Shown here one piece after another: positions 1 to 64,000 of a stretch of 64,000 nucleotides of DNA (position 1 is the stretch's first letter; the number at the start of each line of letters is the position of its first letter). The notes beneath the pieces are model-generated. The model searched no databases. It worked only from the letters and a program-made list of their open reading frames with translations, and was not told the DNA's origin. This DNA is from Paenibacillus tianjinensis (GTDB taxonomy: Bacteria; Bacillota; Bacilli; Paenibacillales; Paenibacillaceae): assembly GCF_017086365.1 (NCBI RefSeq), contig NZ_CP070969.1, forward strand, positions 992,001 through 1,056,000. Reading direction: 5' to 3'. The translations under genes were made by a program, and so were the position numbers.

Positions 1-2055
1 AGCAAGAAGCACCAGACCATCCGCTCCATGCTGGAATTCAAAACAACGAACCAGCCGGTTCCGCTCGAAGAAGTAGAGCCTGCAGAATCGATTATGAAAC
101 GCTTTAAGACCGGAGCCATGTCGTTCGGTTCCATCAGTAAGGAAGCTCATGAGACACTGGCGATTGCAATGAACCGCATCGGTGGCAAGAGCAATACCGG
201 TGAAGGCGGGGAAGATCCGGCGCGCTTTATTCCGGACGCTAACGGCGATTCCCGCCGCAGTGCGATTAAGCAGGTGGCATCCGGCCGGTTCGGGGTAACC
301 TCGAACTATCTGGTGAACGCTGATGAGATCCAGATCAAGATGGCACAGGGGGCTAAACCTGGTGAAGGCGGACAGCTTCCGGGCCGCAAGGTATATCCTT
401 GGGTAGCCGAAGTGCGCGGTTCCACAGCGGGTGTGGGCCTGATTTCACCGCCGCCGCATCATGATATTTATTCCATCGAGGATTTGGCCGAACTGATTTA
501 TGATCTGAAGAATGCCAATCCGCGTGCGAGCATTAATGTGAAGCTCGTGTCTGAGGTGGGTGTCGGAACGATCGCTGCCGGCGTAGCCAAGGGCCGTGCC
601 GATATTATTCTGATCAGCGGATATGACGGCGGTACAGGGGCATCCCCGTTGAACTCCATCCGTCATGCCGGTCTGCCGTGGGAGCTTGGACTCGCGGAGA
701 CGCATCAGACGCTTATGCTGAATAACCTGCGTGACCGTGTTGTACTGGAAACCGACGGTAAAATGCTCAGCGGACGCGACCTTGCGGTAGCAGTACTGCT
801 GGGAGCAGAAGAATACGGATTTGCTACAGCACCGCTTGTAGCGGTAGGCTGCATCATGATGCGCGTATGTCAGATGGATACTTGTCCGGTTGGTGTTGCG
901 ACACAGAATCCGGAACTGCGTAAGAACTTTACCGGCGACCCGCAGCATGTCGTGAACTTTATGACATTTGTGGCTCAGGACCTGCGCGAAATTATGGCTG
1001 AGTTAGGCTTCCGCACCATTGAAGAGATGGTCGGACGCACGGATTGCCTCGATGCTGTACGTGCTTCGAGTCATTGGAAGAAGAAAGGCGTAGATCTGAG
1101 CAGTCTGCTGCATACTCCGGAACTGCCTGAAGGCAGCACCCGCTTCCGCAGCAAATTCCAGAACCACGGCCTGGAAGAAACCATCGATGTATCGAAATTG
1201 CTGGATCTGGCAGCACCGGCACTGGAATCCGGCCAGGTGGTTGAAGCTTCACTGCCGATTACGAACGTCAACCGTGCAGTGGGCACGATTCTGGGGAGCG
1301 AGCTTACCCGCAAATACGGGGCCGCAGGTCTGCCAGATGATACAATCCGTCTGCACTTCACCGGCTCTGCCGGACAAAGTCTGGGAGCTTTCGTACCGAA
1401 GGGCATTACAATTACGGTCGAAGGCGACTCCAATGACTATGTGGGTAAAGGGCTGTCCGGAGGCAAGCTGATTATCAAGCCGTCGCCGAAGGCTACCTTT
1501 GCTGCTGAGGACAACATTATTATAGGGAATACGGCGCTTTACGGAGCGACCAGCGGTGAGGCGTATATCAGTGGTATCGCCGGTGAACGGTTCGCCGTGC
1601 GTAACTCCGGTGCGAAGGTAGTTGTTGAAGGCGTGGGCGACCACGGCTGTGAATATATGACCGGCGGCCGTGTGGCCGTGCTTGGTCCAACCGGCCGCAA
1701 CTTTGCGGCAGGGATGTCCGGGGGTATCGCTTACGTCTATGACCCGGACAATACCTTCATCAAACGCTGCAACCTGGAAATGGTGCTTCTGGAGCGTGTG
1801 GAGGAAGCGGATGAAGCAGCTGAACTGCACAGCCTGATTGCCCGCCATGCAGAGCTTACAGATAGTGCTGCTGCAAGCCGGATCCTGGACAGCTGGGAGG
1901 CTTCGCTGCCGAAATTCGTCCGTGTTATTCCGAAGGATTACAAACGGATGCTGGAGCAGATCCGCAAGGTAGAACAGACCGGGTTAACCGGTGAAGCTGC
2001 CCTGATGGCTGCCTTCGAAGCCAATATGCGTGAACTTGCGCGTGTTGGAGGCTAA
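1..2055 (+). CDS. gltB: Glutamate synthase large subunit, C-terminal part (cut by window start)
   Basis: Makes glutamate from glutamine and 2-oxoglutarate. Only the last 684 residues are present; the frame is open to base 1, so the amidotransferase half lies outside. Visible are the FMN-binding synthase domain ([19 protein letters not shown]), the 3Fe-4S ligands as C-x5-C-x4-C at about residues 284, 290 and 295, and the C-terminal glycine-rich beta-helix (GXGXG) domain at about 430-600. A strong hairpin terminator follows at once, so gltB ends its transcription unit; a gltD gene is not next to it. Identification is secure. Confidence 0.96.
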
Positions 2056-2097
2056 TTAGAAATTGCCGTATCGTACTGAACGGCTGTAATAAGTAGT

Positions 2098-2140
2098 AAA
2101 AGGCTGAATCCTTCCGAATGAGGAAGGATTCAGCCTTTTT
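2098..2140 (+). terminator. Rho-independent terminator of gltB
   Basis: A perfect 15-bp stem, AGGCTGAATCCTTCC pairing with 2122-2136, has a 6-nt loop and is followed by a run of T. It lies about 45 bases after the gltB stop. Confidence 0.95.
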
Positions 2141-2253
2141 TACTATTACTGCCTTTTTTTCTTCTTTTCAGGAAAAAGGCAGTTTGTGGTAATATGAATA
2201 ATAAATAAAATGAAATGGTAGAATTGAACTTGAATATTTGAGCTAGGGAAAGA

Positions 2254-2345
2254 GTGGCGGAAGGGAATTTTGGAACTGGAAGAGCGAAGCGTCCGCCTGA
2301 AAGCTTTCTGCAGGAAAGCTCACTTCGGAAGCATAACCCTTCTGC
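2254..2345. repeat. Dispersed intergenic repeat, copy 1 (second copy at about 44725-44800)
   Basis: The core CGTCCGCCTGAAAGCTTTC, then a few bases and GGAAAGCT.CTTC, recurs at 44755-44796 with a few changes. Both copies keep the small AAGCTTTC/GGAAAGCT hairpin. The short reading frames crossing this 446-base gap (2056-2501) resemble no protein, so I treat it as non-coding. The rest of the gap, 2345-2490, shows only the ribosome-binding site of the next gene. Confidence 0.55.
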
Positions 2346-2501
2346 GGATTTCTACCGCAACAGCGGGCAAAATCAAGAAATCTGCAGACAACAGCGGCTG
2401 GAAGTCCAAACATTCTCTGGAGTCACCCCCAATCCCGAAACAGAAATATCTAGTTCCAATCTATATGTTTCATTTTATAAACAAAGAAAGGAAGTGAAAG
2501 T

Positions 2502-3431
2502 ATGCCAGTTACGGCAGAAGTAGCGAATAAGCCGGTTGCCAGCCTGATAGGGGTCACCAAAAAAATGGGTTCCAAGACGCTGGTCAGTGATCTGACGCTG
2601 GATATTACGCCCGGACAAATTTTCGGGTTCCTTGGGCCGAACGGTGCCGGTAAAACAACAACGATCCGTATGATGGTGGGACTGATTTCTATCAGCCGCG
2701 GGGATATTCTGATCTGCGGGCGCAGCATCAAGGACCATTTTGAGGAAGCTGTAGCCAACATCGGTGCGATCGTGGAAAATCCGGAGATGTATAAGTTCTT
2801 AAGCGGTTATCAGAATCTGCGGCAGTATGCCCGAATGGTCAAGGGGGTTACGAAGCAGCGGATTGATGAAGTTGTAGAGCTGGTCGGGCTTGGCCAGAGA
2901 ATTCATGACAAAGTAAAAACATACTCGCTTGGTATGCGTCAGCGGCTGGGAGTCGCTCAGGCATTGCTGCACCGGCCAAAGCTGCTGATTCTGGACGAGC
3001 CGACCAACGGGCTGGATCCGCAAGGGATTCGTGAGCTGCGGGATTATTTGCGGCGCCTGTGCCAGGAGGAAGGAACAACGGTGTTTGTCTCCAGTCACCT
3101 GTTGTCGGAGATGGAGCTGATGTGTGACAGTGTGGCCATTATCCAGAACGGGCGTCTGGTTGATGTCAAACAGCTGAAGACGGTAGGAGATGCGGTGCTG
3201 CCGGTTCAGGAAACGCTGTTTGAGGTCAATGATCCGGAAGCTGCACTGGCGCTGATCGGCCGCGGAGCAGTGAAGAACGGCGGGGTTTCTATTGAGGCAG
3301 GACGCGAGGAAATCGCCGAGCTGAACGCCCGGCTGGTAGCTGCCGGTTTCAAGGTGTACAGCATCAGGGCGCTGTCACGTTCACTGGAAGATCAATTCTT
3401 GGAAATTACCGGAGGTGAAGGCATTGGGTGA
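2502..3431 (+). CDS. ABC transporter ATP-binding protein
   Basis: ATPase subunit of an ABC-2 type exporter. The 309 residues hold a Walker A (GPNGAGKTTT, about residue 45), signature (YSLGMRQRLGVAQALL), Walker B plus D-loop (LLILDEPTNGLDP) and H-loop (SSHLLSEME), followed by a C-terminal extension typical of the drug/bacitracin exporter group (CcmA/BcrA-like). The start has GGAAGTG upstream. It overlaps the permease gene by 8-17 bases, so the two are translationally coupled. Substrate is unknown: no regulator or resistance gene is adjacent. Confidence 0.93.
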   Translation: MPVTAEVANKPVASLIGVTKKMGSKTLVSDLTLDITPGQIFGFLGPNGAGKTTTIRMMVGLISISRGDILICGRSIKDHFEEAVANIGAIVENPEMYKFLSGYQNLRQYARMVKGVTKQRIDEVVELVGLGQRIHDKVKTYSLGMRQRLGVAQALLHRPKLLILDEPTNGLDPQGIRELRDYLRRLCQEEGTTVFVSSHLLSEMELMCDSVAIIQNGRLVDVKQLKTVGDAVLPVQETLFEVNDPEAALALIGRGAVKNGGVSIEAGREEIAELNARLVAAGFKVYSIRALSRSLEDQFLEITGGEGIG

Positions 3432-4212
3432 GTTCGCAGCTCTCATACATAATGAGAATATCAAGATTTACAGCCGTGTCCGTACATGGATTATGCTGTT
3501 TATTCTGGCACTCATGAGTGCGCTGTTCCCTGCACTGGTCTACTATACGAGCAGCGGAGATTCATCGGGAACCGGATTATGGGACAACTTTCAGATGGCG
3601 GTGACGATCGCCTTTTTCCTGAATACAATCTTTACAGTGGTGGTGGCTTCTGACGCTGTGGCGGGCGAGTTCTCCTGGGGAACAATTAAGCTGCTGCTGA
3701 TCCGCCCGTGGAGCCGCTCCAAAATCCTGCTCTCCAAATACATTTCCATGGTTTTGTTCAGCTTGCTTAGTACAGCCGTGCTGATTGTATTCGCCTATGC
3801 TTCATCCCTGATTTTCTCCTCTTCCGAGGGGGGCGCAGTAGCGAATCAGATGTCCTGGAGTCCGGCGGAATATTCCTTCCTGGATGTGTTCTGCGGGTAT
3901 ATCGAGCTGTTTTTGACCGCTGCACTGGCTTTTATGGTCTCCAGCGTTTTCCGGGCTAGCGGTCTGGCCATCGGGCTGTCGCTGTTCATTATGTTTACCA
4001 AAAATATTTTCGTCAGCATCTTCAATCCCGATCGCTTTGATTGGGCCAAATATCTGATCTTCACGCATATGGATCTGCGGGGATATCTGCTGACAGACAG
4101 CGGTCCGGGAGGGGTTACCATCGGGTTCTCCATAGCGGTACTGGCAGTTTACTACCTGCTGTTCCTGGGAGTTTCCTGGTTGGTTTTCAGCAAAAGAGAT
4201 GTCGCCGCTTAA
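3424..4212 (+). CDS. ABC-2 type transporter permease
   Basis: Membrane partner of the preceding ATPase, about 262 residues with six likely membrane segments (first around residues 22-42, last near the C terminus) and the conserved ABC-2 region GEFSWGTIKLLLIRPWSRSKILLSKY. I chose the TTG at 3424 because GGAGGTG lies six bases upstream; a GTG at 3415 in the same frame would lie inside that ribosome-binding site. The gene overlaps the end of the ATPase gene. Family is clear, substrate is not. Confidence 0.88.
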   Translation: MGEFAALIHNENIKIYSRVRTWIMLFILALMSALFPALVYYTSSGDSSGTGLWDNFQMAVTIAFFLNTIFTVVVASDAVAGEFSWGTIKLLLIRPWSRSKILLSKYISMVLFSLLSTAVLIVFAYASSLIFSSSEGGAVANQMSWSPAEYSFLDVFCGYIELFLTAALAFMVSSVFRASGLAIGLSLFIMFTKNIFVSIFNPDRFDWAKYLIFTHMDLRGYLLTDSGPGGVTIGFSIAVLAVYYLLFLGVSWLVFSKRDVAA

Positions 4213-4258
4213 GGAGACAAAGCTATTGCTAACTGTATTTAAGTGAACCCGGCCGAAC

Positions 4259-4288
4259 GAAGCGGGCTAAGCCCGCTTAGCCCGCTTC
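4259..4288. terminator. 13-bp perfect hairpin between converging genes
   Basis: GAAGCGGGCTAAG pairs with CTTAGCCCGCTTC around a CCCG loop. It overlaps the bactofilin stop codon and lies between convergent genes. There is no T-run on either side, so a terminator role is inferred from position only. Confidence 0.5.
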
Positions 4289-4726
4289 GAGCTTATTCTG
4301 CTGCTTGGAGGCGCGTTTGCCTGCCTTGTCAGCCTTCTTGGCTTCGGTGTGCCCGCCTGCCGTTTCAATGGCGGGCTGTTCGGCTGTGATGACAGAGCCG
4401 TTTAGCACGCTGCCTTCCATGATGCTGAGCATGCCTGCTTGGATATTACCGTGCAGCTGTCCGGTTCCCGTCATGGTGAGCCGGTGATCGGCAGTAACGT
4501 CACCATATACTTTTCCGGCGATAATGACCTCCCTGGCTTTGATCGTGGAGAGAACCGTACTTTGTTCGCCGATGGTTACAGTCCCCTGGCACTGGATTTC
4601 CCCGCTGAAGTTACCCTCAATCCGTAAATTGGTATCGCATTGCATCTTGCCCTCCAGATTCCCTCCATGTCCGATCAACGAATCGGTAGACCTGAACAAC
4701 GCTGATTGCTTGTTTCGATTCCACAT
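4277..4726 (-). CDS. Bactofilin (polymer-forming cytoskeletal protein)
   Basis: A 149-residue bactofilin: residues about 18-115 form the short-period beta-helix of the family (LIGHGGNLEGKMQ, then repeated hydrophobic-G turns such as GNFSGEIQCQGTVTIG), followed by a Lys/Ala-rich tail. Bactofilins polymerise without nucleotide and often position cell-wall enzymes. The M23 peptidase gene lies 49 bases upstream on the same strand, the typical bactofilin-peptidase arrangement, so a shared role in wall shaping is likely. The ribosome-binding site AGGAGGGTAAAAGC supports the start. Confidence 0.9.
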   Translation of the reverse strand: MWNRNKQSALFRSTDSLIGHGGNLEGKMQCDTNLRIEGNFSGEIQCQGTVTIGEQSTVLSTIKAREVIIAGKVYGDVTADHRLTMTGTGQLHGNIQAGMLSIMEGSVLNGSVITAEQPAIETAGGHTEAKKADKAGKRASKQQNKLEAG

Positions 4727-4775
4727 GCTTTTACCCTCCTAAACATTGTATGGGTTTAATAGTTGAAGCCCTGCC

Positions 4776-5978
4776 TTATGGTTTCACATATCCTAAGGGA
4801 TTGACTGCTTTGTTCTGCTTCACTACCTGAAAATGGAGATGAGGGCCTGTGCTGCGTCCGGTATTGCCAAGTGTGCCGATTTGCTGGCCCTTGTTCACCT
4901 TATCACCCACACTGACAGTCATCCCGTTCAAATGCATGTACCAGGTTTCCAGACCGTTCGAATGCTTGAGAATAATGTATTTGCCTCTTGCTCCCATTTG
5001 CTCGGACGCAGTGACCTCACCGTCCATTGCCGCGTAGACCGGATCCCCGATGCTGCCGGCAATATCAATGCCTGAATGATAGGCGGAGACGCCTTCAAAG
5101 GGATCAGAGCGGTAGCCAAAGCTGGAAGTGATCATTTTGGAGTGGGTAGGCCAGATGACGGCCGGCGCCAGACGTTTTTTTTCTGCGAGGGCTTTTGTAG
5201 CCTGCAGCTGAGCCTCTGCGCTCTTGGCCTCCTTGGCTTCTGTAATCGTTGTGGTGATGCTGGTTACCATCTCTTCCAGCAGGCTGCGGATTTCTGCGTA
5301 ATCATCTCTGGTTTCCTGCACCAGCTCCAGAGGGTCATCCTGATAGACAGCGATATACTCCCCGCCAACCTGTGGCACTACAGTGCTGTTGAATGCGGAA
5401 GAGACAGCTCCAAGACGGAAGCTGACGGCAGACAGGGAAGAGGAAGCAGCAGCTGGCTCCGGTTCTGCACCGAAAGCGACTCCATAGTTCCGGGCGGATG
5501 ACGCCGCTGTGTCTGCAGCCGGGAGCATTCCGGAGAGGGGACCGGGAGTGGACATAGAAGTAGAAACCGGATCGGTCTCTGAGTCTGTATCCCGGCCGGT
5601 ACTGCCATCCGGATTAATCAGGGATTGCAGCTGCGCTTCAAGCGCATCCACGCTCTTCAGTTGATCCCGGATGCTCTCGGCCTCCTCTGACAGCTCCATC
5701 ACCTGGCTGCGGAGCTGCTGGAGGGTCTGTTCCTTATCGGAAACCTTCATTTCCATCCGGAGATTGGTCAGCGACAGGGAAGCAGCCTCGGCCTCCAGCT
5801 CGGCAATGGAGCGTGAGGCATGAAAATGCATCGAGGTGACCAGACTGGAGATGGAGAGGGCAGCTGCGGCCGGAATGGCCAGGGCAAGCGGCTTGGATAA
5901 CTGGAGCTGCCTGACCGGACGTCCGGCCTCGCGGACAACAAGCAGGGTAATCCGGTTGTGATCTGGCTGAGTTTTCAT
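4776..5978 (-). CDS. M23 family metallopeptidase, membrane-anchored
   Basis: Peptidoglycan endopeptidase, 400 residues. There is one N-terminal membrane segment (about residues 28-46, PLALAIPAAAALSISSLVT), a long coiled coil (about 52-120), a low-complexity Ser/Ala/Pro linker, and a C-terminal LytM domain with the zinc motifs HSGIDIAG and HLHFQV and the intervening GKYIILKHSNGLETWYMHL. The domain order matches cell-wall hydrolases held at the membrane by a coiled coil. Start has AAAGGAGAAGCT upstream. It is probably co-transcribed with the bactofilin gene downstream. Confidence 0.92.
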   Translation of the reverse strand: MKTQPDHNRITLLVVREAGRPVRQLQLSKPLALAIPAAAALSISSLVTSMHFHASRSIAELEAEAASLSLTNLRMEMKVSDKEQTLQQLRSQVMELSEEAESIRDQLKSVDALEAQLQSLINPDGSTGRDTDSETDPVSTSMSTPGPLSGMLPAADTAASSARNYGVAFGAEPEPAAASSSLSAVSFRLGAVSSAFNSTVVPQVGGEYIAVYQDDPLELVQETRDDYAEIRSLLEEMVTSITTTITEAKEAKSAEAQLQATKALAEKKRLAPAVIWPTHSKMITSSFGYRSDPFEGVSAYHSGIDIAGSIGDPVYAAMDGEVTASEQMGARGKYIILKHSNGLETWYMHLNGMTVSVGDKVNKGQQIGTLGNTGRSTGPHLHFQVVKQNKAVNPLGYVKP

Positions 5979-6222
5979 AGCTTCTCCTTTCTGCGGCTTA
6001 GGGAGCCGCCTTGTGTTCTGATGCGGTCTAGTGGTTTGTAATCAAATGGGCTCATCCGATTCGTCCTACTACTCTATGTATTCCAGCTCTTTGGTGAACA
6101 TGACAACGGTTTGCTTGAATAAAGTAGGAGAGTTACGGCAAAACCTGTACTGAAATCAGCTTGTCAGGGCAGGGTGCAATGCTCTGCCTCACCAGGCTGC
6201 CGAAATAAATGGAGGTGACGGC

Positions 6223-7656
6223 TTGAAAATAATTGTGCTCTTACTCAGTCTTTTTGTGCTGCAGATTGCTATCATCGTGCTGCTGGAATACCGCCGTCCG
6301 CAAAGGGCGCTGGCTTGGGTGTTCCTTAGCTTCTGCTGCCCTCCGCTGGGTCTGCTGCTCTATTATTTCCTGGGGCGGGATTATTGGCAGAGCCGCAAGA
6401 TAGACAAGCGCTGTACACCTTCGAGGCTTAGTGAAATCGGTGTCCGTGCCTCCGGTAAAATCAAAATTGTCCAGAAGCCGGAGGAATGCGGAAATCCGGC
6501 TTTTACCGGCCATGAGGAACTGCTCTATCTGCTCGCTAGGCTGTCCGGCCGGAATATTACAGGCCGCAACCGCAGCCGGATCCTGCCAGATGCACAGGAG
6601 GCCTATGCTGCCATGCTGGAGGCGATGGAAGCGGCGCGGGAACATATCCATTTGGAATTCTATATTTTTCGTGACGATGAGATTGGGGAGCACTTCCAGG
6701 AGGTGATGGTCCGCAAAGCGCGTCAGGGGGTCAAGGTACGTCTGCTGTGCGACGGGCTCGGCAGTCATAGCCTGAGACGGAAATTTATCGGCACCTTAAA
6801 ACATGCGGGAGTCGAGGTTCATTTCTTTTTGCCGCTGCTTCATTCGCTGCTGGACCGCAGGTTCAATTACCGGAATCACCGTAAAATTATGATAGTTGAC
6901 GGTCTGATAGGGTTTACGGGAGGGATGAATGTCGGAGATGATTATTTGGGCAAAGACCCCAAAATGGGCTATTGGCGCGACACCCATCTGCGACTGGAGG
7001 GAGATTCCGTATATCATCTGCAGGCTATATTTCTGAAGGACTGGAAGCTTGCGGCAGGTGACTGGCTGAGCCATCCGCGCTTTTTTCCAACCCATAGCTG
7101 TACGGGACAGGAAGCTGTACTAGTGGTGGCCAGCGGGCCGGATGGAGCGATTGATGCGTCCGAGGAGATGTACTTTGCCGCGCTTTGTTCGGCCAGAAGG
7201 CGTATCTGGATTACCTCGCCTTATTTCATCCCTGATCCGACCATCTGCCGGGCGCTCAAAAATGCTGTACTCAGCGGGGTGGATGTTAGAATCATTATTC
7301 CTGCCAAACCGGACAACAAGCTTGTTTACTCGGCTTCATTGTCCTATCTGGAGAATCTGCAGGATGCGGGAGTGAAGTTTTACCGCTACACCAGAGGTTT
7401 CATGCATGCCAAGGTTATGATTGTTGACGATCTGCTGGCCACCATTGGCAGTGCCAATCTGGACATGCGCAGCTTCTATTCCAATTTTGAGCTGACGGCC
7501 GTTCTGCTCCATCCGGAGAGCATTGCTAAGCTGGCCTCGGACTTTGAAAAGGACTTGCAGTACAGCCCATTTATTGATCCCGAACAATTTAAAGAGCGAG
7601 CCTGGAATGTCAAGTTGATTCAAAGCCTTTGTCAGCTGTTATCCCCGCTATTATGA
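6223..7656 (+). CDS. cls: Cardiolipin synthase
   Basis: Phospholipase D family enzyme that condenses two phosphatidylglycerols into cardiolipin at the membrane. The 477 residues start with two membrane segments (about 3-20 and 31-49) and carry two HKD motifs: HRKIMIVDGLIGFTGGMN and HAKVMIVDDLLATIGSANLD, each HxKx4D. Length is typical of bacterial Cls. The TTG start is preceded by GGAGGTG at the right distance. It is monocistronic; the M23/bactofilin unit diverges from it across 244 bases. Confidence 0.95.
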   Translation: MKIIVLLLSLFVLQIAIIVLLEYRRPQRALAWVFLSFCCPPLGLLLYYFLGRDYWQSRKIDKRCTPSRLSEIGVRASGKIKIVQKPEECGNPAFTGHEELLYLLARLSGRNITGRNRSRILPDAQEAYAAMLEAMEAAREHIHLEFYIFRDDEIGEHFQEVMVRKARQGVKVRLLCDGLGSHSLRRKFIGTLKHAGVEVHFFLPLLHSLLDRRFNYRNHRKIMIVDGLIGFTGGMNVGDDYLGKDPKMGYWRDTHLRLEGDSVYHLQAIFLKDWKLAAGDWLSHPRFFPTHSCTGQEAVLVVASGPDGAIDASEEMYFAALCSARRRIWITSPYFIPDPTICRALKNAVLSGVDVRIIIPAKPDNKLVYSASLSYLENLQDAGVKFYRYTRGFMHAKVMIVDDLLATIGSANLDMRSFYSNFELTAVLLHPESIAKLASDFEKDLQYSPFIDPEQFKERAWNVKLIQSLCQLLSPLL

Positions 7657-7727
7657 CCGAAAAGGGCACAAAAACAGCGCTTTTCAAAGGCTGAAACATG
7701 TTCCATTCCTTATTTGGCCCTATTTTG

Positions 7728-7736
7728 TGATATAAT
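7728..7736 (+). promoter_or_regulatory. Extended -10 promoter for the YitT-family gene
   Basis: TGaTATAAT is a full extended -10 element. No good -35 box is seen at 17 bases, as is common for this class. It lies about 90 bases before the start codon at 7824. Confidence 0.55.
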
Positions 7737-7823
7737 GAAGGTATAAGAAGAAATATAAGAGAGTATCTCTTAAAATGATGCTTTCGATAATTCTTTTAAA
7801 TACTTTTTTATAGGGGGAGTTCT

Positions 7824-8738
7824 ATGAATGTAAGCCAGCAAATCTTTACGAATGAGGATCAGAAAAAACCTCAAAAATCCGGGTCTGTGAAGACAGCCAG
7901 ACTAAAGATGGCTCAACGGATTGTGATGATGGTGCTGGGCGCGGCAATGATGTCCGTTGCGCTTGAAATTTTTCTTGTTCCCAATGAGTTGATTGACGGC
8001 GGAATAACCGGTATTTCTATTATGCTATCCCATATTTTTAATATTCCTCTCGGCATTTTGCTGACGCTGCTCAACCTGCCGTTTCTGGTTATCGGGTATA
8101 AGCAGATCGGCAAAACCTTTGCCTTATCCACCTTGTTTGCCGTAATTCTGATGTCTATCGGCACCCAATTGCTGCATCCGGTCAAGCCGATTACAGTTGA
8201 GCCTTTACTGGCAGCCGTGTTTGGGGGCGTTATTCTCGGGGTCGGCGTAGGACTCGTTGTAAGATACGGGGGATCGCTTGACGGTACGGAGATTGTAGCT
8301 ATTCTGGTTGCTAAGAAGCTGCCGTTTTCTGTCGGCGAAGTAGTTATGTTCTTCAACTTCTTTATTCTTTCCGTAGCGGGCTTTGTATTCGGCTGGAATA
8401 ATGCCATGTTCTCCCTGATTGCGTATTACATTGCCTTTAAGATGATCGACGTTACCCTTGAGGGGCTGGATCAGTCGAAATCGGTCTGGATTATCAGCGA
8501 TAAATTCCGCGATATCGGAGAAGCGCTGACGGAGCGTCTTGGACGCGGTGTTACGTATCTCGATGGCGAAGGCGGATTTTCCGGTGAAAACAAGAAAGTA
8601 ATCTTTGTAGTCATTACACGGCTGGAAGAAGCGAAGCTTAAATCGATTGTTGAAGACTGGGATTCGGACGCATTTGTTGCTATCGGTAATATCCATGATG
8701 TAAAAGGCGGCCGTTTTAAGAAAAAATCAATCCATTAG
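7824..8738 (+). CDS. YitT family membrane protein (DUF161/DUF2179)
   Basis: 304 residues. After a polar N-terminal tail come five to six membrane segments (from about residue 33 to 205) with the family hallmark ELIDGGITGISIML and VVRYGGSLDGTEIVA, then a cytoplasmic DUF2179 domain (about 215-295: GLDQSKSVWIISDKFRDIG, VVITRLEEAKLKSIVEDWDSDAFVAIGNIHDVKGG). Molecular function of the family is not established. AGGGGGAG precedes the ATG. Single gene, closed by a strong hairpin at 8875-8912. Confidence 0.92.
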   Translation: MNVSQQIFTNEDQKKPQKSGSVKTARLKMAQRIVMMVLGAAMMSVALEIFLVPNELIDGGITGISIMLSHIFNIPLGILLTLLNLPFLVIGYKQIGKTFALSTLFAVILMSIGTQLLHPVKPITVEPLLAAVFGGVILGVGVGLVVRYGGSLDGTEIVAILVAKKLPFSVGEVVMFFNFFILSVAGFVFGWNNAMFSLIAYYIAFKMIDVTLEGLDQSKSVWIISDKFRDIGEALTERLGRGVTYLDGEGGFSGENKKVIFVVITRLEEAKLKSIVEDWDSDAFVAIGNIHDVKGGRFKKKSIH

Positions 8739-8874
8739 CGTTTGTCCAGAATAGCGGGCACGCTACCCTGAAGGAAGGTATATTTACGAAAGTCAGAGCA
8801 ATCAATCCGGCGCCCGCAGCAAGCCACGCCGTATTCTCATATAGAATACCTTCCGTCCAAAAGCTGGACACCCG

Positions 8875-8918
8875 ATAAGCCCGCAGCCTGTGAAAGGCAT
8901 CTGCGGGCTTATTGCTGC
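8875..8918. terminator. Bidirectional terminator hairpin
   Basis: A perfect 12-bp inverted repeat, ATAAGCCCGCAG and CTGCGGGCTTAT (8901-8912), sits between the convergent YitT and ligD-polymerase genes. The bases 8739-8870 before it show no supportable gene. Confidence 0.8.
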
Positions 8919-8941
8919 CTGTGGAAGGGTGTGGGAGCTTT

Positions 8942-9826
8942 TCATGGCAGCTTCGAGACAATATCACTGACCGGCTGCGGCGGCACCTTGGCGATAAGAT
9001 CTCCCATGCGGCTCAGCCGCTCCTCAATATTCAGCAGATGATAATCAGCAGGTGAGACATTGCGGGCGACCTCCTCCCACAGGAGCGGGGTGGACACCGT
9101 AGCCAGCGGGCGTGCGCGCGGTGTATAGGGAGCGGCTAAGGTTTTGCCGCCGTAATGCTGCAGATAATCGAAATAAATCTTGTCGCCGCGGTGTTTCTTG
9201 AGCCGCTCTAATGTGAACAGGTCCGGCCTCTTCTCGGTGACATAACGCCCGACGAAATGGCCGATTTTACGCAGCTCATCAAAGGAAATTCCCGGATTCA
9301 CCGGGATAATAATCTGCACTCCCGTTGCCCCGGAGGTTTTGGGAACCGAAGCCAGCCCCAGTGATTTCAGCACATCCCCGACCATAGCGGCCGCCTCCAT
9401 AATGCGCGGCTCCACTTCAAGAGAAGGATCCAGATCGATCATCCACTCACAGGGCAGGCTGCTCCCCGCGTAGTGCAGCGAAGGATGAAATTCCAGCGCG
9501 GCCAAATTGCCGAGCCAGATCAGTTCGGGAAGGCCCTGCAGGACGATATACTCAATACCTTCATGCAGGGCTGTCTTCACAAAACCGGGCAGCGGCTGGG
9601 GGGCATTCTTCTGATAGAAGGACATCCCCGGCACTCCGTGCGGATAGCGGATAACCGTTAACAGCCGGTCTTTGCAGTAACGCAGCAGGTAAGGGGAGAG
9701 TGCAGCCAGCTTTTGCAGGTAAATCCGCTTGGTGATTCCAACCTCCGGCCAGAGGGGCTTGTCCGGGTTCGTTACTGTGATCTCTTGTCCGTCTACGGTG
9801 ATGGAGCCTTTGAGCACAGCCGGCAT
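8942..9826 (-). CDS. ligD: LigD-type polymerase/primase domain protein (NHEJ)
   Basis: Stand-alone polymerase domain (PolDom) of bacterial end joining, 294 residues, which fills or extends DNA ends with ribo- or deoxynucleotides. It shows the family start (VTNPDKPLWPEVGITKRIYLQKL), the catalytic DxD in CEWMIDLDPS, KTSGATGVQIIIPV and the LFTLERLKKHRGDKIYFDYLQH motif. AAAGGAGG precedes the ATG. It lies after the ligase and Ku genes on the same strand, with a 76-base gap. The symbol covers only part of a classical multi-domain LigD. Confidence 0.9.
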   Translation of the reverse strand: MPAVLKGSITVDGQEITVTNPDKPLWPEVGITKRIYLQKLAALSPYLLRYCKDRLLTVIRYPHGVPGMSFYQKNAPQPLPGFVKTALHEGIEYIVLQGLPELIWLGNLAALEFHPSLHYAGSSLPCEWMIDLDPSLEVEPRIMEAAAMVGDVLKSLGLASVPKTSGATGVQIIIPVNPGISFDELRKIGHFVGRYVTEKRPDLFTLERLKKHRGDKIYFDYLQHYGGKTLAAPYTPRARPLATVSTPLLWEEVARNVSPADYHLLNIEERLSRMGDLIAKVPPQPVSDIVSKLP

Positions 9827-9902
9827 AGGGTATCCTCCTTTACCTTTACTTAAGTCTCTGTACAGCGGGAAGTTATACTTCTAATCAGCCTGGAAGCAGA
9901 GC

Positions 9903-10850
9903 TTACCCTCTTTGCCCGATCTGGCAATCCTCCGGAGGCAGGTCAACCTGTGCCTGAATCACCGGCTGGCGCAGTGTGCCTGAGCTGTTCCATTCCAGAA
10001 AATGCAGCTTGAATACAAGGCTGGGTCTGATCCAGACAGCGCCCTTACTGCGCTGTGGAAGGGACGCGAAAGGCATAACGGGAATGGTCAGGTTATGTGC
10101 CTGTGCGGTCAGATTCCGCCAATCCATGGCAGTCATCCGTCCCGCTCCTGCATGTCCGATATAATGCAGCTTGCCCGCATCATCATAGAGACCGAACAGC
10201 AGGGCATTTACGATGCCGTCACGGAAGGTGACGCCGCCGGCAACTGCGGTCACATCAGAGATGATCTTGCGTTTCTGCCAGCGTTTATCTTTCCCGCCGG
10301 GGGCATAGGTGCTGCCCATGTCCTTGCAGACAATTCCCTCCAGCCGTCCTTTCAGGGCAGCGGAGAATAGTTCTGCCGGATCCGTGTAGCTGGGCACATT
10401 CTGCACATGGGAATGCGGCAGCAGCATCTCACTGAGCAGCTGCTGCCGCCGGGATAAGGGCTGATCCAGCAGCCACACCCCGTTGCAGTAGAGCATATCA
10501 AATACCATATACAGGACCGGTACCTGCGGCGTCACAGCCCGGATGGCTGTTTCGCTCTTCAGGCTGTCGCGGCGCATCACTTCATGGAAGGACGGCTTGC
10601 CGCCGCTGAGCGCGATGACCTCGCCGTCCAGGATGAAGGAGTCTGCGCGGCAGTAGGTGCGGGGCACCGTCAGCTCAGGATATTGTAATGTGCGCCGGTT
10701 GCCGCGGCGGTTGATCAGCTCTATATGGTTCCCGTCATAATAAGAGAGCATACGGACCCCGTCCCATTTGATCTGGGCAATCCACTGGCTGCCGGACGGG
10801 AGCTGCGCAGCGAGTACAGGTTCAAACGGTATAACCGGCCGCATTTCCAT
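9903..10850 (-). CDS. ATP-dependent DNA ligase (NHEJ-type, LigD ligase domain)
   Basis: Seals DNA ends after Ku and the polymerase have acted. The 315 residues contain the nucleotidyl-lysine motif KWDGVR (Lys about 29), FILDGEVIAL, EGIVCKDMGSTYAPG and KRWQKRK, then an OB-fold region (GKLHYIGHAGAGRM). No nuclease domain is fused. Start is supported by AGGAGGTG. The gap of 36 bases from ku suggests one operon ku-ligase-polymerase. The split of LigD activities over two genes is common in Bacillales-related groups. Confidence 0.9.
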   Translation of the reverse strand: MEMRPVIPFEPVLAAQLPSGSQWIAQIKWDGVRMLSYYDGNHIELINRRGNRRTLQYPELTVPRTYCRADSFILDGEVIALSGGKPSFHEVMRRDSLKSETAIRAVTPQVPVLYMVFDMLYCNGVWLLDQPLSRRQQLLSEMLLPHSHVQNVPSYTDPAELFSAALKGRLEGIVCKDMGSTYAPGGKDKRWQKRKIISDVTAVAGGVTFRDGIVNALLFGLYDDAGKLHYIGHAGAGRMTAMDWRNLTAQAHNLTIPVMPFASLPQRSKGAVWIRPSLVFKLHFLEWNSSGTLRQPVIQAQVDLPPEDCQIGQRG

Positions 10851-10885
10851 GGCGCACCTCCTGACTATTTTGTATGCACGAAGGC

Positions 10886-11857
10886 TTAGGAAACGGTCTC
10901 TTTGCTTTTAGGGCTGCGCCGCTTCGCTTTGGGAGCTATGACCGGAATCGGTCCGGTTACTTCGTTAACTACGGCAGTTCCCGGCGCCGCTTCAGCTGTT
11001 TTGGCTTTGGCTGTTTTTTTCTTTGTACCGGCTGCCGTTTTTGGCTTGCTGGCTGAGCCGGCCAGAGAAGGGCCAGGATCGGCCGGGATGTGCTGGACAG
11101 CTTCGATACTGGCCTGCAGTGCAGCCATCAGATCGATAACATTGCTCTCCTGCTGCGACGGTGCGATATGGAATTCCTCCCCGGAGACTTTGTGGGAGAT
11201 CAAGTCCAGCATCCGCTGACGGTAGTCGTCCGTATATTTCTCCGGCTCAAACGGTGTGGACAGCTGAGAGATCAGCAGCTTGGCCATATCCAGCTCTTTA
11301 TCGCTCACCATTCCCGCTTCCGGCAATCCGGGAACCTGGGAGACCGGCCGCACCTCATCGGGATAAAAGATGGTCTCAATCGCCAGGCAGTCCTCCAGCA
11401 CACGGATGGCGGCCAGGCTGCTTTTGGAGCGGATGGAAATCTTGGCAATCCCGATCTTACCTGTCTGGCGCATTGCCTCCATCAGCAGCCGGTAAGCATT
11501 GGTGCCCGCCTGGTCCGGAGACAGATAGTAGGTTTTTTGAAAATAAATCGGGTCGATCTCCGTCAAATCCACAAAATCAAGGATCGTAATACTTTTGCTG
11601 CTTTCCTCGGTCAGCTGGTCCAGTTCCTCTTTGTCAAACAGGACAAACTTTCCTTTTTCGTACTCATAGCCCTTGCCGATTTCCTCCCAGCCCACTTCCT
11701 TCTCACAAACCGGGCATTTGCGTACATAGGACAGCGGACTGCCGCATTCTTTGTGGATGTAGCGCAGTGAGATGTCCTTATCCTCCGTGGCGGAGAACAT
11801 TTTGACCGGTACATGCACAAGTCCGAAGCTGATGGCTCCTTTCCAAACGGTATGCAT
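10886..11857 (-). CDS. ku: Ku protein, non-homologous end joining
   Basis: DNA end-binding homodimer that recruits the LigD enzymes. From the ATG at 11857 the protein has 323 residues and starts MHTVWKGAISFGLVHVPVKM, the normal Ku start; AGGAGGCGATATCG lies just upstream, so the longer reading to 11911 is not used. The core barrel (about 1-250) has YIHKECGSPLSYVRKCPVCEKEV, and the tail is Lys/Ala-rich (KPKTAAGTKKKTAKAK), typical of extra DNA-binding extensions. First gene of the end-joining operon. In spore formers this system is usually active during dormancy and germination. Confidence 0.95.
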   Translation of the reverse strand: MHTVWKGAISFGLVHVPVKMFSATEDKDISLRYIHKECGSPLSYVRKCPVCEKEVGWEEIGKGYEYEKGKFVLFDKEELDQLTEESSKSITILDFVDLTEIDPIYFQKTYYLSPDQAGTNAYRLLMEAMRQTGKIGIAKISIRSKSSLAAIRVLEDCLAIETIFYPDEVRPVSQVPGLPEAGMVSDKELDMAKLLISQLSTPFEPEKYTDDYRQRMLDLISHKVSGEEFHIAPSQQESNVIDLMAALQASIEAVQHIPADPGPSLAGSASKPKTAAGTKKKTAKAKTAEAAPGTAVVNEVTGPIPVIAPKAKRRSPKSKETVS

Positions 11858-12021
11858 CGATATCGCCTCCTGATAATAAGTGCTATGGCTTAGTATGGGG
11901 CGATGCCGCATTTTCTAGCCTGATGCATTTTTTGCTAACCTTGGGAAAAAATAAAGCCAGGCCCTGAAGGGGAGCCGCGTCAAGCGGCATGCATTACAGT
12001 GTTAGAAAAGTGGAGGAACCT

Positions 12022-12195
12022 ATGGACAGAGGACGGAATGAATGGAGCGATGCGCTACCTCGGCAGGATATTCCGGCAGAGGTCGTGGATTGGGCGAATA
12101 TTATCGCAGATCCGGATGATGAGCTGAATATAGACGCCGCCGGGTATCTGGATGCGGATGCAACGATTGGCGAACCCGAAGCGGATGAGGAATAA
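12022..12195 (+). CDS. Small acidic protein of unknown function
   Basis: 57 residues from the ATG at 12022, which has TGGAGG eight bases upstream; an in-frame ATG at 11989 has no ribosome-binding site. The protein is very acidic (WANIIADPDDELNIDAAGYLDADATIGEPEADEE) with no membrane segment or Cys. It lies directly before the 67-bp repeat array and sspH, which may hint at a sporulation role, but I do not recognise the family. Confidence 0.55.
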   Translation: MDRGRNEWSDALPRQDIPAEVVDWANIIADPDDELNIDAAGYLDADATIGEPEADEE

Positions 12196-12199
12196 GGAA

Positions 12200-12397
12200 C
12201 GTATGCTTCCGAAGCCAGTTTTGTACGAACCGGATACAGTGAAGCTTATGCTATTACAAAACTAAGCGTATGCTTCCGAAGCGAGTTTTGTACGAACCGG
12301 ATACAGTGAAGCTTATGCTATTACAAAACTAAGCGTATGCTTCCGAAGCGAGTTTTGTACGAACCAAATTCAGTGAAGCTTATGCTATTACAAAACT
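12200..12397 (+). repeat. Three tandem 67-bp copies of a structured repeat ending in the sspH Shine-Dalgarno
   Basis: Units start at 12200, 12267 and 12334 (CGTATGCTTCCGAAG...). Each contains AGTTTTGTA and, about 30 bases later, TACAAAACT, which pair as a 9-bp stem (last unit: 12351-12359 with 12389-12397). The last unit runs straight into AAGGAG and the sspH start. Related single copies lie before groEL (27420-27490) and before the aldo/keto reductase at 60186. Units 1 and 2 are nearly identical, unit 3 differs in a few bases. Confidence 0.9.
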
Positions 12398-12413
12398 TTA
12401 AGGAGACCAAAAA

Positions 12414-12599
12414 ATGGACATTAAGCGGGCAAAGGACATTTATGCTTCCAAGGAGATGATCTCTGTACATTTGGACGGGGAGCCAGTGTGGATTGAGCGT
12501 GTGGACGAAGCAAACGGCATGGCTACGGTACAGGTGGGTTCACGTCCGACAAATACACATACAGTGGGTGTGGAGCGGCTGGAAGAGCAGAGAAGTTAG
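12414..12599 (+). CDS. sspH: Small acid-soluble spore protein, H type
   Basis: 61 residues matching the SspH family: MDIKRAKDIYASKEMISVHLDGEPVWIERVD at the start (residues 1-31), then VGVERLEE. SspH proteins are minor spore-core proteins made in the forespore. The start codon follows AAGGAG by eight bases, and that ribosome-binding site is attached to the repeat array upstream. A hairpin terminator follows. Family assignment is good; the exact role in the spore is unknown even in B. subtilis. Confidence 0.88.
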   Translation: MDIKRAKDIYASKEMISVHLDGEPVWIERVDEANGMATVQVGSRPTNTHTVGVERLEEQRS

Positions 12600-12655
12600 T
12601 CGTCCTCATCAGTTAGGGCTGAGTTTATACAGTTAGACTTTAATTAACTGGAATT

Positions 12656-12709
12656 TGAGCAGAGCAGCGATCCTTCTGTTAGGAATAATCGCTGGCTCTG
12701 CTTTTTTGG
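12656..12709 (+). terminator. Terminator after sspH
   Basis: AGCAGAGCAGCGAT pairs with ATCGCTGGCTCTGCT (12688-12702) with a bulge and is followed by six T. Confidence 0.9.
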
Positions 12710-12806
12710 CATACCCATCTTACTGCAATTGCTTGATAGCTGACACAAAGGTTGACGCTAACTGCTGCTAACGCCTATATTTGGGATGTGAATTTGATGA
12801 AAAGAG

Positions 12807-13820
12807 ATGATATCCGTGCGTCCTATTATACTAGGCGTCTGCTCGGCGCTGTTTTTTGCAGTAACTTTTGTGCTTAACCGGCGGATGGAGCTGTCAGGGG
12901 GGAGCTGGGCATGGAGTGCCTCGCTGCGCTACTTGTTTACATTGCCGTTTCTGGTGGCGATTGTGGCTGGGCGCGGCCGGCTGAAGCCGCTGCTGTCAGC
13001 GATGAAGGAGCACCCGGCGGCATGGCTGCTCTGGGGAACGGTCGGCTTTGGCCTGTTCTATGCTCCGATCTGCTTCGCAGCTGCATATGCTCCAGGCTGG
13101 CTGACAGCCGGAACCTGGCAGCTGACGATTATTTCCGGCTCGCTGCTCGCCCCCTTCTTCGGCCGATGGGTGAACGGACCCGACGGGCGGGTCTATGAGC
13201 GCGGCAGAATCCCGCTTCGCGGGCTCGGATTGTCACTGATTATTCTGGCCGGAGTGGTGCTGCTCCAGGCTGAACAAGCCCGCGAGCTGGCAGCATCTCA
13301 GGTATTGCTGGGCATCGTGCCAGTCCTGATTGCTTCCTTCGCCTATCCGCTCGGCAACCGCAAGATGATGGAGCTGTGCGGAGACCGGCTGGACGTCTTT
13401 CAGCGCATTCTTGGCATGACTCTGGGCAGTCTCCCTTTTTGGCTGGTTCTGGCGCTCATCGGCTATGCAGATGCCGGACTGCCTTCAGGCTCCCAAGCAG
13501 GACAATCGTTGATTGTTGCCGTCTCTTCCGGAGTGATCGCTACCGTCCTGTTCTTCCGAGCCACGGATATGGTACGCAGCAGCATGAGCGGGCTCGCGGC
13601 AGTGGAGGCCACCCAGTCGCTTGAGGTATTGTTCGCCCTGGCCGGTGAAATGCTGATTCTGTCCTCACCGCTGCCTTCACTGCTGTCATGGATAGGTATT
13701 GCTGTCATTATCATCGGGATGGCTCTGCACAGTATGTTCTCCCATCGCGCACTGAGCAGGACGCCGCGGGCCAAAAGCCCGAAGCTCCCTCCCCCCGTGG
13801 CTGCAGGCAGCGAGGAGTAG
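12807..13820 (+). CDS. Multidrug-resistance-efflux-like permease (EamA/EmrE superfamily)
   Basis: Ten-helix drug/metabolite transporter family protein of 337 residues. The first half starts ILGVCSALFFAVTFVLNRRMELSGGSWAWSASLRYLF, with the second repeat from about residue 160 (VLLGIVPVLIASFAYPLGNRKMMEL). The polar tail (about 310-337) is Pro/Lys-rich. Substrate unknown. The ATG at 12807 has only a weak AAGAG upstream, so the start is less sure than the gene. Single gene with no clear partner. Confidence 0.85.
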   Translation: MISVRPIILGVCSALFFAVTFVLNRRMELSGGSWAWSASLRYLFTLPFLVAIVAGRGRLKPLLSAMKEHPAAWLLWGTVGFGLFYAPICFAAAYAPGWLTAGTWQLTIISGSLLAPFFGRWVNGPDGRVYERGRIPLRGLGLSLIILAGVVLLQAEQARELAASQVLLGIVPVLIASFAYPLGNRKMMELCGDRLDVFQRILGMTLGSLPFWLVLALIGYADAGLPSGSQAGQSLIVAVSSGVIATVLFFRATDMVRSSMSGLAAVEATQSLEVLFALAGEMLILSSPLPSLLSWIGIAVIIIGMALHSMFSHRALSRTPRAKSPKLPPPVAAGSEE

Positions 13821-13829
13821 AGAGGGTTG

Positions 13830-13858
13830 TTGCGGTACCCGTAGTATACCGATATAAT
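13830..13858 (+). promoter_or_regulatory. Promoter of the tsaE-tsaB-rimI-tsaD operon
   Basis: TTGCGG, a 17-base spacer and TATAAT (13853-13858), about 48 bases before the tsaE start. Confidence 0.7.
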
Positions 13859-13905
13859 TAAAAGTATTGCGGTGTTGGTACTATTTTAAAAGGTGGAGTT
13901 GCAGC

Positions 13906-14397
13906 TTGGACATTAACGATGAAACGGTGTTTACTTACCGTTCGTACAGCCTCCAGGATACGGAGCTGCTGGCAGCTGCGATAGCCGCCGCAGCCACAGC
14001 CGGTATGGTGATTGGCCTCGACGGGGATCTAGGTGCGGGGAAGACGGCATTCTCGCAAGGTTTTGCGCGCCATTTGGGCGTGCAGGGGATTGTTAACAGT
14101 CCTACTTTTACTATAATCAAAGAGTATGATGGGCGTCTGCCGCTGTATCATATGGATGTATACCGGATCTCGCTGCAGGAAGCGGACGAGCTTGGACTGG
14201 ACGAATATTTCTACGGGCAGGGAGTATGCCTGGTGGAATGGAGCAGTATCATTACAGACTTGATGCCGCCGCGGCATCTGCATATATACATGGAAACAGC
14301 TGGACCGGAGGAACGTATCATTACGATAACCGGAACCGGAGAGCCGTATGGTGAATTGTGCCGGGCGCTGATCCAGAAGTGGGGTAAACAAGGATGA
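13906..14397 (+). CDS. tsaE: tRNA threonylcarbamoyladenosine biosynthesis ATPase TsaE
   Basis: P-loop ATPase that works with TsaB and TsaD to make t6A37 on ANN-decoding tRNAs. 163 residues from the TTG at 13906, preceded by GGTGGAG; a longer in-frame reading from 13867 has no ribosome-binding site. Walker A is GDLGAGKTAFSQG, the switch region is NSPTFTIIKEYDG and the HMDVYR motif is present. First gene of a tight operon with tsaB (4-base ATGA overlap), rimI and tsaD, the same order as ydiB-C-D-E in B. subtilis. Confidence 0.95.
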   Translation: MDINDETVFTYRSYSLQDTELLAAAIAAAATAGMVIGLDGDLGAGKTAFSQGFARHLGVQGIVNSPTFTIIKEYDGRLPLYHMDVYRISLQEADELGLDEYFYGQGVCLVEWSSIITDLMPPRHLHIYMETAGPEERIITITGTGEPYGELCRALIQKWGKQG

Positions 14398-15233
14398 TGA
14401 ACGAAAATAATGGGCCGCGCAAGCGGCTTTTGGCGCTGGATACGTCAACGGCTGTCCTGGGAGTAGCTGTAACTGAAGATGGCAGACTATTGCATGAAAT
14501 TAATGCATCCGGGGAGCGGAACCATTCGGTGCACCTGCTGCCGATAATTGAGCAGGCCTTACAGGCCAGCGGTACAGAGGCCTCGATGCTTGGCGGAGTG
14601 GCTGTCGGCCTGGGTCCGGGATCATACACGGGTACCCGGATTGCGGTGACTGCTGCCAAGACACTGGCCTGGGCCTGGAAGGTGCCGGTCGTCGGCATTT
14701 CCAGCCTGCATGCCCTGGCTTGGGGCGGCTATGCTGCTATACAGGAGAAGCAGGCTGCTGCTGCGGCTGAGCAAGCTGCACGGACGGAAGGATTTGGTCC
14801 GGACTGGATTATTCCTCTGCTCGATGCACGGCGGGGACAAGTCTACACAGGGTTATTCACATCCTGCGGGCTCCGTGCTCCGCAGCGCCTTGAACCGGAT
14901 GCTATCCGCCTTATGGCTGACTGGGTGATGTATTTATCAGACAGGCTAAAACAGGCGGAGGCAGAGGGCAGCAGACCCCGGTCCGTCTGGTTTGTCGGAG
15001 AGACTGCGCTGCATGGCAGCGGGGACAGTCTTCGTCCGCTGCTGGGAGCAGCGGACGTACATGCGGAGCCTTATGAGCTGGAGGGGCGCTGGGCAGCGCT
15101 CCTTGGTGAGGAACGCCTGCTGGAGGGCAGCGGCGGTGACGATATTCACGGGTTAATCCCGAATTATACCCAGCTTACTGAAGCGGAAGCCAATCTGCGC
15201 CGGAGCAGTGAAGGGAGCGCGAGCAAAGTATGA
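14394..15233 (+). CDS. tsaB: tRNA threonylcarbamoyladenosine biosynthesis protein TsaB
   Basis: Inactive paralogue-type partner of TsaD (YeaZ), 279 residues. N-terminal ASKHA fold: LLALDTSTAVLGVAV, GERNHSVHLLPIIEQAL, VAVGLGPGSYTGTRIAVTAAKTLAW. It overlaps tsaE by four bases (ATGATGA; a second ATG at 14397 is also possible) and rimI by four bases. An insert rich in Ala/Gln (about residues 117-132) is not part of the core fold. Confidence 0.95.
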   Translation: MMNENNGPRKRLLALDTSTAVLGVAVTEDGRLLHEINASGERNHSVHLLPIIEQALQASGTEASMLGGVAVGLGPGSYTGTRIAVTAAKTLAWAWKVPVVGISSLHALAWGGYAAIQEKQAAAAAEQAARTEGFGPDWIIPLLDARRGQVYTGLFTSCGLRAPQRLEPDAIRLMADWVMYLSDRLKQAEAEGSRPRSVWFVGETALHGSGDSLRPLLGAADVHAEPYELEGRWAALLGEERLLEGSGGDDIHGLIPNYTQLTEAEANLRRSSEGSASKV

Positions 15234-15754
15234 CGGAACCTACGCGGGCGGGAGAACAGGAGAGCGGTCCTGTATTTCGCCTGATGAAGCTTGAGGATAT
15301 TCCAGAGATTCTCGTGATCGAACGGGAAGCTTTTACGATGCCCTGGACGGAGGAAGCGTTCCGTAATGAGCTGACGCATAATCATTTTGCCAAATACATG
15401 GTGATGGAGCTGGCCGGCCATATCATCGGCTATGCCGGGATGTGGGCGATTGTCGACGAGGCCCATGTGACGAACATTGCCCTGCTCGAAGCTTACCGGG
15501 GACGCAAATGGGGCGACCGGCTGCTGGAGGAGCTGATGAAGACGGCGAGCTTTTTGGGCATGAAGTCGATTACGCTAGAGGTCCGGGTCTCGAATGAGGT
15601 GGCCCAGAATTTATACCGCAAAAAAGGTTTCCGGCCGGCCGGTACCCGTAAGGGGTATTATTCGGACAACCGTGAGGATGCGCTGATTATGTGGGCGGAT
15701 CTGCCGGAGTATGGAGAGCAAGGGTTGACGGAAGGAAGCGTGGATCTAAAATGA
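15230..15754 (+). CDS. rimI: Ribosomal-protein-alanine N-acetyltransferase RimI
   Basis: GNAT family enzyme, 174 residues, which acetylates the N terminus of ribosomal protein S18 in the reference organism. It shows FRLMKLEDIPEILVIEREAF, ALLEAYRGRKWGDRLLEELM as the acetyl-CoA loop (usual Q/RxxGxG/A with one change, RGRKWG) and NLYRKKGF. It is embedded between tsaB and tsaD with overlapping stop/start codons, the conserved place for rimI in Firmicutes. Confidence 0.92.
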   Translation: MTEPTRAGEQESGPVFRLMKLEDIPEILVIEREAFTMPWTEEAFRNELTHNHFAKYMVMELAGHIIGYAGMWAIVDEAHVTNIALLEAYRGRKWGDRLLEELMKTASFLGMKSITLEVRVSNEVAQNLYRKKGFRPAGTRKGYYSDNREDALIMWADLPEYGEQGLTEGSVDLK

Positions 15755-16800
15755 ATACTGAAACAGGCGCTATTGAGCCTGTACTTATATTGGCTATTGA
15801 GACGAGCTGTGATGAAACCTCAGTAGCAGTCATCAAAGACGGACACGAGGTGCTGGCGAATATTATTTCCAGCCAGATTGAAACTCACCGCGCCTTCGGC
15901 GGCGTAGTGCCGGAGGTTGCCTCACGTAAGCATGTCGAGGTGATCACCCTGGTGATCGAGGAGGCGCTGACAGCCGCAGGGGTACAGCCTGGGGAGCTTA
16001 CAGCTGTCGCGGTTACGCAAGGACCGGGACTCGTCGGCGCGCTGCTGGTGGGTGTTGTTGCGGCCAAAAGCCTCGCGCTGGCCTGGGGTAAGCCGCTTAT
16101 CGGCACGCATCATATTGCCGGGCACATTTATGCCAACCGGCTGGTGAAGGAATTGCAGTATCCGTGCATGACCCTAGTTGTATCCGGGGGACATACAGAG
16201 CTGGTTAACATGGAGCGCGAAGGAGAATTCCGGATTATCGGACGCACCCGCGATGATGCGGTCGGTGAAGCCTACGACAAGGTTGCCCGCGCACTTGGCT
16301 TTCCGTATCCGGGCGGTCCGCATGTAGACCGTCTGGCCCGTGAAGCGGCAGAAGCGGTAGCCTTGCCCCGTGTCTGGCTGGAGCCGGATTCCTATGATTT
16401 CAGCTTCAGCGGTCTGAAGTCTGCTGTGCTGAATGTGGTGAACCAGAGCAAGATGAAGGGACTGGAACCGGATGTGGCCGGCATCGCACGCGGCTTCCAG
16501 GAATCTGTAGTCGAGGTGCTGGTGGAGAAGGCCGTCCGGGCTGTCAAAGCCTGTGAGGCCAAGCAGCTTCTGCTCTGCGGCGGGGTTGCCGCCAACAAAG
16601 GGCTGCGTGAAACACTGGTCTCCCGCTGCGAGGCTGAAGGCATAGAGCTGATCATTCCTCCGCCGGTGTACTGCACGGATAATGCCGCGATGATCGGTGC
16701 TGCGGCCTATGTGAAATGGCGGCATGACGGCAGCACATCGCTGGATATGGTTGCCGATCCCGGTTTGTCGCTGGAAAAGTGGTCTGTGACCGCCTATTGA
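15751..16800 (+). CDS. tsaD: tRNA N6-adenosine threonylcarbamoyltransferase TsaD
   Basis: Catalytic subunit that transfers the threonylcarbamoyl group to A37. 349 residues from the ATG at 15751, which overlaps the rimI stop (ATGA). Contains ILAIETSCDETSVAV, the metal-binding HHIAGH, SGGHTELV and CGGVAANKGLR. A longer in-frame reading from 15691 would overlap rimI by 60 bases and is not used. Its stop codon (16798-16800) shares bases with the -35 box of the next promoter. Confidence 0.96.
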   Translation: MNTETGAIEPVLILAIETSCDETSVAVIKDGHEVLANIISSQIETHRAFGGVVPEVASRKHVEVITLVIEEALTAAGVQPGELTAVAVTQGPGLVGALLVGVVAAKSLALAWGKPLIGTHHIAGHIYANRLVKELQYPCMTLVVSGGHTELVNMEREGEFRIIGRTRDDAVGEAYDKVARALGFPYPGGPHVDRLAREAAEAVALPRVWLEPDSYDFSFSGLKSAVLNVVNQSKMKGLEPDVAGIARGFQESVVEVLVEKAVRAVKACEAKQLLLCGGVAANKGLRETLVSRCEAEGIELIIPPPVYCTDNAAMIGAAAYVKWRHDGSTSLDMVADPGLSLEKWSVTAY

Positions 16801-16826
16801 CATCCTTTAGTCGGGAAGAGTATAAT
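16797..16826 (+). promoter_or_regulatory. Consensus promoter for the T-box/leuA transcript
   Basis: TTGACA (16797-16802), 18-base spacer, TATAAT (16821-16826). The -35 box overlaps the tsaD stop codon, so leuA has its own strong start inside a conserved gene neighbourhood. Confidence 0.85.
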
Positions 16827-16832
16827 CTACCC

Positions 16833-17207
16833 AATTAAACGATATAAACGCGATGAAGGGAAGCAGTAGGGTTACTCCGGGATAAGAGAACTGCGGGTAG
16901 GTGCGACGCAGCCGAAGGAGACCTGAACTCGTCCGGGAGCGGAGCGGTGGAAGCGGGATGTCCTTTCTAGAGGGGCATTGAGCGGCATGAAGAGTGTGCC
17001 GGACCTTTCGTACACCGACTACGGGTAACCTCCGTGAGAGGGTGGTCAAGGCAGTGGGGGGCGGATGCAACCGTATGAACTTGCCTGACTATTGAGTGGA
17101 TATTCAGAGGACAGCAGAAATTGGGCTGATCCGGTATATCAACAAGAGTGGTACCGCGAAGGTTAACAGCCTGTCGTCTCTTGAATAGAGACGGCAGGCT
17201 TTTTTGT
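16833..17207 (+). promoter_or_regulatory. T-box riboswitch 1 (probably leucine), with terminator
   Basis: Stem I region has GGTGCGACGCAG and then CTGAACTCGTCC, where CTC is the probable leucine specifier. The antiterminator T-box is AGAGTGGTACCGCG (17145-17158); its UGGU would pair with an ACCA tRNA end. The terminator is GCCTGTCGTCTC / GAGACGGCAGGC (17169-17199) plus six T. Uncharged tRNA binding would favour the antiterminator. Leucine is inferred from the specifier position and from leuA downstream. A second T-box follows directly. Confidence 0.9.
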
Positions 17208-17545
17208 GTACTTATAGGGATTACACGCAATGAACGGGAGCAGTAGATGACGAAGGTGTGCAGAGAGCTGCGGGGTGGTGCGACGCAGACGCCTATGAAG
17301 CATTGAATCTCGCCCGGGAGCGGAGCGGCGGAAAATACAGATGTACGCCGCGACGGATGTCTCCGTTACCAGACACTCATCCTTGGTTGACTTGTGCCTT
17401 CAATGGACGGAAGGCCAAGGATGGGAAAGAGCTGGACGCAGCTTGCGGTTTGCTATGCTATTGAATAGGAGCCGGATGCGTCAAAAAGAGTGGTACCGCG
17501 GAGGGGTAACCCGCCGTCTCTTTATAGAGACGGCGGGTTTTTGTG
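17208..17545 (+). promoter_or_regulatory. T-box riboswitch 2 (probably leucine), with terminator
   Basis: A second complete leader: GAACGGGAGCAGTAG, GGTGCGACGCAG, TTGAATCTCGCCCGG (CTC specifier when aligned from the right to leader 1), T-box AGAGTGGTACCGCG (17487-17500) and terminator ACCCGCCGTCTC / GAGACGGCGGGT (17509-17538) plus TTTTTG. An in-frame shift of one base would instead read ATC (Ile), so the specifier needs a structural model. No promoter is seen between the two leaders, so both act in series on one transcript. Confidence 0.9.
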
Positions 17546-19427
17546 GTACGCCCAGCATGGGCGTCATCTCTAGGGTGAAAGTCCCGAGCGGGGGCTGGCA
17601 AGCGCCTACCGTTAGCCAAGGGCAAGGGTGTCCACCGTGAGGCGGAATCTGAAGGAAGCCGGAGGCAAAAGCACGACCTGAGGTACACGAATCCAATTTG
17701 AGGCGGTTGCAGCCGGATGAGTCACCCATACATGACAAAATCCAAAGCTGCCAAGGGCTGCAGCCGTAAACTTGGGCAGGTGCGGGCGGAAAGATGACGT
17801 TCTTATCTGGGGAGGCCTGCCGGAGGGGCAAGGAAAAAAAAACTTGTAACCGTAGCCGAGAGGCTGCGCTGAACCGGCAGGAGTCAGCAGAGGCCATAGT
17901 ACGTAAACTGCTGCAGCGTTTACGGAAGGGCTGAACCGAAAGGAGAGAGGAAACCGATGCGTTCGCATGAAGTGCAAAGACAGCAGAATATCTCGCAAGA
18001 GAGCTTACGGCAAAGAGAAGCGGTGAAGCCGCCAGGGTATGCCGGAGCGCCGAGTTCTTCGTCGGCACAAATCGCCCCTTCCTCTCGCGAAGCAGAGAGC
18101 AACTTGCTGGAGCGAATGCTCGAAGGAGACAACCTTCGGCTCGCGTATAAACGAGTGGTACAAAACGGAAGAGCGCCCGGTGTGGACAATGTAACGGTAG
18201 CGAATCTACAAGCTTATTTGAAAACACATTGGGAATCGGTGAAAGCCGAACTTCTAGCGGGGGCTTACAGACCTGCGTCAGTCAAACGGGTGGAAATCCC
18301 CAAACCCGGAGGCGGTGTAAGGCTACTAGGCATCCCAACCGTTATGGACCGTTTTCTCCAGCAGGCGCTTCTACAAGTCATGAACCCGATCTTTGACGCA
18401 GAGTTCTCCTGGTATAGCTATGGCTTTCGACCGGGGAAAAGTGCACATGACGCCGTGAAACAAGCGCAAAGATATATCCAAAGTGGCCTCCGGTGGGTCA
18501 TAGACCTCGATCTGGAGAAATTCTTTGACCGGATAAACCACGACATGCTGATGGCAAGAGTGGCGCGGAAAGTGACAGACAAAAGAGTACTGATCCTGAT
18601 TCGTGCGTATCTGAACGCCGGAGTTATGGTGAACGGAAAGCTGGAACGTAGCCGGGAAGGAACGCCCCAAGGCGGTCCGCTCAGTCCGCTTTTGGCAAAC
18701 ATTCTACTGGACGATCTGGATAAGGAATTGGCCGGACGCGGGCTGCGTTTTGTACGCTATGCGGACGACTGTAATATCTTTGTGGCGAGTAAACGAGCGG
18801 GCGAACGGGTCATGGAATCGGTTAGCCGATTTGTAGAAGGAAAGCTGAAACTGAAAGTGAACCGGGATAAAAGTGCGGTAGCAAGACCGTGGCACCGAAA
18901 GTTCTTAGGTTTCAGTTTCCTGAGTCAGAAGCAGGCAACGATTCGATTAGCTCCGAAAACAATCTCGCGATTCAAGGAAAGAATCCGTGAACTAACGAAT
19001 CGAACGTGGTCTATTTCCATGGAAGAGCGAATTCGCCAAGTGAACCGGTATGTGATGGGATGGCTTGGCTATTTCCATCTGGCGTCGGCGAAGAAACACC
19101 TCCAAACGCTGGACCAGTGGATTCGGAGAAGGCTGCGAATGTGCCTGTGGAAACAATGGAAACGAGTGCGCACACGGATCCGCGAACTCCGGGCGCTTGG
19201 GGTGCCTGAGTGGGCCTGTTTCACGATGGCAAACTCACGGCGAGGCGCATGGGAAATGTCCCGGAACACAAATAATGCCCTTCCCACTTCCTACTGGGAA
19301 GGGAAAGGGCTGAAAAGTTTGCTTTCACGTTATTTGGAGCTTTGTTAACCTTTTGGAACCGCCGTATGCGGACCCGCATGTACGGTGGTGTGAGAGGACG
19401 GGGGCTCGCCGCCCCCTCCTACTCGAT
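17546..19427 (+). mobile_element. Group II intron (bacterial class C type) with its maturase
   Basis: The 5' end GTACGCCCAGCATGGGCG resembles the GUGCG-type intron start (A replaces G at the third base). The 3' end has domain V (CCGTATGCGGACCCGCATG TACGGT, 19363-19386), then domain VI with GGGGGCTCGCCGCCCCC and the terminal CTACTCGAT at 19419-19427. It begins three bases after the T-run of T-box terminator 2; insertion directly behind a terminator hairpin is the known habit of class C introns. It encodes an intact reverse transcriptase. Exon junction would be TTTTTGTG | TTGTGATC. Confidence 0.88.
17957..19348 (+). CDS. ltrA: Group II intron reverse transcriptase/maturase
   Basis: 463-residue intron-encoded protein. 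Reverse-transcriptase blocks in order: LGIPTVMDRFLQQALLQ, YGFRPGKSAHDAV, VIDLDLEKFFDRINHD, GTPQGGPLSPLLANILL (about 235-251) and the catalytic YADD (268-271). The maturase/X region follows (GWLGYFHLASAKKHLQTLD, RRLRMCLWKQWK). No C-terminal HNH endonuclease is present, as in class C introns. It is intact and probably able to support splicing and retrohoming. AGGAGAGAGGAAACCG precedes the ATG. Confidence 0.95.
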   Translation: MRSHEVQRQQNISQESLRQREAVKPPGYAGAPSSSSAQIAPSSREAESNLLERMLEGDNLRLAYKRVVQNGRAPGVDNVTVANLQAYLKTHWESVKAELLAGAYRPASVKRVEIPKPGGGVRLLGIPTVMDRFLQQALLQVMNPIFDAEFSWYSYGFRPGKSAHDAVKQAQRYIQSGLRWVIDLDLEKFFDRINHDMLMARVARKVTDKRVLILIRAYLNAGVMVNGKLERSREGTPQGGPLSPLLANILLDDLDKELAGRGLRFVRYADDCNIFVASKRAGERVMESVSRFVEGKLKLKVNRDKSAVARPWHRKFLGFSFLSQKQATIRLAPKTISRFKERIRELTNRTWSISMEERIRQVNRYVMGWLGYFHLASAKKHLQTLDQWIRRRLRMCLWKQWKRVRTRIRELRALGVPEWACFTMANSRRGAWEMSRNTNNALPTSYWEGKGLKSLLSRYLELC

Positions 19428-19551
19428 TTGTGATCAAAGCGGTTGAGATGCTGCCGGCAGCAGTGGGCGGGAACAGCAGGGGACAAGTCGACGTGTTCCC
19501 TGCGCATCATCCAGTGACAGCGTATGCAAATAAAATTTAGGAGGGTTTTCC

Positions 19552-21120
19552 ATGATTATACCGGTGAAAAAACGGATTCAAATTTTTGATACAACGCTGC
19601 GTGACGGCGAACAGGCTCCGGGAGCGAGCCTGACGCCGGAGCAAAAGATCATACTCGCTTATAAGCTGGCTGAGCTGGGTGTGGATGTGCTGGAACCGGG
19701 CTTTCCGATTTCGAGCCCGGGGGATTTTGCCGCTGTGGAGACGATCTCCCGCAAGGTGCAGGGCGTGGAAATCTGCGGATTTGCCCGGGCAGTCCGGGGA
19801 GACATTGATGCCGCAGTACGGGCGACCCGGGATGCTGAGCGGCGGCGGATTCACCTGTTCATCTCCTCTTCCGACATACACCTGCGCCACCAGCTGCGCA
19901 AAAGCCGCCCTGAGGTCGTCGCAGCCGCCCGTGAAATGACAGCCTATGCCCGGCAGTTCTGCGAGGTCGTAGAGTTCACGGCGATGGATGCAGCCCGGAC
20001 CGGAATCGATGACCTGATTGAAATGGTGGAGGCTGTCATTGAAGAGGGAGCCAGCATCATCAACCTGCCGGATACGGTCGGATACGCCTTGCCGCATGAA
20101 TACGGGGAGATGTTCCGGAAGGTGCGCCTTGGCGCCAGGGGCGGAGAGAAAGTCAGCTACAGCGCCCATTGTCATAACGATTTGGGGCTTGCCGTAGCCA
20201 ACAGCCTGGCAGCCATTGCCGGCGGGGCAACCCAAATCGAGGTTACCGTAAACGGCGTAGGCGAACGCACCGGAAACTGTGCGCTGGAAGAGCTGGTCAT
20301 GGCCCTTGAGACCCGCGGCGATGCCCTCGGTGCGGAAACGGGGATCGTGCTGGATAAGCTGTATGATACCTCACGGATCATCAGCGGGGCGATGCATTTC
20401 CCGATTGCCTACAACAAGCCTGTCGTCGGCAGAAATGCCTTCCAGCATGAGTCCGGCATCCATCAGGACGGTTTGCTGAAGGACCGCAGCACGTACGAGA
20501 TCATGGACCCTGAGCGGCTGGGGATTCCGCGCAGCATGATCATTCTGGGCAAGCACTCCGGCAGGCACGCACTTAAGGACCGCGCGGCGAAGTATGGGAT
20601 TGCCTTGGATGCGGCGGAGCTGGATGCCCTCTACGAATCCTTCAAAGAGACAGCCGACCGCCAGAAAGCGGTCAGCGATGACGAGCTGCTGCGGATGGTC
20701 AGCACGGCTACCGGACAGCAGGCCCAGGTCTACGAGCTGGGCGATGTTCAGGTGCTGGCCGGCAGCGCCCCGCGGAGGGTGGCGGCAGTGACGGTCCGCC
20801 ACCTGCAGAACGGCACAGAAAAAGCGTACACCAGCACCGGTAGCGGTCCGCTGGAAGCGGTCATTGCTGCAATCAGCCAGGGAATCACTGAGCACATCAG
20901 CTTTGCGGGACTGGAGCTGCATTCACTCGGTAGCGGAGAGAATGCCCAGGCTGAAGCTGCGGTTATGGTGGAATGGGAAGGCGGTAAGTTCCGGGGGACA
21001 GCGATCCATCAGGATATTGTGATGGCAGCAGGGATCGCTTATATCGCCGCCTGCAATGCGGCACTGCTCTCCGCCCAGGTGGAGCAGGTCCGGGAAGAAG
21101 CTTTTCCTGTAGTGGAATAG
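19552..21120 (+). CDS. leuA: 2-isopropylmalate synthase
   Basis: First committed enzyme of leucine synthesis: 2-ketoisovalerate plus acetyl-CoA. 522 residues: HMGL-type barrel (IFDTTLRDGEQAPGASL, metal ligands in SAHCHNDLGLAVANS, GVGERTGNCALEE), NAFQHESGIHQDG, and the C-terminal LeuA dimer domain that binds leucine for feedback inhibition (about 390-515). Ribosome-binding site AGGAGGG. Unusually it is alone, not in an ilv-leu operon, and sits behind two T-boxes and a group II intron, so expression also depends on read-through or splicing of the intron. Confidence 0.95.
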   Translation: MIIPVKKRIQIFDTTLRDGEQAPGASLTPEQKIILAYKLAELGVDVLEPGFPISSPGDFAAVETISRKVQGVEICGFARAVRGDIDAAVRATRDAERRRIHLFISSSDIHLRHQLRKSRPEVVAAAREMTAYARQFCEVVEFTAMDAARTGIDDLIEMVEAVIEEGASIINLPDTVGYALPHEYGEMFRKVRLGARGGEKVSYSAHCHNDLGLAVANSLAAIAGGATQIEVTVNGVGERTGNCALEELVMALETRGDALGAETGIVLDKLYDTSRIISGAMHFPIAYNKPVVGRNAFQHESGIHQDGLLKDRSTYEIMDPERLGIPRSMIILGKHSGRHALKDRAAKYGIALDAAELDALYESFKETADRQKAVSDDELLRMVSTATGQQAQVYELGDVQVLAGSAPRRVAAVTVRHLQNGTEKAYTSTGSGPLEAVIAAISQGITEHISFAGLELHSLGSGENAQAEAAVMVEWEGGKFRGTAIHQDIVMAAGIAYIAACNAALLSAQVEQVREEAFPVVE

Positions 21121-21127
21121 GCAGGGG

Positions 21128-21177
21128 CTACAGACTCTCATCTTGGTGCATAAACGCGCCATGATGAGGGTCTGTAT
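21128..21177 (+). terminator. Hairpin after leuA
   Basis: CAGACTCTCATC pairs imperfectly with GATGAGGGTCTG; it is followed by TATTTCGTT, a weak T-run. Confidence 0.6.
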
Positions 21178-21257
21178 TTCGTTGGACCGGGCATCTTGCA
21201 CGGCTTCCTTCATTGATTTGCAGGATGGGAATTTAGCCCATGCGGCTTTTGTCAAGA

Positions 21258-21516
21258 TGTGGACAACGTTATCCACATATTCTGCACTAGTTGTGTAAAA
21301 ACCGTGTAAAATCAGCAATAACGCCTATTTTTTGAACCGCAGAAATGTGGAGTTATCCTGTGTGAGGTTTTTGTGGAAACTGTGGATAATGTGGATAATT
21401 CGGTGGATAAAAAGTCCTTGACAAACAAAATAGCGATTTATCGCATAAAAAAAGGCCCCGAGGGGCTTTTTTTATGGAGAGTTATACACGAAAACTGTGG
21501 ATGGGTATGTGGATAA
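21258..21516. promoter_or_regulatory. Cluster of DnaA boxes in a non-origin intergenic region
   Basis: Four perfect matches to TTATCCACA: 21269-21277 on the plus strand, and 21381-21389, 21390-21398 and 21508-21516 on the minus strand. Near matches are TGTGGACAA (21258-21266) and GGTGGATAA (21402-21410). All lie in the 450 bases between leuA and the ABC-F gene; no dnaA, dnaN or AT-rich unwinding region is seen. Two boxes are directly adjacent. Confidence 0.75.
21446..21476. terminator. Bidirectional terminator between leuA and the ABC-F gene
   Basis: AAAAAAAGGCCCC, GAG loop, GGGGCTTTTTTT. T-runs occur on both strands, so it can end both convergent units; it sits inside the DnaA-box cluster. 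Confidence 0.85.
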
Positions 21517-21570
21517 GTTTTTATGAACAAATCGGTAACAGTTTAAAAATATTTATTTAACCTGATTACA

Positions 21571-23523
21571 TTATTCGTCAGCCAGCTGCTCCCATTCGTC
21601 AAACCGTTCGCTTAGCTGCGTTTTTTTGTCCTTAAGGTCATTCTCATGCTCCTGAAGCGCCATGTAATCCTGATAAACCTCGGGTTTGGTCATTTCATGC
21701 TCAATGCCGGCGATCTCTTCCTCCAGGCGGGCGATGGTTTCTTCCAGCTCTGAAATCCGCCGCTGCCGGTTCCGCTCCTCCCGTTTGGCCGCTTTGTCGG
21801 CCTCATAAGAGGAAGCACTGCCTTTATCCGCTGCAGCTTCAAGATCGGTATTGCGCGAGGCTTTGGCTGCTGTAAGTTCGGCTTCTTCCAGGGCAATGGC
21901 TTCCAGTTCTTTTTTTTTCTCCACATAATCATCATAGTTGCCAAGATACTGGTCGATGCCGCCGGGATGCAGCTCCAATACGCGCTCCGCCATTTTGTTA
22001 AGGAAATAACGGTCATGGGAGATGAATAACAGGGTTCCTTCAAAATCGATCAGGGCGGACTCCAGCACCTCGCGGCTGACCAGATCCAAATGGTTGGTAG
22101 GCTCATCGAGAATAAGCATGTTTGCGCCGCGCAGCATCAGCTTAGATAGTGCCACGCGTGCTTTTTCACCGCCGCTGAGCGCTGCGACCCGCTTCAGGAC
22201 ATCCTCCCCGCTGAACAGGAAGTTGCCGAGAATGGTACGGATCCGGGCTTCTTCAAGCATCGGATATTCGCTCCATAGCTCCTCCAGAACCGTATTCCGG
22301 GGGTTGAGCCTTGTCTGTTCCTGATCGTAATAAGCGATCTTCACCTTGGCTCCCCAGTTCACGGTTCCGGCAGAGGGTTCCCGGGTACCGGTCATGCACT
22401 GCAGCAGCGTTGATTTGCCGATCCCGTTCGGGCCGATGAGTGCTGCTGTCTCGCCGCGCCGCAGTTCAAAGGACGCGTTACGGAAGAGCGGCGCGGCTTC
22501 TTCGCTGAACGATACGGCAACGTCACGCACCTGCAGCACCTCTTTACCGGACATGAAGTCAGGCTCGAAGGAGAAGCTGGCTTTCTTCAGGTCACCGAGC
22601 GGCTTGTCGATGCGGTCCATTTTTTCCAGAGCTTTGCGCCGGCTCTGGGCACGTTTGGTTGTAGAAGCGCGCACAATGTTACGCTGTACGAAATCCTCCA
22701 TCCGGGAGATCTCATCCTGTTGCTTCTCGTACTGCTTCATGCGGATCTCATATTCCGCAGCCTTCAGCTCCATATAACGGCTATAGTTGCCTGTATACCG
22801 CCGGGACTGATGCCGCTCAATTTCAACGATCGTAGTAACCAGCCTGTCGAGGAAATACCGGTCGTGGGAGACGACCAGAATTCCGCCGGCATAGTTGCGC
22901 AAATAATCCTCCAGCCACGTCAGCGTCTCAATGTCCAGATGGTTCGTAGGCTCATCGAGCATGAGCAGATCCGGGGCTTGAAGCAGGATGCGGGCCAGCG
23001 CGAGCCGTGTCTTCTGTCCTCCGCTTAAGGTGGCAATCGGCGTATCCGGTGCGAATTCTCCGAAGCCCATCCCGTGCAGCACGCTGCGGATGCGTGTATT
23101 CATCTCATAACCGCCGTGGTCTTTGAACCAGTCCGACCGTTTAGCATACCGTTCCAGCAAATCCTCATACCGTTTCGGGTCATCGGCAAGCTTAGGATCA
23201 GCGATGCTCGCCTCCATCTGCCGCAGCTCGGCTTCCGCCTCGATCAGGGGAGCAAATACAGCGAGCATCTCCTCCTGAATCGTTTTGTCCGACTGAAGTC
23301 CGCTGTTCTGGGCCAGATAGCCGATAGTTGTTTCTTTGGATTTATGAATTTGCCCGCTGTCAAAAGACATCTCACCCGCGAGGATCTGCAGAAAGGTGGA
23401 TTTGCCGGCCCCGTTAACGCCTACCAGTCCAACCCGTTCCTTCTCATTCACCTGCAGGCTGATGCCGTCCAGCACGCTTTGAATACCATATGATTTCGAA
23501 ATTCCTGTCGCTTGAAGAAGCAT
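21571..23523 (-). CDS. ABC-F family ATP-binding protein (YdiF-like)
   Basis: Soluble twin-ATPase of the ABC-F group, which act on the ribosome rather than as transporters. 650 residues: first domain with GVNGAGKSTF, LSGGQKTRLALARILL, LLMLDEPTNHLD; the inter-domain linker (about 245-320, Lys/Arg-rich helices); second domain with GPNGIGKSTLL, LSGGEKARVALSKLML, MLILDEPTNHLD; and a C-terminal coiled coil (about 545-645). The place beside the t6A genes and moaC matches ydiF of B. subtilis. It is transcribed against its neighbours here. A housekeeping translation factor rather than an antibiotic-resistance gene is likely. Confidence 0.92.
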   Translation of the reverse strand: MLLQATGISKSYGIQSVLDGISLQVNEKERVGLVGVNGAGKSTFLQILAGEMSFDSGQIHKSKETTIGYLAQNSGLQSDKTIQEEMLAVFAPLIEAEAELRQMEASIADPKLADDPKRYEDLLERYAKRSDWFKDHGGYEMNTRIRSVLHGMGFGEFAPDTPIATLSGGQKTRLALARILLQAPDLLMLDEPTNHLDIETLTWLEDYLRNYAGGILVVSHDRYFLDRLVTTIVEIERHQSRRYTGNYSRYMELKAAEYEIRMKQYEKQQDEISRMEDFVQRNIVRASTTKRAQSRRKALEKMDRIDKPLGDLKKASFSFEPDFMSGKEVLQVRDVAVSFSEEAAPLFRNASFELRRGETAALIGPNGIGKSTLLQCMTGTREPSAGTVNWGAKVKIAYYDQEQTRLNPRNTVLEELWSEYPMLEEARIRTILGNFLFSGEDVLKRVAALSGGEKARVALSKLMLRGANMLILDEPTNHLDLVSREVLESALIDFEGTLLFISHDRYFLNKMAERVLELHPGGIDQYLGNYDDYVEKKKELEAIALEEAELTAAKASRNTDLEAAADKGSASSYEADKAAKREERNRQRRISELEETIARLEEEIAGIEHEMTKPEVYQDYMALQEHENDLKDKKTQLSERFDEWEQLADE

Positions 23524-23833
23524 ACCGATGAACCCTCCGCCCTTGCATATTTCGCCTTGGCACTGACGCCCGGCCGTGTAACTTGCTTATTCTATAGTTT
23601 ACATGAAAAGCGCCAGCGGCGCGAGGGGGCAGGAACTTTGCGGCAGGGTGTGGAAAGCTGGGAGGATTGGGGGACGCAGGGTGTTTTTTGACAGCAGGAT
23701 AGAAGGAGAACCTCTTGCTTGATTCACATAACAGAGCAAATGATACAACCTTGGCGAACCGGGGAGAAGAGTGGTAAACTGAGTTTACAAACTATGATAA
23801 GCTAGTCACATGAACAGGAGGAGGCGGCTGCAG
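23524..23833. other. 310-base divergent intergenic region
   Basis: Separates the ABC-F gene (minus) from the folate gene (plus). It must hold both promoters, but I see no convincing -35/-10 pair, no hairpin and no open frame with a ribosome-binding site. Confidence 0.5.
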
Positions 23834-24484
23834 ATGACAGGCCAGAGCGCCTTGCTCGCCGAATTAAAGCGGGAACTGCGCGCGGAGAGAGCCGCCGTCC
23901 GCGATAAGCTGCCGGAAGACCAGAGAGAGGTGTTGTCTGCTCTGGTCTGCGGTCATGCAGCGGAGTGGCTTGCACGGGAAGGTGTAGAGACACTGCTAGC
24001 CTACGTGCCGTTTCGTTCGGAGCTGGACACACGCCCGCTGATCGACGGCGCTTGGGCAGCGGGCCGTAAGGTGCTGCTGCCCCGTGTGATCCAGTCCATA
24101 GGAAAGATGAGCCTGCATCCGGTAAACTCATGGAAAGAGCTTGCCGCCGGAGCCTATGGTATCCAGGAGCCTGTTTCCGCCCAGGCTTGTGAACCCGGCG
24201 GGCAGTACCGTCCGGATGCTGTATTCGTGCCCGGACTGGCTTTTGACCGCCGCGGCGGAAGGCTCGGGTACGGACGCGGCTATTATGACCGTCTGCGGGC
24301 GGCCTGGGAAGCAGAGCTTCCGGCATCCGCTGGAGCTCCGCTGTGGATCGGCCTGGCATTCGGTCAGCAGCTGATACGGGAGGTACCCATGGATTACCAT
24401 GATGCCTATATGGATATGTTGATTACAGAAGACGGTATCATGGATTTCCGGAAGGAGAAACAGCATGGAACTAAGCCATTTTAA
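23834..24484 (+). CDS. 5-formyltetrahydrofolate cyclo-ligase
   Basis: Converts 5-formyl-THF to 5,10-methenyl-THF with ATP. 216 residues from the ATG at 23834; AGGAGGAGG lies 9-13 bases before it, while an earlier in-frame ATG at 23810 would put that site inside the gene. Family motifs: [18 protein letters not shown] (substrate loop), [26 protein letters not shown]. It overlaps moaC by 20 bases, so it is co-transcribed with the molybdopterin genes. Confidence 0.93.
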
Positions 24485-24938
24485 TGAGCAGGGCCGGGCA
24501 CGTATGGTGGATGTCAGCGACAAGGAGATCACCAAGCGGTCAGCCGCTGCGAGAAGCAAGGTAAAGATGGACCCCGGGACGCTTGATGCTATCAAGGCCG
24601 GCAGAATCGGTAAAGGGGATGTACTGGCTGTCGCTCAGGTCGCAGGAATTATGGCCGCCAAAAAAACAGCCGACTGGATCCCGATGTGCCACCCGCTGCC
24701 GCTGACCGGCATTGACATCCGCTTCTCGGATAACAGCAAAGATGAACTTTATATAGAAGCAACTGTTAAGACAACCGGGTTGACCGGTGTGGAGATGGAG
24801 GCGCTGACGGCTGTTTCAGCAGCAGCGCTGACGGTATACGACATGTGCAAGGCGCTGCAGAAGGACATGGTTATCGGACCGACGATGCTGGTGTCCAAGA
24901 GCGGCGGGAAAAATGGGGATTATGCGCTCGAAGCTTAA
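24465..24938 (+). CDS. moaC: Cyclic pyranopterin monophosphate synthase MoaC
   Basis: Second step of molybdenum cofactor synthesis, making cPMP. 157 residues, normal length: [39 protein letters not shown] (active-site KxxxxIPMCHP), [24 protein letters not shown], and the final KSGGKNGDY. Starts inside the end of the cyclo-ligase gene with GGAAGGAG. The B. subtilis counterpart ydiG has the same neighbours. Confidence 0.96.
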
Positions 24939-25016
24939 GCACAGCATGAGGAAAGCGCGAGAAGGCTGCAGACTGCAGCCGTCCATACATAGTACATAGA
25001 GAGGGAGGGACAACCT

Positions 25017-25502
25017 ATGGCGTGGAAAACAGCAATCCTGACGGCCAGCGATAAAGGGTCCAGGGGCGAACGGGAAGACACCAGCGCCCAGGTTATTCGG
25101 GAGCTGGTGGAAGAAGAGCTTGGCGGTGAGATCATTGAGGTCAGGATCGTGCCGGACGAGCAGGATGAGATTATTGCCGCATTGATTGAGCTTACGGATT
25201 ATTTCAAGGCCGATCTGGTGCTGACTACAGGAGGAACCGATCTGGCAATCCGTGATGTTACACCGGAAGCCACCCGGCGAGTGATCGAACGGGAGGTGCC
25301 GGGCCTTTCGGAAGCGATGCGGAGTACAGTAATGCAAAAGAACCGCGCGGTGATGCTTTTCCGCGGCATTTGCGGAATCCGCGGAAGAACGCTGATTGTC
25401 AATCTACCGGGTACTCCGAAAGGTGTGCATGAGAATCTCGCAGCGATTATGGATCAGCTGCCGGAAGCACTGCTGATGGTCACCGGCCAGTATCGTCAAT
25501 AA
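25017..25502 (+). CDS. moaB: MoaB/MogA family molybdopterin protein
   Basis: Adenylates molybdopterin before metal insertion, or is a close relative with that fold. 161 residues: ILTASDKGSRGEREDTSAQVI, LTTGGTDLAIRDVTPEATRRVIEREVPGL, ILPGTPKGVHENLAAI-type end (VNLPGTPKG). Lies 78 bases after moaC on the same strand, start with GAGGGAGGG upstream. MoaB and MogA cannot be separated safely by sequence alone. Confidence 0.9.
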   Translation: MAWKTAILTASDKGSRGEREDTSAQVIRELVEEELGGEIIEVRIVPDEQDEIIAALIELTDYFKADLVLTTGGTDLAIRDVTPEATRRVIEREVPGLSEAMRSTVMQKNRAVMLFRGICGIRGRTLIVNLPGTPKGVHENLAAIMDQLPEALLMVTGQYRQ

Positions 25503-25550
25503 CCTCTGCAGGACGCTGTCTGTGTCCCATCCAATCTGCAGAAAAGCCGG

Positions 25551-25580
25551 TTGGATGTGTGACAAAAGTTATGGTATTAT
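25551..25580 (+). promoter_or_regulatory. Probable promoter of tatA-tatC
   Basis: TTGGAT, 18-base spacer, TATTAT (25575-25580), 55 bases before the tatA start. Confidence 0.55.
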
Positions 25581-25634
25581 TAAATTAGTGTTTAAGATAT
25601 CATGAACGGACAGAGTAACGAGGAGGAATAACAA

Positions 25635-25877
25635 ATGCTGAATGGTATTGGTGCTCCCGGAATTATATTACTGGTTATCCTGGCGCTGCTGCTCTTTGGT
25701 CCGAACAAGCTTCCTGAGCTTGGGCGTGCAGTCGGACGCACCTTCCGTGAGTTCAAGGACGGGGCACGTGAGATTATCAGCGAGCCGGAACCGGCAAAGC
25801 GCAGTGAAGCGCCTGTTCCGCCGGCCCCGCAGAAATTAGCTGCAGAACTTCCGCAGGACCGGCGTCTTCCGGAATAA
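25635..25877 (+). CDS. tatA: Twin-arginine translocase subunit TatA
   Basis: 80 residues: an N-terminal membrane helix (about 6-22, GAPGIILLVILALLLFGP), hinge NKLPELGRAVG, an amphipathic helix (RTFREFKDGAREI) and a Pro-rich tail. Forms the pore part of the export system for folded proteins with TatC next door. GAGGAGG precedes the ATG. Equivalent to tatAy in the B. subtilis region. Confidence 0.95.
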   Translation: MLNGIGAPGIILLVILALLLFGPNKLPELGRAVGRTFREFKDGAREIISEPEPAKRSEAPVPPAPQKLAAELPQDRRLPE

Positions 25878-25892
25878 TACGATTTATCTACG

Positions 25893-25947
25893 CGGGGGCG
25901 TTCCTCTCAGGTCTGGTTAAGACTGGGCGGCGCCCCCTTTTTTTTAC
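25893..25947 (+). terminator. Hairpin between tatA and tatC
   Basis: GGGGGCG and CGCCCCC with a long arm are followed by eight T. It would terminate or weaken transcription after tatA, which keeps TatA in excess over TatC. Confidence 0.8.
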
Positions 25948-25985
25948 GGGGAATTCTACATAAGTCATTTGGGTGGTGCCATATC

Positions 25986-26756
25986 ATGTCTCTGGAAGCG
26001 GAAGAAATGTCAGTGGTTGATCATCTTACCGAACTGCGCAGACGGATTATCTATGTGCTGATTGTGTTTGTGGCCGGTCTTATCGGCGGACTGTTCGTCG
26101 CCAAACCAATTTATCTTTATCTGATTCATGCCGATCAGGCGGAGGGCTTTGTCTTACATGCCTTCTCCTTCTGGGACGGCATCGGCATGTATATGAAGAT
26201 CGCCATGGCGGTCTCTCTGGCAGTCTCTTTGCCGTTCATTGTCTATCAGCTGTGGGCGTTTATCAGCCCCGGGCTGCGGCCCCTGGAGCGTAGCGCGGCG
26301 CTGCGGTATGTGCCGTATGTGTTTGTGCTGTTTATACTGGGCATATTGTTTGCCTATTACATTGTGTTTCCCATGGCGCTGTCATTCACGATCACAATTA
26401 CCCGCAGCATGGGGCTTATGGAGACGTACGGGATTGCCGAATATTTCAGCTTCATGTTCAGCCTGTGCATTCCGTTGGCGCTTCTGTTTGAGCTGCCGCT
26501 GATTGTCATGTTCTTGACAAAGCTGAGAATTCTCAATCCGCTGCGCCTGCGCCGGATGCGGCGTTATGCCTATTTCGCGCTTGTCTTTATCGCCGTGGTG
26601 ATTACGCCGCCTGATTTCATCTCGGACTTTCTTGTAACTATTCCGCTGCTTGTGCTGTATGAGTTCAGTGTATTTCTCTCAGCCTTCGTCTACCGCAAAC
26701 AGCTGGCGGAGGATGCCAAGCGGGAAGCGCGTTATGTTAAGCAAGAGGAGCTCTGA
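25986..26756 (+). CDS. tatC: Twin-arginine translocase subunit TatC
   Basis: Receptor for twin-arginine signal peptides. 256 residues with six membrane segments; hallmark N terminus MSVVDHLTELRRRIIYVL, then PFIVYQLWAFISPGLRPLER, and EYFSFMFSLCIPLALLFELPL. Downstream of tatA across a terminator-like hairpin. Confidence 0.95.
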   Translation: MSLEAEEMSVVDHLTELRRRIIYVLIVFVAGLIGGLFVAKPIYLYLIHADQAEGFVLHAFSFWDGIGMYMKIAMAVSLAVSLPFIVYQLWAFISPGLRPLERSAALRYVPYVFVLFILGILFAYYIVFPMALSFTITITRSMGLMETYGIAEYFSFMFSLCIPLALLFELPLIVMFLTKLRILNPLRLRRMRRYAYFALVFIAVVITPPDFISDFLVTIPLLVLYEFSVFLSAFVYRKQLAEDAKREARYVKQEEL

Positions 26757-26902
26757 CAGCAGCCCTCCGGTTTTTAATCGTGAGATTTGAAGCCGGACGG
26801 GCATACTTTGCTTTCCGGTGGATAGAATGTAAGAGAGTGTGCGCCGGACAACCCTGCAAACCATATTTTTCCGCAAAACAATGCGATTTTACGTAAAAGG
26901 AC

Positions 26903-26931
26903 TTGAAATCCGTCTTCAAGTTGAGTATCAT
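26903..26931 (+). promoter_or_regulatory. Vegetative promoter of groES-groEL
   Basis: TTGAAA (26903-26908), 17-base spacer, TATCAT (26926-26931). The CIRCE operator starts 12 bases after the -10 box, so HrcA binding would cover the transcription start. Confidence 0.85.
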
Positions 26932-26942
26932 AAAAATTGTTG

Positions 26943-26969
26943 TTAGCACTACAGATGGTTGAGTGCTAA
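26943..26969 (+). promoter_or_regulatory. CIRCE operator (HrcA binding site)
   Basis: TTAGCACTA, 9-base spacer, GAGTGCTAA: the CIRCE inverted repeat with one mismatch in the left arm. It predicts HrcA-repressed, heat-inducible groESL. The 123 bases between it and groES show no further element. Confidence 0.96.
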
Positions 26970-27092
26970 CGGAGCAGAAGAATATGGGATTAGCCGGCAG
27001 AAGCCGCGCCAAGACGATATTTTTACAAGCAGCCGCAATCCCAATCTATGTTTTCAAGGTAAATAACATAATTTCAAAGGAGGCTATTTTTC

Positions 27093-27374
27093 ATGATCAA
27101 ACCACTAGGTGAACGCGTATTGGTAGAACCAAGCGAGCAACAGGAAACCACTTCTTTCGGTATCGTGCTTCCGGACTCTTCCAAAGAGAAACCGCAGGAA
27201 GGCAAAATTATCGCAGTTGGCAGCGGAGCTCTGAAAGACGGAGTACGTGTACCGCTGGAAGTTAAAGAAGGCGACCGCGTGATCTTCTCGAAATATGCCG
27301 GAACCGAAATCAAATACGAAGGCAAAGAATATCTGATTATGAAGGAAAGCGACATTCACGCGATTCTTGACTAA
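27093..27374 (+). CDS. groES: Co-chaperonin GroES
   Basis: 93 residues forming the heptameric lid of Gro[41 protein letters not shown] includes the mobile loop (about 16-32); the end [32 protein letters not shown] is typical. AAAGGAGG precedes the ATG. Control is by CIRCE upstream. Confidence 0.98.
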
Positions 27375-27417
27375 GAAGAACGTTTATAAGTTTAGCCGTA
27401 ACCATACTTAAGCTTTA

Positions 27418-29132
<1,715 letters not shown>

Positions 29133-29166
29133 TAAAGGGCGATAAACCCTTATACATCGGGTTAAA

Positions 29167-29213
29167 TAAAGAGACCTTTCGTAGTCGTTATACGAAAGGT
29201 CTCTTTTGTTTTT
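29167..29213. terminator. Terminator shared by groEL and dus
   Basis: AAAGAGACCTTTCGTA, 7-base loop, TACGAAAGGTCTCTTT: a perfect 16-bp stem with T-runs on both strands, between convergent genes. Confidence 0.95.
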
Positions 29214-30184
29214 CAATCTAATACTTGGTCTAAAAGAGGTTGTACTAAACGACGAACTTCGTCTGTTGACGTGGTATCCATTAATTGGTTTCTTAGTTCG
29301 TCTGCACCTTTAAATCCACGAGTATAGATTTTGAAATAGCGAAGAAGTGGCTTAAATGAACGCGGCAGGGTTTCTGTTGAATATTTATCGTGCAGATCCA
29401 ACTGTAGCAGAAGTAAATTGAGAAAATCCTTCGCGCTATGTTCTTTAGGTTCTTTTTCAAATGCAAAGGGATTGGTGAAAATACCGCGGCCAATCATGAT
29501 ACCATCAACGCCGTGTTGTTCGGCTATCTTTAATCCTGTTGCGCGGTCCGGAATATCTCCATTAATGGTTAACAACGTATGTGGAGCAATTTCATCGCGC
29601 AATTTTTTGATTTCAGGAATCAGTTCCCAGTGTGCAGCTACTCTGCTCTTCTCTTTTTTTGTACGAAGGTGAATGGAAAGGTTCGCAATATCTTGTTTCA
29701 ATAGATGTCCTAACCAATCGCGCCACTCGTCAATTTTAGAGTAACCCAATCTTGTTTTAACACTAACCGGTAATCCACCTGCTTTGGCTGCTTGAATAAT
29801 TTCTGCTGCAAGTTCAGGATGGCGGATTAATCCAGCCCCTTTTCCACTGGATGCGGCGTTTTGTGCCGGGCATCCCATGTTTATATCGATCCCACGAAAA
29901 CCAAGTTTTTTCATATCCACACTCATCTGTTCAAAAAGTGCCGGTTTATTGCCCCAAATATGAGCGACAATCGGTTGCTCCTCATCTGTAAACATTAATC
30001 GGCCACCTACATTTTCTTTTCCAACAGGGTGACAATAATGTTCTGTACTTGTGAATTCCGTGAAGAATACGTCAGGTGTTGCAGCTTCTCTAATGACCTG
30101 ACGAAATACAATATCTGTGACATCTTCCATTGGAGCTAATATAAAAAACGGCTTCGGTAAATCCATCCAAAAATTCGGTTCCAT
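29213..30184 (-). CDS. dus: tRNA-dihydrouridine synthase
   Basis: Flavoenzyme that reduces uridines in the tRNA D-loop. 323 residues: [19 protein letters not shown], the catalytic-Cys region [31 protein letters not shown] and [15 protein letters not shown]. It is clearly more AT-rich and uses more A/T-ending codons than its neighbours, which suggests acquisition from a lower-GC Firmicute. AGGAGAAGATAAC precedes the ATG. It converges on groEL with a shared terminator. Which uridine is modified cannot be told. Confidence 0.93.
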
Positions 30185-30401
30185 GTTATCTTCTCCTGTT
30201 GCAACATATAAAAAGTCTTTGATCCATCATACATAGTATCATTATTTTTCGTTTGATGCACAGAATCAATAGGGAGGGCATATAGCATCATTCTAACAAA
30301 ATACTAAATTACCCATTCCATAGGTTTGCAAAATGAATAGAGTATAGCAGATGTTCTTCCGGCAGCAGCTATGGATTTGTTCATAAAATGGGGTGATCGT
30401 G

Positions 30402-30683
30402 ATGGATTTGAATGCATTGACTGGCTTGTTCAATAACAACGACGGCTCAGTCGTGCTTAATGTCCTTTTATCAATCGCTTTAGTCTGGAGTATCCGGCAG
30501 ATCGCGAATAAAGAAAAGGTCATACAGCATTATCAGAAACGGGATGAGGAGAACGAGAAGCAGCTCAATCAATACAACCGTTCACTAGTCAAGCTGCTTA
30601 TTGAAAGAGAAGACACGGCAAGAGAGACCAAGGGAAGAGAGAGCGCTGATAATACTAATAGTGGGGAGGTCGTCGACAAGTGA
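30402..30683 (+). CDS. Small membrane protein with coiled coil, unknown
   Basis: 93 residues from the ATG at 30402 (GGGGTGATCGTG upstream; a GTG at 30393 is in the same frame). One membrane segment near residues 15-33 (VVLNVLLSIALVWSIRQIA), then a charged helix likely to form a coiled coil (KEKVIQHYQKRDEENEKQLNQYNRSLVKLLIERED). The layout resembles small holin-like BhlA proteins, but similarity is only of shape. Its stop overlaps the next start (GTGA), so it begins a three-gene operon. Confidence 0.6.
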   Translation: MDLNALTGLFNNNDGSVVLNVLLSIALVWSIRQIANKEKVIQHYQKRDEENEKQLNQYNRSLVKLLIEREDTARETKGRESADNTNSGEVVDK

Positions 30684-30856
30684 AGCTCCTCGATATTTTC
30701 AGAAAAAATGAGATCAAGCACAGTCGTGTGAAGAAAGAAATCGAGAAGTTAGGCAAAATCCAGGCAGCCTATGAAATGAATGATATCGAAAGCCTGATGG
30801 ACCTGCATCATTCCGGCCTGGGCAAGAGAGGAGATGATTTGCATGGGAATTATTGA
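30680..30856 (+). CDS. Very small charged protein, unknown
   Basis: 58 residues from a GTG that overlaps the previous stop by four bases, with GTGGGGAGG 11 bases upstream. Begins MKLLDIFRKNEIKHSRVKKE and continues as a charged helix; no membrane segment or known motif. It overlaps the next gene by 14 bases. The tight coupling on both sides is the main evidence that it is translated. Confidence 0.5.
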   Translation: MKLLDIFRKNEIKHSRVKKEIEKLGKIQAAYEMNDIESLMDLHHSGLGKRGDDLHGNY

Positions 30857-31172
30857 TTTGACACTTGTCGCCCTGGAGTTAACCGCCTTTATAGTATTTA
30901 CTGCATATGTGGTGCGGTACAGCCGCTATTTTATCGGTAACGGGCCGAAACGCACCTATAACCTTTATCTCCGCAGTGTATGGATCACTTACTCCACCGT
31001 GGCTTTACTCTGTCTTAACCTGTTATGGGGCCGTATTAATATTGTTTTTGGTTACAACGTAGACAGCATATCGAATACACTTAGGGAGTTTGTAATGATC
31101 CTTTCACTGATTCTGCTTGTGTTTGCGGGACTAATGCACAAGGATTTGTGGGACAGCCATCATAAGGATTGA
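30843..31172 (+). CDS. Small integral membrane protein, unknown
   Basis: 109 residues from the ATG at 30843 with GAGGAG nine bases upstream. Three membrane segments: about 5-25 (LTLVALELTAFIVFTAYVV), 45-62 (SVWITYSTVALLCLNLLW) and 80-98 (FVMILSLILLVFAGLM). Last gene of the three-gene unit. No family recognised; a phage remnant or a membrane complex with the 30402 product are both possible. Confidence 0.6.
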   Translation: MGIIDLTLVALELTAFIVFTAYVVRYSRYFIGNGPKRTYNLYLRSVWITYSTVALLCLNLLWGRINIVFGYNVDSISNTLREFVMILSLILLVFAGLMHKDLWDSHHKD

Positions 31173-31278
31173 AAAACCAACCGGGCGGTCATAGATTTTA
31201 ATGCTGAACATTATGAAGTATCCGGAAAAACGTGTAAAATGGAAGGAATGATGAAGCAGCTTGGGGGACGGGGCTTAG

Positions 31279-32577
31279 ATGTATAGAGTGGGGATTGTCG
31301 GGCCGGCAGGTTCGGTCGAACGGATAGTCAGCTTGGCACAAATGTTGAAACAGGAAATAGAGTTCGTATCCTTCGTTTACGAGGAGCCTCGGGAGACGGA
31401 GCAGATTATCCGGCAGCACGACCGTGAGGTGGATTCATGGCTTTGCTCTGGTCCGATCCCTTATGCTTTTGCGCTGACAGCGCTGGGTTCGGCTGAACGT
31501 GTGGAGTATATTTGGGTGACGGAATCCGCCTTCTATAAAAGCCTGCTGGATCTGGTTTATACTCAGGGCCGGCTGGCAAAGCGGATCAGCATTGATATGC
31601 CGGAGAATGATGGACTGGTAGACCGTGCGCTGAAGCAAATCGAAAATGCGGGGCTGGAACTGCATACGAAAACTTACGAGCTTGATGCAGATACGGAAGA
31701 GTTACTAAGCTTTCATCTCACGCTGTGGCAAGAGGGCAGGACCGAAGGAGCGATTACTTGCTTTCCGAGTGTTGCAGCAGCGCTGAAGACGGCAGGGGTT
31801 CAGACTTTTACCGTCTCACCCAGCAGTCTGGAAATTATCCAGTCGCTCCGGCTCTTTGCAGAGAAGGTCAGAACCTCATACTTCAAGGATACACAGATTG
31901 GTGTGGAAATCATTGAAGTGGAGAATTTCGACCGTGTCGCGCAAAAGCTGAATACTTCCTATCAATTGCAGTATCTGGAGCTGAAGCTGAAGGAAGAGCT
32001 GATCAAGCTCTGTGAGAGGCTGGACGGTTCTTTCCTGGAAAAGGGCGGTGGAAGGTATGTCATCTTCAGTACACGCGGGGCAATTGAACGGGAGCTGAAG
32101 CTGCTGAGTGATACTGTTGATTATTTGGCGGCCAAAACGGATACCAGTGTAGCAGTGGGTATCGGCTTCGGTGAGACGGTGTTCGCAGCGGAGACGAATG
32201 CGCATACTGCACTTCGCCAATCCAAGGAGAAAACGGACAAGCGCATCGTTATCATACAGGAGGACGGTGTCATCGTTGAGTCGGCTGATCAGGATGACAA
32301 GCTGGTCTATTCGTTCCGGACAAATGATCAGGAAATTATGGCCAAGCTGAAAACCAGCGGAATTAGCGTCAAAACATTCAATAAAGTAGTTGCGCTGGTC
32401 CGGCGGATGGGCTGGGAAAGCTTTACTGCCAAGGACTTGGCGGTCCAGCTGCAAATGACCGAACGCAATGCCCGGCGGATTATGACAGAATTGTCCGAGG
32501 CGGGGCTTGTTGACTCCGCCGGCGAGGAAGCACCGGGAGTACGCGGCAGACCCATTAAAATATACCGGTTCAAGTAG
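31279..32577 (+). CDS. Predicted transcriptional regulator with C-terminal winged helix
   Basis: 432 residues. The first part (about 1-185) is an alpha/beta ligand-sensor-like region reminiscent of the PrpR N domain (VGIVGPAGSVERIVSLAQ, ITCFPSVAAALKTAGVQTFTV). The middle (about 195-335) resembles a degenerate nucleotide-cyclase/GGDEF fold (VAVGIGFGETVFAAETNAHTALRQSKE). The end (about 355-430) is a winged helix (FTAKDLAVQLQMTERNARRIMTELSEAGLV, then GVRGRPIKIYRFK). It directly precedes the MFS/M20 operon and probably controls it. Domain calls are by eye only. Confidence 0.65.
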   Translation: MYRVGIVGPAGSVERIVSLAQMLKQEIEFVSFVYEEPRETEQIIRQHDREVDSWLCSGPIPYAFALTALGSAERVEYIWVTESAFYKSLLDLVYTQGRLAKRISIDMPENDGLVDRALKQIENAGLELHTKTYELDADTEELLSFHLTLWQEGRTEGAITCFPSVAAALKTAGVQTFTVSPSSLEIIQSLRLFAEKVRTSYFKDTQIGVEIIEVENFDRVAQKLNTSYQLQYLELKLKEELIKLCERLDGSFLEKGGGRYVIFSTRGAIERELKLLSDTVDYLAAKTDTSVAVGIGFGETVFAAETNAHTALRQSKEKTDKRIVIIQEDGVIVESADQDDKLVYSFRTNDQEIMAKLKTSGISVKTFNKVVALVRRMGWESFTAKDLAVQLQMTERNARRIMTELSEAGLVDSAGEEAPGVRGRPIKIYRFK

Positions 32578-32630
32578 GCATCCCATTGTGATGCCTCTTT
32601 TTTTGTGTTTATGTGTAATGTTTCTTGACT

Positions 32631-32642
32631 CATAACGTTATG
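32631..32642. promoter_or_regulatory. Palindromic operator candidate
   Basis: CATAACGTTATG is a perfect 12-bp palindrome 14 bases upstream of the -35 box of the MFS promoter, a place suited to an activator. The regulator at 31279 is the obvious candidate; this is inferred. Confidence 0.5.
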
Positions 32643-32656
32643 TTAATTAAAAAACA

Positions 32657-32685
32657 TTGAAAAACGGTAGACTCCTATATATTAT
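32657..32685 (+). promoter_or_regulatory. Promoter of the MFS/M20 operon
   Basis: TTGAAA (32657-32662), 17-base spacer, TATTAT (32680-32685), 62 bases before the MFS start. Confidence 0.75.
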
Positions 32686-32747
32686 GTATATAAGGAAATT
32701 ATCCGTAATTAGTCCTTAAATAAAACGGGTCACCGGGAGGTAATAGT

Positions 32748-33989
32748 ATGCGGAAGGTGCTAGGCAGCAATTGGGTGTTGGCATTGTTATTTTTGGGATG
32801 GTCCTTAGGAAATCTGGACCGGTACGTAATGAATTACGCAGTGCTGACGATTACGGAAGATTTAAGCCTCAGTGCTACATCGACGGGAATTTTGCTTAGC
32901 TCCTTTTTTGCCGGTTATGCCATTATGCAGATGCCCGGGGGCTGGCTCGCCGACAAGTTTGGTTCAAGGAAGGTACTGATCCTTTCTGTTGTGTTGTGGT
33001 CGATCTTTACGGCAATGACAGGCGCAGCCTGGTCACTTGGTTCCATCCTGATCATCCGCTTCCTGTTCGGGATGGGAGAAGGCGGCTTCCAGCCCGCTGC
33101 TTCGAAGCTTATTGCAGGTGTCTTTCCGCAGGAGAAGCGGGCCAGAGCGATGTCGATTATATTGACCTCAGGCGGTCTTATGGCCTTTATTACGCCGATT
33201 TTCTCAGCTTATGTACTGGATTCGATAGGCTGGCGCCATATGTTCGTGTACATAGGCTTCGTGGGGATTATCATCGCGGTCCTGTATGGGAAGTTTATCT
33301 ACAATCCGCAACAGGCAGCTGGCGCCGAAGCTGTGGGGAATCCTGCGAAAGCCCCGAAGTCAGGGTTCGGCCAGCTGTTCAAAACCCCCATGATGTGGAG
33401 CCTGCTGATCGCCTATTTCTGTATTTATGCTGTGAACTGGGGGTTGGCCAGCTGGATGCCGACTTATCTGTCGGATGTCCGCGGTCTTTCCATGAAATCG
33501 CTTGGCCTGCTCCAGATGATTCCGAGTGTCGCTTCGTTTGCCGGACTTTTTGCAGGGGGATATTTGCTCGATAAGATGACTGGAGGAAAGGAACGGTATG
33601 CCGGTGCATTTTCCTGTGCTGTAATTGGGGCCATGCTCTACCTTATGTTTAATGCCTCTAGTGTGGAAGGATTTATTATTTACCAATCGGTTACAAGTAT
33701 TTTTCTTGCCTTTGTGCTTATTCTGCTGCCGGCGATCGTGCTGAAAAAAATCCCGGCGGCTTCGACCGGTTCCGCGATGGGGATGGTCAATACCGGAGGT
33801 CAGCTGGCCGGTTTTATTGCACCTATGGCCATCGGTTTCATGGTTGATGCATTTAAGGGCTCCTATGAAGCGGCTTTCTGGATGCTGATCGGGTTTACAC
33901 TCGTCTGTACTGTGGCGTTGCTCAGCTTGAACCTCAACAAAGGTGGGGATCCGGAGGAAAAGCTGACACTGGCCGAAACCAATGGCTAA
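32748..33989 (+). CDS. MFS transporter (organic anion/proton symporter type)
   Basis: Twelve-helix transporter of 413 residues. The N terminus LGWSLGNLDRYVMNYAVLTITEDLSLS, the loop motif GGWLADKFGSRKVLI and RFLFGMGEGGFQPAASKLIAGVFP are typical of the anion:cation symporter group. GGGAGG precedes the ATG. The M20 amidohydrolase follows after 36 bases, so the pair probably imports and cleaves an amidated carboxylate such as an aminoacyl or aminobenzoyl-glutamate type compound. Substrate not proven. Confidence 0.88.
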   Translation: MRKVLGSNWVLALLFLGWSLGNLDRYVMNYAVLTITEDLSLSATSTGILLSSFFAGYAIMQMPGGWLADKFGSRKVLILSVVLWSIFTAMTGAAWSLGSILIIRFLFGMGEGGFQPAASKLIAGVFPQEKRARAMSIILTSGGLMAFITPIFSAYVLDSIGWRHMFVYIGFVGIIIAVLYGKFIYNPQQAAGAEAVGNPAKAPKSGFGQLFKTPMMWSLLIAYFCIYAVNWGLASWMPTYLSDVRGLSMKSLGLLQMIPSVASFAGLFAGGYLLDKMTGGKERYAGAFSCAVIGAMLYLMFNASSVEGFIIYQSVTSIFLAFVLILLPAIVLKKIPAASTGSAMGMVNTGGQLAGFIAPMAIGFMVDAFKGSYEAAFWMLIGFTLVCTVALLSLNLNKGGDPEEKLTLAETNG

Positions 33990-34025
33990 GCTGCATACAA
34001 ACATTGTGAAGAAGAGGGGATATTA

Positions 34026-35462
34026 ATGGATAAAACAGCTAAAATCTCTGCGGCGATTGAACATAGACGGGATTCTTTCATTACGCTAAGCAATACACTT
34101 TGGGAGATGGCGGAGACTGCATTCGAAGAACATCAGTCGGCCGAAGCGATCTGCCAGGCGCTTGAACAAGAAGGCTTTACCGTGGAACGGCAGGTTGCAG
34201 GGCTGCAGACGGGATTTGTCGGCAGTTACGGAAGCGGCCAGCCGGTGGTGGCGATTCTGGGCGAATTTGATGCTTTGCCAGGGCTCAGCCAGTTGCAGGG
34301 ACTTGCCCGCCCGGAGGCGGCCGAGCCCGGCGGGAACGGGCATGGCTGTGGACATAATCTGCTGGGAACTGGATCCTTAGCAGCGGCAGTAGCAGTTAAA
34401 GATTACATGGAAAGCACGGGACTTCAAGGCACGGTACGGTATTACGGCTGCCCGGCAGAGGAGAGCGGCTCCGGCAAAGCCTATATGGTACGTGAAGGGC
34501 TGTTCAGCGATGTTGATCTGGCGTTAAGCTGGCATCCATATACAGCGACACTTGTACAGCATTTAAGTTCGCTGGCGAACTATGCGGTGAAGTTCAAGTT
34601 TTACGGTAAAAGTGCACATGCTGCAGCAGCCCCGCATCTCGGACGCAGTGCACTCGATGCCGTTGAGCTGATGAATGTAGGCGTCAACTATTTAAGAGAA
34701 CATATGATTCCAGAGGCCCGGGTGCATTATGCGGTTACGAATGCGGGCGGCTCTTCGGCCAATGTAGTCCAGGCCTACGCGGAAGTATCCTATTTGATCC
34801 GCTCACCCAAGCAGCAGCAGGTCGTCGAGCTGTACAACCGTATCCATGATGTTGCCAAAGGTGCAGCGCTGATGACGGGAACGGTGATGGAGACCCAATT
34901 CGAGGGGGCGGCAGCGAATCTGATTCCTAACAGAACACTGGCTGAGGTGATGCATGCCAACCTGACCGCAATCGGCATTCCCGCTTATGATGCAGCCGAG
35001 TGGCAGTATGCTGCTGACATCCGCGCGACCTTGTCGCCTGAGGAAAGGGATGCTGCTCTATATGGGATGGACCCGCTGACGGTGATGAAACTGAAAGACA
35101 AGGCGATCGCCGATGTTATCATTCCTCTATATCCGGTTGAACCAACCATGCCGGGGTCGACAGATGTGGCGGATGTCAGCTGGGTCGTTCCGACAGTCCA
35201 GTGCATGACTGCTTGCTGGGCGATGGGTACGGCCTTGCATACGTGGCAGGTTGTGGCGCAGGGAACGATGCCGATTGCCCACAAGGGAATGCTTCAGGCG
35301 GCTAAAGTTATTGCCGGTACAGCAATTGAAGCGATGGAGAATCCGCAGATCATTACCGCAGCAAAAGCCGAACAAACGGAAAGGCTGCAGGGCCAATCTT
35401 ATATCTCAATGATTCCGGCCTTACAGCTGCCGCCGTGCCTATCATGGCTCTGTCCGCAGTGA
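34026..35462 (+). CDS. M20 family amidohydrolase (AbgB-like)
   Basis: Zinc hydrolase of 478 residues, close in length and motifs to aminobenzoyl-glutamate utilisation protein B. Metal-site regions: GEFDALPGLSQ, GHGCGHNLLG, YGCPAEESGSGKAYM, SWHPYTATLVQHLSS; dimerisation domain around 185-300 (KFYGKSAHAAAAPHLGRSALDAVELMNVG). Follows the MFS gene in the same operon. Cleaves an amide or peptide bond; natural substrate unknown. A terminator follows. Confidence 0.85.
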   Translation: MDKTAKISAAIEHRRDSFITLSNTLWEMAETAFEEHQSAEAICQALEQEGFTVERQVAGLQTGFVGSYGSGQPVVAILGEFDALPGLSQLQGLARPEAAEPGGNGHGCGHNLLGTGSLAAAVAVKDYMESTGLQGTVRYYGCPAEESGSGKAYMVREGLFSDVDLALSWHPYTATLVQHLSSLANYAVKFKFYGKSAHAAAAPHLGRSALDAVELMNVGVNYLREHMIPEARVHYAVTNAGGSSANVVQAYAEVSYLIRSPKQQQVVELYNRIHDVAKGAALMTGTVMETQFEGAAANLIPNRTLAEVMHANLTAIGIPAYDAAEWQYAADIRATLSPEERDAALYGMDPLTVMKLKDKAIADVIIPLYPVEPTMPGSTDVADVSWVVPTVQCMTACWAMGTALHTWQVVAQGTMPIAHKGMLQAAKVIAGTAIEAMENPQIITAAKAEQTERLQGQSYISMIPALQLPPCLSWLCPQ

Positions 35463-35476
35463 AATATTATGAGTCA

Positions 35477-35524
35477 AAAAATAGAGCAGCGGCCCTCCAA
35501 TGACGGGGATCGCTGCTCTGTTTC
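35477..35524 (+). terminator. Terminator of the MFS/M20 operon
   Basis: AGAGCAGCG pairs with CGCTGCTCT across a 22-base loop region and is followed by GTTTC. T-run is short. Confidence 0.7.
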
Positions 35525-35585
35525 ATGCTTAAGAGGGCTCTGCTATTGGGCCTCTGGTTGAAGCACTGGTTTCGTTTAACTGTTT

Positions 35586-36095
35586 CTAACGTATGTTTGC
35601 CAAATGCTCAACCAGTCTGTTCCAGGTTTCCGTGATGCCTTGGAGCATGCCCATATCCATGACCTGCTTCAGGTCTTCGGGGGTTGCATAATCCGAGCGG
35701 CAAATGACTAGTGTCCCGCTGTCCGTTTGGGTGAAGGTCAGTGTTACCAGCGTCTCTGCCAAATCTTCGTTTACATTGCCCTCGGCATCAGAGAAATAAT
35801 CCACATAGACAATCTTCTCAGGCTCGGTGATCTCGCGGTACACGGCCTTGCCCCAGGATTCCATTCCATAGAAATCGCCCTGATTCTTGTCCTCGCATTT
35901 CATACAGTAATGCCAGACTCCGCCTTCGCGGAAATCGATATGGCATACCGGAAGACTCCAGCCGCGCGGCCCCCACCAGTGCTTCAGGTGCTCCGCCTGT
36001 GAGAAGGCCTGAAAGACCAGCTCACGCGGAGCATTGAATTCACGTTCAAGAATAAGCGATTTGTCCTCTACTCTGGATACCATTTGATTAGTCAT
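35586..36095 (-). CDS. SRPBCC (AHSA1-like) domain protein
   Basis: 169 residues of the START-like AHSA1 group: LILEREFNAPRELVFQAFSQAEHLKHWWGPRGW, FREGGVWHYCM, EKIVYVDYFSDAEGN, GTLVICRSDYATPEDLKQVMDMGMLQGITETWNRL. These small hydrophobic-pocket proteins usually sit beside an ArsR gene, as here (48-base gap, same strand). Function not known; both genes probably respond to a common signal. Confidence 0.88.
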   Translation of the reverse strand: MTNQMVSRVEDKSLILEREFNAPRELVFQAFSQAEHLKHWWGPRGWSLPVCHIDFREGGVWHYCMKCEDKNQGDFYGMESWGKAVYREITEPEKIVYVDYFSDAEGNVNEDLAETLVTLTFTQTDSGTLVICRSDYATPEDLKQVMDMGMLQGITETWNRLVEHLANIR

Positions 36096-36143
36096 TTGCC
36101 CTCATCCTCTCTGATTGCTTGAAATGTGCTTATCATGTCCAGC

Positions 36144-36488
36144 CTAGTCTTGCTGCTCAGTCGGCAATCTCTTTCCCAGCGTCTCTAAGTAATCATCCAG
36201 GCGGTCCAATCTGTCCTCCCATAGTACACGGTAGTTCTGCAGCCAATCGTCCAGTTCCCGGAAAGGAGCCGGGCACAGACTGTAGATTCTGCGGTTAGCA
36301 TCGACCTTGGACTCCACGATTCCGGCCTCGCTTAGAACCCGCAAATGCTTAGAGGCTTGGGGCTGCCGAATCTGCAGCTGCCGGGCGATTTCTCCTACAG
36401 TGAGCGGATGCCCGCGCAGCAGTTCAACCATCTGCAGGCGGTTAGGTTCGGCCAAGGCACTCATAACCGTTGCATTCATATTCATCAT
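36144..36488 (-). CDS. ArsR-family transcriptional regulator
   Basis: 114-residue winged-helix repressor: ALAEPNRLQMVELLRGHPLTVGEIARQLQIRQPQASKHLRVLSEAGIV with a DNA-contact helix at QPQASKHLRVL. No metal-binding Cys pair is seen, so the signal is probably not a metal ion. First gene of the ArsR-SRPBCC unit; the inverted repeat at 36539-36560 just upstream is its likely autoregulatory operator. Confidence 0.9.
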   Translation of the reverse strand: MMNMNATVMSALAEPNRLQMVELLRGHPLTVGEIARQLQIRQPQASKHLRVLSEAGIVESKVDANRRIYSLCPAPFRELDDWLQNYRVLWEDRLDRLDDYLETLGKRLPTEQQD

Positions 36489-36538
36489 CCATTCGCTTGC
36501 GGTGCTTTATTTTGCTGAGTTCAATATACTATAATAGG

Positions 36539-36560
36539 AATATTCCTGTAAAGGAATATT
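36539..36560. promoter_or_regulatory. Inverted-repeat operator upstream of the ArsR gene
   Basis: AATATTCCT, 4 bases, AGGAATATT: a perfect 9-bp inverted repeat about 50 bases upstream of the ArsR start, overlapping TATACTATAAT-like -10 sequence. Binding by the ArsR product is inferred. Confidence 0.6.
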
Positions 36561-36620
36561 TAAAACGGATTCCCGCCCTCCTATTAATGAACCGGCAGGG
36601 GAGCGGAGGAAGAGCGAAGA

Positions 36621-38123
36621 TTAAGACCTGCTGCCTAAACGCTGCAAATGTCTGCGGAAAGCGGCCATTACCCACAGATGGGCTTTGGCTTGCGTGTATT
36701 TATAGAGAAACCACGGCAGGGAGGGCAGATAGTCATGGATGGCAATTACGCATTCACGGGTGCCGGGAATCTGCAGGAATTCAAGCCTGCCTTCATGGGT
36801 ATCGCCTTTTTTGGTGAAGGCTCCGCCGGAAATTTGATACACTGTGCTCTCTGCACTGCTCCTTTCCGGGAGATAGGTCAACTCCAGAATAGGTGTGCGG
36901 CTGGCCCATAGATGCACCCGGTAGATATTCCTCCCGTCATAATCAATACGGATCAGCGGCTTCAATGTTCTGCCCAGCCACTCCAGATAATAACGGGCAG
37001 CCCAATCGGTATTGGTATTGCCCGGCAGGACTACGCGCTGAATGGAGCGGACATCGGCGGCCTTTTTTGATTTGCTTCCGGGATTTGATTTGGCAGGGGC
37101 GTTGGATTTGCCTTTGGGCCTCCTTGCGGCTTCGTCCTCCGCCTTCAGTGCCTCCCGCGCAGCTTCAACAAAAGGAATCCGGCCATCGCTGATGCCGGGA
37201 ACCGTCCGCGCGGGATCAACAACCATCGGGTGGGCTAGGCTTTCAATCAGCGGGTAGGCCATCTCCTTCGGCGCTCCGGTGATCAGCGTCACCCAAAGGC
37301 GCGACAGATGGATGGTCAGCAGCGGAATATCGAATAATCTTCGTTTTTTGTGCAGGACCTCCGCGGTCTTCAGCATCATTTCTTTATAAGTCATGCTACC
37401 GGGACCGCCGACGTCGATCGCACGGCCGTATAACTCAGCGCTGCCGATACATTTGCGGAGTGCAAGGAGTACCTCTGATAAAGCGATTGGCTGGGTGGTT
37501 GTCCGCGTCCATTTCGGGAGCAGCATGACCGGCAGACGCCGGACCAGCTTGACCAAGATCGGGAAGGAAGAGCCCTGCGGACCTACAATTAAACCGGCAC
37601 GTATGGTTGTAACGGGTACCCCGTAAGAGCCAAGGATTCGCTCCACCTCAAGCCGGCTGCGTAAATGGCGGGAGAGCTGCTCCTGCGGGATATTCCCGGG
37701 AATAATGCCGCTTAAGTAGACGATCTGCTTAATGCCGTTCTTGCGGGCTGCCCGGGCAAAATTGTCTGCCAGTATGGCATCCATGTCCTCAAAGGCCGCT
37801 TGGGTCAGCTTAGCCGACGGCAGCATTGAATGAACGAGGTAGACGGCATAGTCTGCGCCCTGCAATGCCTGCTCTGCCGATGACATCGAGAACAGCTCAC
37901 AGGAGCGCCACTCCACATTCGGACTGTACTCCTTCTGGTTCCCGTGCCTTGACAGGGCGATCACGTCGTAATCCCCGGTTAACAGCTTCAGCAGATTATG
38001 GCCGATATATCCGCTCGCTCCGGTTAAGGCGATGGCCGCTCTCCGGCCGGTGTCTTCACTCCCTGTGACTGGTTCAGGCCTGTTCTCTTTTGTTACTTCT
38101 ATTGCAGTTCCGGGTGTATTCAT
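36621..38123 (-). CDS. NAD(P)-binding SDR protein with DUF2867 domain
   Basis: 500 residues. The first part (about 28-250) is an atypical short-chain dehydrogenase/NmrA-like Rossmann domain: AIALTGASGYIGHNLLKLL, VYLVHSMLP, QIVYLSGIIPGN, TTIRAGLIVGPQGSSF. The C-terminal part (about 370-490) matches DUF2867. A Lys/Ser/Ala-rich linker (about 330-360) joins them. Proteins of this layout are common in Bacillales but lack an assigned reaction. Single gene. Confidence 0.82.
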   Translation of the reverse strand: MNTPGTAIEVTKENRPEPVTGSEDTGRRAAIALTGASGYIGHNLLKLLTGDYDVIALSRHGNQKEYSPNVEWRSCELFSMSSAEQALQGADYAVYLVHSMLPSAKLTQAAFEDMDAILADNFARAARKNGIKQIVYLSGIIPGNIPQEQLSRHLRSRLEVERILGSYGVPVTTIRAGLIVGPQGSSFPILVKLVRRLPVMLLPKWTRTTTQPIALSEVLLALRKCIGSAELYGRAIDVGGPGSMTYKEMMLKTAEVLHKKRRLFDIPLLTIHLSRLWVTLITGAPKEMAYPLIESLAHPMVVDPARTVPGISDGRIPFVEAAREALKAEDEAARRPKGKSNAPAKSNPGSKSKKAADVRSIQRVVLPGNTNTDWAARYYLEWLGRTLKPLIRIDYDGRNIYRVHLWASRTPILELTYLPERSSAESTVYQISGGAFTKKGDTHEGRLEFLQIPGTRECVIAIHDYLPSLPWFLYKYTQAKAHLWVMAAFRRHLQRLGSRS

Positions 38124-38307
38124 AGATTATCCCTGCTCCCATTAATGATAGATATGACCGAACGAAGTATCGTGCTGTTCAGTACCCTTTTCCGCGCTGT
38201 TTCAACCTCTGTCTTGCTATAACCCTTATTTTTGTGAAGAAAAAGGATATTCAGTTATAATGAAGTTCACAAGCATAAAATTTGAAACAATCGAGGAGGC
38301 AGGCCGG

Positions 38308-39297
38308 ATGAATGATCAGCAGAATACCGGGCAGCAGCTCGCCACCTTTGCCGGGGGCTGCTTCTGGTGTATGGTCAAGCCGTTTGACGAGCTGCCGGGT
38401 ATTGTCTCCGTGGTGTCCGGCTATACGGGCGGGCATACCGGGAACCCGACATATGCTGAGGTCGGAACCGAGACAACCGGACATTTTGAGGCGGTACAGA
38501 TAACTTTTGAGCCGGAGCTGTTTCCGTACACGCGTCTGCTGGACATCTATTGGCAGCTGATTGATCCGACAGACCGGGGCGGCCAGTTTATGGACCGCGG
38601 GAGTTCCTACCGGACGGCTATCTTCGTGCACAGTGAAGAGCAGCGGGCCCAGGCGGAAGCATCAAAAGCCGCGCTTCAGGCAGAGAAGCGGTTCAAGTCT
38701 CCAATTGTGACCGAAATCCTGCCCGCAACGCCGTTTTATCCGGCTGAAGCGGAGCATCAGGACTACTATAAGACCCATCCGCTGGATTATAAGCTGTATC
38801 TGAAGGGTTCCGGCCGGGGGGATTTTACCGAACTCCATTGGAACGGGCGTGAAGACAAGGAACGGCTGCGTTCCCGGCTGACCGCTCTGCAATACGAAGT
38901 GACCCAGCATAAAGGGACGGAGCCTGCTTACGACAATGCGTACTGGAACCATTTTCAAGACGGTATTTATACCGATGTGCTGAATGGCGATCCGCTGTTC
39001 AGCTCCCGGGACAAGTTCGATTCAGGCACCGGCTGGCCCGCATTCACCGTACCGCTCGAACCGGGACTGGTCCGCAGGGAAGCGGACTATAGCGGCGGCG
39101 GGGTGCGGACATTACTGCGGAGCAGGCTGAGCGGTGCTTACCTCGGGCAGTTGTCCTACGATGGTCCGGAGCCTTCGAAGCTGCATTACCGGATTTATTC
39201 AGCCGCAATGCGGTTTGTTCCGAAGGGGGAGCTTGCTGTAAACGGGCTGGAGCGTTACCAGGCATTGTTTGCGAATGATGAGCCGGTGGAGGAATAG
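38308..39297 (+). CDS. msrA: Methionine sulfoxide reductase MsrA fused to a degenerate MsrB domain
   Basis: 329 residues from the ATG at 38308 (GAGGAGG upstream; an earlier ATG at 38260 has none). Residues 1-175 are a full MsrA with GGCFWCMV (catalytic Cys18), [15 protein letters not shown] and DYYKTHP. Residues 190-325 are MsrB-like ([35 protein letters not shown]), but the catalytic Cys of the RYCINS motif is Arg295 (HYRIYS) and the two His of HLGHVF are Tyr278 and Gln281. The zinc CxxC pairs are also absent. Thus MsrA should be active while the MsrB half looks catalytically dead. Confidence 0.9.
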
Positions 39298-39441
39298 CAT
39301 CATTAGCGACTGTCCGGCTTCACTAGAAATGGGAATAAGTACTGAAGAGGATTCAGTAATCCTCCCCGGTAGGTGTGGGAAATAAGGTATACTAATATAA
39401 AAGCGTTATTTTTTGCGTTTGAACACTAAAGGAGTGACCGC

Positions 39442-40533
39442 ATGCATCTTGATCAACAGAATGCAGGAGAACGGCTGAAAGTGATAGCCGAGCAGCTGGC
39501 GGAGGAAATCACTACATGGCAGTATGAACGACAGCCTGACCTAGAGCAAAGATTCGGTCCTTCCGGTAGAGTAAGAACAAAGCAGGATTCCTTATATCAT
39601 TTGCGGTATCTGGCGCAGAGTGTGACGCTGGAGAGTCCGCTTCTCTTTATTAACTATGTTATCTGGCTGAAAGTGCTGCTTGTGCAGTACAAGATTACGG
39701 CTGAGGATCTGCGGATTAACCTTAATCTGTTGAAAGAAGCAATAAGTGTCCGGGTAGAACAGCCGGAAAGAGAGCTGATTCTGAGTTATCTGGACATGGG
39801 TCTTTACCATACAAGCGGGGAGGAGAGCCTGCCTTCTTTTCTTCAGCCGCAGAAGCCCTATTTCCGGGAGGCGGACGAATATCTAAAACTGCTTCTGGAC
39901 GGAGAACGGCGCAAGGCTTCGGAGTTTGTGCTGGGATTGTATAAGGACGGCATAACGGTCCACGATATTTATCTGCATATCTTTCAGGAAACCCAATATG
40001 AGATTGGACGGCTGTGGCAGATGGGGCGCATTACGGTAGCCCAGGAGCATTACTGCACAGCCTGCACCCAGAGCATCATCTCGCAGCTCTATCCGCAATG
40101 GATCCGGGCACAGAATGGCAAGAAAAGACTGGTTGCGGTTGGTGTGGGTGAAGAGCTTCATGAAATTGGACTGCGGATGCTGGCTGATTTCTTCGAAATG
40201 GAGGGCTGGAATACGTTCTACCTGGGCTCAAATATGCCCGTTGAGGGCCTGGTCCGTCATTTGAAGGAGCAGCCAGCCGAGCTGCTGGCTATTTCGATTA
40301 CTATGACTTTTCATGTATCCGAGGTCATTCGCGTGATATCGTCCATCCGGAGCCACCGTGAGCTGGACAGCCTCCGCATTATGGTCGGCGGAATGCCGTT
40401 TAATATAGACACGGAATTATGGAAGAAGGTCGGCGCCGACGGCTATGCCCCGGATGCGAAGCTTGCACTGGAGGTGGCGGAACGGCTTGTTTCGGAAGAG
40501 GGCATACTGAAGGCGGGATTTCCAAATGATTGA
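39442..40533 (+). CDS. Cobalamin-binding sensor protein with CarH-type motifs
   Basis: 363 residues. An all-helical N-terminal region (about 1-135) is unassigned and has no MerR helix-turn-helix. Next is a four-helix B12 cap (about 140-215) with W192-x9-E202-H203, the signature of CarH photoreceptors, then the Rossmann-type B12 domain (about 228-355) with E238-x-H240-x-x-G243 as lower-ligand motif and [19 protein letters not shown]. CarH-type proteins bind adenosylcobalamin and react to light. It overlaps the histidine kinase gene by 8 bases, so it probably feeds a signal to it. Confidence 0.85.
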
Positions 40534-42211
40534 CCATGAGCAGGAAATCCGCAAACTGAGGGGGACCATCGAGAAGCTCTCGCATCAGGTGATTGACGGC
40601 CAGCACCGGGAAGAACAAATCTTAGCTGAATTTTCGGCGATGAATAATGAATTGATTACGATGCACCGGCTCCTTGCCAAGAATAATGCCGAGCTTAAGG
40701 AGCTGAAAGAAGAGGCAGAAGCGTCCAACCGGGCGAAAAGCCTCTTTCTGGCTACAGTCAGCCACGAAATCCGCACACCGATGAACGGTATTCTGGGGAT
40801 GACCGAGCTGCTCGGGGCAGAGGGGATGGCGGAAGAACAGCAGAGTTATCTGCAGGTGATCCGTGAATCCGCTCAGTACCTGCTGCAGATGATCAACAAT
40901 CTGCTCGATATCTCCAAAATTGAAGCCAGAAAAATGGAACTGAACAAGATATCTTTTAGCGTTGATGATCTGCTGGAGCATGCCTTCAAGCTGCTCTCTC
41001 CCGCTGCCGTAAAGCGCGGAAATACGCTGAAATGCCACGCCGGAAGCGGTGTCGCGGGTACGCTTGAAGGAGATTCCCCAAAAATCCTTCAAGTGCTCAT
41101 CAATCTGCTCGGCAATGCGGTGAAGTTCACGCAGAACGGGGAAGTAGAGCTGTCAGTAAGTCTGGAAGGTGAGGATGAATTCTGTCAGAGGCTTTGCTTC
41201 GCAGTCCGGGATGAGGGGATCGGCATCCCGCTGGAGGATCAGGCGGCTCTATTCCGACCGTATTCCCAAATAATCCGGGATGCAGAGAAGGCCGTTGAAG
41301 GTACCGGACTTGGCCTGTCGATTTGCAAATCTATGGTTGAGCTGATGGGCGGAACGATTAGGGTGGACAGTTCACCTGGAGAGGGTTCCACTTTCCGCTT
41401 CGAGCTTATGCTGGACAAACCGGCAAGCCTGCCGGAGCCGCAGCCTACTGCTGAAGCTGCATTGCCGGTAGCCCGATTCAGTACGCTGCCAGTACTGGTT
41501 GCGGAAGATAATGGGCTGAACCGTACACTGCTGCAGCAGCAGCTCAAGAGGCTGGGGATTACAGAGGTGCATCTGGTGGGCAGCGGCAGTGAGGCTGTAG
41601 AAGCCTGGCAGCAGCAGAAGTACGGGCTGATTCTGATGGACAGCAGGCTTCCGGGCATGAATGGCGACGAGGCGGTCCGTCTCATCCGCCAGCTGGAATT
41701 ATCCGGGGGAAGGCCGAGGATTCCCATCATTGGTGTGACCGGAGACGGGGCGGAGGAGAGCCGGTTGCAGTTCGTCCGTGCTGGCTTGGATGACTGGGCG
41801 GCGAAGCCGCTGAGTCTGCAGAAGCTGCAGCAGCTTCTGGACAAATGGTTTGGCAGGGAGCCGTATATTCCCGTACTTCAACAAGACACGCTGACCGGCA
41901 TCCGGGAGATGGACGGTGAAGATGAGCCGCAATTTCTCCGCATGCTGGTAGAGATTTTCAAGAGTGATACTCCTCTTCGGCTGGCGGCGCTGGATGCAGC
42001 GGCGTCGATGAGGGATCTTCCGGAGATGGCGGCGGTGGCCCACGGCCTTAAATCGGGCAGTCTGAGCATCGGTGCACAGTATTTTTCCCATTTGTGCGCG
42101 TTGGTTGAGCTTCATGCCAGAGCAGATGAATATGACCTGGCCGTACAGCAGCTGACTAAACTTGGGCCTGCCTACGAGGAAGCCTGCCGGGAGCTCGAAA
42201 ACCTGCTGTAG
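40526..42211 (+). CDS. Hybrid histidine kinase (HisKA-HATPase-REC-Hpt) without own sensor domain
   Basis: 561 residues, cytoplasmic. Short N-terminal coiled coil (about 1-70), HisKA with H80 ([13 protein letters not shown]), HATPase with N box ([14 protein letters not shown]), DEGIGIP and GTGLGLSIC; receiver domain (about 320-440) with Asp372 ([13 protein letters not shown]) and Lys in AAKPL; Hpt domain at the end with His506 ([12 protein letters not shown]). It lacks any input domain, which the overlapping B12 protein could supply. The final response regulator is not in this window. Confidence 0.9.
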
Positions 42212-42224
42212 ATACAGGAATGTT

Positions 42225-42266
42225 AGACCGGTATGCCCATTTTTCGGGGCTGCCGGTCTTTTTTTA
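42225..42266 (+). terminator. Terminator after the hybrid kinase gene
   Basis: AGACCGG/CCGGTCT with inner GCCC/GGGG pairs, followed by seven T. Confidence 0.85.
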
Positions 42267-42368
42267 GACGCATGATCATATCAAGGCAGTAGAGACATAT
42301 TATATAGCGTGGTCGCAGACGGTATTGCTGCTTTTCTCTGACAATGTCATATAAGGTCACATTTACGA

Positions 42369-42397
42369 TTGACAAATGCTGGAGCCAGGTATATATT
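42369..42397 (+). promoter_or_regulatory. Promoter of the hut operon
   Basis: TTGACA (42369-42374), 17-base spacer, TATATT (42392-42397): near-consensus. The leader to hutP is about 140 bases long. Confidence 0.88.
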
Positions 42398-42412
42398 CTT
42401 CTCAGCGAATTA

Positions 42413-42436
42413 TAGTGATTAGTCAACAGAATGTAG
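42413..42436 (+). promoter_or_regulatory. HutP-type RNA site in the hutP leader (four NAG triplets)
   Basis: TAG at 42413 and 42420, CAG at 42427 and TAG at 42434, each separated by exactly four bases. HutP of B. subtilis binds NAG triplets with this spacing. The row lies between CTCAGC and GCTGAG, which can pair and present it in a loop. A T-run (42477-42484) follows, so an attenuator here is possible but I cannot draw a clear stem. Confidence 0.6.
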
Positions 42437-42541
42437 CTGAGAATCAGGAGACGGACGTTTCCTAGTTTCGGGTGCATTTTTTTTATGAACTAAGATCCCG
42501 GACATACCAATCAATGCCAAAGAATCGAGGAGAATTTCTGC

Positions 42542-43003
42542 ATGGGGGAAACATCCGTTTCATCTTTTCCGATCGGGAAGTTAGCTATACTGCTTGCGGT
42601 TCTTCAGGAGCATGAATGGAAAAAGGTTATTGAGCAGGAGCTGGCTTCGCAGGACTTCCGCTATACGATCGGGCGGGTCGGGGCTATGGATATGATTAAA
42701 GTGATCGCAGCCATCGAAACAGCAGCAAAAAGCAATCACATTATCGATCCGGGTTCCTACCGGGAGGTGCATTCGCTGTATCATGCCATCATTGAGGCGA
42801 TTCAGAGCATTGGCCGCGGCATCGTTCAGTTCGGCGATATTCTGCGCACGGTAGGGCTGACTTTTGCCATTGTAAGAGGGAAGATGTCGGGGGCTGTGGA
42901 GCATGAAGGGGAATGGATCGTGGTATGTGCCTACGGGACGATTGGTGCTCCGAAAAAGGGATTTGAGCATGAGGCCATCGGGTTCGGGTTCAATCATATT
43001 TAG
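42542..43003 (+). CDS. hutP: Hut operon regulatory protein HutP
   Basis: RNA-binding antiterminator activated by histidine and Mg2+. 153 residues, normal size: IGKLAILLAVLQEHEWKKVIEQELASQDFRYTIGRVGAMDMIKVIAAIETAAK, and the end WIVVCAYGTIGAPKKGFEHEAIGFGFNHI. GAGGAG precedes the ATG. The protein should bind the RNA sites at 43051-43068 and perhaps 42413-42436. Confidence 0.95.
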   Translation: MGETSVSSFPIGKLAILLAVLQEHEWKKVIEQELASQDFRYTIGRVGAMDMIKVIAAIETAAKSNHIIDPGSYREVHSLYHAIIEAIQSIGRGIVQFGDILRTVGLTFAIVRGKMSGAVEHEGEWIVVCAYGTIGAPKKGFEHEAIGFGFNHI

Positions 43004-43050
43004 CAGTTGGATTGCTGAAGAAGTCACCTTAACGTGATCAAGCCGTAATT

Positions 43051-43104
43051 TAGTGATTAGTAATATAGAAGCCGGTACCTCTTATTAGGGTATGGGCTTT
43101 TTCT
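43051..43104 (+). promoter_or_regulatory. HutP site and terminator between hutP and hutH
   Basis: TAG triplets at 43051, 43058 and 43066 (spacers 4 and 5 bases) run into a terminator hairpin AAGCCGGTACC / GGTATGGGCTT (43069-43099) followed by TTTTCT. This is the same arrangement as the B. subtilis hut attenuator: without histidine-bound HutP, transcription should stop before hutH. Confidence 0.8.
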
Positions 43105-43129
43105 ATTACTCAAAAAGCAGGTGAGGCTT

Positions 43130-44683
43130 ATGTTGGAAACAGCTAAATCTACAGTGGTTATATACGGTAATTCTTTGACCATGGAGGAGGTCGTCCATGT
43201 AGCCCGGTACCACCACCATGTGGAGCTTAGTGAAGAGAGCTGCCGGAAAGTGGAGCATACCCGTAACTATGTGGAGAAGCTGCTGCAGGAGAAAAAAGTG
43301 GTGTATGGCCTGACCACAGGCTTCGGCAAATTCAGCGATACGTATATCTCCCCGGAGGATACGAAGGCGCTGCAGCTTAACCTGATCCGCAGCCACAGCT
43401 GCGGGATCGGGGCGCCGTTTGCGGAGGAGGTCGTCCGGGCCATCCTGCTGCTGCGGGTTAATGCGCTGGCCCTTGGCTACTCCGGCATCCGCCTGGAAGT
43501 CCTAAGGCTGATGATAGAACTGCTTAACAGAGGTGTTGTGCCGGTGATCCCGGAAAAAGGTTCCCTGGGCGCAAGCGGGGACCTGGCTCCGTTATCGCAT
43601 ATGGTGCTCGTCCTGATCGGTGAAGGCGAGGCCTATTACCGGGGAGTGCGGCTGCCGGGGGTTGAGGCGCTGGCTAAGGCAGGACTCACACCGATTGTAC
43701 TGGAGGCCAAAGAAGGGCTGGCGCTGATTAACGGAACGCAGGTCATGACGGCAGTCGGCACGCTGGCCTGCTGGGATGCGCTGAAGCTGGCGGACTGGGC
43801 GGACTGTACGGCGGCACTGACCTGCGAGGCGCTGCTGGCGGTACGGGATGCTTTTGATCCGGCGACGCATGCCGTCCGGCCGCATAAGGGCCAGCAGCAG
43901 GCGGCCGCCAACATCCGGAATCTGACAGCCGGCAGCACCCTGATGACGAATCAGGGGGAGAAGCGGGTACAGGATGCCTATTCGCTGCGCTGCGCACCCC
44001 AGGTTCACGGGGCTAGCAGGGACGCGCTGACTTATATCGCGGAGAAGCTGAGTATCGAGATGAATTCAGCTACGGACAATCCGCTGATTTTTGCTGATGA
44101 AGAGCAGGTAATCTCCGGCGGGAACTTCCACGGTCAGCCGGTTGCCCTGCCGATGGACCATCTGTCGGTCTGCGCGGCAGAGCTGGCTGATATTAGTGAG
44201 CGGAGGATTGAGCGGCTGGTCAACCCGCAGCTGAACGAGGGGCTGCCCCCGTTTCTGACGCTGAACGGCGGGCTGCAATCCGGATTCATGATCGCACAGT
44301 ACGCTGCAGCCGCTGTCGTCTCGGAGAACAAATCACTGGCTCATCCGGCCAGCGTGGACTCCATTCCGTCCTCGGGCAATCAAGAGGATCATGTCAGCAT
44401 GGGGACAATCGGTGCACGCAAAGCAAGGCAAATCGTTGACAATGCCTATGCGGTACTGGCCATTGAGCTGCTCTGCGCGGCGCAGGCCATCGATTTCCGA
44501 GGGCCGCAGCGGCTCGGCAAAGGCACCAAATGGATCTATGACCGCTGCCGAGAGCAGGTGGCTGCGGTGAAGGAAGACCGCGTGCTCTCCGGCGATTTTG
44601 CTGCTATTAGGGAGTGGATGAAGGAGCCAGGCGTGCTAGACGGATTAATAGCCCAGGTGCCGTTTAGCAGCTGTGTGAAGTGA
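43130..44683 (+). CDS. hutH: Histidine ammonia-lyase
   Basis: Removes ammonia from histidine to give urocanate. 517 residues from the ATG at 43130, which has AGGTGAGG just upstream; a GTG at 43121 lies in that site. The MIO prosthetic group forms from Ala-Ser-Gly in GSLGASGDLAPLSH; TTGFGKFSDT and SIPSSGNQEDHVSMG are also typical. Start of the catabolic part of the hut operon; an IS element now lies between it and hutU. Confidence 0.96.
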   Translation: MLETAKSTVVIYGNSLTMEEVVHVARYHHHVELSEESCRKVEHTRNYVEKLLQEKKVVYGLTTGFGKFSDTYISPEDTKALQLNLIRSHSCGIGAPFAEEVVRAILLLRVNALALGYSGIRLEVLRLMIELLNRGVVPVIPEKGSLGASGDLAPLSHMVLVLIGEGEAYYRGVRLPGVEALAKAGLTPIVLEAKEGLALINGTQVMTAVGTLACWDALKLADWADCTAALTCEALLAVRDAFDPATHAVRPHKGQQQAAANIRNLTAGSTLMTNQGEKRVQDAYSLRCAPQVHGASRDALTYIAEKLSIEMNSATDNPLIFADEEQVISGGNFHGQPVALPMDHLSVCAAELADISERRIERLVNPQLNEGLPPFLTLNGGLQSGFMIAQYAAAAVVSENKSLAHPASVDSIPSSGNQEDHVSMGTIGARKARQIVDNAYAVLAIELLCAAQAIDFRGPQRLGKGTKWIYDRCREQVAAVKEDRVLSGDFAAIREWMKEPGVLDGLIAQVPFSSCVK

Positions 44684-44724
44684 GTGGAGCAGGTGCAAAA
44701 ACGGTGAAGTTAAGTTACGCAGGG

Positions 44725-44848
44725 GGAATTGAAGTGGTAGGAGCGGTAAGATAACGTCCGCCTGTAAGCTTTCCGAAGGAAAGCTTGCTTCAGGAGGGCG
44801 AAGTAACGGGATTTCCTCCATCTAAATTCCTCCGGGCGGAGCAGAGAC
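44725..44848. repeat. Dispersed intergenic repeat, copy 2, continuing to 46420 on the far side of the IS
   Basis: Contains CGTCCGCCTGTAAGCTTTC and GGAAAGCTTGCTTC, matching copy 1 at about 2283-2328, then a CTCCATCTAAATTCC tail. The IS256-type element split this region: removing it and one target copy joins 44848 to 46273. The region 46280-46420 holds two related units, TTTAGCGGGAGGTTTTCC (from 46339) and TTAGCGGGAGCTTTTCC (from 46391), each ending in a CTAAA complement of its start. Confidence 0.55.
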
Positions 44849-46264
44849 GGTAGCGTCAAGAAGTTTGTGTAAGAGAGCAGAATGTAACTTCTCGGGTGTT
44901 CGTTGGTAAGTGCAGATGTTCTTTGGGGCGGGGGAGACCCCGCCCCAAAGAACAAGGGATTTCGAGTTACTTCTCTGGCTCTGCCTGCGCTGGATATCGC
45001 TCTTCAAACATCTCATTTAGTTTCTTCTTTACTTCCAGATCGCCGAAGCCGCGAATGACCCGTTCGCTAAAACGTTCGTTGTAATCGATGACGTCCAGGT
45101 AGACAATTTTCTCTGCCGCATCCATATTCGTGAGGCTGTTCATCGGCTTCAGGCGTTTTCGAATTTCCTTGTTCATTCGTTCAATCGGATTGGATGTGTA
45201 GATGGCTTCTTTTATGAGCACGGGATACTTGTAAAAGGTCAGCAGCGTCGGTAACTGTTCTTCCCAGGACCGCATTTCTTTCGGGTAGAGCTTGCCCCAT
45301 TTGGCCTTCACCGTGTCAAACGCAGCCCGGGCCAGATCATGGTCTGCAGCCGTGTAGATGGTCTTCAGATCTTCAATGACTTCCGTTTTGTGCTGAACTC
45401 GAATTTTCGGAAAGGTCGAACGCACTTTGTGGACGATACAATGCTGCACATCCGCCTTCGGATAAGTTTCACGGAACGCTGCATCGAGTCCCGGAAGCCC
45501 ATCAAACACGCCCAGCAAGACTTCCTGGACACCACGGTCGTAGAGGTCTTTGAGCACCTCGCGCCAGCCGTTTGCGCTCTCCTGGCCGCCTACGTAAAAG
45601 CCAAGGATCTGGCGGTGACCGTCTTCGTCGATCCCCATGGCGAAATAAACGACTTCTCCGCTAACGGTGCTGCGCTTGAGTTTCACATATAGGCCATCCA
45701 GGTAGATAACGGAGTAGCGTTTGTTTAACGGGCGCTTCTGCCACTGATGAATGTCGTCAAGTACCGTAGCTGTAATGTTGCTAACGGTCGTGGGTGAATA
45801 GTGGCTGCCGAACATACTTTCAATGAACCGGGCCACATCTCGCGTTCCCATACCACTTTTGTACATCTGGATGACAGCCTCCTCTAGCCATCCATCTCGC
45901 CGCTGGTAGGGCTCGAACAACTGCGTTTGGAAGGCTCCTTGACGGTCCCTAGGAACGGCCAGATCCTCTACATTTCCGTATTTCGTGTGTAGATCCCGGG
46001 TGTAGTATCCGTTGCGGCTGTTGTGGTTCCCGGCTTCTTCACTGGTCATGAATTGCTGGATTTCCGCTTTCATAATGGACTCTAGATTATCTTTTACAAA
46101 TTGGGTGACAAGATTTTCAAATAGATTATTTAACATGTTTTCGGGTAGAATAGTCATCGAGTAGGGTTCCTTTCTTGGTGGACTTCGACAATCCCGAGAA
46201 TACCCTACTTTTTTGTTGCCTGACTAGGCTCCAAATCTTGGTACACAACTTACTTTACGCCATC
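44849..46264 (-). mobile_element. Complete IS256-family insertion sequence, 1416 bp, with 8-bp target duplication
   Basis: Left end GGTAGCGTCAAGAAGTTTGTG and the reverse complement of the right end GATGGCGTAAAGTAAGTTGTG align with about 16 of 23 bases equal as terminal inverted repeats. GCAGAGAC directly flanks both ends (44841-44848 and 46265-46272), the duplication size of this family. One intact transposase gene lies inside. It separates hutH from hutU. A hairpin GGGGCGGGGGAGACCCCGCCCC (44926-44947) lies after the transposase gene and may act as its terminator. Confidence 0.93.
44967..46157 (-). CDS. IS256 family transposase
   Basis: 396-residue DDE transposase of the Mutator/IS256 type: NSRNGYYTRDLHTKYG, first Asp in YSVIYLDGLYVKLK, second in VLLGVFDGLPGLDAAFRETYP, QHCIVHKVRST, and the Glu region TSNPIERMNKEIRKRLKPMNS. 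Full length without breaks, so it may still be active. Confidence 0.96.
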   Translation of the reverse strand: MTILPENMLNNLFENLVTQFVKDNLESIMKAEIQQFMTSEEAGNHNSRNGYYTRDLHTKYGNVEDLAVPRDRQGAFQTQLFEPYQRRDGWLEEAVIQMYKSGMGTRDVARFIESMFGSHYSPTTVSNITATVLDDIHQWQKRPLNKRYSVIYLDGLYVKLKRSTVSGEVVYFAMGIDEDGHRQILGFYVGGQESANGWREVLKDLYDRGVQEVLLGVFDGLPGLDAAFRETYPKADVQHCIVHKVRSTFPKIRVQHKTEVIEDLKTIYTAADHDLARAAFDTVKAKWGKLYPKEMRSWEEQLPTLLTFYKYPVLIKEAIYTSNPIERMNKEIRKRLKPMNSLTNMDAAEKIVYLDVIDYNERFSERVIRGFGDLEVKKKLNEMFEERYPAQAEPEK

Positions 46265-46460
46265 GCAGAGACGGACCCTAGTGGGAATTTGTCCCTTTAA
46301 TTTCTACCCTATGGCTCAAATTCAGCGGTTTTCGGGAATTTAGCGGGAGGTTTTCCATCTAAATTCCGATTTCCGCCGAAAATGAAAGAATTAGCGGGAG
46401 CTTTTCCAGCTAAACAGTTTTAGCAGTATCACCGCCTATTTTGAAAGGAGATCAGCCCCT

Positions 46461-48122
46461 ATGAGCCTTAACGAGGAGAGAATCTGCCGTGCGCCGAGAG
46501 GCAGCAAGCTGAATACCAAGGGCTGGGTGCAGGAAGCCGCGCTGCGCATGCTGATGAACAATCTGGATCCTGAGGTGGCGGAGCATCCCAGTCAGCTGGT
46601 TGTCTATGGCGGCATTGGTAAAGCAGCCCGCAACTGGGCCAGCTATGACGCAATCGTCCAGTCGCTGACGACTCTTACGAACGATGAAACGCTGCTGATT
46701 CAATCCGGCAAACCGGTGGCCGTGTTCCGTACCCATCCGGATGCCCCGCGTATTCTGCTGGCGAATTCCAATCTGGTTCCGGCCTGGGCCCATTGGGACA
46801 TCTTTCATGAGCTGGACCAAAAAGGGCTGATCATGTACGGGCAGATGACGGCGGGCAGCTGGATCTACATCGGCACACAGGGAATTGTCCAGGGGACCTA
46901 TGAGACCTTCGCGGAGTGTGCCAGACAGCATTTCGGCGGCACGCTGAAAGGGACGATCACGCTTAGTGCTGGCCTCGGCGGAATGGGGGGCGCCCAGCCG
47001 CTGGCCATCACGATGAATGACGGAGTATTCATTGGGATTGATGTGGACCGGACCCGGATCGAGAAGCGGATCCAGTCCAAGTATTGCGATGTTCTCATAG
47101 AGACGATGGAAGAAGCGCTATCCATGGCTGAAGCCGCCAGAAGTACGGGGCGTCCGCTGTCCATCGGCCTCTTGGGCAATGCGGCGGAGCTGCTGCCGCG
47201 GATGATCGCCCACGGGTTCGTTCCGGATATTCTCACCGACCAGACGTCGGCCCATGATCCGTTGAACGGATATCTACCTGACGGATTCACTCTCGAGACC
47301 GGAAGGCAGCTCCGGCTGGAGAACCCGCAGGAGTACATTGTGCTGGCAAAAAAGAGCATTGCCCGGCATGTCGAAGCGATGCTTGAACTGCAGAGCAAGG
47401 GAGCCGTCACCTTCGATTACGGCAACAACATCCGCCAGGTGGCTTATGATCAGGGCGTCAGCCGGGCGTTTCATTTCCCCGGTTTTGTTCCCGCGTATAT
47501 CCGCCCGCAATTCTGCGAGGGAAAAGGGCCGTTTCGCTGGGTAGCCCTGTCAGGAGATCCCGAAGACATCTACAAGACCGATGCCGCGATCATGCAGGCG
47601 TTCCCGGAAAATGCAGGGCTGCAGAGATGGATCACTCTGGCCCGGGAGAAAATTGCCTTCCAGGGCCTGCCCGCCCGGATCTGCTGGCTCGGCTATGGCG
47701 AACGGGCCAAGTTCGGCCGGATTATTAATGATATGGTAGCCTCCGGGGAGCTGTCCGCGCCGGTAGTGATCGGCCGGGATCATCTCGACGCCGGATCGGT
47801 GGCATCACCCAACCGGGAGACCGAAGCGATGCTGGACGGCAGTGACGCCATCTCCGATTGGCCGCTCCTGAACGCGATGGTCAATACGGCTGCCGGGGCC
47901 AGCTGGGTCTCCCTTCACCACGGCGGCGGAGTCGGAATGGGTTATTCCCAGCACGCGGGGATGGTTGTGGTAGCGGATGGCACGAAGGAAGCGGAAGCAA
48001 GGCTTGAACGGGTGCTGACGACAGACCCCGGCATGGGGGTTGTCCGCCATGCGGATGCGGGATATCCGCTGGCTGTGGAGACAGCCCGGGCAAAGGGTAT
48101 CCGCATGCCCATGCTGGACTAG
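46461..48122 (+). CDS. hutU: Urocanate hydratase
   Basis: NAD-dependent enzyme converting urocanate to imidazolonepropionate. 553 residues, normal length: [103 protein letters not shown] precedes the ATG. The IS element and the repeat region separate it from hutH, so it may need read-through or a promoter near the IS. Confidence 0.97.
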
Positions 48123-48140
48123 AGGGAAAGGAGCAGCCAT

Positions 48141-49418
48141 ATGATCCATATTCATGGTGCAGCCCAGATTGCTACGCTGGCTGGAGCCAGCACCAGGCCG
48201 AAGACGGGCAAAGAAATGGAAGACATTGGATTGATCGAGGACGGCGGGATTGTGATCGAAGACGGGATTGTTGTATTCGTGGGCACCAGCGGGGAGGCCA
48301 GCCGTTATGTTGAGGAGCACGCCGGGGATAAGCCGGTTACAGTGCTGTCTGCGGCCGGGAAGACGGTTACTCCGGGGCTCATTGACCCGCATACGCATAT
48401 CGTATTTGCCGGATCACGGGAATTCGAGCTGAATTTGCGACTTCAGGGCGCTAAATATTTGGATATTTTGCAGGAAGGCGGGGGGATTCTTTACACCACG
48501 GAGCGCACCCGTGAAGCCACAGAGGAGCAGCTGATGGTCGAGACTGTGCGGCGGCTGGACCGCTTCCTCGCCCATGGGGTCACGACAGTCGAAGCGAAGA
48601 GCGGGTATGGACTGCGGCTCTCTGATGAATTGAAGCTATTACGGGTAGCGCACCGGCTGAACGCCGCACATCCGGTGGAGCTGGTATCGACGTTTATGGG
48701 TGCACATGCCGTTCCGGCGGAGTATAAGGGCGATGCGGATGCTTTTGTCCGGTTGGTGATCCGGGACATGATCCCGGCGGTGGCCCGTGAAGGCCTGGCG
48801 GAGTTCTGCGACGTGTTCTGTGAGGAAGGGGTTTTTACCGTGGAGCAGTCCCGGGACATTCTGGAAGCAGGCAAAAGATGGGGGCTAAAGCCGAAAATCC
48901 ACGCCGATGAGCTGGTGTCCTGCGGCGGGGCAGAGCTGGCCGCCGAGCTTGGCGCCGTCTCGGCTGACCACCTGCTTCATGCCTCCAAGGAAGGGATCCG
49001 GCAAATGGCGGAGCAGGGGGTGATCGCCGTTCTGCTGCCCGGCACAGCCTTTTTCCTGATGGCTCCTCCGGCTGATGCGCGGGCGATGATTACTGCCGGT
49101 GTTCCTGTCGCATTGTCGACCGACCGCAATCCCGGCTCCTCGCCGACGGAATCGCTGCCTTTTATCATGAATCTGGCCTGCTTAACGATGCGGATGACCC
49201 CGGCTGAGGTGCTGACCGCCTGTACGATCAATGCTGCTCATGCGATTGGCCGCGCGGCATCCATCGGCAGCATTGAGGTCGGGAAACAGGCTGATCTTGT
49301 GATGTTCGATGCACCTAATTATCTCTATCTGCAGTACCACTATGCTGTGAATCTGACGGATACGGTGTTCAAAAAGGGTGAAATTGTGATCCGGGATGGA
49401 AAGAGGGTGTTTACATGA
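48141..49418 (+). CDS. hutI: Imidazolonepropionase
   Basis: Zinc hydrolase giving N-formimino-glutamate. 425 residues: VTPGLIDPHTHIVFAGSREFE (metal HxH), TVEAKSGYGL, FMGAHAVP, KIHADELVSCGGAELAAELGAVSADHL and ALSTDRNPGSSPTESL. AAAGGAGCAGCC upstream; 18-base gap after hutU and 4-base overlap with the next gene, so all are co-transcribed. Confidence 0.96.
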   Translation: MIHIHGAAQIATLAGASTRPKTGKEMEDIGLIEDGGIVIEDGIVVFVGTSGEASRYVEEHAGDKPVTVLSAAGKTVTPGLIDPHTHIVFAGSREFELNLRLQGAKYLDILQEGGGILYTTERTREATEEQLMVETVRRLDRFLAHGVTTVEAKSGYGLRLSDELKLLRVAHRLNAAHPVELVSTFMGAHAVPAEYKGDADAFVRLVIRDMIPAVAREGLAEFCDVFCEEGVFTVEQSRDILEAGKRWGLKPKIHADELVSCGGAELAAELGAVSADHLLHASKEGIRQMAEQGVIAVLLPGTAFFLMAPPADARAMITAGVPVALSTDRNPGSSPTESLPFIMNLACLTMRMTPAEVLTACTINAAHAIGRAASIGSIEVGKQADLVMFDAPNYLYLQYHYAVNLTDTVFKKGEIVIRDGKRVFT

Positions 49419-50689
49419 CCGGTTTGCGGATGAATGGGCTGCGGATCAATGCTGCAAGACTGCAGAACAATATCGAGGCTTTAGCCCGCTTTGGCTTCAA
49501 TGAAGTCACCGGAGGGCTTGACCGGACCACGTTCACGGCAGCTGAGCTGGCCGCGCGGGAATGGCTGGAGCAGGAGTTGTTCCGTCTGCAGCTGGAGGTC
49601 AGGGTGGATGAGGCGGCCAATATATGGGCGCGGAGGAACGGCGCTGCGGATACGCTGCCTGTCATTGCTTTCGGCTCCCATATCGATACCGTGCCTAACG
49701 GCGGGAAGTACGATGGTGCGCTTGGTGTTCTGCTGGCTCTGGAGGTCATGAGTGTACTGGCGGATAACCATGTCATTACCCGCCATCCGCTGGAGCTGGT
49801 CTCTTTCAGTGCAGAGGAGCCGAATCCCTTCGGACTGTCCACGTTTGGCAGCCGGGCGGTATCGGGGAAGCTCAGCCGGGAGGATCTCAGCGGAGTGCGC
49901 AATGAGCAGGGACAGCTGCTGACAGATGCGCTGCGTCTGGCGGGTGGTGACCCCGGGCATTTCGAGCGGGCCCGGCGTTGTCCGGAGGAGCTGGCGGCCT
50001 TCCTTGAAGTTCATATTGAGCAGGGCAAAAGGCTGCTGGACCGTGCTGTCCCAGTTGGGATTGTAACCGCGATAACCGGGATTTACCGCGAAGAGATCAC
50101 CGTGATGGGAGAAGCCAATCATGCCGGAACAACCCTGATGGCGGACCGTAAGGATGCGCTGATGGGGGCATCCGAAATGATGCTGGCCTTCGAAGCGGTC
50201 TGCCGGGAGCATCCGGCGGAGGAAGTGGTCGGCACGATTGGCCGGATTAGGAACGAGCCGAATGCGGCCAACATTATTCCGGAGAGGGTTGTCTTCCATC
50301 TGGAGGCCAGAGGAGAGCAGCACCCGCAGATCGGGGAGGTTATGGAAGCCTGGGGCAGACAGGCTGCGTCTATTGCGGAGCGCAGGGGGCTGCGGCTGAA
50401 CCGGCGGCTGATTCTGGATCAGCCACCCCAGCCGATGGATCCGCTACTGATCACGTCGTTCGCAGAGCAGGCCGGCCGTCTGGGGGTTCAGAGCCTTACG
50501 CTCGGCAGCATGGCCGGTCATGATGCCACACATATGGCTGCTCTGACCCGGGCGGGCATGCTGTTCGTACCCAGCCTTGGCGGAAAAAGCCACTGCCCGG
50601 AGGAGGAGAGCCGGATAGAGGATATAGAGCAGGCAGGCAATGTGCTGCTGCAGACTATTTTGGCACTGGATGGACAATTAAGCCTATAA
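49415..50689 (+). CDS. M20 family Zn hydrolase (AllC/N-carbamoyl-amino-acid amidohydrolase type) in the hut operon
   Basis: 424 residues. Metal-site motifs: AFGSHIDTVPNGGKYDGALGVL, VSFSAEEPNPFGLSTFGSR, EVHIEQGKRL; the dimerisation segment EITVMGEANHAGTTLMADRKDAL; and AGHDATHMAAL at the end. The family cleaves N-carbamoyl or N-formyl type amides. In this operon, between hutI and a HutF-like gene, with no HutG or HutE, it is the natural candidate for removing the formyl group from N-formylglutamate. This role is inferred from position. Confidence 0.85.
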   Translation: MTGLRMNGLRINAARLQNNIEALARFGFNEVTGGLDRTTFTAAELAAREWLEQELFRLQLEVRVDEAANIWARRNGAADTLPVIAFGSHIDTVPNGGKYDGALGVLLALEVMSVLADNHVITRHPLELVSFSAEEPNPFGLSTFGSRAVSGKLSREDLSGVRNEQGQLLTDALRLAGGDPGHFERARRCPEELAAFLEVHIEQGKRLLDRAVPVGIVTAITGIYREEITVMGEANHAGTTLMADRKDALMGASEMMLAFEAVCREHPAEEVVGTIGRIRNEPNAANIIPERVVFHLEARGEQHPQIGEVMEAWGRQAASIAERRGLRLNRRLILDQPPQPMDPLLITSFAEQAGRLGVQSLTLGSMAGHDATHMAALTRAGMLFVPSLGGKSHCPEEESRIEDIEQAGNVLLQTILALDGQLSL

Positions 50690-50707
50690 GGCAGGAGGAT
50701 GAACCCC

Positions 50708-52099
50708 TTGCGGAAGATATATTCAGCAGATGCAGTGTACATGCAGGATCAGTTCAGAGCAAACGGCGCTTTGCTGGTGGATGGCGGGAGGATAGCAGAT
50801 ACGGGGGACCGTGACTCGCTGCTGAACCGTTATCCGGACGCAGCACATATCCAGTGGAAGGGAAAGGCCATTGTCCCCGGCACCGTCAACTCACATAATC
50901 ACTCGTTCCAGAGCCTGCTGCGCGGGATTGCGATTGATAAGCCATTTCTGGAATGGCGGGATCAGGCGCTGTACCGGTACACTCCGCTATTGGACGAAGA
51001 AGCCATTTATACCGGGGCGCTGCTTGCATTCGGAGAGATGCTGCGCTACGGCGTGACAACGGTCAGCGACTTCTTCTATGTGCATAACGGCGGCACGGCG
51101 CATGACGAAGCCATGATCCGGGCGGCGAATGATCTGGGTATCCGCCTGGTCTTCGCCCGGACCATGTACGACTGGGCAGGTGCGCCGCTGGCCTACCGCG
51201 AAACGGTGAATGAAGCTGTGGAGCGGACGAGGCAGCTGGCCAAGAAATATCAGGGGAATCCAATGGTTACGGTTCATCCGGCCCCGCACAGTCCGCATGC
51301 GGCTTCGCCGGAGATGATCCAGGCCGGCCACCGGCTGGCTCAGGAGCTGGATACGCCGTTTCATATCCATGTAGCTGAGGAAATGTTCGAGGTCGAGGAA
51401 ACGCTGCAGAACTACGGGCTCCGGCCTGTACATTATCTCGATTCGCTGGGCGTGCTGGACGAGCGGATGATCGCCATTCATCTGGTCTGGCTGGAGGACT
51501 CCGAAATTGAACTGATCGGCCGGAGAAAAGGGTCGCTGGCGTATTGCCCGTCAAGCAATATGTTCCTGGCGGACGGGGTTACGCGGATTCCCGATCTGCT
51601 GAAGGCAGGCGTCAAAATCACGCTCGGCACGGACGGCGGGTGCAGCAATAACCGGATTAGCGTATATGAGGAAATGCGCATGTGCGCGCTCTTGCAGAAG
51701 GTCAGCCGGCTGGACGGCACGTGTATTACTGCTGATCAGGTATACCGGATGGGAACCTCCAGAGCTGGTGAAATTCTGCGGCTGCCGGTCGGGTCCCTGG
51801 AGATTGGACAGCACGCAGACTTCGTGGCGCTTGATATGCACGATCTGTCTCTGGCACCGAGAAAAGAGCTGTTCGCCAACATGGTCTATTCTATGCAGCC
51901 CGGAGCCGTATCCACGGTCGTTGTTGGGGGCAGGATCGTCTTCGAAGACGGAAAGCTCATCGCGGTGTCCGAGTCCACAATAGGCAGACGGGTGGATGAA
52001 TTATTTGAGAAATGGGAGAGCCTGGCGTCAACGGGGAATCATGAAGCAAATGGTACAGATTGCGGCTTGCCAGCAGCAGAAGATAAAGGTCTAGTCTGA
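50708..52099 (+). CDS. Amidohydrolase, HutF-like (formiminoglutamate deiminase candidate)
   Basis: About 463 residues of the metal-dependent amidohydrolase superfamily: VPGTVNSHNHSFQSLLRGI (metal HxH), VHPAPHSPHAASPE, PFHIHVAEEMFEVEE, IAIHLVWL and LGTDGGCSNNRISVYEEM. These fit the formiminoglutamate/guanine/TrzN-like deaminase group. An ATG at 50699 touches AGGAGG directly, so the in-frame TTG at 50708, with nine bases of spacing, is the better start. With hutI before and the M20 gene beside it, conversion of N-formimino-glutamate to N-formylglutamate is likely. Confidence 0.8.
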   Translation: MRKIYSADAVYMQDQFRANGALLVDGGRIADTGDRDSLLNRYPDAAHIQWKGKAIVPGTVNSHNHSFQSLLRGIAIDKPFLEWRDQALYRYTPLLDEEAIYTGALLAFGEMLRYGVTTVSDFFYVHNGGTAHDEAMIRAANDLGIRLVFARTMYDWAGAPLAYRETVNEAVERTRQLAKKYQGNPMVTVHPAPHSPHAASPEMIQAGHRLAQELDTPFHIHVAEEMFEVEETLQNYGLRPVHYLDSLGVLDERMIAIHLVWLEDSEIELIGRRKGSLAYCPSSNMFLADGVTRIPDLLKAGVKITLGTDGGCSNNRISVYEEMRMCALLQKVSRLDGTCITADQVYRMGTSRAGEILRLPVGSLEIGQHADFVALDMHDLSLAPRKELFANMVYSMQPGAVSTVVVGGRIVFEDGKLIAVSESTIGRRVDELFEKWESLASTGNHEANGTDCGLPAAEDKGLV

Positions 52100-52112
52100 C
52101 CCTGGAAACTTA

Positions 52113-52187
52113 AAACAGCGACAGCAAAGGACGAAAAAATAAAGTCCTGACTGTCGCTGTTTCATTGAACTAACGTTTCCCGTTAGC
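52113..52187 (-). repeat. Cassette-type element A: hairpin plus palindromic motif
   Basis: Motif AACTAACGTTTCCCGTTAG (52168-52186) lies next to a long hairpin (AAACAGCGACAG/CTGTCGCTGTTT with an inner AGGAC/GTCCT stem, 52113-52162). On the minus strand it follows the phosphotransferase gene; on the plus strand the hairpin also serves as terminator of the hut operon. It marks the left edge of the accessory block. Confidence 0.75.
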
Positions 52188-52326
52188 GCAACGACTTACT
52201 CTGTTGAATTTCGTGTTCCTCAACATAAAGCGGCATCAGAGAAGGCGGATCGTACCTTATCGCGGACTTTAAACGACAAAATGGTGCCGATAGCCATAGC
52301 CCCATAGCCGCAACGAAATAATGAGC

Positions 52327-53241
52327 CTAATCCGACAGTGCCCGCATGATGTTGGATTTCGCCTCTGCCGCAATCGCTTCATTCCCGTCATCGACCGCTT
52401 GCATTAAGATCAGTATGGGGATGTATACCGCGATCAGCCGCGCCAGCAGCTTCGTTTCCTCGTCCGCTCCTCCGTACGTTTCGAAAAACACGCCGCGAGC
52501 GTAAGGTGGTAAAAAGCTATAAGCAACGCTCAAATCGCAAGCCGGGTGACCTACGCTCAGATCACCCCAGTCAATGATGCCGGAAATGATTCCGTTCTCA
52601 TTAACAAGCATATTTTTGAAATGAAGATCGCCATGTAGCAGTGCATTCACCGCCTCGACACGGTCCTTTTGCAGCCTGCATATATACGCTTCGATCACAC
52701 TGGACTCCTCCGGCGACAAGTGTTCAACCACCTTCGATAGAAAGCCCTCCAATTTCACTTTGCGCGATGCTATGTCCGTCAAGTTTCGATGATCTTGCTG
52801 AACTCCGCACTTCAGCGCCGCCTGCACCGGAAACTCATGCAATCTCCGCAAAAATTTCGCCAGCGTCTCTGCCGATAAAGCCCGGCGTTCTTCCGTCAAA
52901 CCGATTGAGAAATCCCCTGGCACGTAGGCATAGCCAAGAAATGGTGCCGGGTATTTGTCAGTTGCTTCGCCATAAAACAACGGTTTCGGATAGGGGAGGG
53001 TCATATATGTCTCCAGCTTCGGCAGCAGCTTCCCTTCCATACGAATCGAGCCAACTGCAATCGTTCTTCTTGGAAACCGGAACACGTACTCGTCACCGAT
53101 GAGAAAAACCGTATTGTCCCAGCCCCAGCCCAATCGCTTCACTTGCTTCGATGACAGCTGAGGGAATTGTCTGCCGATCAGCGTCCGCGCCTGCTCTTCG
53201 TTAACCTCCCACTCCGCATCCCATACATTCGATCCTCCCAT
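52327..53241 (-). CDS. Aminoglycoside-phosphotransferase-like kinase
   Basis: 304 residues of the APH/choline kinase fold: DNTVFLIGDEYVFRFPRR (ATP Lys replaced by Arg-rich strand), the catalytic loop LLHGDLHFKNML (HGD...N) and the metal motif IIDWGDLSVGHPACDLS. Could phosphorylate an aminoglycoside, macrolide or small metabolite; resistance is not shown. GAGGAGG lies ten bases before the ATG. The 140 bases downstream to element A hold no gene. AT-richer than the core genes around it. Confidence 0.85.
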   Translation of the reverse strand: MGGSNVWDAEWEVNEEQARTLIGRQFPQLSSKQVKRLGWGWDNTVFLIGDEYVFRFPRRTIAVGSIRMEGKLLPKLETYMTLPYPKPLFYGEATDKYPAPFLGYAYVPGDFSIGLTEERRALSAETLAKFLRRLHEFPVQAALKCGVQQDHRNLTDIASRKVKLEGFLSKVVEHLSPEESSVIEAYICRLQKDRVEAVNALLHGDLHFKNMLVNENGIISGIIDWGDLSVGHPACDLSVAYSFLPPYARGVFFETYGGADEETKLLARLIAVYIPILILMQAVDDGNEAIAAEAKSNIMRALSD

Positions 53242-53328
53242 GAATTGTCAGCCTCCTCGTTCCTTACGTTATTTAGATGTTTACATACCCTGGAAGTTAC
53301 GCATAACTGCCTGTCCGTATTCTGAGTT

Positions 53329-53378
53329 GAGGGCTACCTCGCGGCCCTTCATTGTTAAACTATCGTTCCCCGTTAGTT
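53329..53378 (-). repeat. Cassette-type element B
   Basis: Motif AACTATCGTTCCCCGTTAGTT (53358-53378) minus one base of the usual TTTCC, next to a short hairpin AGGGC/GCCCT (53330-53348). The stop codon of the GNAT remnant lies inside the motif. Confidence 0.65.
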
Positions 53379-53561
53379 CAGCACGTTGTTAAACTGGTCG
53401 CGGGTTAATTCATAATCAATTGAAGATTGTAATTCACCTAATTGGTTTCTCCATGAATTATGGCGGACAGCCATTTTACGGAAACCCATTTTCTCATACG
53501 CGTGCTGAGCCCGTATATTATTAATATTAGTGTCTAGAATGTTCTGTAATATCCCAACTCG
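53373..53561 (-). pseudogene. GNAT acetyltransferase remnant (C-terminal 62 residues)
   Basis: Reading leftward on the minus strand gives ILQNILDTNINNIRAQHAYE then KMGFRKMAVRHNSW, the last helix and strand of a GNAT enzyme, ending QFNNVLN and a TAA inside element B. A TAG stops the frame at 53562-53564 and no N-terminal part is found before it. A broken gene, probably cut by recombination between neighbouring units. Confidence 0.75.
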
Positions 53562-53667
53562 CTAAACAATGCATTGATTAACATCATCAAAAAATATCTA
53601 TATATATATTTTTTACTCACGATTCCGACTGCGTACATCTTTATTAAAATTCAGGACATGTTCTCAA

Positions 53668-53721
53668 TCATTCTGCCCATTAGTTTAATAGCGGCCATTC
53701 ACTATAAGAGAGTCGCCGCTA
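53668..53721 (-). repeat. Cassette-type element F
   Basis: ATTCTGCCCATTAGTTTAAT (53670-53689) next to a hairpin TAGCGGC/GCCGCTA (53689-53721). It lies just past the stop of peptidase E. The motif matches the left motif of element D (CTGCCCGTTAATTGAAT). The bases 53562-53667 between the remnant and this element show no gene. Confidence 0.6.
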
Positions 53722-53752
53722 ACATCAATCTCCTGCTCAGCCCACGTGGATA

Positions 53753-54421
53753 TCAGGTCGTGAGATTCTTCCAATTCCCTTCGGAAACCACTTCAACAGC
53801 TCCATCGATCACTTTGATGGCGGTTTGATCATCAATCGCATATGTCGGCACTCGCATCCCGGCGGCCCAGCTCTCAGCAGCAGCCATGGTGTTGTCAGGC
53901 AGCATCTCATGGTCAAGATGCGGAAATATTGCAAAATCAACCAGACCCAGCGTTTCATCGCCACCGGCGGGTGGAGTCCAACCAACGAAGAATTTCCCGA
54001 TGTTAGGTGCCATAACCATACTCCCGGCGCTCATTCCCACATAAACTGCCTGCAGCGAAGGTAAGAGGTCGGCCAGTCCGGACTGCCGCATCCAGTGGTT
54101 CAGATAGAGGGCGTCACCGCCCGCCACTAACAGGACGTCAATCCCCTGGACCAGCGGTACCCAGCGGTCTTTACTGATACTTGGAAGCGCAGTGAGCTCA
54201 AGTATGCCAACAGACTTCCAGCCCAGGTCGACCATGGGGTTTTCGGATTTCCCGCTGATGAACTCCCAGGTATTGACGCCAGGGCCGACCCAGGGGTGTC
54301 CGTACATCGCGGTGGGAATGCACAGGGCGTTGGAGTCGGCAATCGGCTTGTCCAGCATGTCAACTAGCGCGTCGTGTATGCTTTTGTTATTAATGCCTGC
54401 AGATGTTAGTAATAATTTCAT
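53753..54421 (-). CDS. Peptidase E-like protein (S51 family)
   Basis: 222 residues of the class I glutamine-amidotransferase-like fold: LLLTSAGINNKSIHDAL, VLLVAGGDALYLNHWMRQSGL, the nucleophile elbow YVGMSAGSMVMAP (Ser about 131) and FAIFPHLDHEMLP with the catalytic His. Hydrolyses N-terminal Asp peptides in characterised members; here substrate is open. Within the accessory block, same strand as the other units. Start has GGAGTGAGGAT upstream. Confidence 0.85.
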   Translation of the reverse strand: MKLLLTSAGINNKSIHDALVDMLDKPIADSNALCIPTAMYGHPWVGPGVNTWEFISGKSENPMVDLGWKSVGILELTALPSISKDRWVPLVQGIDVLLVAGGDALYLNHWMRQSGLADLLPSLQAVYVGMSAGSMVMAPNIGKFFVGWTPPAGGDETLGLVDFAIFPHLDHEMLPDNTMAAAESWAAGMRVPTYAIDDQTAIKVIDGAVEVVSEGNWKNLTT

Positions 54422-54786
54422 ATCCTCACTCCTATTCGCTTGGAACTTCGTAATTTCCTTATCGCCAAGTTCAATAGCTTTACGATGATACTGCTGAAGT
54501 CATCATAGAGGGAATGGCTACTCTGAGAGGATGGTTAATGAAGGGTCAAGTTTATGTAGAGTACAAGCGGTTAGGTTTTTTTGCTGTACAGACTGAAACT
54601 GAAGACAATTATTTCTCCGTAATCTTTCACACTGCAATAATAGCATATAACCATATATTGGGGTTTAAAAGTTTGTTAGCTTAATAAGATTTAGTCATAG
54701 TCTATGATCTAGTTCTCAGTCTCATTCTGATGACAAATTGTTGCGTGCGAACGTACATCAATAAGAAGAAAGGGACTAAAAGAAGA
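54422..54786. other. AT-rich 365-base gap
   Basis: Between peptidase E and hairpin C. I see no gene with a ribosome-binding site; it probably holds the promoter of the peptidase E gene and remnants of rearranged units. Confidence 0.4.
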
Positions 54787-54862
54787 AGCGGCGACCAAGA
54801 CTTTATTACCCAAGTCTCGGTTGCCGCTGTTGCCATTAAACTAACGTTTTCCCGATAGCTTA
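54787..54862 (-). repeat. Cassette-type element C
   Basis: Hairpin AGCGGCGACCAAGACTT with AAGTCTCGGTTGCCGCT (54787-54828) next to motif AACTAACGTTTTCCCGATAG (54839-54858). Lies 16 bases past the stop of the DUF402 gene on the minus strand. Confidence 0.75.
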
Positions 54863-54878
54863 ATAAATTGTCCTACCT

Positions 54879-55421
54879 TTACATCTTTTGAAGCAAGAAT
54901 TCTTTATGTTCTTCTGATAGCTTCAATAAAGTAAACTCATTGTGCTTAATTAATTCACTGAGCATATTTGATTCTTCCCTAGCTAAATCATAAAGTGGCT
55001 TATTAATGATTCCGCTGATAAATGCTCCTTCCAGCTCATCTGTGTCCTTATTAATTACTTCCCCAGATGGTAATACAATTAAATCCAGAAACAAATCGTC
55101 CATCCACGGCACATTGTTGTCACTAACACCATTCTTGGAACATATATCTATATACCACTGCACGATATTACCTTTTGAATCAAACATTGTTGTTACCGAA
55201 TGATTTCGACCTGAAGGGAATTGCTGAAGCCATAGATAGCCATCGTTAACAATACAAATTTCTTCTCCGTTATATTCAACGTAAAGAGGGTCTGATACTT
55301 TGAGAATTCGAAGAAGGGTCACGTAACCATTGAAGTTATCCGATTCGATAAAAGACTGAGCATACTCCCTTACTAAAACACGTTTCCGGTCTGAACGGTC
55401 CCCAAATTTTCTTTTTAGCAC
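54879..55421 (-). CDS. DUF402 domain protein
   Basis: 180 residues from the GTG at 55421, which has GGGGGG eight bases upstream; the longer reading to 55472 lacks one. Contains IVNDGYLWLQQFPSGRNHSVTTMFDSKGNIVQWYIDIC and PWMDDLFLDLIVLPSGEVINKDTDELEGA, the core of the DUF402 phosphatase-like beta-barrel family. Reaction unknown for this member. Lower GC than the flanking core genes. Part of the accessory block with element C after its stop. Confidence 0.85.
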   Translation of the reverse strand: MLKRKFGDRSDRKRVLVREYAQSFIESDNFNGYVTLLRILKVSDPLYVEYNGEEICIVNDGYLWLQQFPSGRNHSVTTMFDSKGNIVQWYIDICSKNGVSDNNVPWMDDLFLDLIVLPSGEVINKDTDELEGAFISGIINKPLYDLAREESNMLSELIKHNEFTLLKLSEEHKEFLLQKM

Positions 55422-55478
55422 CAAAATCCCCCCAATTGTACAAATTGCTCTACATCGAGATAATGATACCATATATTG

Positions 55479-55570
55479 GAACTATTCTGCCCGTTAATTG
55501 AATAAAGGCAGCCGATCGAGTATACCGACCGGCTGCCCTTTCGTGTTTGAACTAAGGTTTCCCGTTAGGG
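55479..55570 (-). repeat. Cassette-type element D, complete: motif - hairpin - motif
   Basis: Left motif GAACTATTCTGCCCGTTAAT (55479-55498), hairpin GGCAGCCGATCG/CGACCGGCTGCC (55507-55537), right motif GAACTAAGGTTTCCCGTTAG (55549-55568). The two motifs are direct repeats (GAACTA, 5-6 bases, CCCGTTA). It lies between the DUF402 and DHFR-like genes and is the fullest copy in the block. Confidence 0.75.
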
Positions 55571-55591
55571 TAATCACCATAAGTGACAAGG

Positions 55592-56167
55592 TCATCTTAC
55601 CGTCTGGTAGACGAGACCTATGGCTCCAGAATCAAAGGTCTTGTTTTCGATTAGCTTAAGATTGATCTTCTCCCTGAGTCCCTGGAATAACGGCAACCCC
55701 TTACCGATTAGGACGGGAGAAACCGTGATTTTATACTCATCAATTAAATCAAGCTCCATAAGGTGATGTGCAAACCTAGGACTGCCGAGGATGACCATAT
55801 CCTTGCCTGGCTGCTGTTTGAGGTTATTGATCTCTTCCTCGATATCTTCTTTTACGAGTCTGGAATTATTCCATTCGACTTTCTCCAGGGTTGTGGAAAA
55901 AACGATTTTGGCTGTCTTTTCGATCCATTCGGCATGATCCCGTTCATGCTGCGAAGCTGACGGGTTCGAAGGTACAGATGGCCAGTAGCTGTGCATCATC
56001 TGATAAGTCCCACGTCCCCAAATGACAGTGTCGGCAGTACTCAAAATTTCTTTCGCGTGTTTCTCCAGATCAGCATCGTAGGAAATCCAGCCAATATCCA
56101 TTTCACCATTCGGCCCTTCTACAAAACCGTCAAGCGATGCGTGCAGAAAAAGGACGAGTTTTCTCAT
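55592..56167 (-). CDS. Dihydrofolate reductase family protein (RibD C-terminal type)
   Basis: 191 residues from the ATG at 56167 with AAAGGAG upstream; an earlier ATG at 56203 lacks a good site. KLVLFLHASLDGFVEGPNGEMDIGWISYD, DTVIWGRGTYQMMHSYWP, KDMVILGSPRFAHHLMELDLIDEYKITVSPVLIGKGLPLF are typical of the DHFR/RibD-like YwjB group. NADPH-dependent reductase of unknown substrate; not the housekeeping DHFR. Rightmost gene of the accessory block. Confidence 0.88.
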   Translation of the reverse strand: MRKLVLFLHASLDGFVEGPNGEMDIGWISYDADLEKHAKEILSTADTVIWGRGTYQMMHSYWPSVPSNPSASQHERDHAEWIEKTAKIVFSTTLEKVEWNNSRLVKEDIEEEINNLKQQPGKDMVILGSPRFAHHLMELDLIDEYKITVSPVLIGKGLPLFQGLREKINLKLIENKTFDSGAIGLVYQTVR

Positions 56168-56271
56168 GTTCAGTTCTCCTTTGTTCATGAAGGATATCTT
56201 CATCTACATTATACATTATCTACATTTTGCAGAATTCAACTTGGGTTGTTTCTTATGGATGGCTAACCCAA

Positions 56272-56319
56272 TACCTGCCCATTAGTATATTGCCTCGACA
56301 GTTTAGTTCTTTATGAGGC
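56272..56319 (-). repeat. Cassette-type element G, degenerate, right edge of block
   Basis: ACCTGCCCATTAGTATAT (56273-56290) next to GCCTC/GAGGC (56292-56319) with TTTAGTTC in the loop. Resembles motif plus hairpin of elements F and D, and lies where the block meets the core-like GNAT gene. Confidence 0.45.
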
Positions 56320-56385
56320 CAAGGTCTGGCGATATAATAATTTGAATAAATATGAATGCTTCAGGCGGAAGGAGAGATTATCTGC

Positions 56386-56910
56386 ATGTACATAAAAGTT
56401 CTAAATCCGGCCGATGCCGAAAAGTACCGGGAGCTACGGCTTGAGTCACTGCTGAACCATCCGGAAGCTTTTCTGAGCACCTATGAAGCGGAGAAGGGGC
56501 TGCCGTTCGAAACCACGCGCAGCAGGCTGGAGCCTGCGGAAGGCAGGTTCACTCTGGGCGGCTTTACGGAGCAGGATGAGCTGGCGGGAATGGTTACTTT
56601 TATCCGGGAGGACAGGGCGAGAATCTCCCATAAAGGCAATGTCTATGCCATGTATGTGAGTCCCGCAGCACGCAAGCAGAAGCTGGGATACCGGCTGATG
56701 ACGGAACTGCTTGTGCGGGCCGGGCAGCTGCCGGGACTGGAGATTGTTAACCTTACGGTGTTCTCGGACAACCATGCGGCGAAGCGGTTGTATACTTCGC
56801 TGGGATTCACCTGCTATGGTACGGAGCGGAAGGCGGTTAAGCTGGACGGCGTGTATCTGGATGAGGATCTGATGACGCTGGAGCTGAATCAACTCCTGCT
56901 GTATCCATGA
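56386..56910 (+). CDS. GNAT family N-acetyltransferase
   Basis: 174 residues from the ATG at 56386 (GGAAGGAG upstream; a reading from 56356 would include that site). LNPADAEKYRELRLESLLNHPEAFLSTYEAE, VYAMYVSPAARKQKLGYRLMTELL (acetyl-CoA loop) and NLTVFSDNHAAKRLYTSLGFTCYGTE. Substrate unknown. GC and codon use match the core chromosome, unlike the block to the left. Confidence 0.9.
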   Translation: MYIKVLNPADAEKYRELRLESLLNHPEAFLSTYEAEKGLPFETTRSRLEPAEGRFTLGGFTEQDELAGMVTFIREDRARISHKGNVYAMYVSPAARKQKLGYRLMTELLVRAGQLPGLEIVNLTVFSDNHAAKRLYTSLGFTCYGTERKAVKLDGVYLDEDLMTLELNQLLLYP

Positions 56911-56996
56911 AGACAAAAACGGAAGCTTGGTCATATTATAAGCTGCCCGGTGCATAAGCTTGGTCTATAGTCCTGTCCACGGGAGGGGTTGATGAC

Positions 56997-57728
56997 TTGG
57001 CAACTGCGCTGCTTGGCAGCTTTTTATCGGCAATGGCCACGGTGCTCGGAGTGGTGCCCATCCTGTTCGTACGGAGATTGTCCGAGCTGTGGAAGGATGT
57101 GCTGGTTGCTTTTACCGCCGGTATCATGGTTTCTGCGTCCACCTTTGGCTTAATGCCGCAGGCCATTAGGGAGTCAGGAATTATTGCGCTGACGCTCGGA
57201 CTGATCACCGGGGTGCTGCTGCTTGATCTGATTGAGAACAATATTCCGCATATCGATGTCGAGAACAAACCGGGTTTCACTAATATGGATTCCAAGGCGC
57301 TGCTCGTCATGATCGCGCTGTTCATTCATAACATTCCTGAGGGTCTCAGCACAGGGTTCAGCTATGCCAGTGAACAAGGCAGTCTCGGTCCTATGGTGGC
57401 GATTGCCATCGGGGCGCAAAATATGCCGGAAGGCCTGATCCTCGCCATCTTCCTGATGAATTCTAACGCGACCCGGCGCAAGGCGCTGGGGATTGCCGCA
57501 TTAACAGGTCTAATGGAGATGATCTCAGCGGTTATCGGCTATTTTACGGCAAGTTCGATGCAGCATGCGGTCGGTTACGGGCTGGCTTTTGCCGCCGGGG
57601 CGATGCTCTTCATTGTTTACAAGGAGCTGATTCCGGAGAGTCATGGACATGGTTATGAACGGCCGTCGACGTATTCATTTATCTTCGGGCTGCTGGCGAT
57701 GGTGTATATTACGCAGTTTTTTGGCTGA
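56997..57728 (+). CDS. ZIP family metal transporter
   Basis: Eight-helix divalent-metal importer of 243 residues. The metal-site helices are HNIPEGLSTGFSYASEQG and AIGAQNMPEGLILAIFLM, with the early segment AFTAGIMVSASTFGLMPQA. Resembles ZupT/zinc transporters of Firmicutes. The TTG start has GGGAGGGG ten bases upstream. Zinc or iron as substrate cannot be separated. Confidence 0.9.
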   Translation: MATALLGSFLSAMATVLGVVPILFVRRLSELWKDVLVAFTAGIMVSASTFGLMPQAIRESGIIALTLGLITGVLLLDLIENNIPHIDVENKPGFTNMDSKALLVMIALFIHNIPEGLSTGFSYASEQGSLGPMVAIAIGAQNMPEGLILAIFLMNSNATRRKALGIAALTGLMEMISAVIGYFTASSMQHAVGYGLAFAAGAMLFIVYKELIPESHGHGYERPSTYSFIFGLLAMVYITQFFG

Positions 57729-57870
57729 ACAGCAAGAAAGATTTCCCGCAGAGCTTGTACCCGTATATCCTTTATCTACAGCGTTTGCGTCCGGCTTCAA
57801 AAGCCGCTATACTGGCTTTTATCCCGGCGATTCACAGAGCGTCAGCTTGAAGATGGAGGGTGGAAACTGG

Positions 57871-58164
57871 ATGGATAGACTAGCCTGGGAAGCTGTAACA
57901 ACCTTTATTTTGCTTATCATTGCGTACTTAAGCTTGTATTTTTCCTTTCGCAAACGTACGCCTTTTGCGCGCTACACTGCATTAGTGCTGCTGGCGGCAA
58001 GCGGAGCTCCGCTGGCGGTGATGCTGGGGCTGGAATATGCCAGGGAATCCAAGGATGCGAATATCGGTCTGGGGATGGCTTTTATGCTGACCTGGGTGAT
58101 TACGGCGCTGATATTATTGCTGTCACTGATTCTTTGGATTCTCCGGCTAAGAAAGAAACGCTAG
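57871..58164 (+). CDS. Small three-helix membrane protein, unknown
   Basis: 97 residues from the ATG at 57871, with GGAGGGTGG upstream; the longer in-frame reading from 57643 overlaps the ZIP gene in another frame and is not credible. Membrane segments at about 9-27 (VTTFILLIIAYLSLYFS), 37-53 and 70-90 (MLTWVITALILLLSLILWIL). No family recognised. A terminator follows. Confidence 0.6.
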   Translation: MDRLAWEAVTTFILLIIAYLSLYFSFRKRTPFARYTALVLLAASGAPLAVMLGLEYARESKDANIGLGMAFMLTWVITALILLLSLILWILRLRKKR

Positions 58165-58179
58165 TTTTAAAAAATATCA

Positions 58180-58224
58180 AAACAGGCTATTCCGGCTGCA
58201 TGTGCAGTTTAGGATAGCCTGTTT
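58180..58224. terminator. Bidirectional terminator
   Basis: AACAGGCTATTCC and GGATAGCCTGTT with one bulged base, between convergent genes. Confidence 0.85.
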
Positions 58225-58231
58225 GCTGTGC

Positions 58232-59140
58232 TTAGCGGTGGGCCGTGTACACGTTCGCCTTGCTGGCCTTACGGATAGTTTCCAGCTCTTGCGGCGAGAG
58301 TGGGGCAGACTCCACTGCCGCTGCGTTCAGTCTCAGCTGCTCTATATTGCTCGCCCCCGGAATGATGGAAGCTACCGGAGAATGTGCGAGCGGATAGTGA
58401 AGCGCGGCTTGCGTCAGCGTCCGGGAACCGGAAGTCTGCTGTGTCAGCTGATCATGCAGTCCGGCCAGTTCCTGAACACTGTAATCCAGATAATCCTGCT
58501 TCAGCTTGGCACGGCCATTCTCTGTCAGAATCCCGCGCGCCAGCGGCCCGCGGGCAATCAGACTGATGCCATGCTGCTCCAGCAGAGGAAGAATGTCTTC
58601 CTCCGGGCGTCTGTCAAGAATGCTGTATTGACTCATCACACTTACGATGCTTGACCGCTGCACATATTCTCTGATCACATTCGGGCGGATGGAGGAAATG
58701 CCGTAATACCGGATCAGCCCTTCCTGCTTCAGCTCTTCAAAGGCTTCAATGGTCTCATCGATATTGTCTTCGAGCGTTCCGCCATGCAGCTGGTAAAGGT
58801 CGATATAATCGGTTTGCAGCCTGCGGAGACTCTCATGTACGGCTGATTTGATATAGGCTTTGGAGGGGTCCCAGGACCAGCCTTCCTTGCCGGGTATCCG
58901 GCGGTTTCCGACCTTCGTCGCCAGAATAACATCTCCGCGGCGATGGCGGATGGCCGTACCTACGAGTTCTTCATTCCGTCCTTCATCATAAAGATCCGCA
59001 GTGTCGAGGAAGTTAATTTCCAGGTCCAGCGCTTCATGAATGATGGATACGGCTGCAGCTTCCCCGGTTCCCAGGGACATACAACCAAGCCCCATGGCGC
59101 TTACATATAACTCAGATTGGCCTAAACGGTTTTTGTTCAT
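58232..59140 (-). CDS. Aldo/keto reductase
   Basis: 302 residues from the ATG at 59140 (AAAGGGATG upstream; the start at 59173 lacks one). NAD(P)H-dependent barrel with LGLGCMSLGTGE, NFLDTADLYDEGRNEELVG (catalytic Asp, Tyr), ILATKVG with the catalytic Lys, YIDLYQLHGG with His. Substrate unknown. A second reductase gene lies upstream on the same strand after 56 bases. Confidence 0.9.
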   Translation of the reverse strand: MNKNRLGQSELYVSAMGLGCMSLGTGEAAAVSIIHEALDLEINFLDTADLYDEGRNEELVGTAIRHRRGDVILATKVGNRRIPGKEGWSWDPSKAYIKSAVHESLRRLQTDYIDLYQLHGGTLEDNIDETIEAFEELKQEGLIRYYGISSIRPNVIREYVQRSSIVSVMSQYSILDRRPEEDILPLLEQHGISLIARGPLARGILTENGRAKLKQDYLDYSVQELAGLHDQLTQQTSGSRTLTQAALHYPLAHSPVASIIPGASNIEQLRLNAAAVESAPLSPQELETIRKASKANVYTAHR

Positions 59141-59196
59141 TCTGCATCCCTTTCTGCGCTGTTTTGTGTCCATTATTGTAACTCCCCGGGAAGGGA

Positions 59197-60186
59197 CTAT
59201 CCCCGCAAAATGGCTTCGATCTGTTCCAGCTCTTCTGCGCTCAGTTCAGGGGCGTTCAGGGAAGCTACGGCATCCTCGATCTGGCTTACCTTGCTGGCAC
59301 CGATCAGTGCCGAGGTAACCTTGCCGCCGCGCAGCACCCAGGATAAGGCGAGCTGCGACATTTTCTGGCCGCGGGCTGCTGCGATGTCGTTCAGCTTGCG
59401 TACTTTTCCGATGACTTCCTCGGTAATCTCCCGTTCAGAGAGGAATACACTAGGTCCGGCTGCACGGGAATCGGGAGCGATTCCGTTCAGGTAGCGGTCG
59501 GTGAGAATGCCTTTTTGCATCGGCGAGAAGGCGATAGTGCCGATGCCTTCTTCGGCGAGCACATCCTGTAGGCCGTCTTCAATCCAGCGCGACAACATGG
59601 AATAGTTCGGCTGATGAATCAGGCAAGGCGTGCCCAGACGGCGGAGAATCTGCGCCGCTTCGCGTGCTTCGGCCGGTCTGTAATTGGAGATACCAACATA
59701 CAGCGCTTTACCCTGACGCACGATCAGATCCAGCGCAGCCATCGTTTCCTCCAGCGGTGTGTTCGGATCCGGACGGTGATGGTAGAAAATATCCACATAA
59801 TCCAGGCCCAGCCGCTTCAGGCTCTGATCGAGACTGGAAACCAGATTCTTCTTGGAGCCCCATTCTCCATACGGGCCAGGCCACATATAATAGCCGGCTT
59901 TGCTGGAGATGATCATTTCATCACGGTAGGCGGAGAAATCCTGACGGAGGATCCGGCCGAAGTTTTCTTCTGCAGAGCCTGGAGGCGGCCCATAGTTGTT
60001 GGCGAGGTCAAAATGGGTGATGCCCAGATCAAATGCCCGGCGCACCATAGCGCGGCCGTTCTCGAACAGGTCGTTGCCGCCAAAATTATGCCACAGGCCC
60101 AGGGAAATAGCCGGCAGCAGCAGGCCGCTCCGGCCGGTACGGTTGTATTTCATATTGTCATAGCGTTCAGGACTGGCGATATACAT
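59197..60186 (-). CDS. Aldo/keto reductase (YghZ/MgrA-like, L-glyceraldehyde-3-phosphate reductase type)
   Basis: 329 residues: YNRTGRSGLLLPAISLGLWHNFGGNDLFENGRAMVRRAFDLGITHFDLANNYGPPPGSAEENFG at the N terminus (split here by family blocks), IISSKAGYYMWPGPYGEWGS, YVDIFYHHRPDP, QPNYSMLSRW, AFSPMQKGILTDRYLNG. The fit to the YghZ group is close. Its AGGAGG is the end of the structured repeat at 60192-60270. Likely role: reduction of toxic aldehydes such as methylglyoxal; inferred. Confidence 0.9.
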   Translation of the reverse strand: MYIASPERYDNMKYNRTGRSGLLLPAISLGLWHNFGGNDLFENGRAMVRRAFDLGITHFDLANNYGPPPGSAEENFGRILRQDFSAYRDEMIISSKAGYYMWPGPYGEWGSKKNLVSSLDQSLKRLGLDYVDIFYHHRPDPNTPLEETMAALDLIVRQGKALYVGISNYRPAEAREAAQILRRLGTPCLIHQPNYSMLSRWIEDGLQDVLAEEGIGTIAFSPMQKGILTDRYLNGIAPDSRAAGPSVFLSEREITEEVIGKVRKLNDIAAARGQKMSQLALSWVLRGGKVTSALIGASKVSQIEDAVASLNAPELSAEELEQIEAILRG

Positions 60187-60191
60187 GTTTA

Positions 60192-60270
60192 ATCCTCCTA
60201 AAAGTTTTGTTTAGCGTTACTTCATCGAATTGACTTCGGACAAAACTGGCTTCGGAAGCGTTTACGTTTT
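60192..60270 (-). repeat. Structured repeat carrying the ribosome-binding site of the YghZ-like gene
   Basis: On the minus strand: ACGCTTCCGAAGCCAG, AGTTTTGT (60240-60247), then ACAAAACT (60203-60210) running into ACAAAACTTTTAGGAGG and the ATG at 60186. Same layout as the copies before groEL and sspH. Confidence 0.75.
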
Positions 60271-60336
60271 TTAGCCACGGTCATGCTCTATTGTAGCGAA
60301 ATCCCGGAGCTGGGCGTATGTCAGCAAGGAAGATCT

Positions 60337-61185
60337 TTATAGAACAATGTCCGTATTCTCATGACGCATGCGGTACTCTTTGGGGGAGCAGCCCTTGACC
60401 TTCTTGAACATCCGTGAGAAGAGCAGCGGGTCCTGATAGCCGACGGAGCGGGAGATTTCTCCGATGGTACAGCCCGTTTCGGCGAGCAGCTCGCAGGCCT
60501 TGGCGATCCGGAAATTCAGCAGATACTGCTGCGGCGGCAGGCCGACAGTCCGCTTAAACAGGGTGGACAGGTATTTACGGTCCAGCTTCAGGGAAGCGGA
60601 CATCATCTCTACCGTGATATTTTCACAGTAATGGGCATGCAGGAAATGGAGGCATTCCTCGACGTAGAGGCTTTTTTGACGCGGGAGCCTGATGCTGTCC
60701 TTCATCGCCGGAACGGTACGGAGCAATATAGCGAAAAACTCATACATAATCGCTTTGAGCGGCAGATCTAGGCACTCCGCCTGGTCCGCCGCCTCTGTCA
60801 GCCGGTCATAGAGCGCAGGCATGAGCTGCTGATCCATCGGGAAGACAGGGTTTTCCGGGGACAGAGAGGTTTTGGACAATAAGGATTCAATTTCTTCTCC
60901 GGTAAAAGCAATCCAGGAGTAGGTCCAGGGCTCCGTGCTGTCCGCGGCGTAATGGGTCACGATATGGGGATAGGTCAGAAAAGCCTGCCCGGCCCCCAGG
61001 GTATGTGTCGCTTCCCCCACGGAAACCTTGCCCGTACCTGCGTGAATGAAATGGATTTTGTATAAGTCGCGGACGCCTGGACCGACAGAATGACCGGGAG
61101 CACATTGCTCACAGCCCCAGTAATGCAAATGCAGATCAGGGCTGCTGCGGAACGGGCGCTGCGGATTATATTTAAATATGGCCAT
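60337..61185 (-). CDS. AraC family transcriptional regulator
   Basis: 282 residues: N-terminal cupin sensor (about 12-110, YKIHFIHAGTGKVSVGEATHTLGAGQAFLTYP) and a double helix-turn-helix at the end (about 180-275, MSASLKLDRKYLSTLFKRTVGLPPQQYLLNFRIAKACELLAETG, ISRSVGYQDPLLFSRMFKKVKGCSPKEYR). Such regulators usually sense a sugar; the target genes are not obvious here. AAAGAGGCTGAAGC precedes the ATG. Confidence 0.92.
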   Translation of the reverse strand: MAIFKYNPQRPFRSSPDLHLHYWGCEQCAPGHSVGPGVRDLYKIHFIHAGTGKVSVGEATHTLGAGQAFLTYPHIVTHYAADSTEPWTYSWIAFTGEEIESLLSKTSLSPENPVFPMDQQLMPALYDRLTEAADQAECLDLPLKAIMYEFFAILLRTVPAMKDSIRLPRQKSLYVEECLHFLHAHYCENITVEMMSASLKLDRKYLSTLFKRTVGLPPQQYLLNFRIAKACELLAETGCTIGEISRSVGYQDPLLFSRMFKKVKGCSPKEYRMRHENTDIVL

Positions 61186-61274
61186 GCTTCAGCCTCTTTC
61201 CTGTATAAGGTTGTCCTGGACAAGTATGCGGATGTATAGCCATTATACAATAGTTAGGCAGCGTCGGAGAAACT

Positions 61275-61320
61275 GCAAAAAGTCCCAGCACCCCTTAAGA
61301 TTCAGGGCGGGGACTTTTGC
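61275..61320 (-). terminator. Terminator of the 2Fe-2S protein gene
   Basis: GCAAAA(A)GTCCC with GGGGACTTTTGC, read leftward ending in a T-rich arm. Confidence 0.75.
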
Positions 61321-61345
61321 TTGAGGGGCTGAGGACGCGATAGCG

Positions 61346-61657
61346 CTAAGCTTCCATTTTCAGCATAACCAGTTCTTCTACCGGCTCGCCGTTCACGAGA
61401 TGCTCCTCAACAATACGGGGCACATCCTCTGTCGTTACATTGTAATACCAGATGCCGTCAGGATACACGATTACAAACGGGCCGTTTCCGCATAGACCGA
61501 GACAGCTCGTTTTGTTGATTTTAACGGTCTTGTTGATGCCTTGCTCCACCAGCTGTTCTTTGAACGCCTGCATCACATCTTCGACATCCTGGTTGTTGCA
61601 GTGCTCGCTGCAGCAGAAGAGCAGATGCTTTTTTAAAACCTTTAAACGCATATTCAT
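61346..61657 (-). CDS. Thioredoxin-like 2Fe-2S ferredoxin
   Basis: 103 residues. Four cluster Cys are visible in LLFCCSEHCN (Cys-x4-Cys, with an extra adjacent Cys) and SCLGLCGNGPFVIVYPDGIWY (Cys-x3-Cys), the layout of thioredoxin-fold 2Fe-2S proteins related to NuoE. AAGGAGG precedes the ATG. Electron carrier; partner unknown. Single gene. Confidence 0.88.
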   Translation of the reverse strand: MNMRLKVLKKHLLFCCSEHCNNQDVEDVMQAFKEQLVEQGINKTVKINKTSCLGLCGNGPFVIVYPDGIWYYNVTTEDVPRIVEEHLVNGEPVEELVMLKMEA

Positions 61658-61997
61658 GGTAAGCCTCCTTAGTCATGTGAAAATCGTTAACATATCTTAC
61701 GAGGAGTATAGTCCCTTTTGCTTACATTGTATTGAGGCTCTGCGGATTGTTCGTAAAGGCTTAACAAATGGGCTGAAAACGGGATTTTTATGTAAGAATA
61801 TCTGACTTATCGGGATCATGTTTGATGAAAATATGTCTGTTTTTTCGTTTTTTTTGCTCTTTTTCTGTTTCAAAAATATATATAAGGAGTCTGCTTGGAA
61901 TTAACAAACTTCCAGTTTCGCCGGCAGCCGTTTGGTTAAGTAAGAGATGTGAACGAGAGACCCATCACTAAAAAAAATGCTATCAGGAGGGAATCGT

Positions 61998-63176
61998 ATG
62001 AATAAGAAAATTGTTGGTGTATTCCATAACGAACATGAGGCTTCACGGGCTATTGAAGATCTGAAGAGCCGGGGATTTCTTACAGAAGATATCTCCGTAA
62101 TAGCAAGGGATAAGCGGGATGTAGACGCGATCAGCGACGAAACAGGAACCAAAGCACCGGAAGGCATGGCCTCGGGTGCGGCAACCGGCGGACTGCTTGG
62201 CGGGGTAACCGGACTGCTGGCAGGAATTGGTGCCCTGGCGATACCGGGGATCGGCCCGATCATTGCCGCAGGCCCGATTGCAGCGACCTTAGCTGGTGCA
62301 GCCGTTGGAGCCGGCACCGGGGGATTAGTCGGCGGGCTGATCGGACTTGGGATTCCGGAAGATGAAGCTGAGAGCTATGATAACTATGTAGACGAAGGAC
62401 GGATTCTGGTTATGGTAGATGCGGACAGTTCCCGTGCAAATGACGTGTACGATGTGTTCCGTAACCATAATTCAGCCAACGCCGACCGGTACTTGGACAA
62501 CAATGTAACGACTGAAACGGCAGAAGAGAGTGCCCGCGGCTCTGTAACAGACACCGTGGATGCGGCCTTTAACGGATCGGGGCTCGAAGGACGGAATGAT
62601 ACCGGACTCGATACGATGAATTCAGCATCTGTACATGATCTTCCTGAAACAAAAGCCCTGGATGATGTGAACCGTCCGGGGATGACGGGAGATGTGTACT
62701 CCGGCACACGTGATGGAATCGCGGATCTGGACAACACACGTTTAAGTGACTATGACCGGCAGGATGATGAAGCCCGCAGGCTGCGCCTGCGTGAGGAACA
62801 GCTGGACGTGTCCAAAAACAAAGTGCAGACCGGTGAGGTTAATGTCCGCAAGGAGATCATCGAGGAGCAGAAGACGATCAATGTTCCGGTTTCCCACGAG
62901 GAAATTGTGATCGAGCGGCGCTCGGTCAACAATGACTCCAGCTCAACACCAATTGGTGCTGATGAGACGATCCGCATTCCTGTTAGCGAGGAACAGGTGG
63001 ACGTCCGTAAGAATACGGTAGTTACCGGTGAAGTAGACATTCATAAACGTGAAATTCAGGGTACAGAGCAGGTGAAGGATACCGTGAAACGCGAGGAAGC
63101 CCGGATCGACAAGACGGGTAATGTGAAGGTCAACAGCAGCGACGAGCTGCAGAGAGACCACAGCCGTACGCGTTAA
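61998..63176 (+). CDS. General stress protein with YflT-like and YsnF/AvaK (DUF2382) domains
   Basis: 392 residues from the ATG at 61998, preceded by CAGGAGGG; an ATG at 61977 lies before that site. N-terminal YflT-like domain (about 1-50, KKIVGVFHNEHEASRAIEDLKSRGF), a Gly/Ala-rich hydrophobic segment (about 55-115, GLLGGVTGLLAGIGALAIPGIGP) that could insert in membranes, an acidic linker, and a C-terminal DUF2382 domain built of two repeats (EEQLDVSKNKVQTGEVNVRK near 265 and EEQVDVRKNTVVTGEVDIHK near 330). Such proteins are stress induced; molecular role unknown. Confidence 0.88.
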   Translation: MNKKIVGVFHNEHEASRAIEDLKSRGFLTEDISVIARDKRDVDAISDETGTKAPEGMASGAATGGLLGGVTGLLAGIGALAIPGIGPIIAAGPIAATLAGAAVGAGTGGLVGGLIGLGIPEDEAESYDNYVDEGRILVMVDADSSRANDVYDVFRNHNSANADRYLDNNVTTETAEESARGSVTDTVDAAFNGSGLEGRNDTGLDTMNSASVHDLPETKALDDVNRPGMTGDVYSGTRDGIADLDNTRLSDYDRQDDEARRLRLREEQLDVSKNKVQTGEVNVRKEIIEEQKTINVPVSHEEIVIERRSVNNDSSSTPIGADETIRIPVSEEQVDVRKNTVVTGEVDIHKREIQGTEQVKDTVKREEARIDKTGNVKVNSSDELQRDHSRTR

Positions 63177-63210
63177 GCGAGCGAGATTCATTGAGCTGAG
63201 TTGTTATAGC

Positions 63211-63259
63211 AAAAAGGGTCTATCCCACGTCCAGCCGGACGCAGGATAGACCCTTTTTT
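63211..63259. terminator. Bidirectional terminator
   Basis: AAAAAGGGTCTATCC and GGATAGACCCTTTTTT with inner CGTCC/GGACG, between the convergent stress-protein and glpX genes. Confidence 0.95.
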
Positions 63260-63311
63260 CGAGGTTAGAGCATACACACTGTAGCTGACGCCAGTCCGGG
63301 AGAACAGCAGC

Positions 63312-64000
63312 CTACATGAAGGCTAAGTTCTGCCGCTCAGATCTGCCCTGCGGAATATCCTTGCCGGGCAGGAAATGAATGCTGCGGATATAGCGGATTG
63401 TCCGGCTCTGCGCCCGCATAATGACGGAATGCGTCTCGGCGCGTTCCTTGCCGATGAAGCGGACGCCGCTGAGGAATTCACCGGAGGTGACGCCGGTTGC
63501 GGCGAAGATCACGTCGCCAGTGCCGACCATATCCTCCATCGACAGCACACGGGTCGGGTTGTCGATACCCATCAGCAGGCAGCGCTGCATCTCAAACGGC
63601 CCCTCCGGCAGCAGTCTTCCCTGCAGTTCTCCGCCTAGGCATTTCAGTGCAGCGGCGGCCAGCACACCTTCAGGCGCTCCGCCCGAGCCCATGTACAGAT
63701 CGACATCGCTGTCCGGCAGCGCCGCCGCGATGGCTCCGGCTACGTCGCCGTGGCCGAGCAGCTTAATACGTACTCCCATCCCGCGCAGGGTGCGGATCAG
63801 CCCTTCGTGGCGCTTGCGGTCGAGTACCATTACCGTCAGCTCAGAGAGTGCTTTACCGGTGATCATGCTTGCTTTGCGCAGCGTAACCTCGGCCGGATCC
63901 TCCAGGCTTAGCCTGCCGGCCAGCTCGGGGCCGCAGGCCAGCTTCTCCATATAAATGTCGGGAGCATGCAGGAGGCTGCCGCGGTCGGCAATGGCAATGA
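63312..64000 (-). CDS. glpX: Fructose-1,6-bisphosphatase class II (start beyond window)
   Basis: Gluconeogenic phosphatase of the GlpX family. About 229 residues are visible and the frame stays open to the window edge (IAIADRGSLLHAPDIYMEK), so the N terminus with the first metal site lies outside. Seen are VMVLDRKRHEGLIRTLRGMGVRIKLLGHGDVAGAIAAALPDSDVDLYMGSGGAPEGVLAAAALKCLGG-type blocks: DRKRHE, GDVAGAI, MGSGGAPEGVLAA. Partial gene; identity is secure. Confidence 0.93.
   Translation of the reverse strand, partial: IAIADRGSLLHAPDIYMEKLACGPELAGRLSLEDPAEVTLRKASMITGKALSELTVMVLDRKRHEGLIRTLRGMGVRIKLLGHGDVAGAIAAALPDSDVDLYMGSGGAPEGVLAAAALKCLGGELQGRLLPEGPFEMQRCLLMGIDNPTRVLSMEDMVGTGDVIFAATGVTSGEFLSGVRFIGKERAETHSVIMRAQSRTIRYIRSIHFLPGKDIPQGRSERQNLAFM

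Follow-up and report, generated by a model that had tools for sequence, protein, structure and literature searches.

An array of mobile, mostly single-gene modules, similar in kind to integrons and to dif modules, probably lies in the window (the whole 64,000-nucleotide stretch of Paenibacillus tianjinensis DNA that was analysed), and we give this reading a probability of about 0.77. The array is chromosomal, its modules would be delimited by two alternating site types, and the system would be served by an Xer-type recombinase of its own, which the array in the window lacks. The six elements (A, B, F, C, D and G) picked out in an earlier note are real, and the parts of the array are as follows.

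52113-52162, minus strand: hairpin of element A; other genomes contain a similar module of about 95 bp
52168-52186, minus strand: L core site of element A, downstream of the APH gene
52327-53241, minus strand: cassette gene 1, APH-family phosphotransferase (Pfam PF01636, 1.1e-30)
53302-53322, minus strand: degenerate R core site of element B, where the APH-unit homology begins
53330-53348, minus strand: hairpin of element B, weak alone (z -0.95)
53358-53376, minus strand: L core site of element B, within which the GNAT remnant has its stop codon
53377-53669, minus strand: cassette 2, 5'-truncated GNAT remnant (reading frame)
53670-53688, minus strand: R core site of element F
53690-53720, minus strand: hairpin of element F, with no visible L half next to it
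53753-54421, minus strand: cassette gene 3, peptidase E-like (S51; Pfam PF03575, 5.7e-17)
54787-54828, minus strand: hairpin of element C, with no visible R half
54839-54858, minus strand: L core site of element C, imperfect, with an 8-nt spacer, one base longer
54879-55472, minus strand: cassette gene 4, DUF402 protein (Pfam PF04167, 4e-16)
55480-55502, minus strand: R core site of element D
55504-55541, minus strand: hairpin of element D (z -3.4 for 55478-55570)
55550-55568, minus strand: L core site of element D
55592-56203, minus strand: cassette gene 5, RibD_C / DHFR-like (Pfam PF01872, 3.2e-21)
56265-56288, minus strand: R core site of element G, the outer end of the array
56292-56319, minus strand: hairpin of element G, at the border to the core genome

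All six elements had been placed correctly in the earlier note, which ascribed a AACTAACGTTTCCCGTTAG-type motif to each; A, B, C and D carry this motif, whereas F and G carry the other half, CTGCCCATTAG. The direct repeats described on both sides of the hairpin of D are the two halves themselves (55480-55502 and 55550-55568), and the stop codon reported within the motif of B was read there as TAA. Element F does follow the peptidase E gene, but no L half was seen there. Pfam assigns the accessory genes to APH, peptidase S51, DUF402 and RibD_C, and the truncated GNAT remnant is recognisable from its translation only. That the genes are AT-richer than the core is true of the array overall, with 45.5% GC against 58.6% and 53.9% in its flanks, but not of the APH gene (52.2%) or the peptidase E gene (54.4%).

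A complete element consists of two core sites enclosing a variable hairpin. Each core site has inverted arms of about 10 bp, TTNARCTAAC and GWTAGYTNAA, with a spacer of 6-7 bp between them; the L site (CTAAC-GGGAAAC-GWTAGTT) lies at the stop of a gene and the R site (CTAAC-GGGCAG-GWTAGTT) ahead of the next gene. The spacer is mostly GGGNNAC in L and GGGCAG in R, and a variant L spacer is used by some arrays. Since the base profiles of the left and right arms are equal in L and R, the two sites have the same polarity; these profiles excluded the inversely oriented sites of dif modules, and the one shared motif of the first description resolves into two site versions. Gene modules span R to L, with the longest open reading frame in cassette orientation in 97 of 117 gene slots, and hairpin modules of about 50 bp span L to R. 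The two alternate as a rule and are exchanged separately, so that the proposal of a gene and its element moving as a unit was right about movement at the motif but not about the unit, gene and hairpin usually being separate exchange units. One of the cases viewed (L070), in which a module end is fused directly to an R-type spacer, runs contrary to strict alternation.

Within the window alone, the case against chance is weak: four motif matches were found at up to 2 mismatches, and 4 of 100 shuffles reached as many. Across the own genome of 6.27 Mb, four L halves were found with 0-1 mismatch, three of them in the array, and at up to 3 mismatches the pattern gave 11 matches against 32 for a reversed control. 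A wider search, over a sample of 100 genomes from the genus, gave 594 motif matches spread over 88 of them, and a single match for the reversed control. Exact L matches were also seen on viral contigs (19). Elsewhere in the window, a group II intron near 17.6 kb was considered as an attC-type intron and set aside; the CCGTTAG at 17609-17615, 16 bases ahead of the Rfam intron match, was judged to belong to the 5' region of the intron.

The strain comparison proposed in the earlier note was made with 15 fetched relatives, and it revealed an empty locus in some (4 of 15: G095, G088, G078 and G064) and different cassette sets in others (G029, G006 and G040), with 5 of 6 inner boundaries at the motif. 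In G006, homology stops at 52186, in L of A, and returns at 55480, in R of D; in G090 it stops at 52185. The exchanged block of G029 is bounded at 53380, four bases past L of B, and homology returns at 55565, inside L of D, where G029 itself has no recognisable site. In G040, homology returns at 56281, inside R of G, and the left boundary at 52016 is away from any site. The GNAT remnant (cassette 2) is missing from the locus in both G029 and G006. Whole units are thus present, absent or swapped at one locus, and the breakpoints lie at the site.

These gene units are met again elsewhere, in other species and different surroundings, in line with the earlier suggestion that units are moved by recombination at the motif. 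The APH unit is 96.6% identical in P. pabuli, 96.1% in P. radicibacter and 92.9% in P. eucommiae, and the core gene hutU is only 67-70% identical in two of these three species. Past L the sequence differs in P. pabuli and P. radicibacter, and a related hairpin is retained in P. eucommiae. The peptidase E gene has 83.5% nucleotide identity to L059, and the DUF402 gene about 91% to L138 of P. glycanilyticus. Positions 52091-52186 of the window match L021, L044 and L058 at 89.6-91.4%, with no match continuing past 52186. These gene modules running from R to L in several species, with different sequence past L, argue against the view that the L-hairpin-R elements are small transposons, derived from an L-recombinase-R unit and inserted after immobile genes, as does the gain and loss of whole genes at a single locus. 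The recombinase unit does have the same ends as these elements, and some of its homologies begin at L and finish at R; we nevertheless hold this view to be very unlikely.

Shared gene stretches mostly start at R and end at L, and the hairpin is usually left behind. Among homologies outside the recombinase, with a breakpoint window from -12 to +24 of a half-site and each pair counted both ways, 53 of 216 ends fell near half-sites (44 at L, 9 at R) against 2 at random, and 30 of 196 starts (23 at R, 7 at L) against 7 at random; the remaining 163 ends and 166 starts lay away from recognised sites. In an integron, where the cassette is a gene with its attC hairpin, the crossover would be at the far end of attC, yet 44 of the 53 near-site ends fall at L, ahead of the hairpin. 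Crossovers were placed in CTAACGGG by mapping 22 and 15 pairs of the same gene, few in number and several of them from one gene (APH). The motif appears to behave as a recombination site, a conclusion that the sequence comparisons support. Ordinary DNA uptake followed by homologous recombination at conserved repeats, with no site-specific enzyme, might account for the many arrays that have no recombinase in the same genome, including that of the window, whose genome has only a remnant. However, the shared stretch is about as long as a core site, which offers little for RecA-type exchange, the crossovers cluster in CTAACGGG, and recombinase genes occupy the same slots, and on balance we find this explanation improbable.

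The earlier note was correct in finding no integrase in the window; all that the own genome showed of the array recombinase family was a 40-residue remnant, located outside it. The co-occurring recombinase that it recommended looking for was found in the arrays of relatives, which carry a gene for an Xer-like tyrosine recombinase, often at the position of the hairpin, with L and R on either side. At least one half-site accompanied 75 of 80 named recombinase loci, and none was found at the other 5 (up to 3 mismatches). In the 200-bp flanks of 58 full-length recombinase matches, at up to 5 mismatches, L was upstream in 33 and R downstream in 31 (L was lacking in 25 and R in 27); among 290 control windows the corresponding counts were 9 and 19. 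The R-K-H-R-H-Y residues are retained in 65-66 of 66 aligned recombinases, the Phage_integrase domain is recognised (PF00589, 1.1e-33) and the best PDB match is XerD (1a0p, 1.1e-31). No recombinase was found in any of the 12 of 100 genomes without sites, and recombinase-bearing genomes had a median of 5 sites versus 3 (p 0.0013, uncorrected for kinship). No relative in the 65%-identity class was present in 72 of the 100 genomes, 60 of which have sites. Two plasmids carry a 47-50% relative of the recombinase beside a similar array layout with other spacers.

The hairpins in the L-R slots are strong, with a mean z of -3.83 and z below -2 in 59 of 73 against 5 of 73 controls; folded as single-stranded DNA, the hairpin of A with its L half gave z -7.5, and that of C with its L half z -4.2. 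The alternative raised in the earlier note, that accessory genes favour the elements as a type of terminator, draws on this strength and on the runs of at least 4 T within 8 bases past the stem in 34 of 73, although such runs are not consistent. It leaves the core sites and the breakpoints within them unexplained, and a general terminator type was rejected because the own genome has too few motif copies (the four near-exact L halves in 6.27 Mb, three in the array) and because breakpoints fall at the motif; we regard it as the least credible of the readings considered. Within the cassette model the hairpin may still serve as a terminator, and the hairpin module may either insulate neighbouring genes in this way or aid the single-stranded form of the site. 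Of the 12 full sites, among 73, whose folds were viewed, 11 formed a long central hairpin; a folded attC uniting L and R in one stem was discarded, as the L arm paired with the R arm in just 5 of the 12.

In the cassette model that we favour, the agent would be the Xer-like tyrosine recombinase found between L and R in related genomes. This putative recombinase would join two R sites or two L sites, the intervening modules could then exit as circles and enter other arrays, and pairing matched by the spacer would account for the alternation of genes and hairpins. The array in the window would be a derivative without a recombinase, reliant on a lost or foreign enzyme. The host XerC/XerD may also act on the sites, most of all in arrays with no recombinase of their own. 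That the arrays of related soil bacteria carry their own Xer-like recombinase suggests a gene-capture system resembling integrons but differently built. We see an even chance that it constitutes a third bacterial gene-capture platform beside integrons and Xer/dif modules, in which, in Bacillales, an Xer-derived recombinase in the hairpin slot maintains arrays whose gene and hairpin modules are exchanged independently via two spacer-coded sites of the same polarity. No description of such a system was found in the open-licence PMC literature (without preprints).

Integrons are reported to be very rare in Firmicutes (PMC9024848). The genomes of Paenibacillus are nevertheless large, with many accessory genes. 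The main text of IntegronFinder 2.0 gives one complete Firmicutes integron (Limnochorda pilosa) and a few CALIN, and the word 'Paenibacillus' is absent from that main text (PMC9024848). If the cassette system is widespread, it would explain how accessory genes such as phosphotransferases, GNATs and SDRs spread singly between species, and would point to integron-like arrays having arisen a second time, from Xer recombinases. With the L and R sites, cassettes can be located directly in many genomes, and the two-site design allows a simple test of module ordering by spacer identity.

The arrays resemble those of integrons, which are made up of IntI, attI and attC cassette arrays, in several respects, comprising mostly single accessory genes on the same strand, with the stop codon adjoining the first site box and gene sets that vary among relatives with breakpoints at the site. 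The attC site has four boxes, two inverted pairs around a hairpin, and its crossover adjoins CTAAC; here too a four-box site surrounds a variable hairpin and the crossover adjoins CTAAC, and the L and R arms pair together in some of the folds. A strict integron, with attC sites folded as single strands and recombined by IntI and with the window as a CALIN, is nonetheless unlikely. No genome of the 100 scored above the IntI cut-off (TIGR02249), the array recombinase itself reaching 84.4 bits against a cut-off of 265, and it matches XerC/D/A (about 1e-52 to 1e-54) better than IntI (8.7e-24, with residues 207-268 as the best stretch). The recombinase often lies between L and R, within the array, and the hairpin usually parts from the gene, with crossovers at both L and R. 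IntI-like split matches were seen in several genomes.

With the dif (pdif) modules of Acinetobacter plasmids, the arrays share two alternating module types, sites of two arms with a 6-bp spacer and an Xer-type recombinase. The pdif sites, in contrast, alternate in orientation and use XerC/XerD, whereas L and R share polarity and differ in spacer, a separate recombinase is found in the arrays of relatives, hairpins of about 50 bp make up one of the module types, and the loci observed are chromosomal or sit on large contigs, in Paenibacillus and relatives. The array recombinase is like XerC, XerD and XerA in size, catalytic residues and similarity; unlike them, it falls under the NCBIfam cut-offs for all three and is often broken or absent.

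The window belongs to a genome of 6.27 Mb in one contig, and its array consists of minus-strand genes enclosed by two plus-strand genes.

Genes of the array and its flanks
50699-52099, plus strand: amidohydrolase, left flank of the array
between the flanks, minus strand: array genes, comprising an APH-family phosphotransferase, a GNAT remnant, a peptidase S51, a DUF402 protein and a RibD_C/DHFR-like gene
56356-56910, plus strand: GNAT gene, right flank of the array

Followed in the direction of transcription of its genes, a complete element runs from the stop codon through a half-site L (CTAACGGG-AAAC-GTTAGTT), a hairpin of individual sequence and a half-site R (CTAACGGGCAG-GWTAGTT) to the next gene, so that a gene module extends from R to L and a hairpin module from L to R. 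The window elements (A, B, F, C, D and G) are not all complete: no L half was seen at F, neither C nor A showed an R half, and that of B is degenerate. The P. tianjinensis genome has few such sites: at 0-1 mismatch it contains four L halves, of which the window array accounts for three. Another array, diverged in sequence, lies around 5.54 Mb. One small gene (METYVNIDFGNSPF...) occurs at both C1:4904210 and C1:5542820 (L012, L014, L017, L308), with core-site remnants near each, and is a cassette present twice. At window positions 17221-19427, a T-box leader precedes a group II intron recognised by Rfam (D1-D4 and Intron_gpII); the CCGTTAG immediately ahead of the intron match is probably part of the intron, not an array site.

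Searching 100 genomes of the genus with the 22-base pattern (at most 2 mismatches) gave 594 matches in 88 genomes, against a single match for the reversed pattern; among the matches listed, many form same-strand series with spacing up to a few kb. Base profiles built from 246 L and 278 R halves show one left arm (TTNARCTAAC) and one right arm (GWTAGYTNAA) shared by both versions, conservation that is partly built in because the halves were found by pattern, the informative arm positions being the variable ones (A/G before CTAAC, A/T after G). The difference between L and R lies in the spacer, and the two evidently represent two versions of a site with one polarity. A shorter L spacer, GGGTAC, is present in some arrays. 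Nineteen viral contigs (L214-L232) contain an exact L-type site, one of them (L232) carrying two, 70 bases apart.

The 117 R-to-L gene slots of 200-3000 bp have a median length of 791 bp, and their longest ORF of at least 80 aa lies in cassette orientation in 97, in the opposite one in 9 and is absent from 11. The L-R slots (20-130 bp; n = 73, median 51 bp) hold strong hairpins (mean z -3.83 vs -0.12 in control segments). The earlier note had considered that the elements might instead be terminators; a T run (4 or more T among the 8 bases that follow the stem) is found in 34 of the 73, and a terminator role is therefore possible but not general. Among the cases listed, one (L070) shows a module whose end runs straight into an R-type spacer. 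A repeated word of type AATAAAGTnnTAGACTG occurs in several copies near arrays (window 52085-52165; L058 15450-15600 and 18720-18790), and also inside some hairpins.

Comparison with relatives demonstrated that gene content at the locus differs. In G029, with 95-96% identity on both flanks, window positions 53380-55565 (the GNAT remnant, peptidase E and DUF402 units) are exchanged for an inositol-phosphatase-like gene, an unknown gene and an LRR/copper-amine-oxidase-N gene. The left boundary lies four bases past the L half of B and the right one inside the window's L half of D, with no recognisable site in G029 itself at the latter (55565). Fifteen further loci were fetched via the amidohydrolase. 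Homology to G006 stops at 52186, the gene-side base of A's L half, and restarts at the R half of D (55480), with an SDR gene and an HxlR regulator lying between. G040 homology restarts within G's R half (56281) and breaks on the left at 52016, which is not at a site; G090 homology stops at 52185, and its right flank was not found. Four loci (G095, G088, G078, G064) have the two flanking genes adjacent, with no half-site between them at up to 4 mismatches. In three (G008, G041, G059) the amidohydrolase lies within 0.4 kb of a ZIP gene without a GNAT match, in G081 these two genes are 3.7 kb apart without recognised half-sites, and in four (G055, G030, G074, G037) the fetched stretch yielded no right flank.

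All pairs among 97 array loci, together 1.46 Mb with 527 half-sites, were compared, five loci lacking half-sites being excluded; homologies outside the recombinase were kept if they reached 250 bp and 70% identity. Between -12 and +24 of a half-site we observed 53 of 216 homology ends (random positions, 2) and 30 of 196 starts (random positions, 7); each pair is counted in both directions, the distinct positions being 42 of 187 ends and 29 of 168 starts. The ends fall at L in 44 cases and at R in 9, the starts at R in 23 and at L in 7. Most breakpoints are therefore not at recognised sites, as would be expected if sites had decayed or escaped recognition. In 22 same-gene pairs (at least 80% identity), gene-linked identity extends to the L half and falls to background from the first informative spacer bases (8, 9, 13); in 15, identity stays at background on the left side of R and becomes gene-linked from around its base 10-12. 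These switches place the crossover within CTAACGGG in both versions, the pairs being not fully independent since several represent the same APH gene.

By these alignments, a gene and its hairpin usually separate on exchange, with exceptions: the APH unit (the phosphotransferase cassette) of P. eucommiae retains a hairpin related to the window's. The 95-bp hairpin module of element A has 89.6-91.4% identity in L021, L044 and L058, the matches stopping at 52186. The APH unit is 96.6% identical to the window in P. pabuli, 96.1% in P. radicibacter and 92.9% in P. eucommiae, with shorter or lower matches in L174 and L203; the core gene hutU is 67% identical in P. radicibacter and 70% in P. eucommiae, and no match was found in P. 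pabuli. The SDR-HxlR unit of G006 recurs in P. methanolicus (96.3% over 1733 bp). Movement of units at the sites is thus documented by sequence comparison, and the earlier note's proposal that units are shuffled at the motif is supported by the G029, G006 and G040 exchanges, the breakpoints at L and R and the units common to other species.

The earlier note had also looked to a co-occurring recombinase, which we found in arrays of relatives. G018 carries a 280-residue tyrosine recombinase inside an array, in cassette orientation and closer to XerD/XerC/XerA than to IntI. Of the 100 genomes from the genus, 28 carry relatives at 65% identity or more, often broken; across the order, a match at 1e-60 is present in 88 of 392 genomes, which represent 21 of 49 genera. 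The best 80 of 176 relatives in the GTDB collection, mostly Paenibacillus with few Brevibacillus, Cohnella and 'Bacillus' and one MAG, have half-sites at 75 loci; among the half-sites listed, two are on the opposite strand (L137, L158). For 58 full-length matches (internal stops not excluded; half-site within 160 bp, at most 5 mismatches), an L half lies upstream in 33 (control windows 9/290; opposite strand 2/58), an R half downstream in 31 (19/290; 5/58) and both in 21, so the recombinase unit is often in a hairpin slot. Among the 100 genomes, with kinship not corrected, the median site number is 5 with and 3 without the recombinase, which is absent from all 12 site-less genomes; 60 of 72 genomes without it have sites. 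We infer that this enzyme mediates the exchange, and likewise infer the intermediate and the hairpin's role.

At L058 18140-18190, L055 ~8200, L066 ~5750 and L142, the recombinase gene or its start remnant has a similar leader just past the L half, with a hairpin (AAAACCTCCC...GGGAGGTTTT) over the ribosome-binding site that could control translation. A 40-residue remnant of the recombinase's C-terminal part (85% identical) lies at C1:365121-365240 of the P. tianjinensis genome (L133), with no array seen beside it. Other tyrosine recombinases (L071-L094; G005, G012, G049, G035 and others) match the integron integrase model at up to 1.3e-33, in two pieces skipping about model positions 180-233, and occur in site-less genomes too (e.g. 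G012).

Searching plasmid and phage collections with the recombinase gave no match of 60% or more. Relatives at 47-52% are plasmid-borne in Peribacillus, in Sporosarcina and in a record labelled Arthrobacter citreus. The latter two carry sites with other spacers (e.g. CAACTAAC-TGATGC-GTTAGTT and TTCAACTAAC-GGGGCAG-GTTAGTTGAA), minus-strand genes such as NUDIX and GNAT between sites, and hairpins between several of them; in CP053689, read by eye, the recombinase stands in inverted orientation, with an L half on one side and an R half on the other. The nearest plasmid relatives of the CP053689.1 recombinase (L235) are in Bacillales; the name Arthrobacter citreus may be wrong.

Collectively, these findings support a sharper form of the shuffling proposal, one that distinguishes two kinds of site and two of module and names a candidate recombinase. 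We put the probability of this reading at roughly three in four, a value marked down slightly for the P. eucommiae hairpin and the site missing from G029. The layout is intermediate between integrons and dif modules, and the array departs from each of them in features that were tested.
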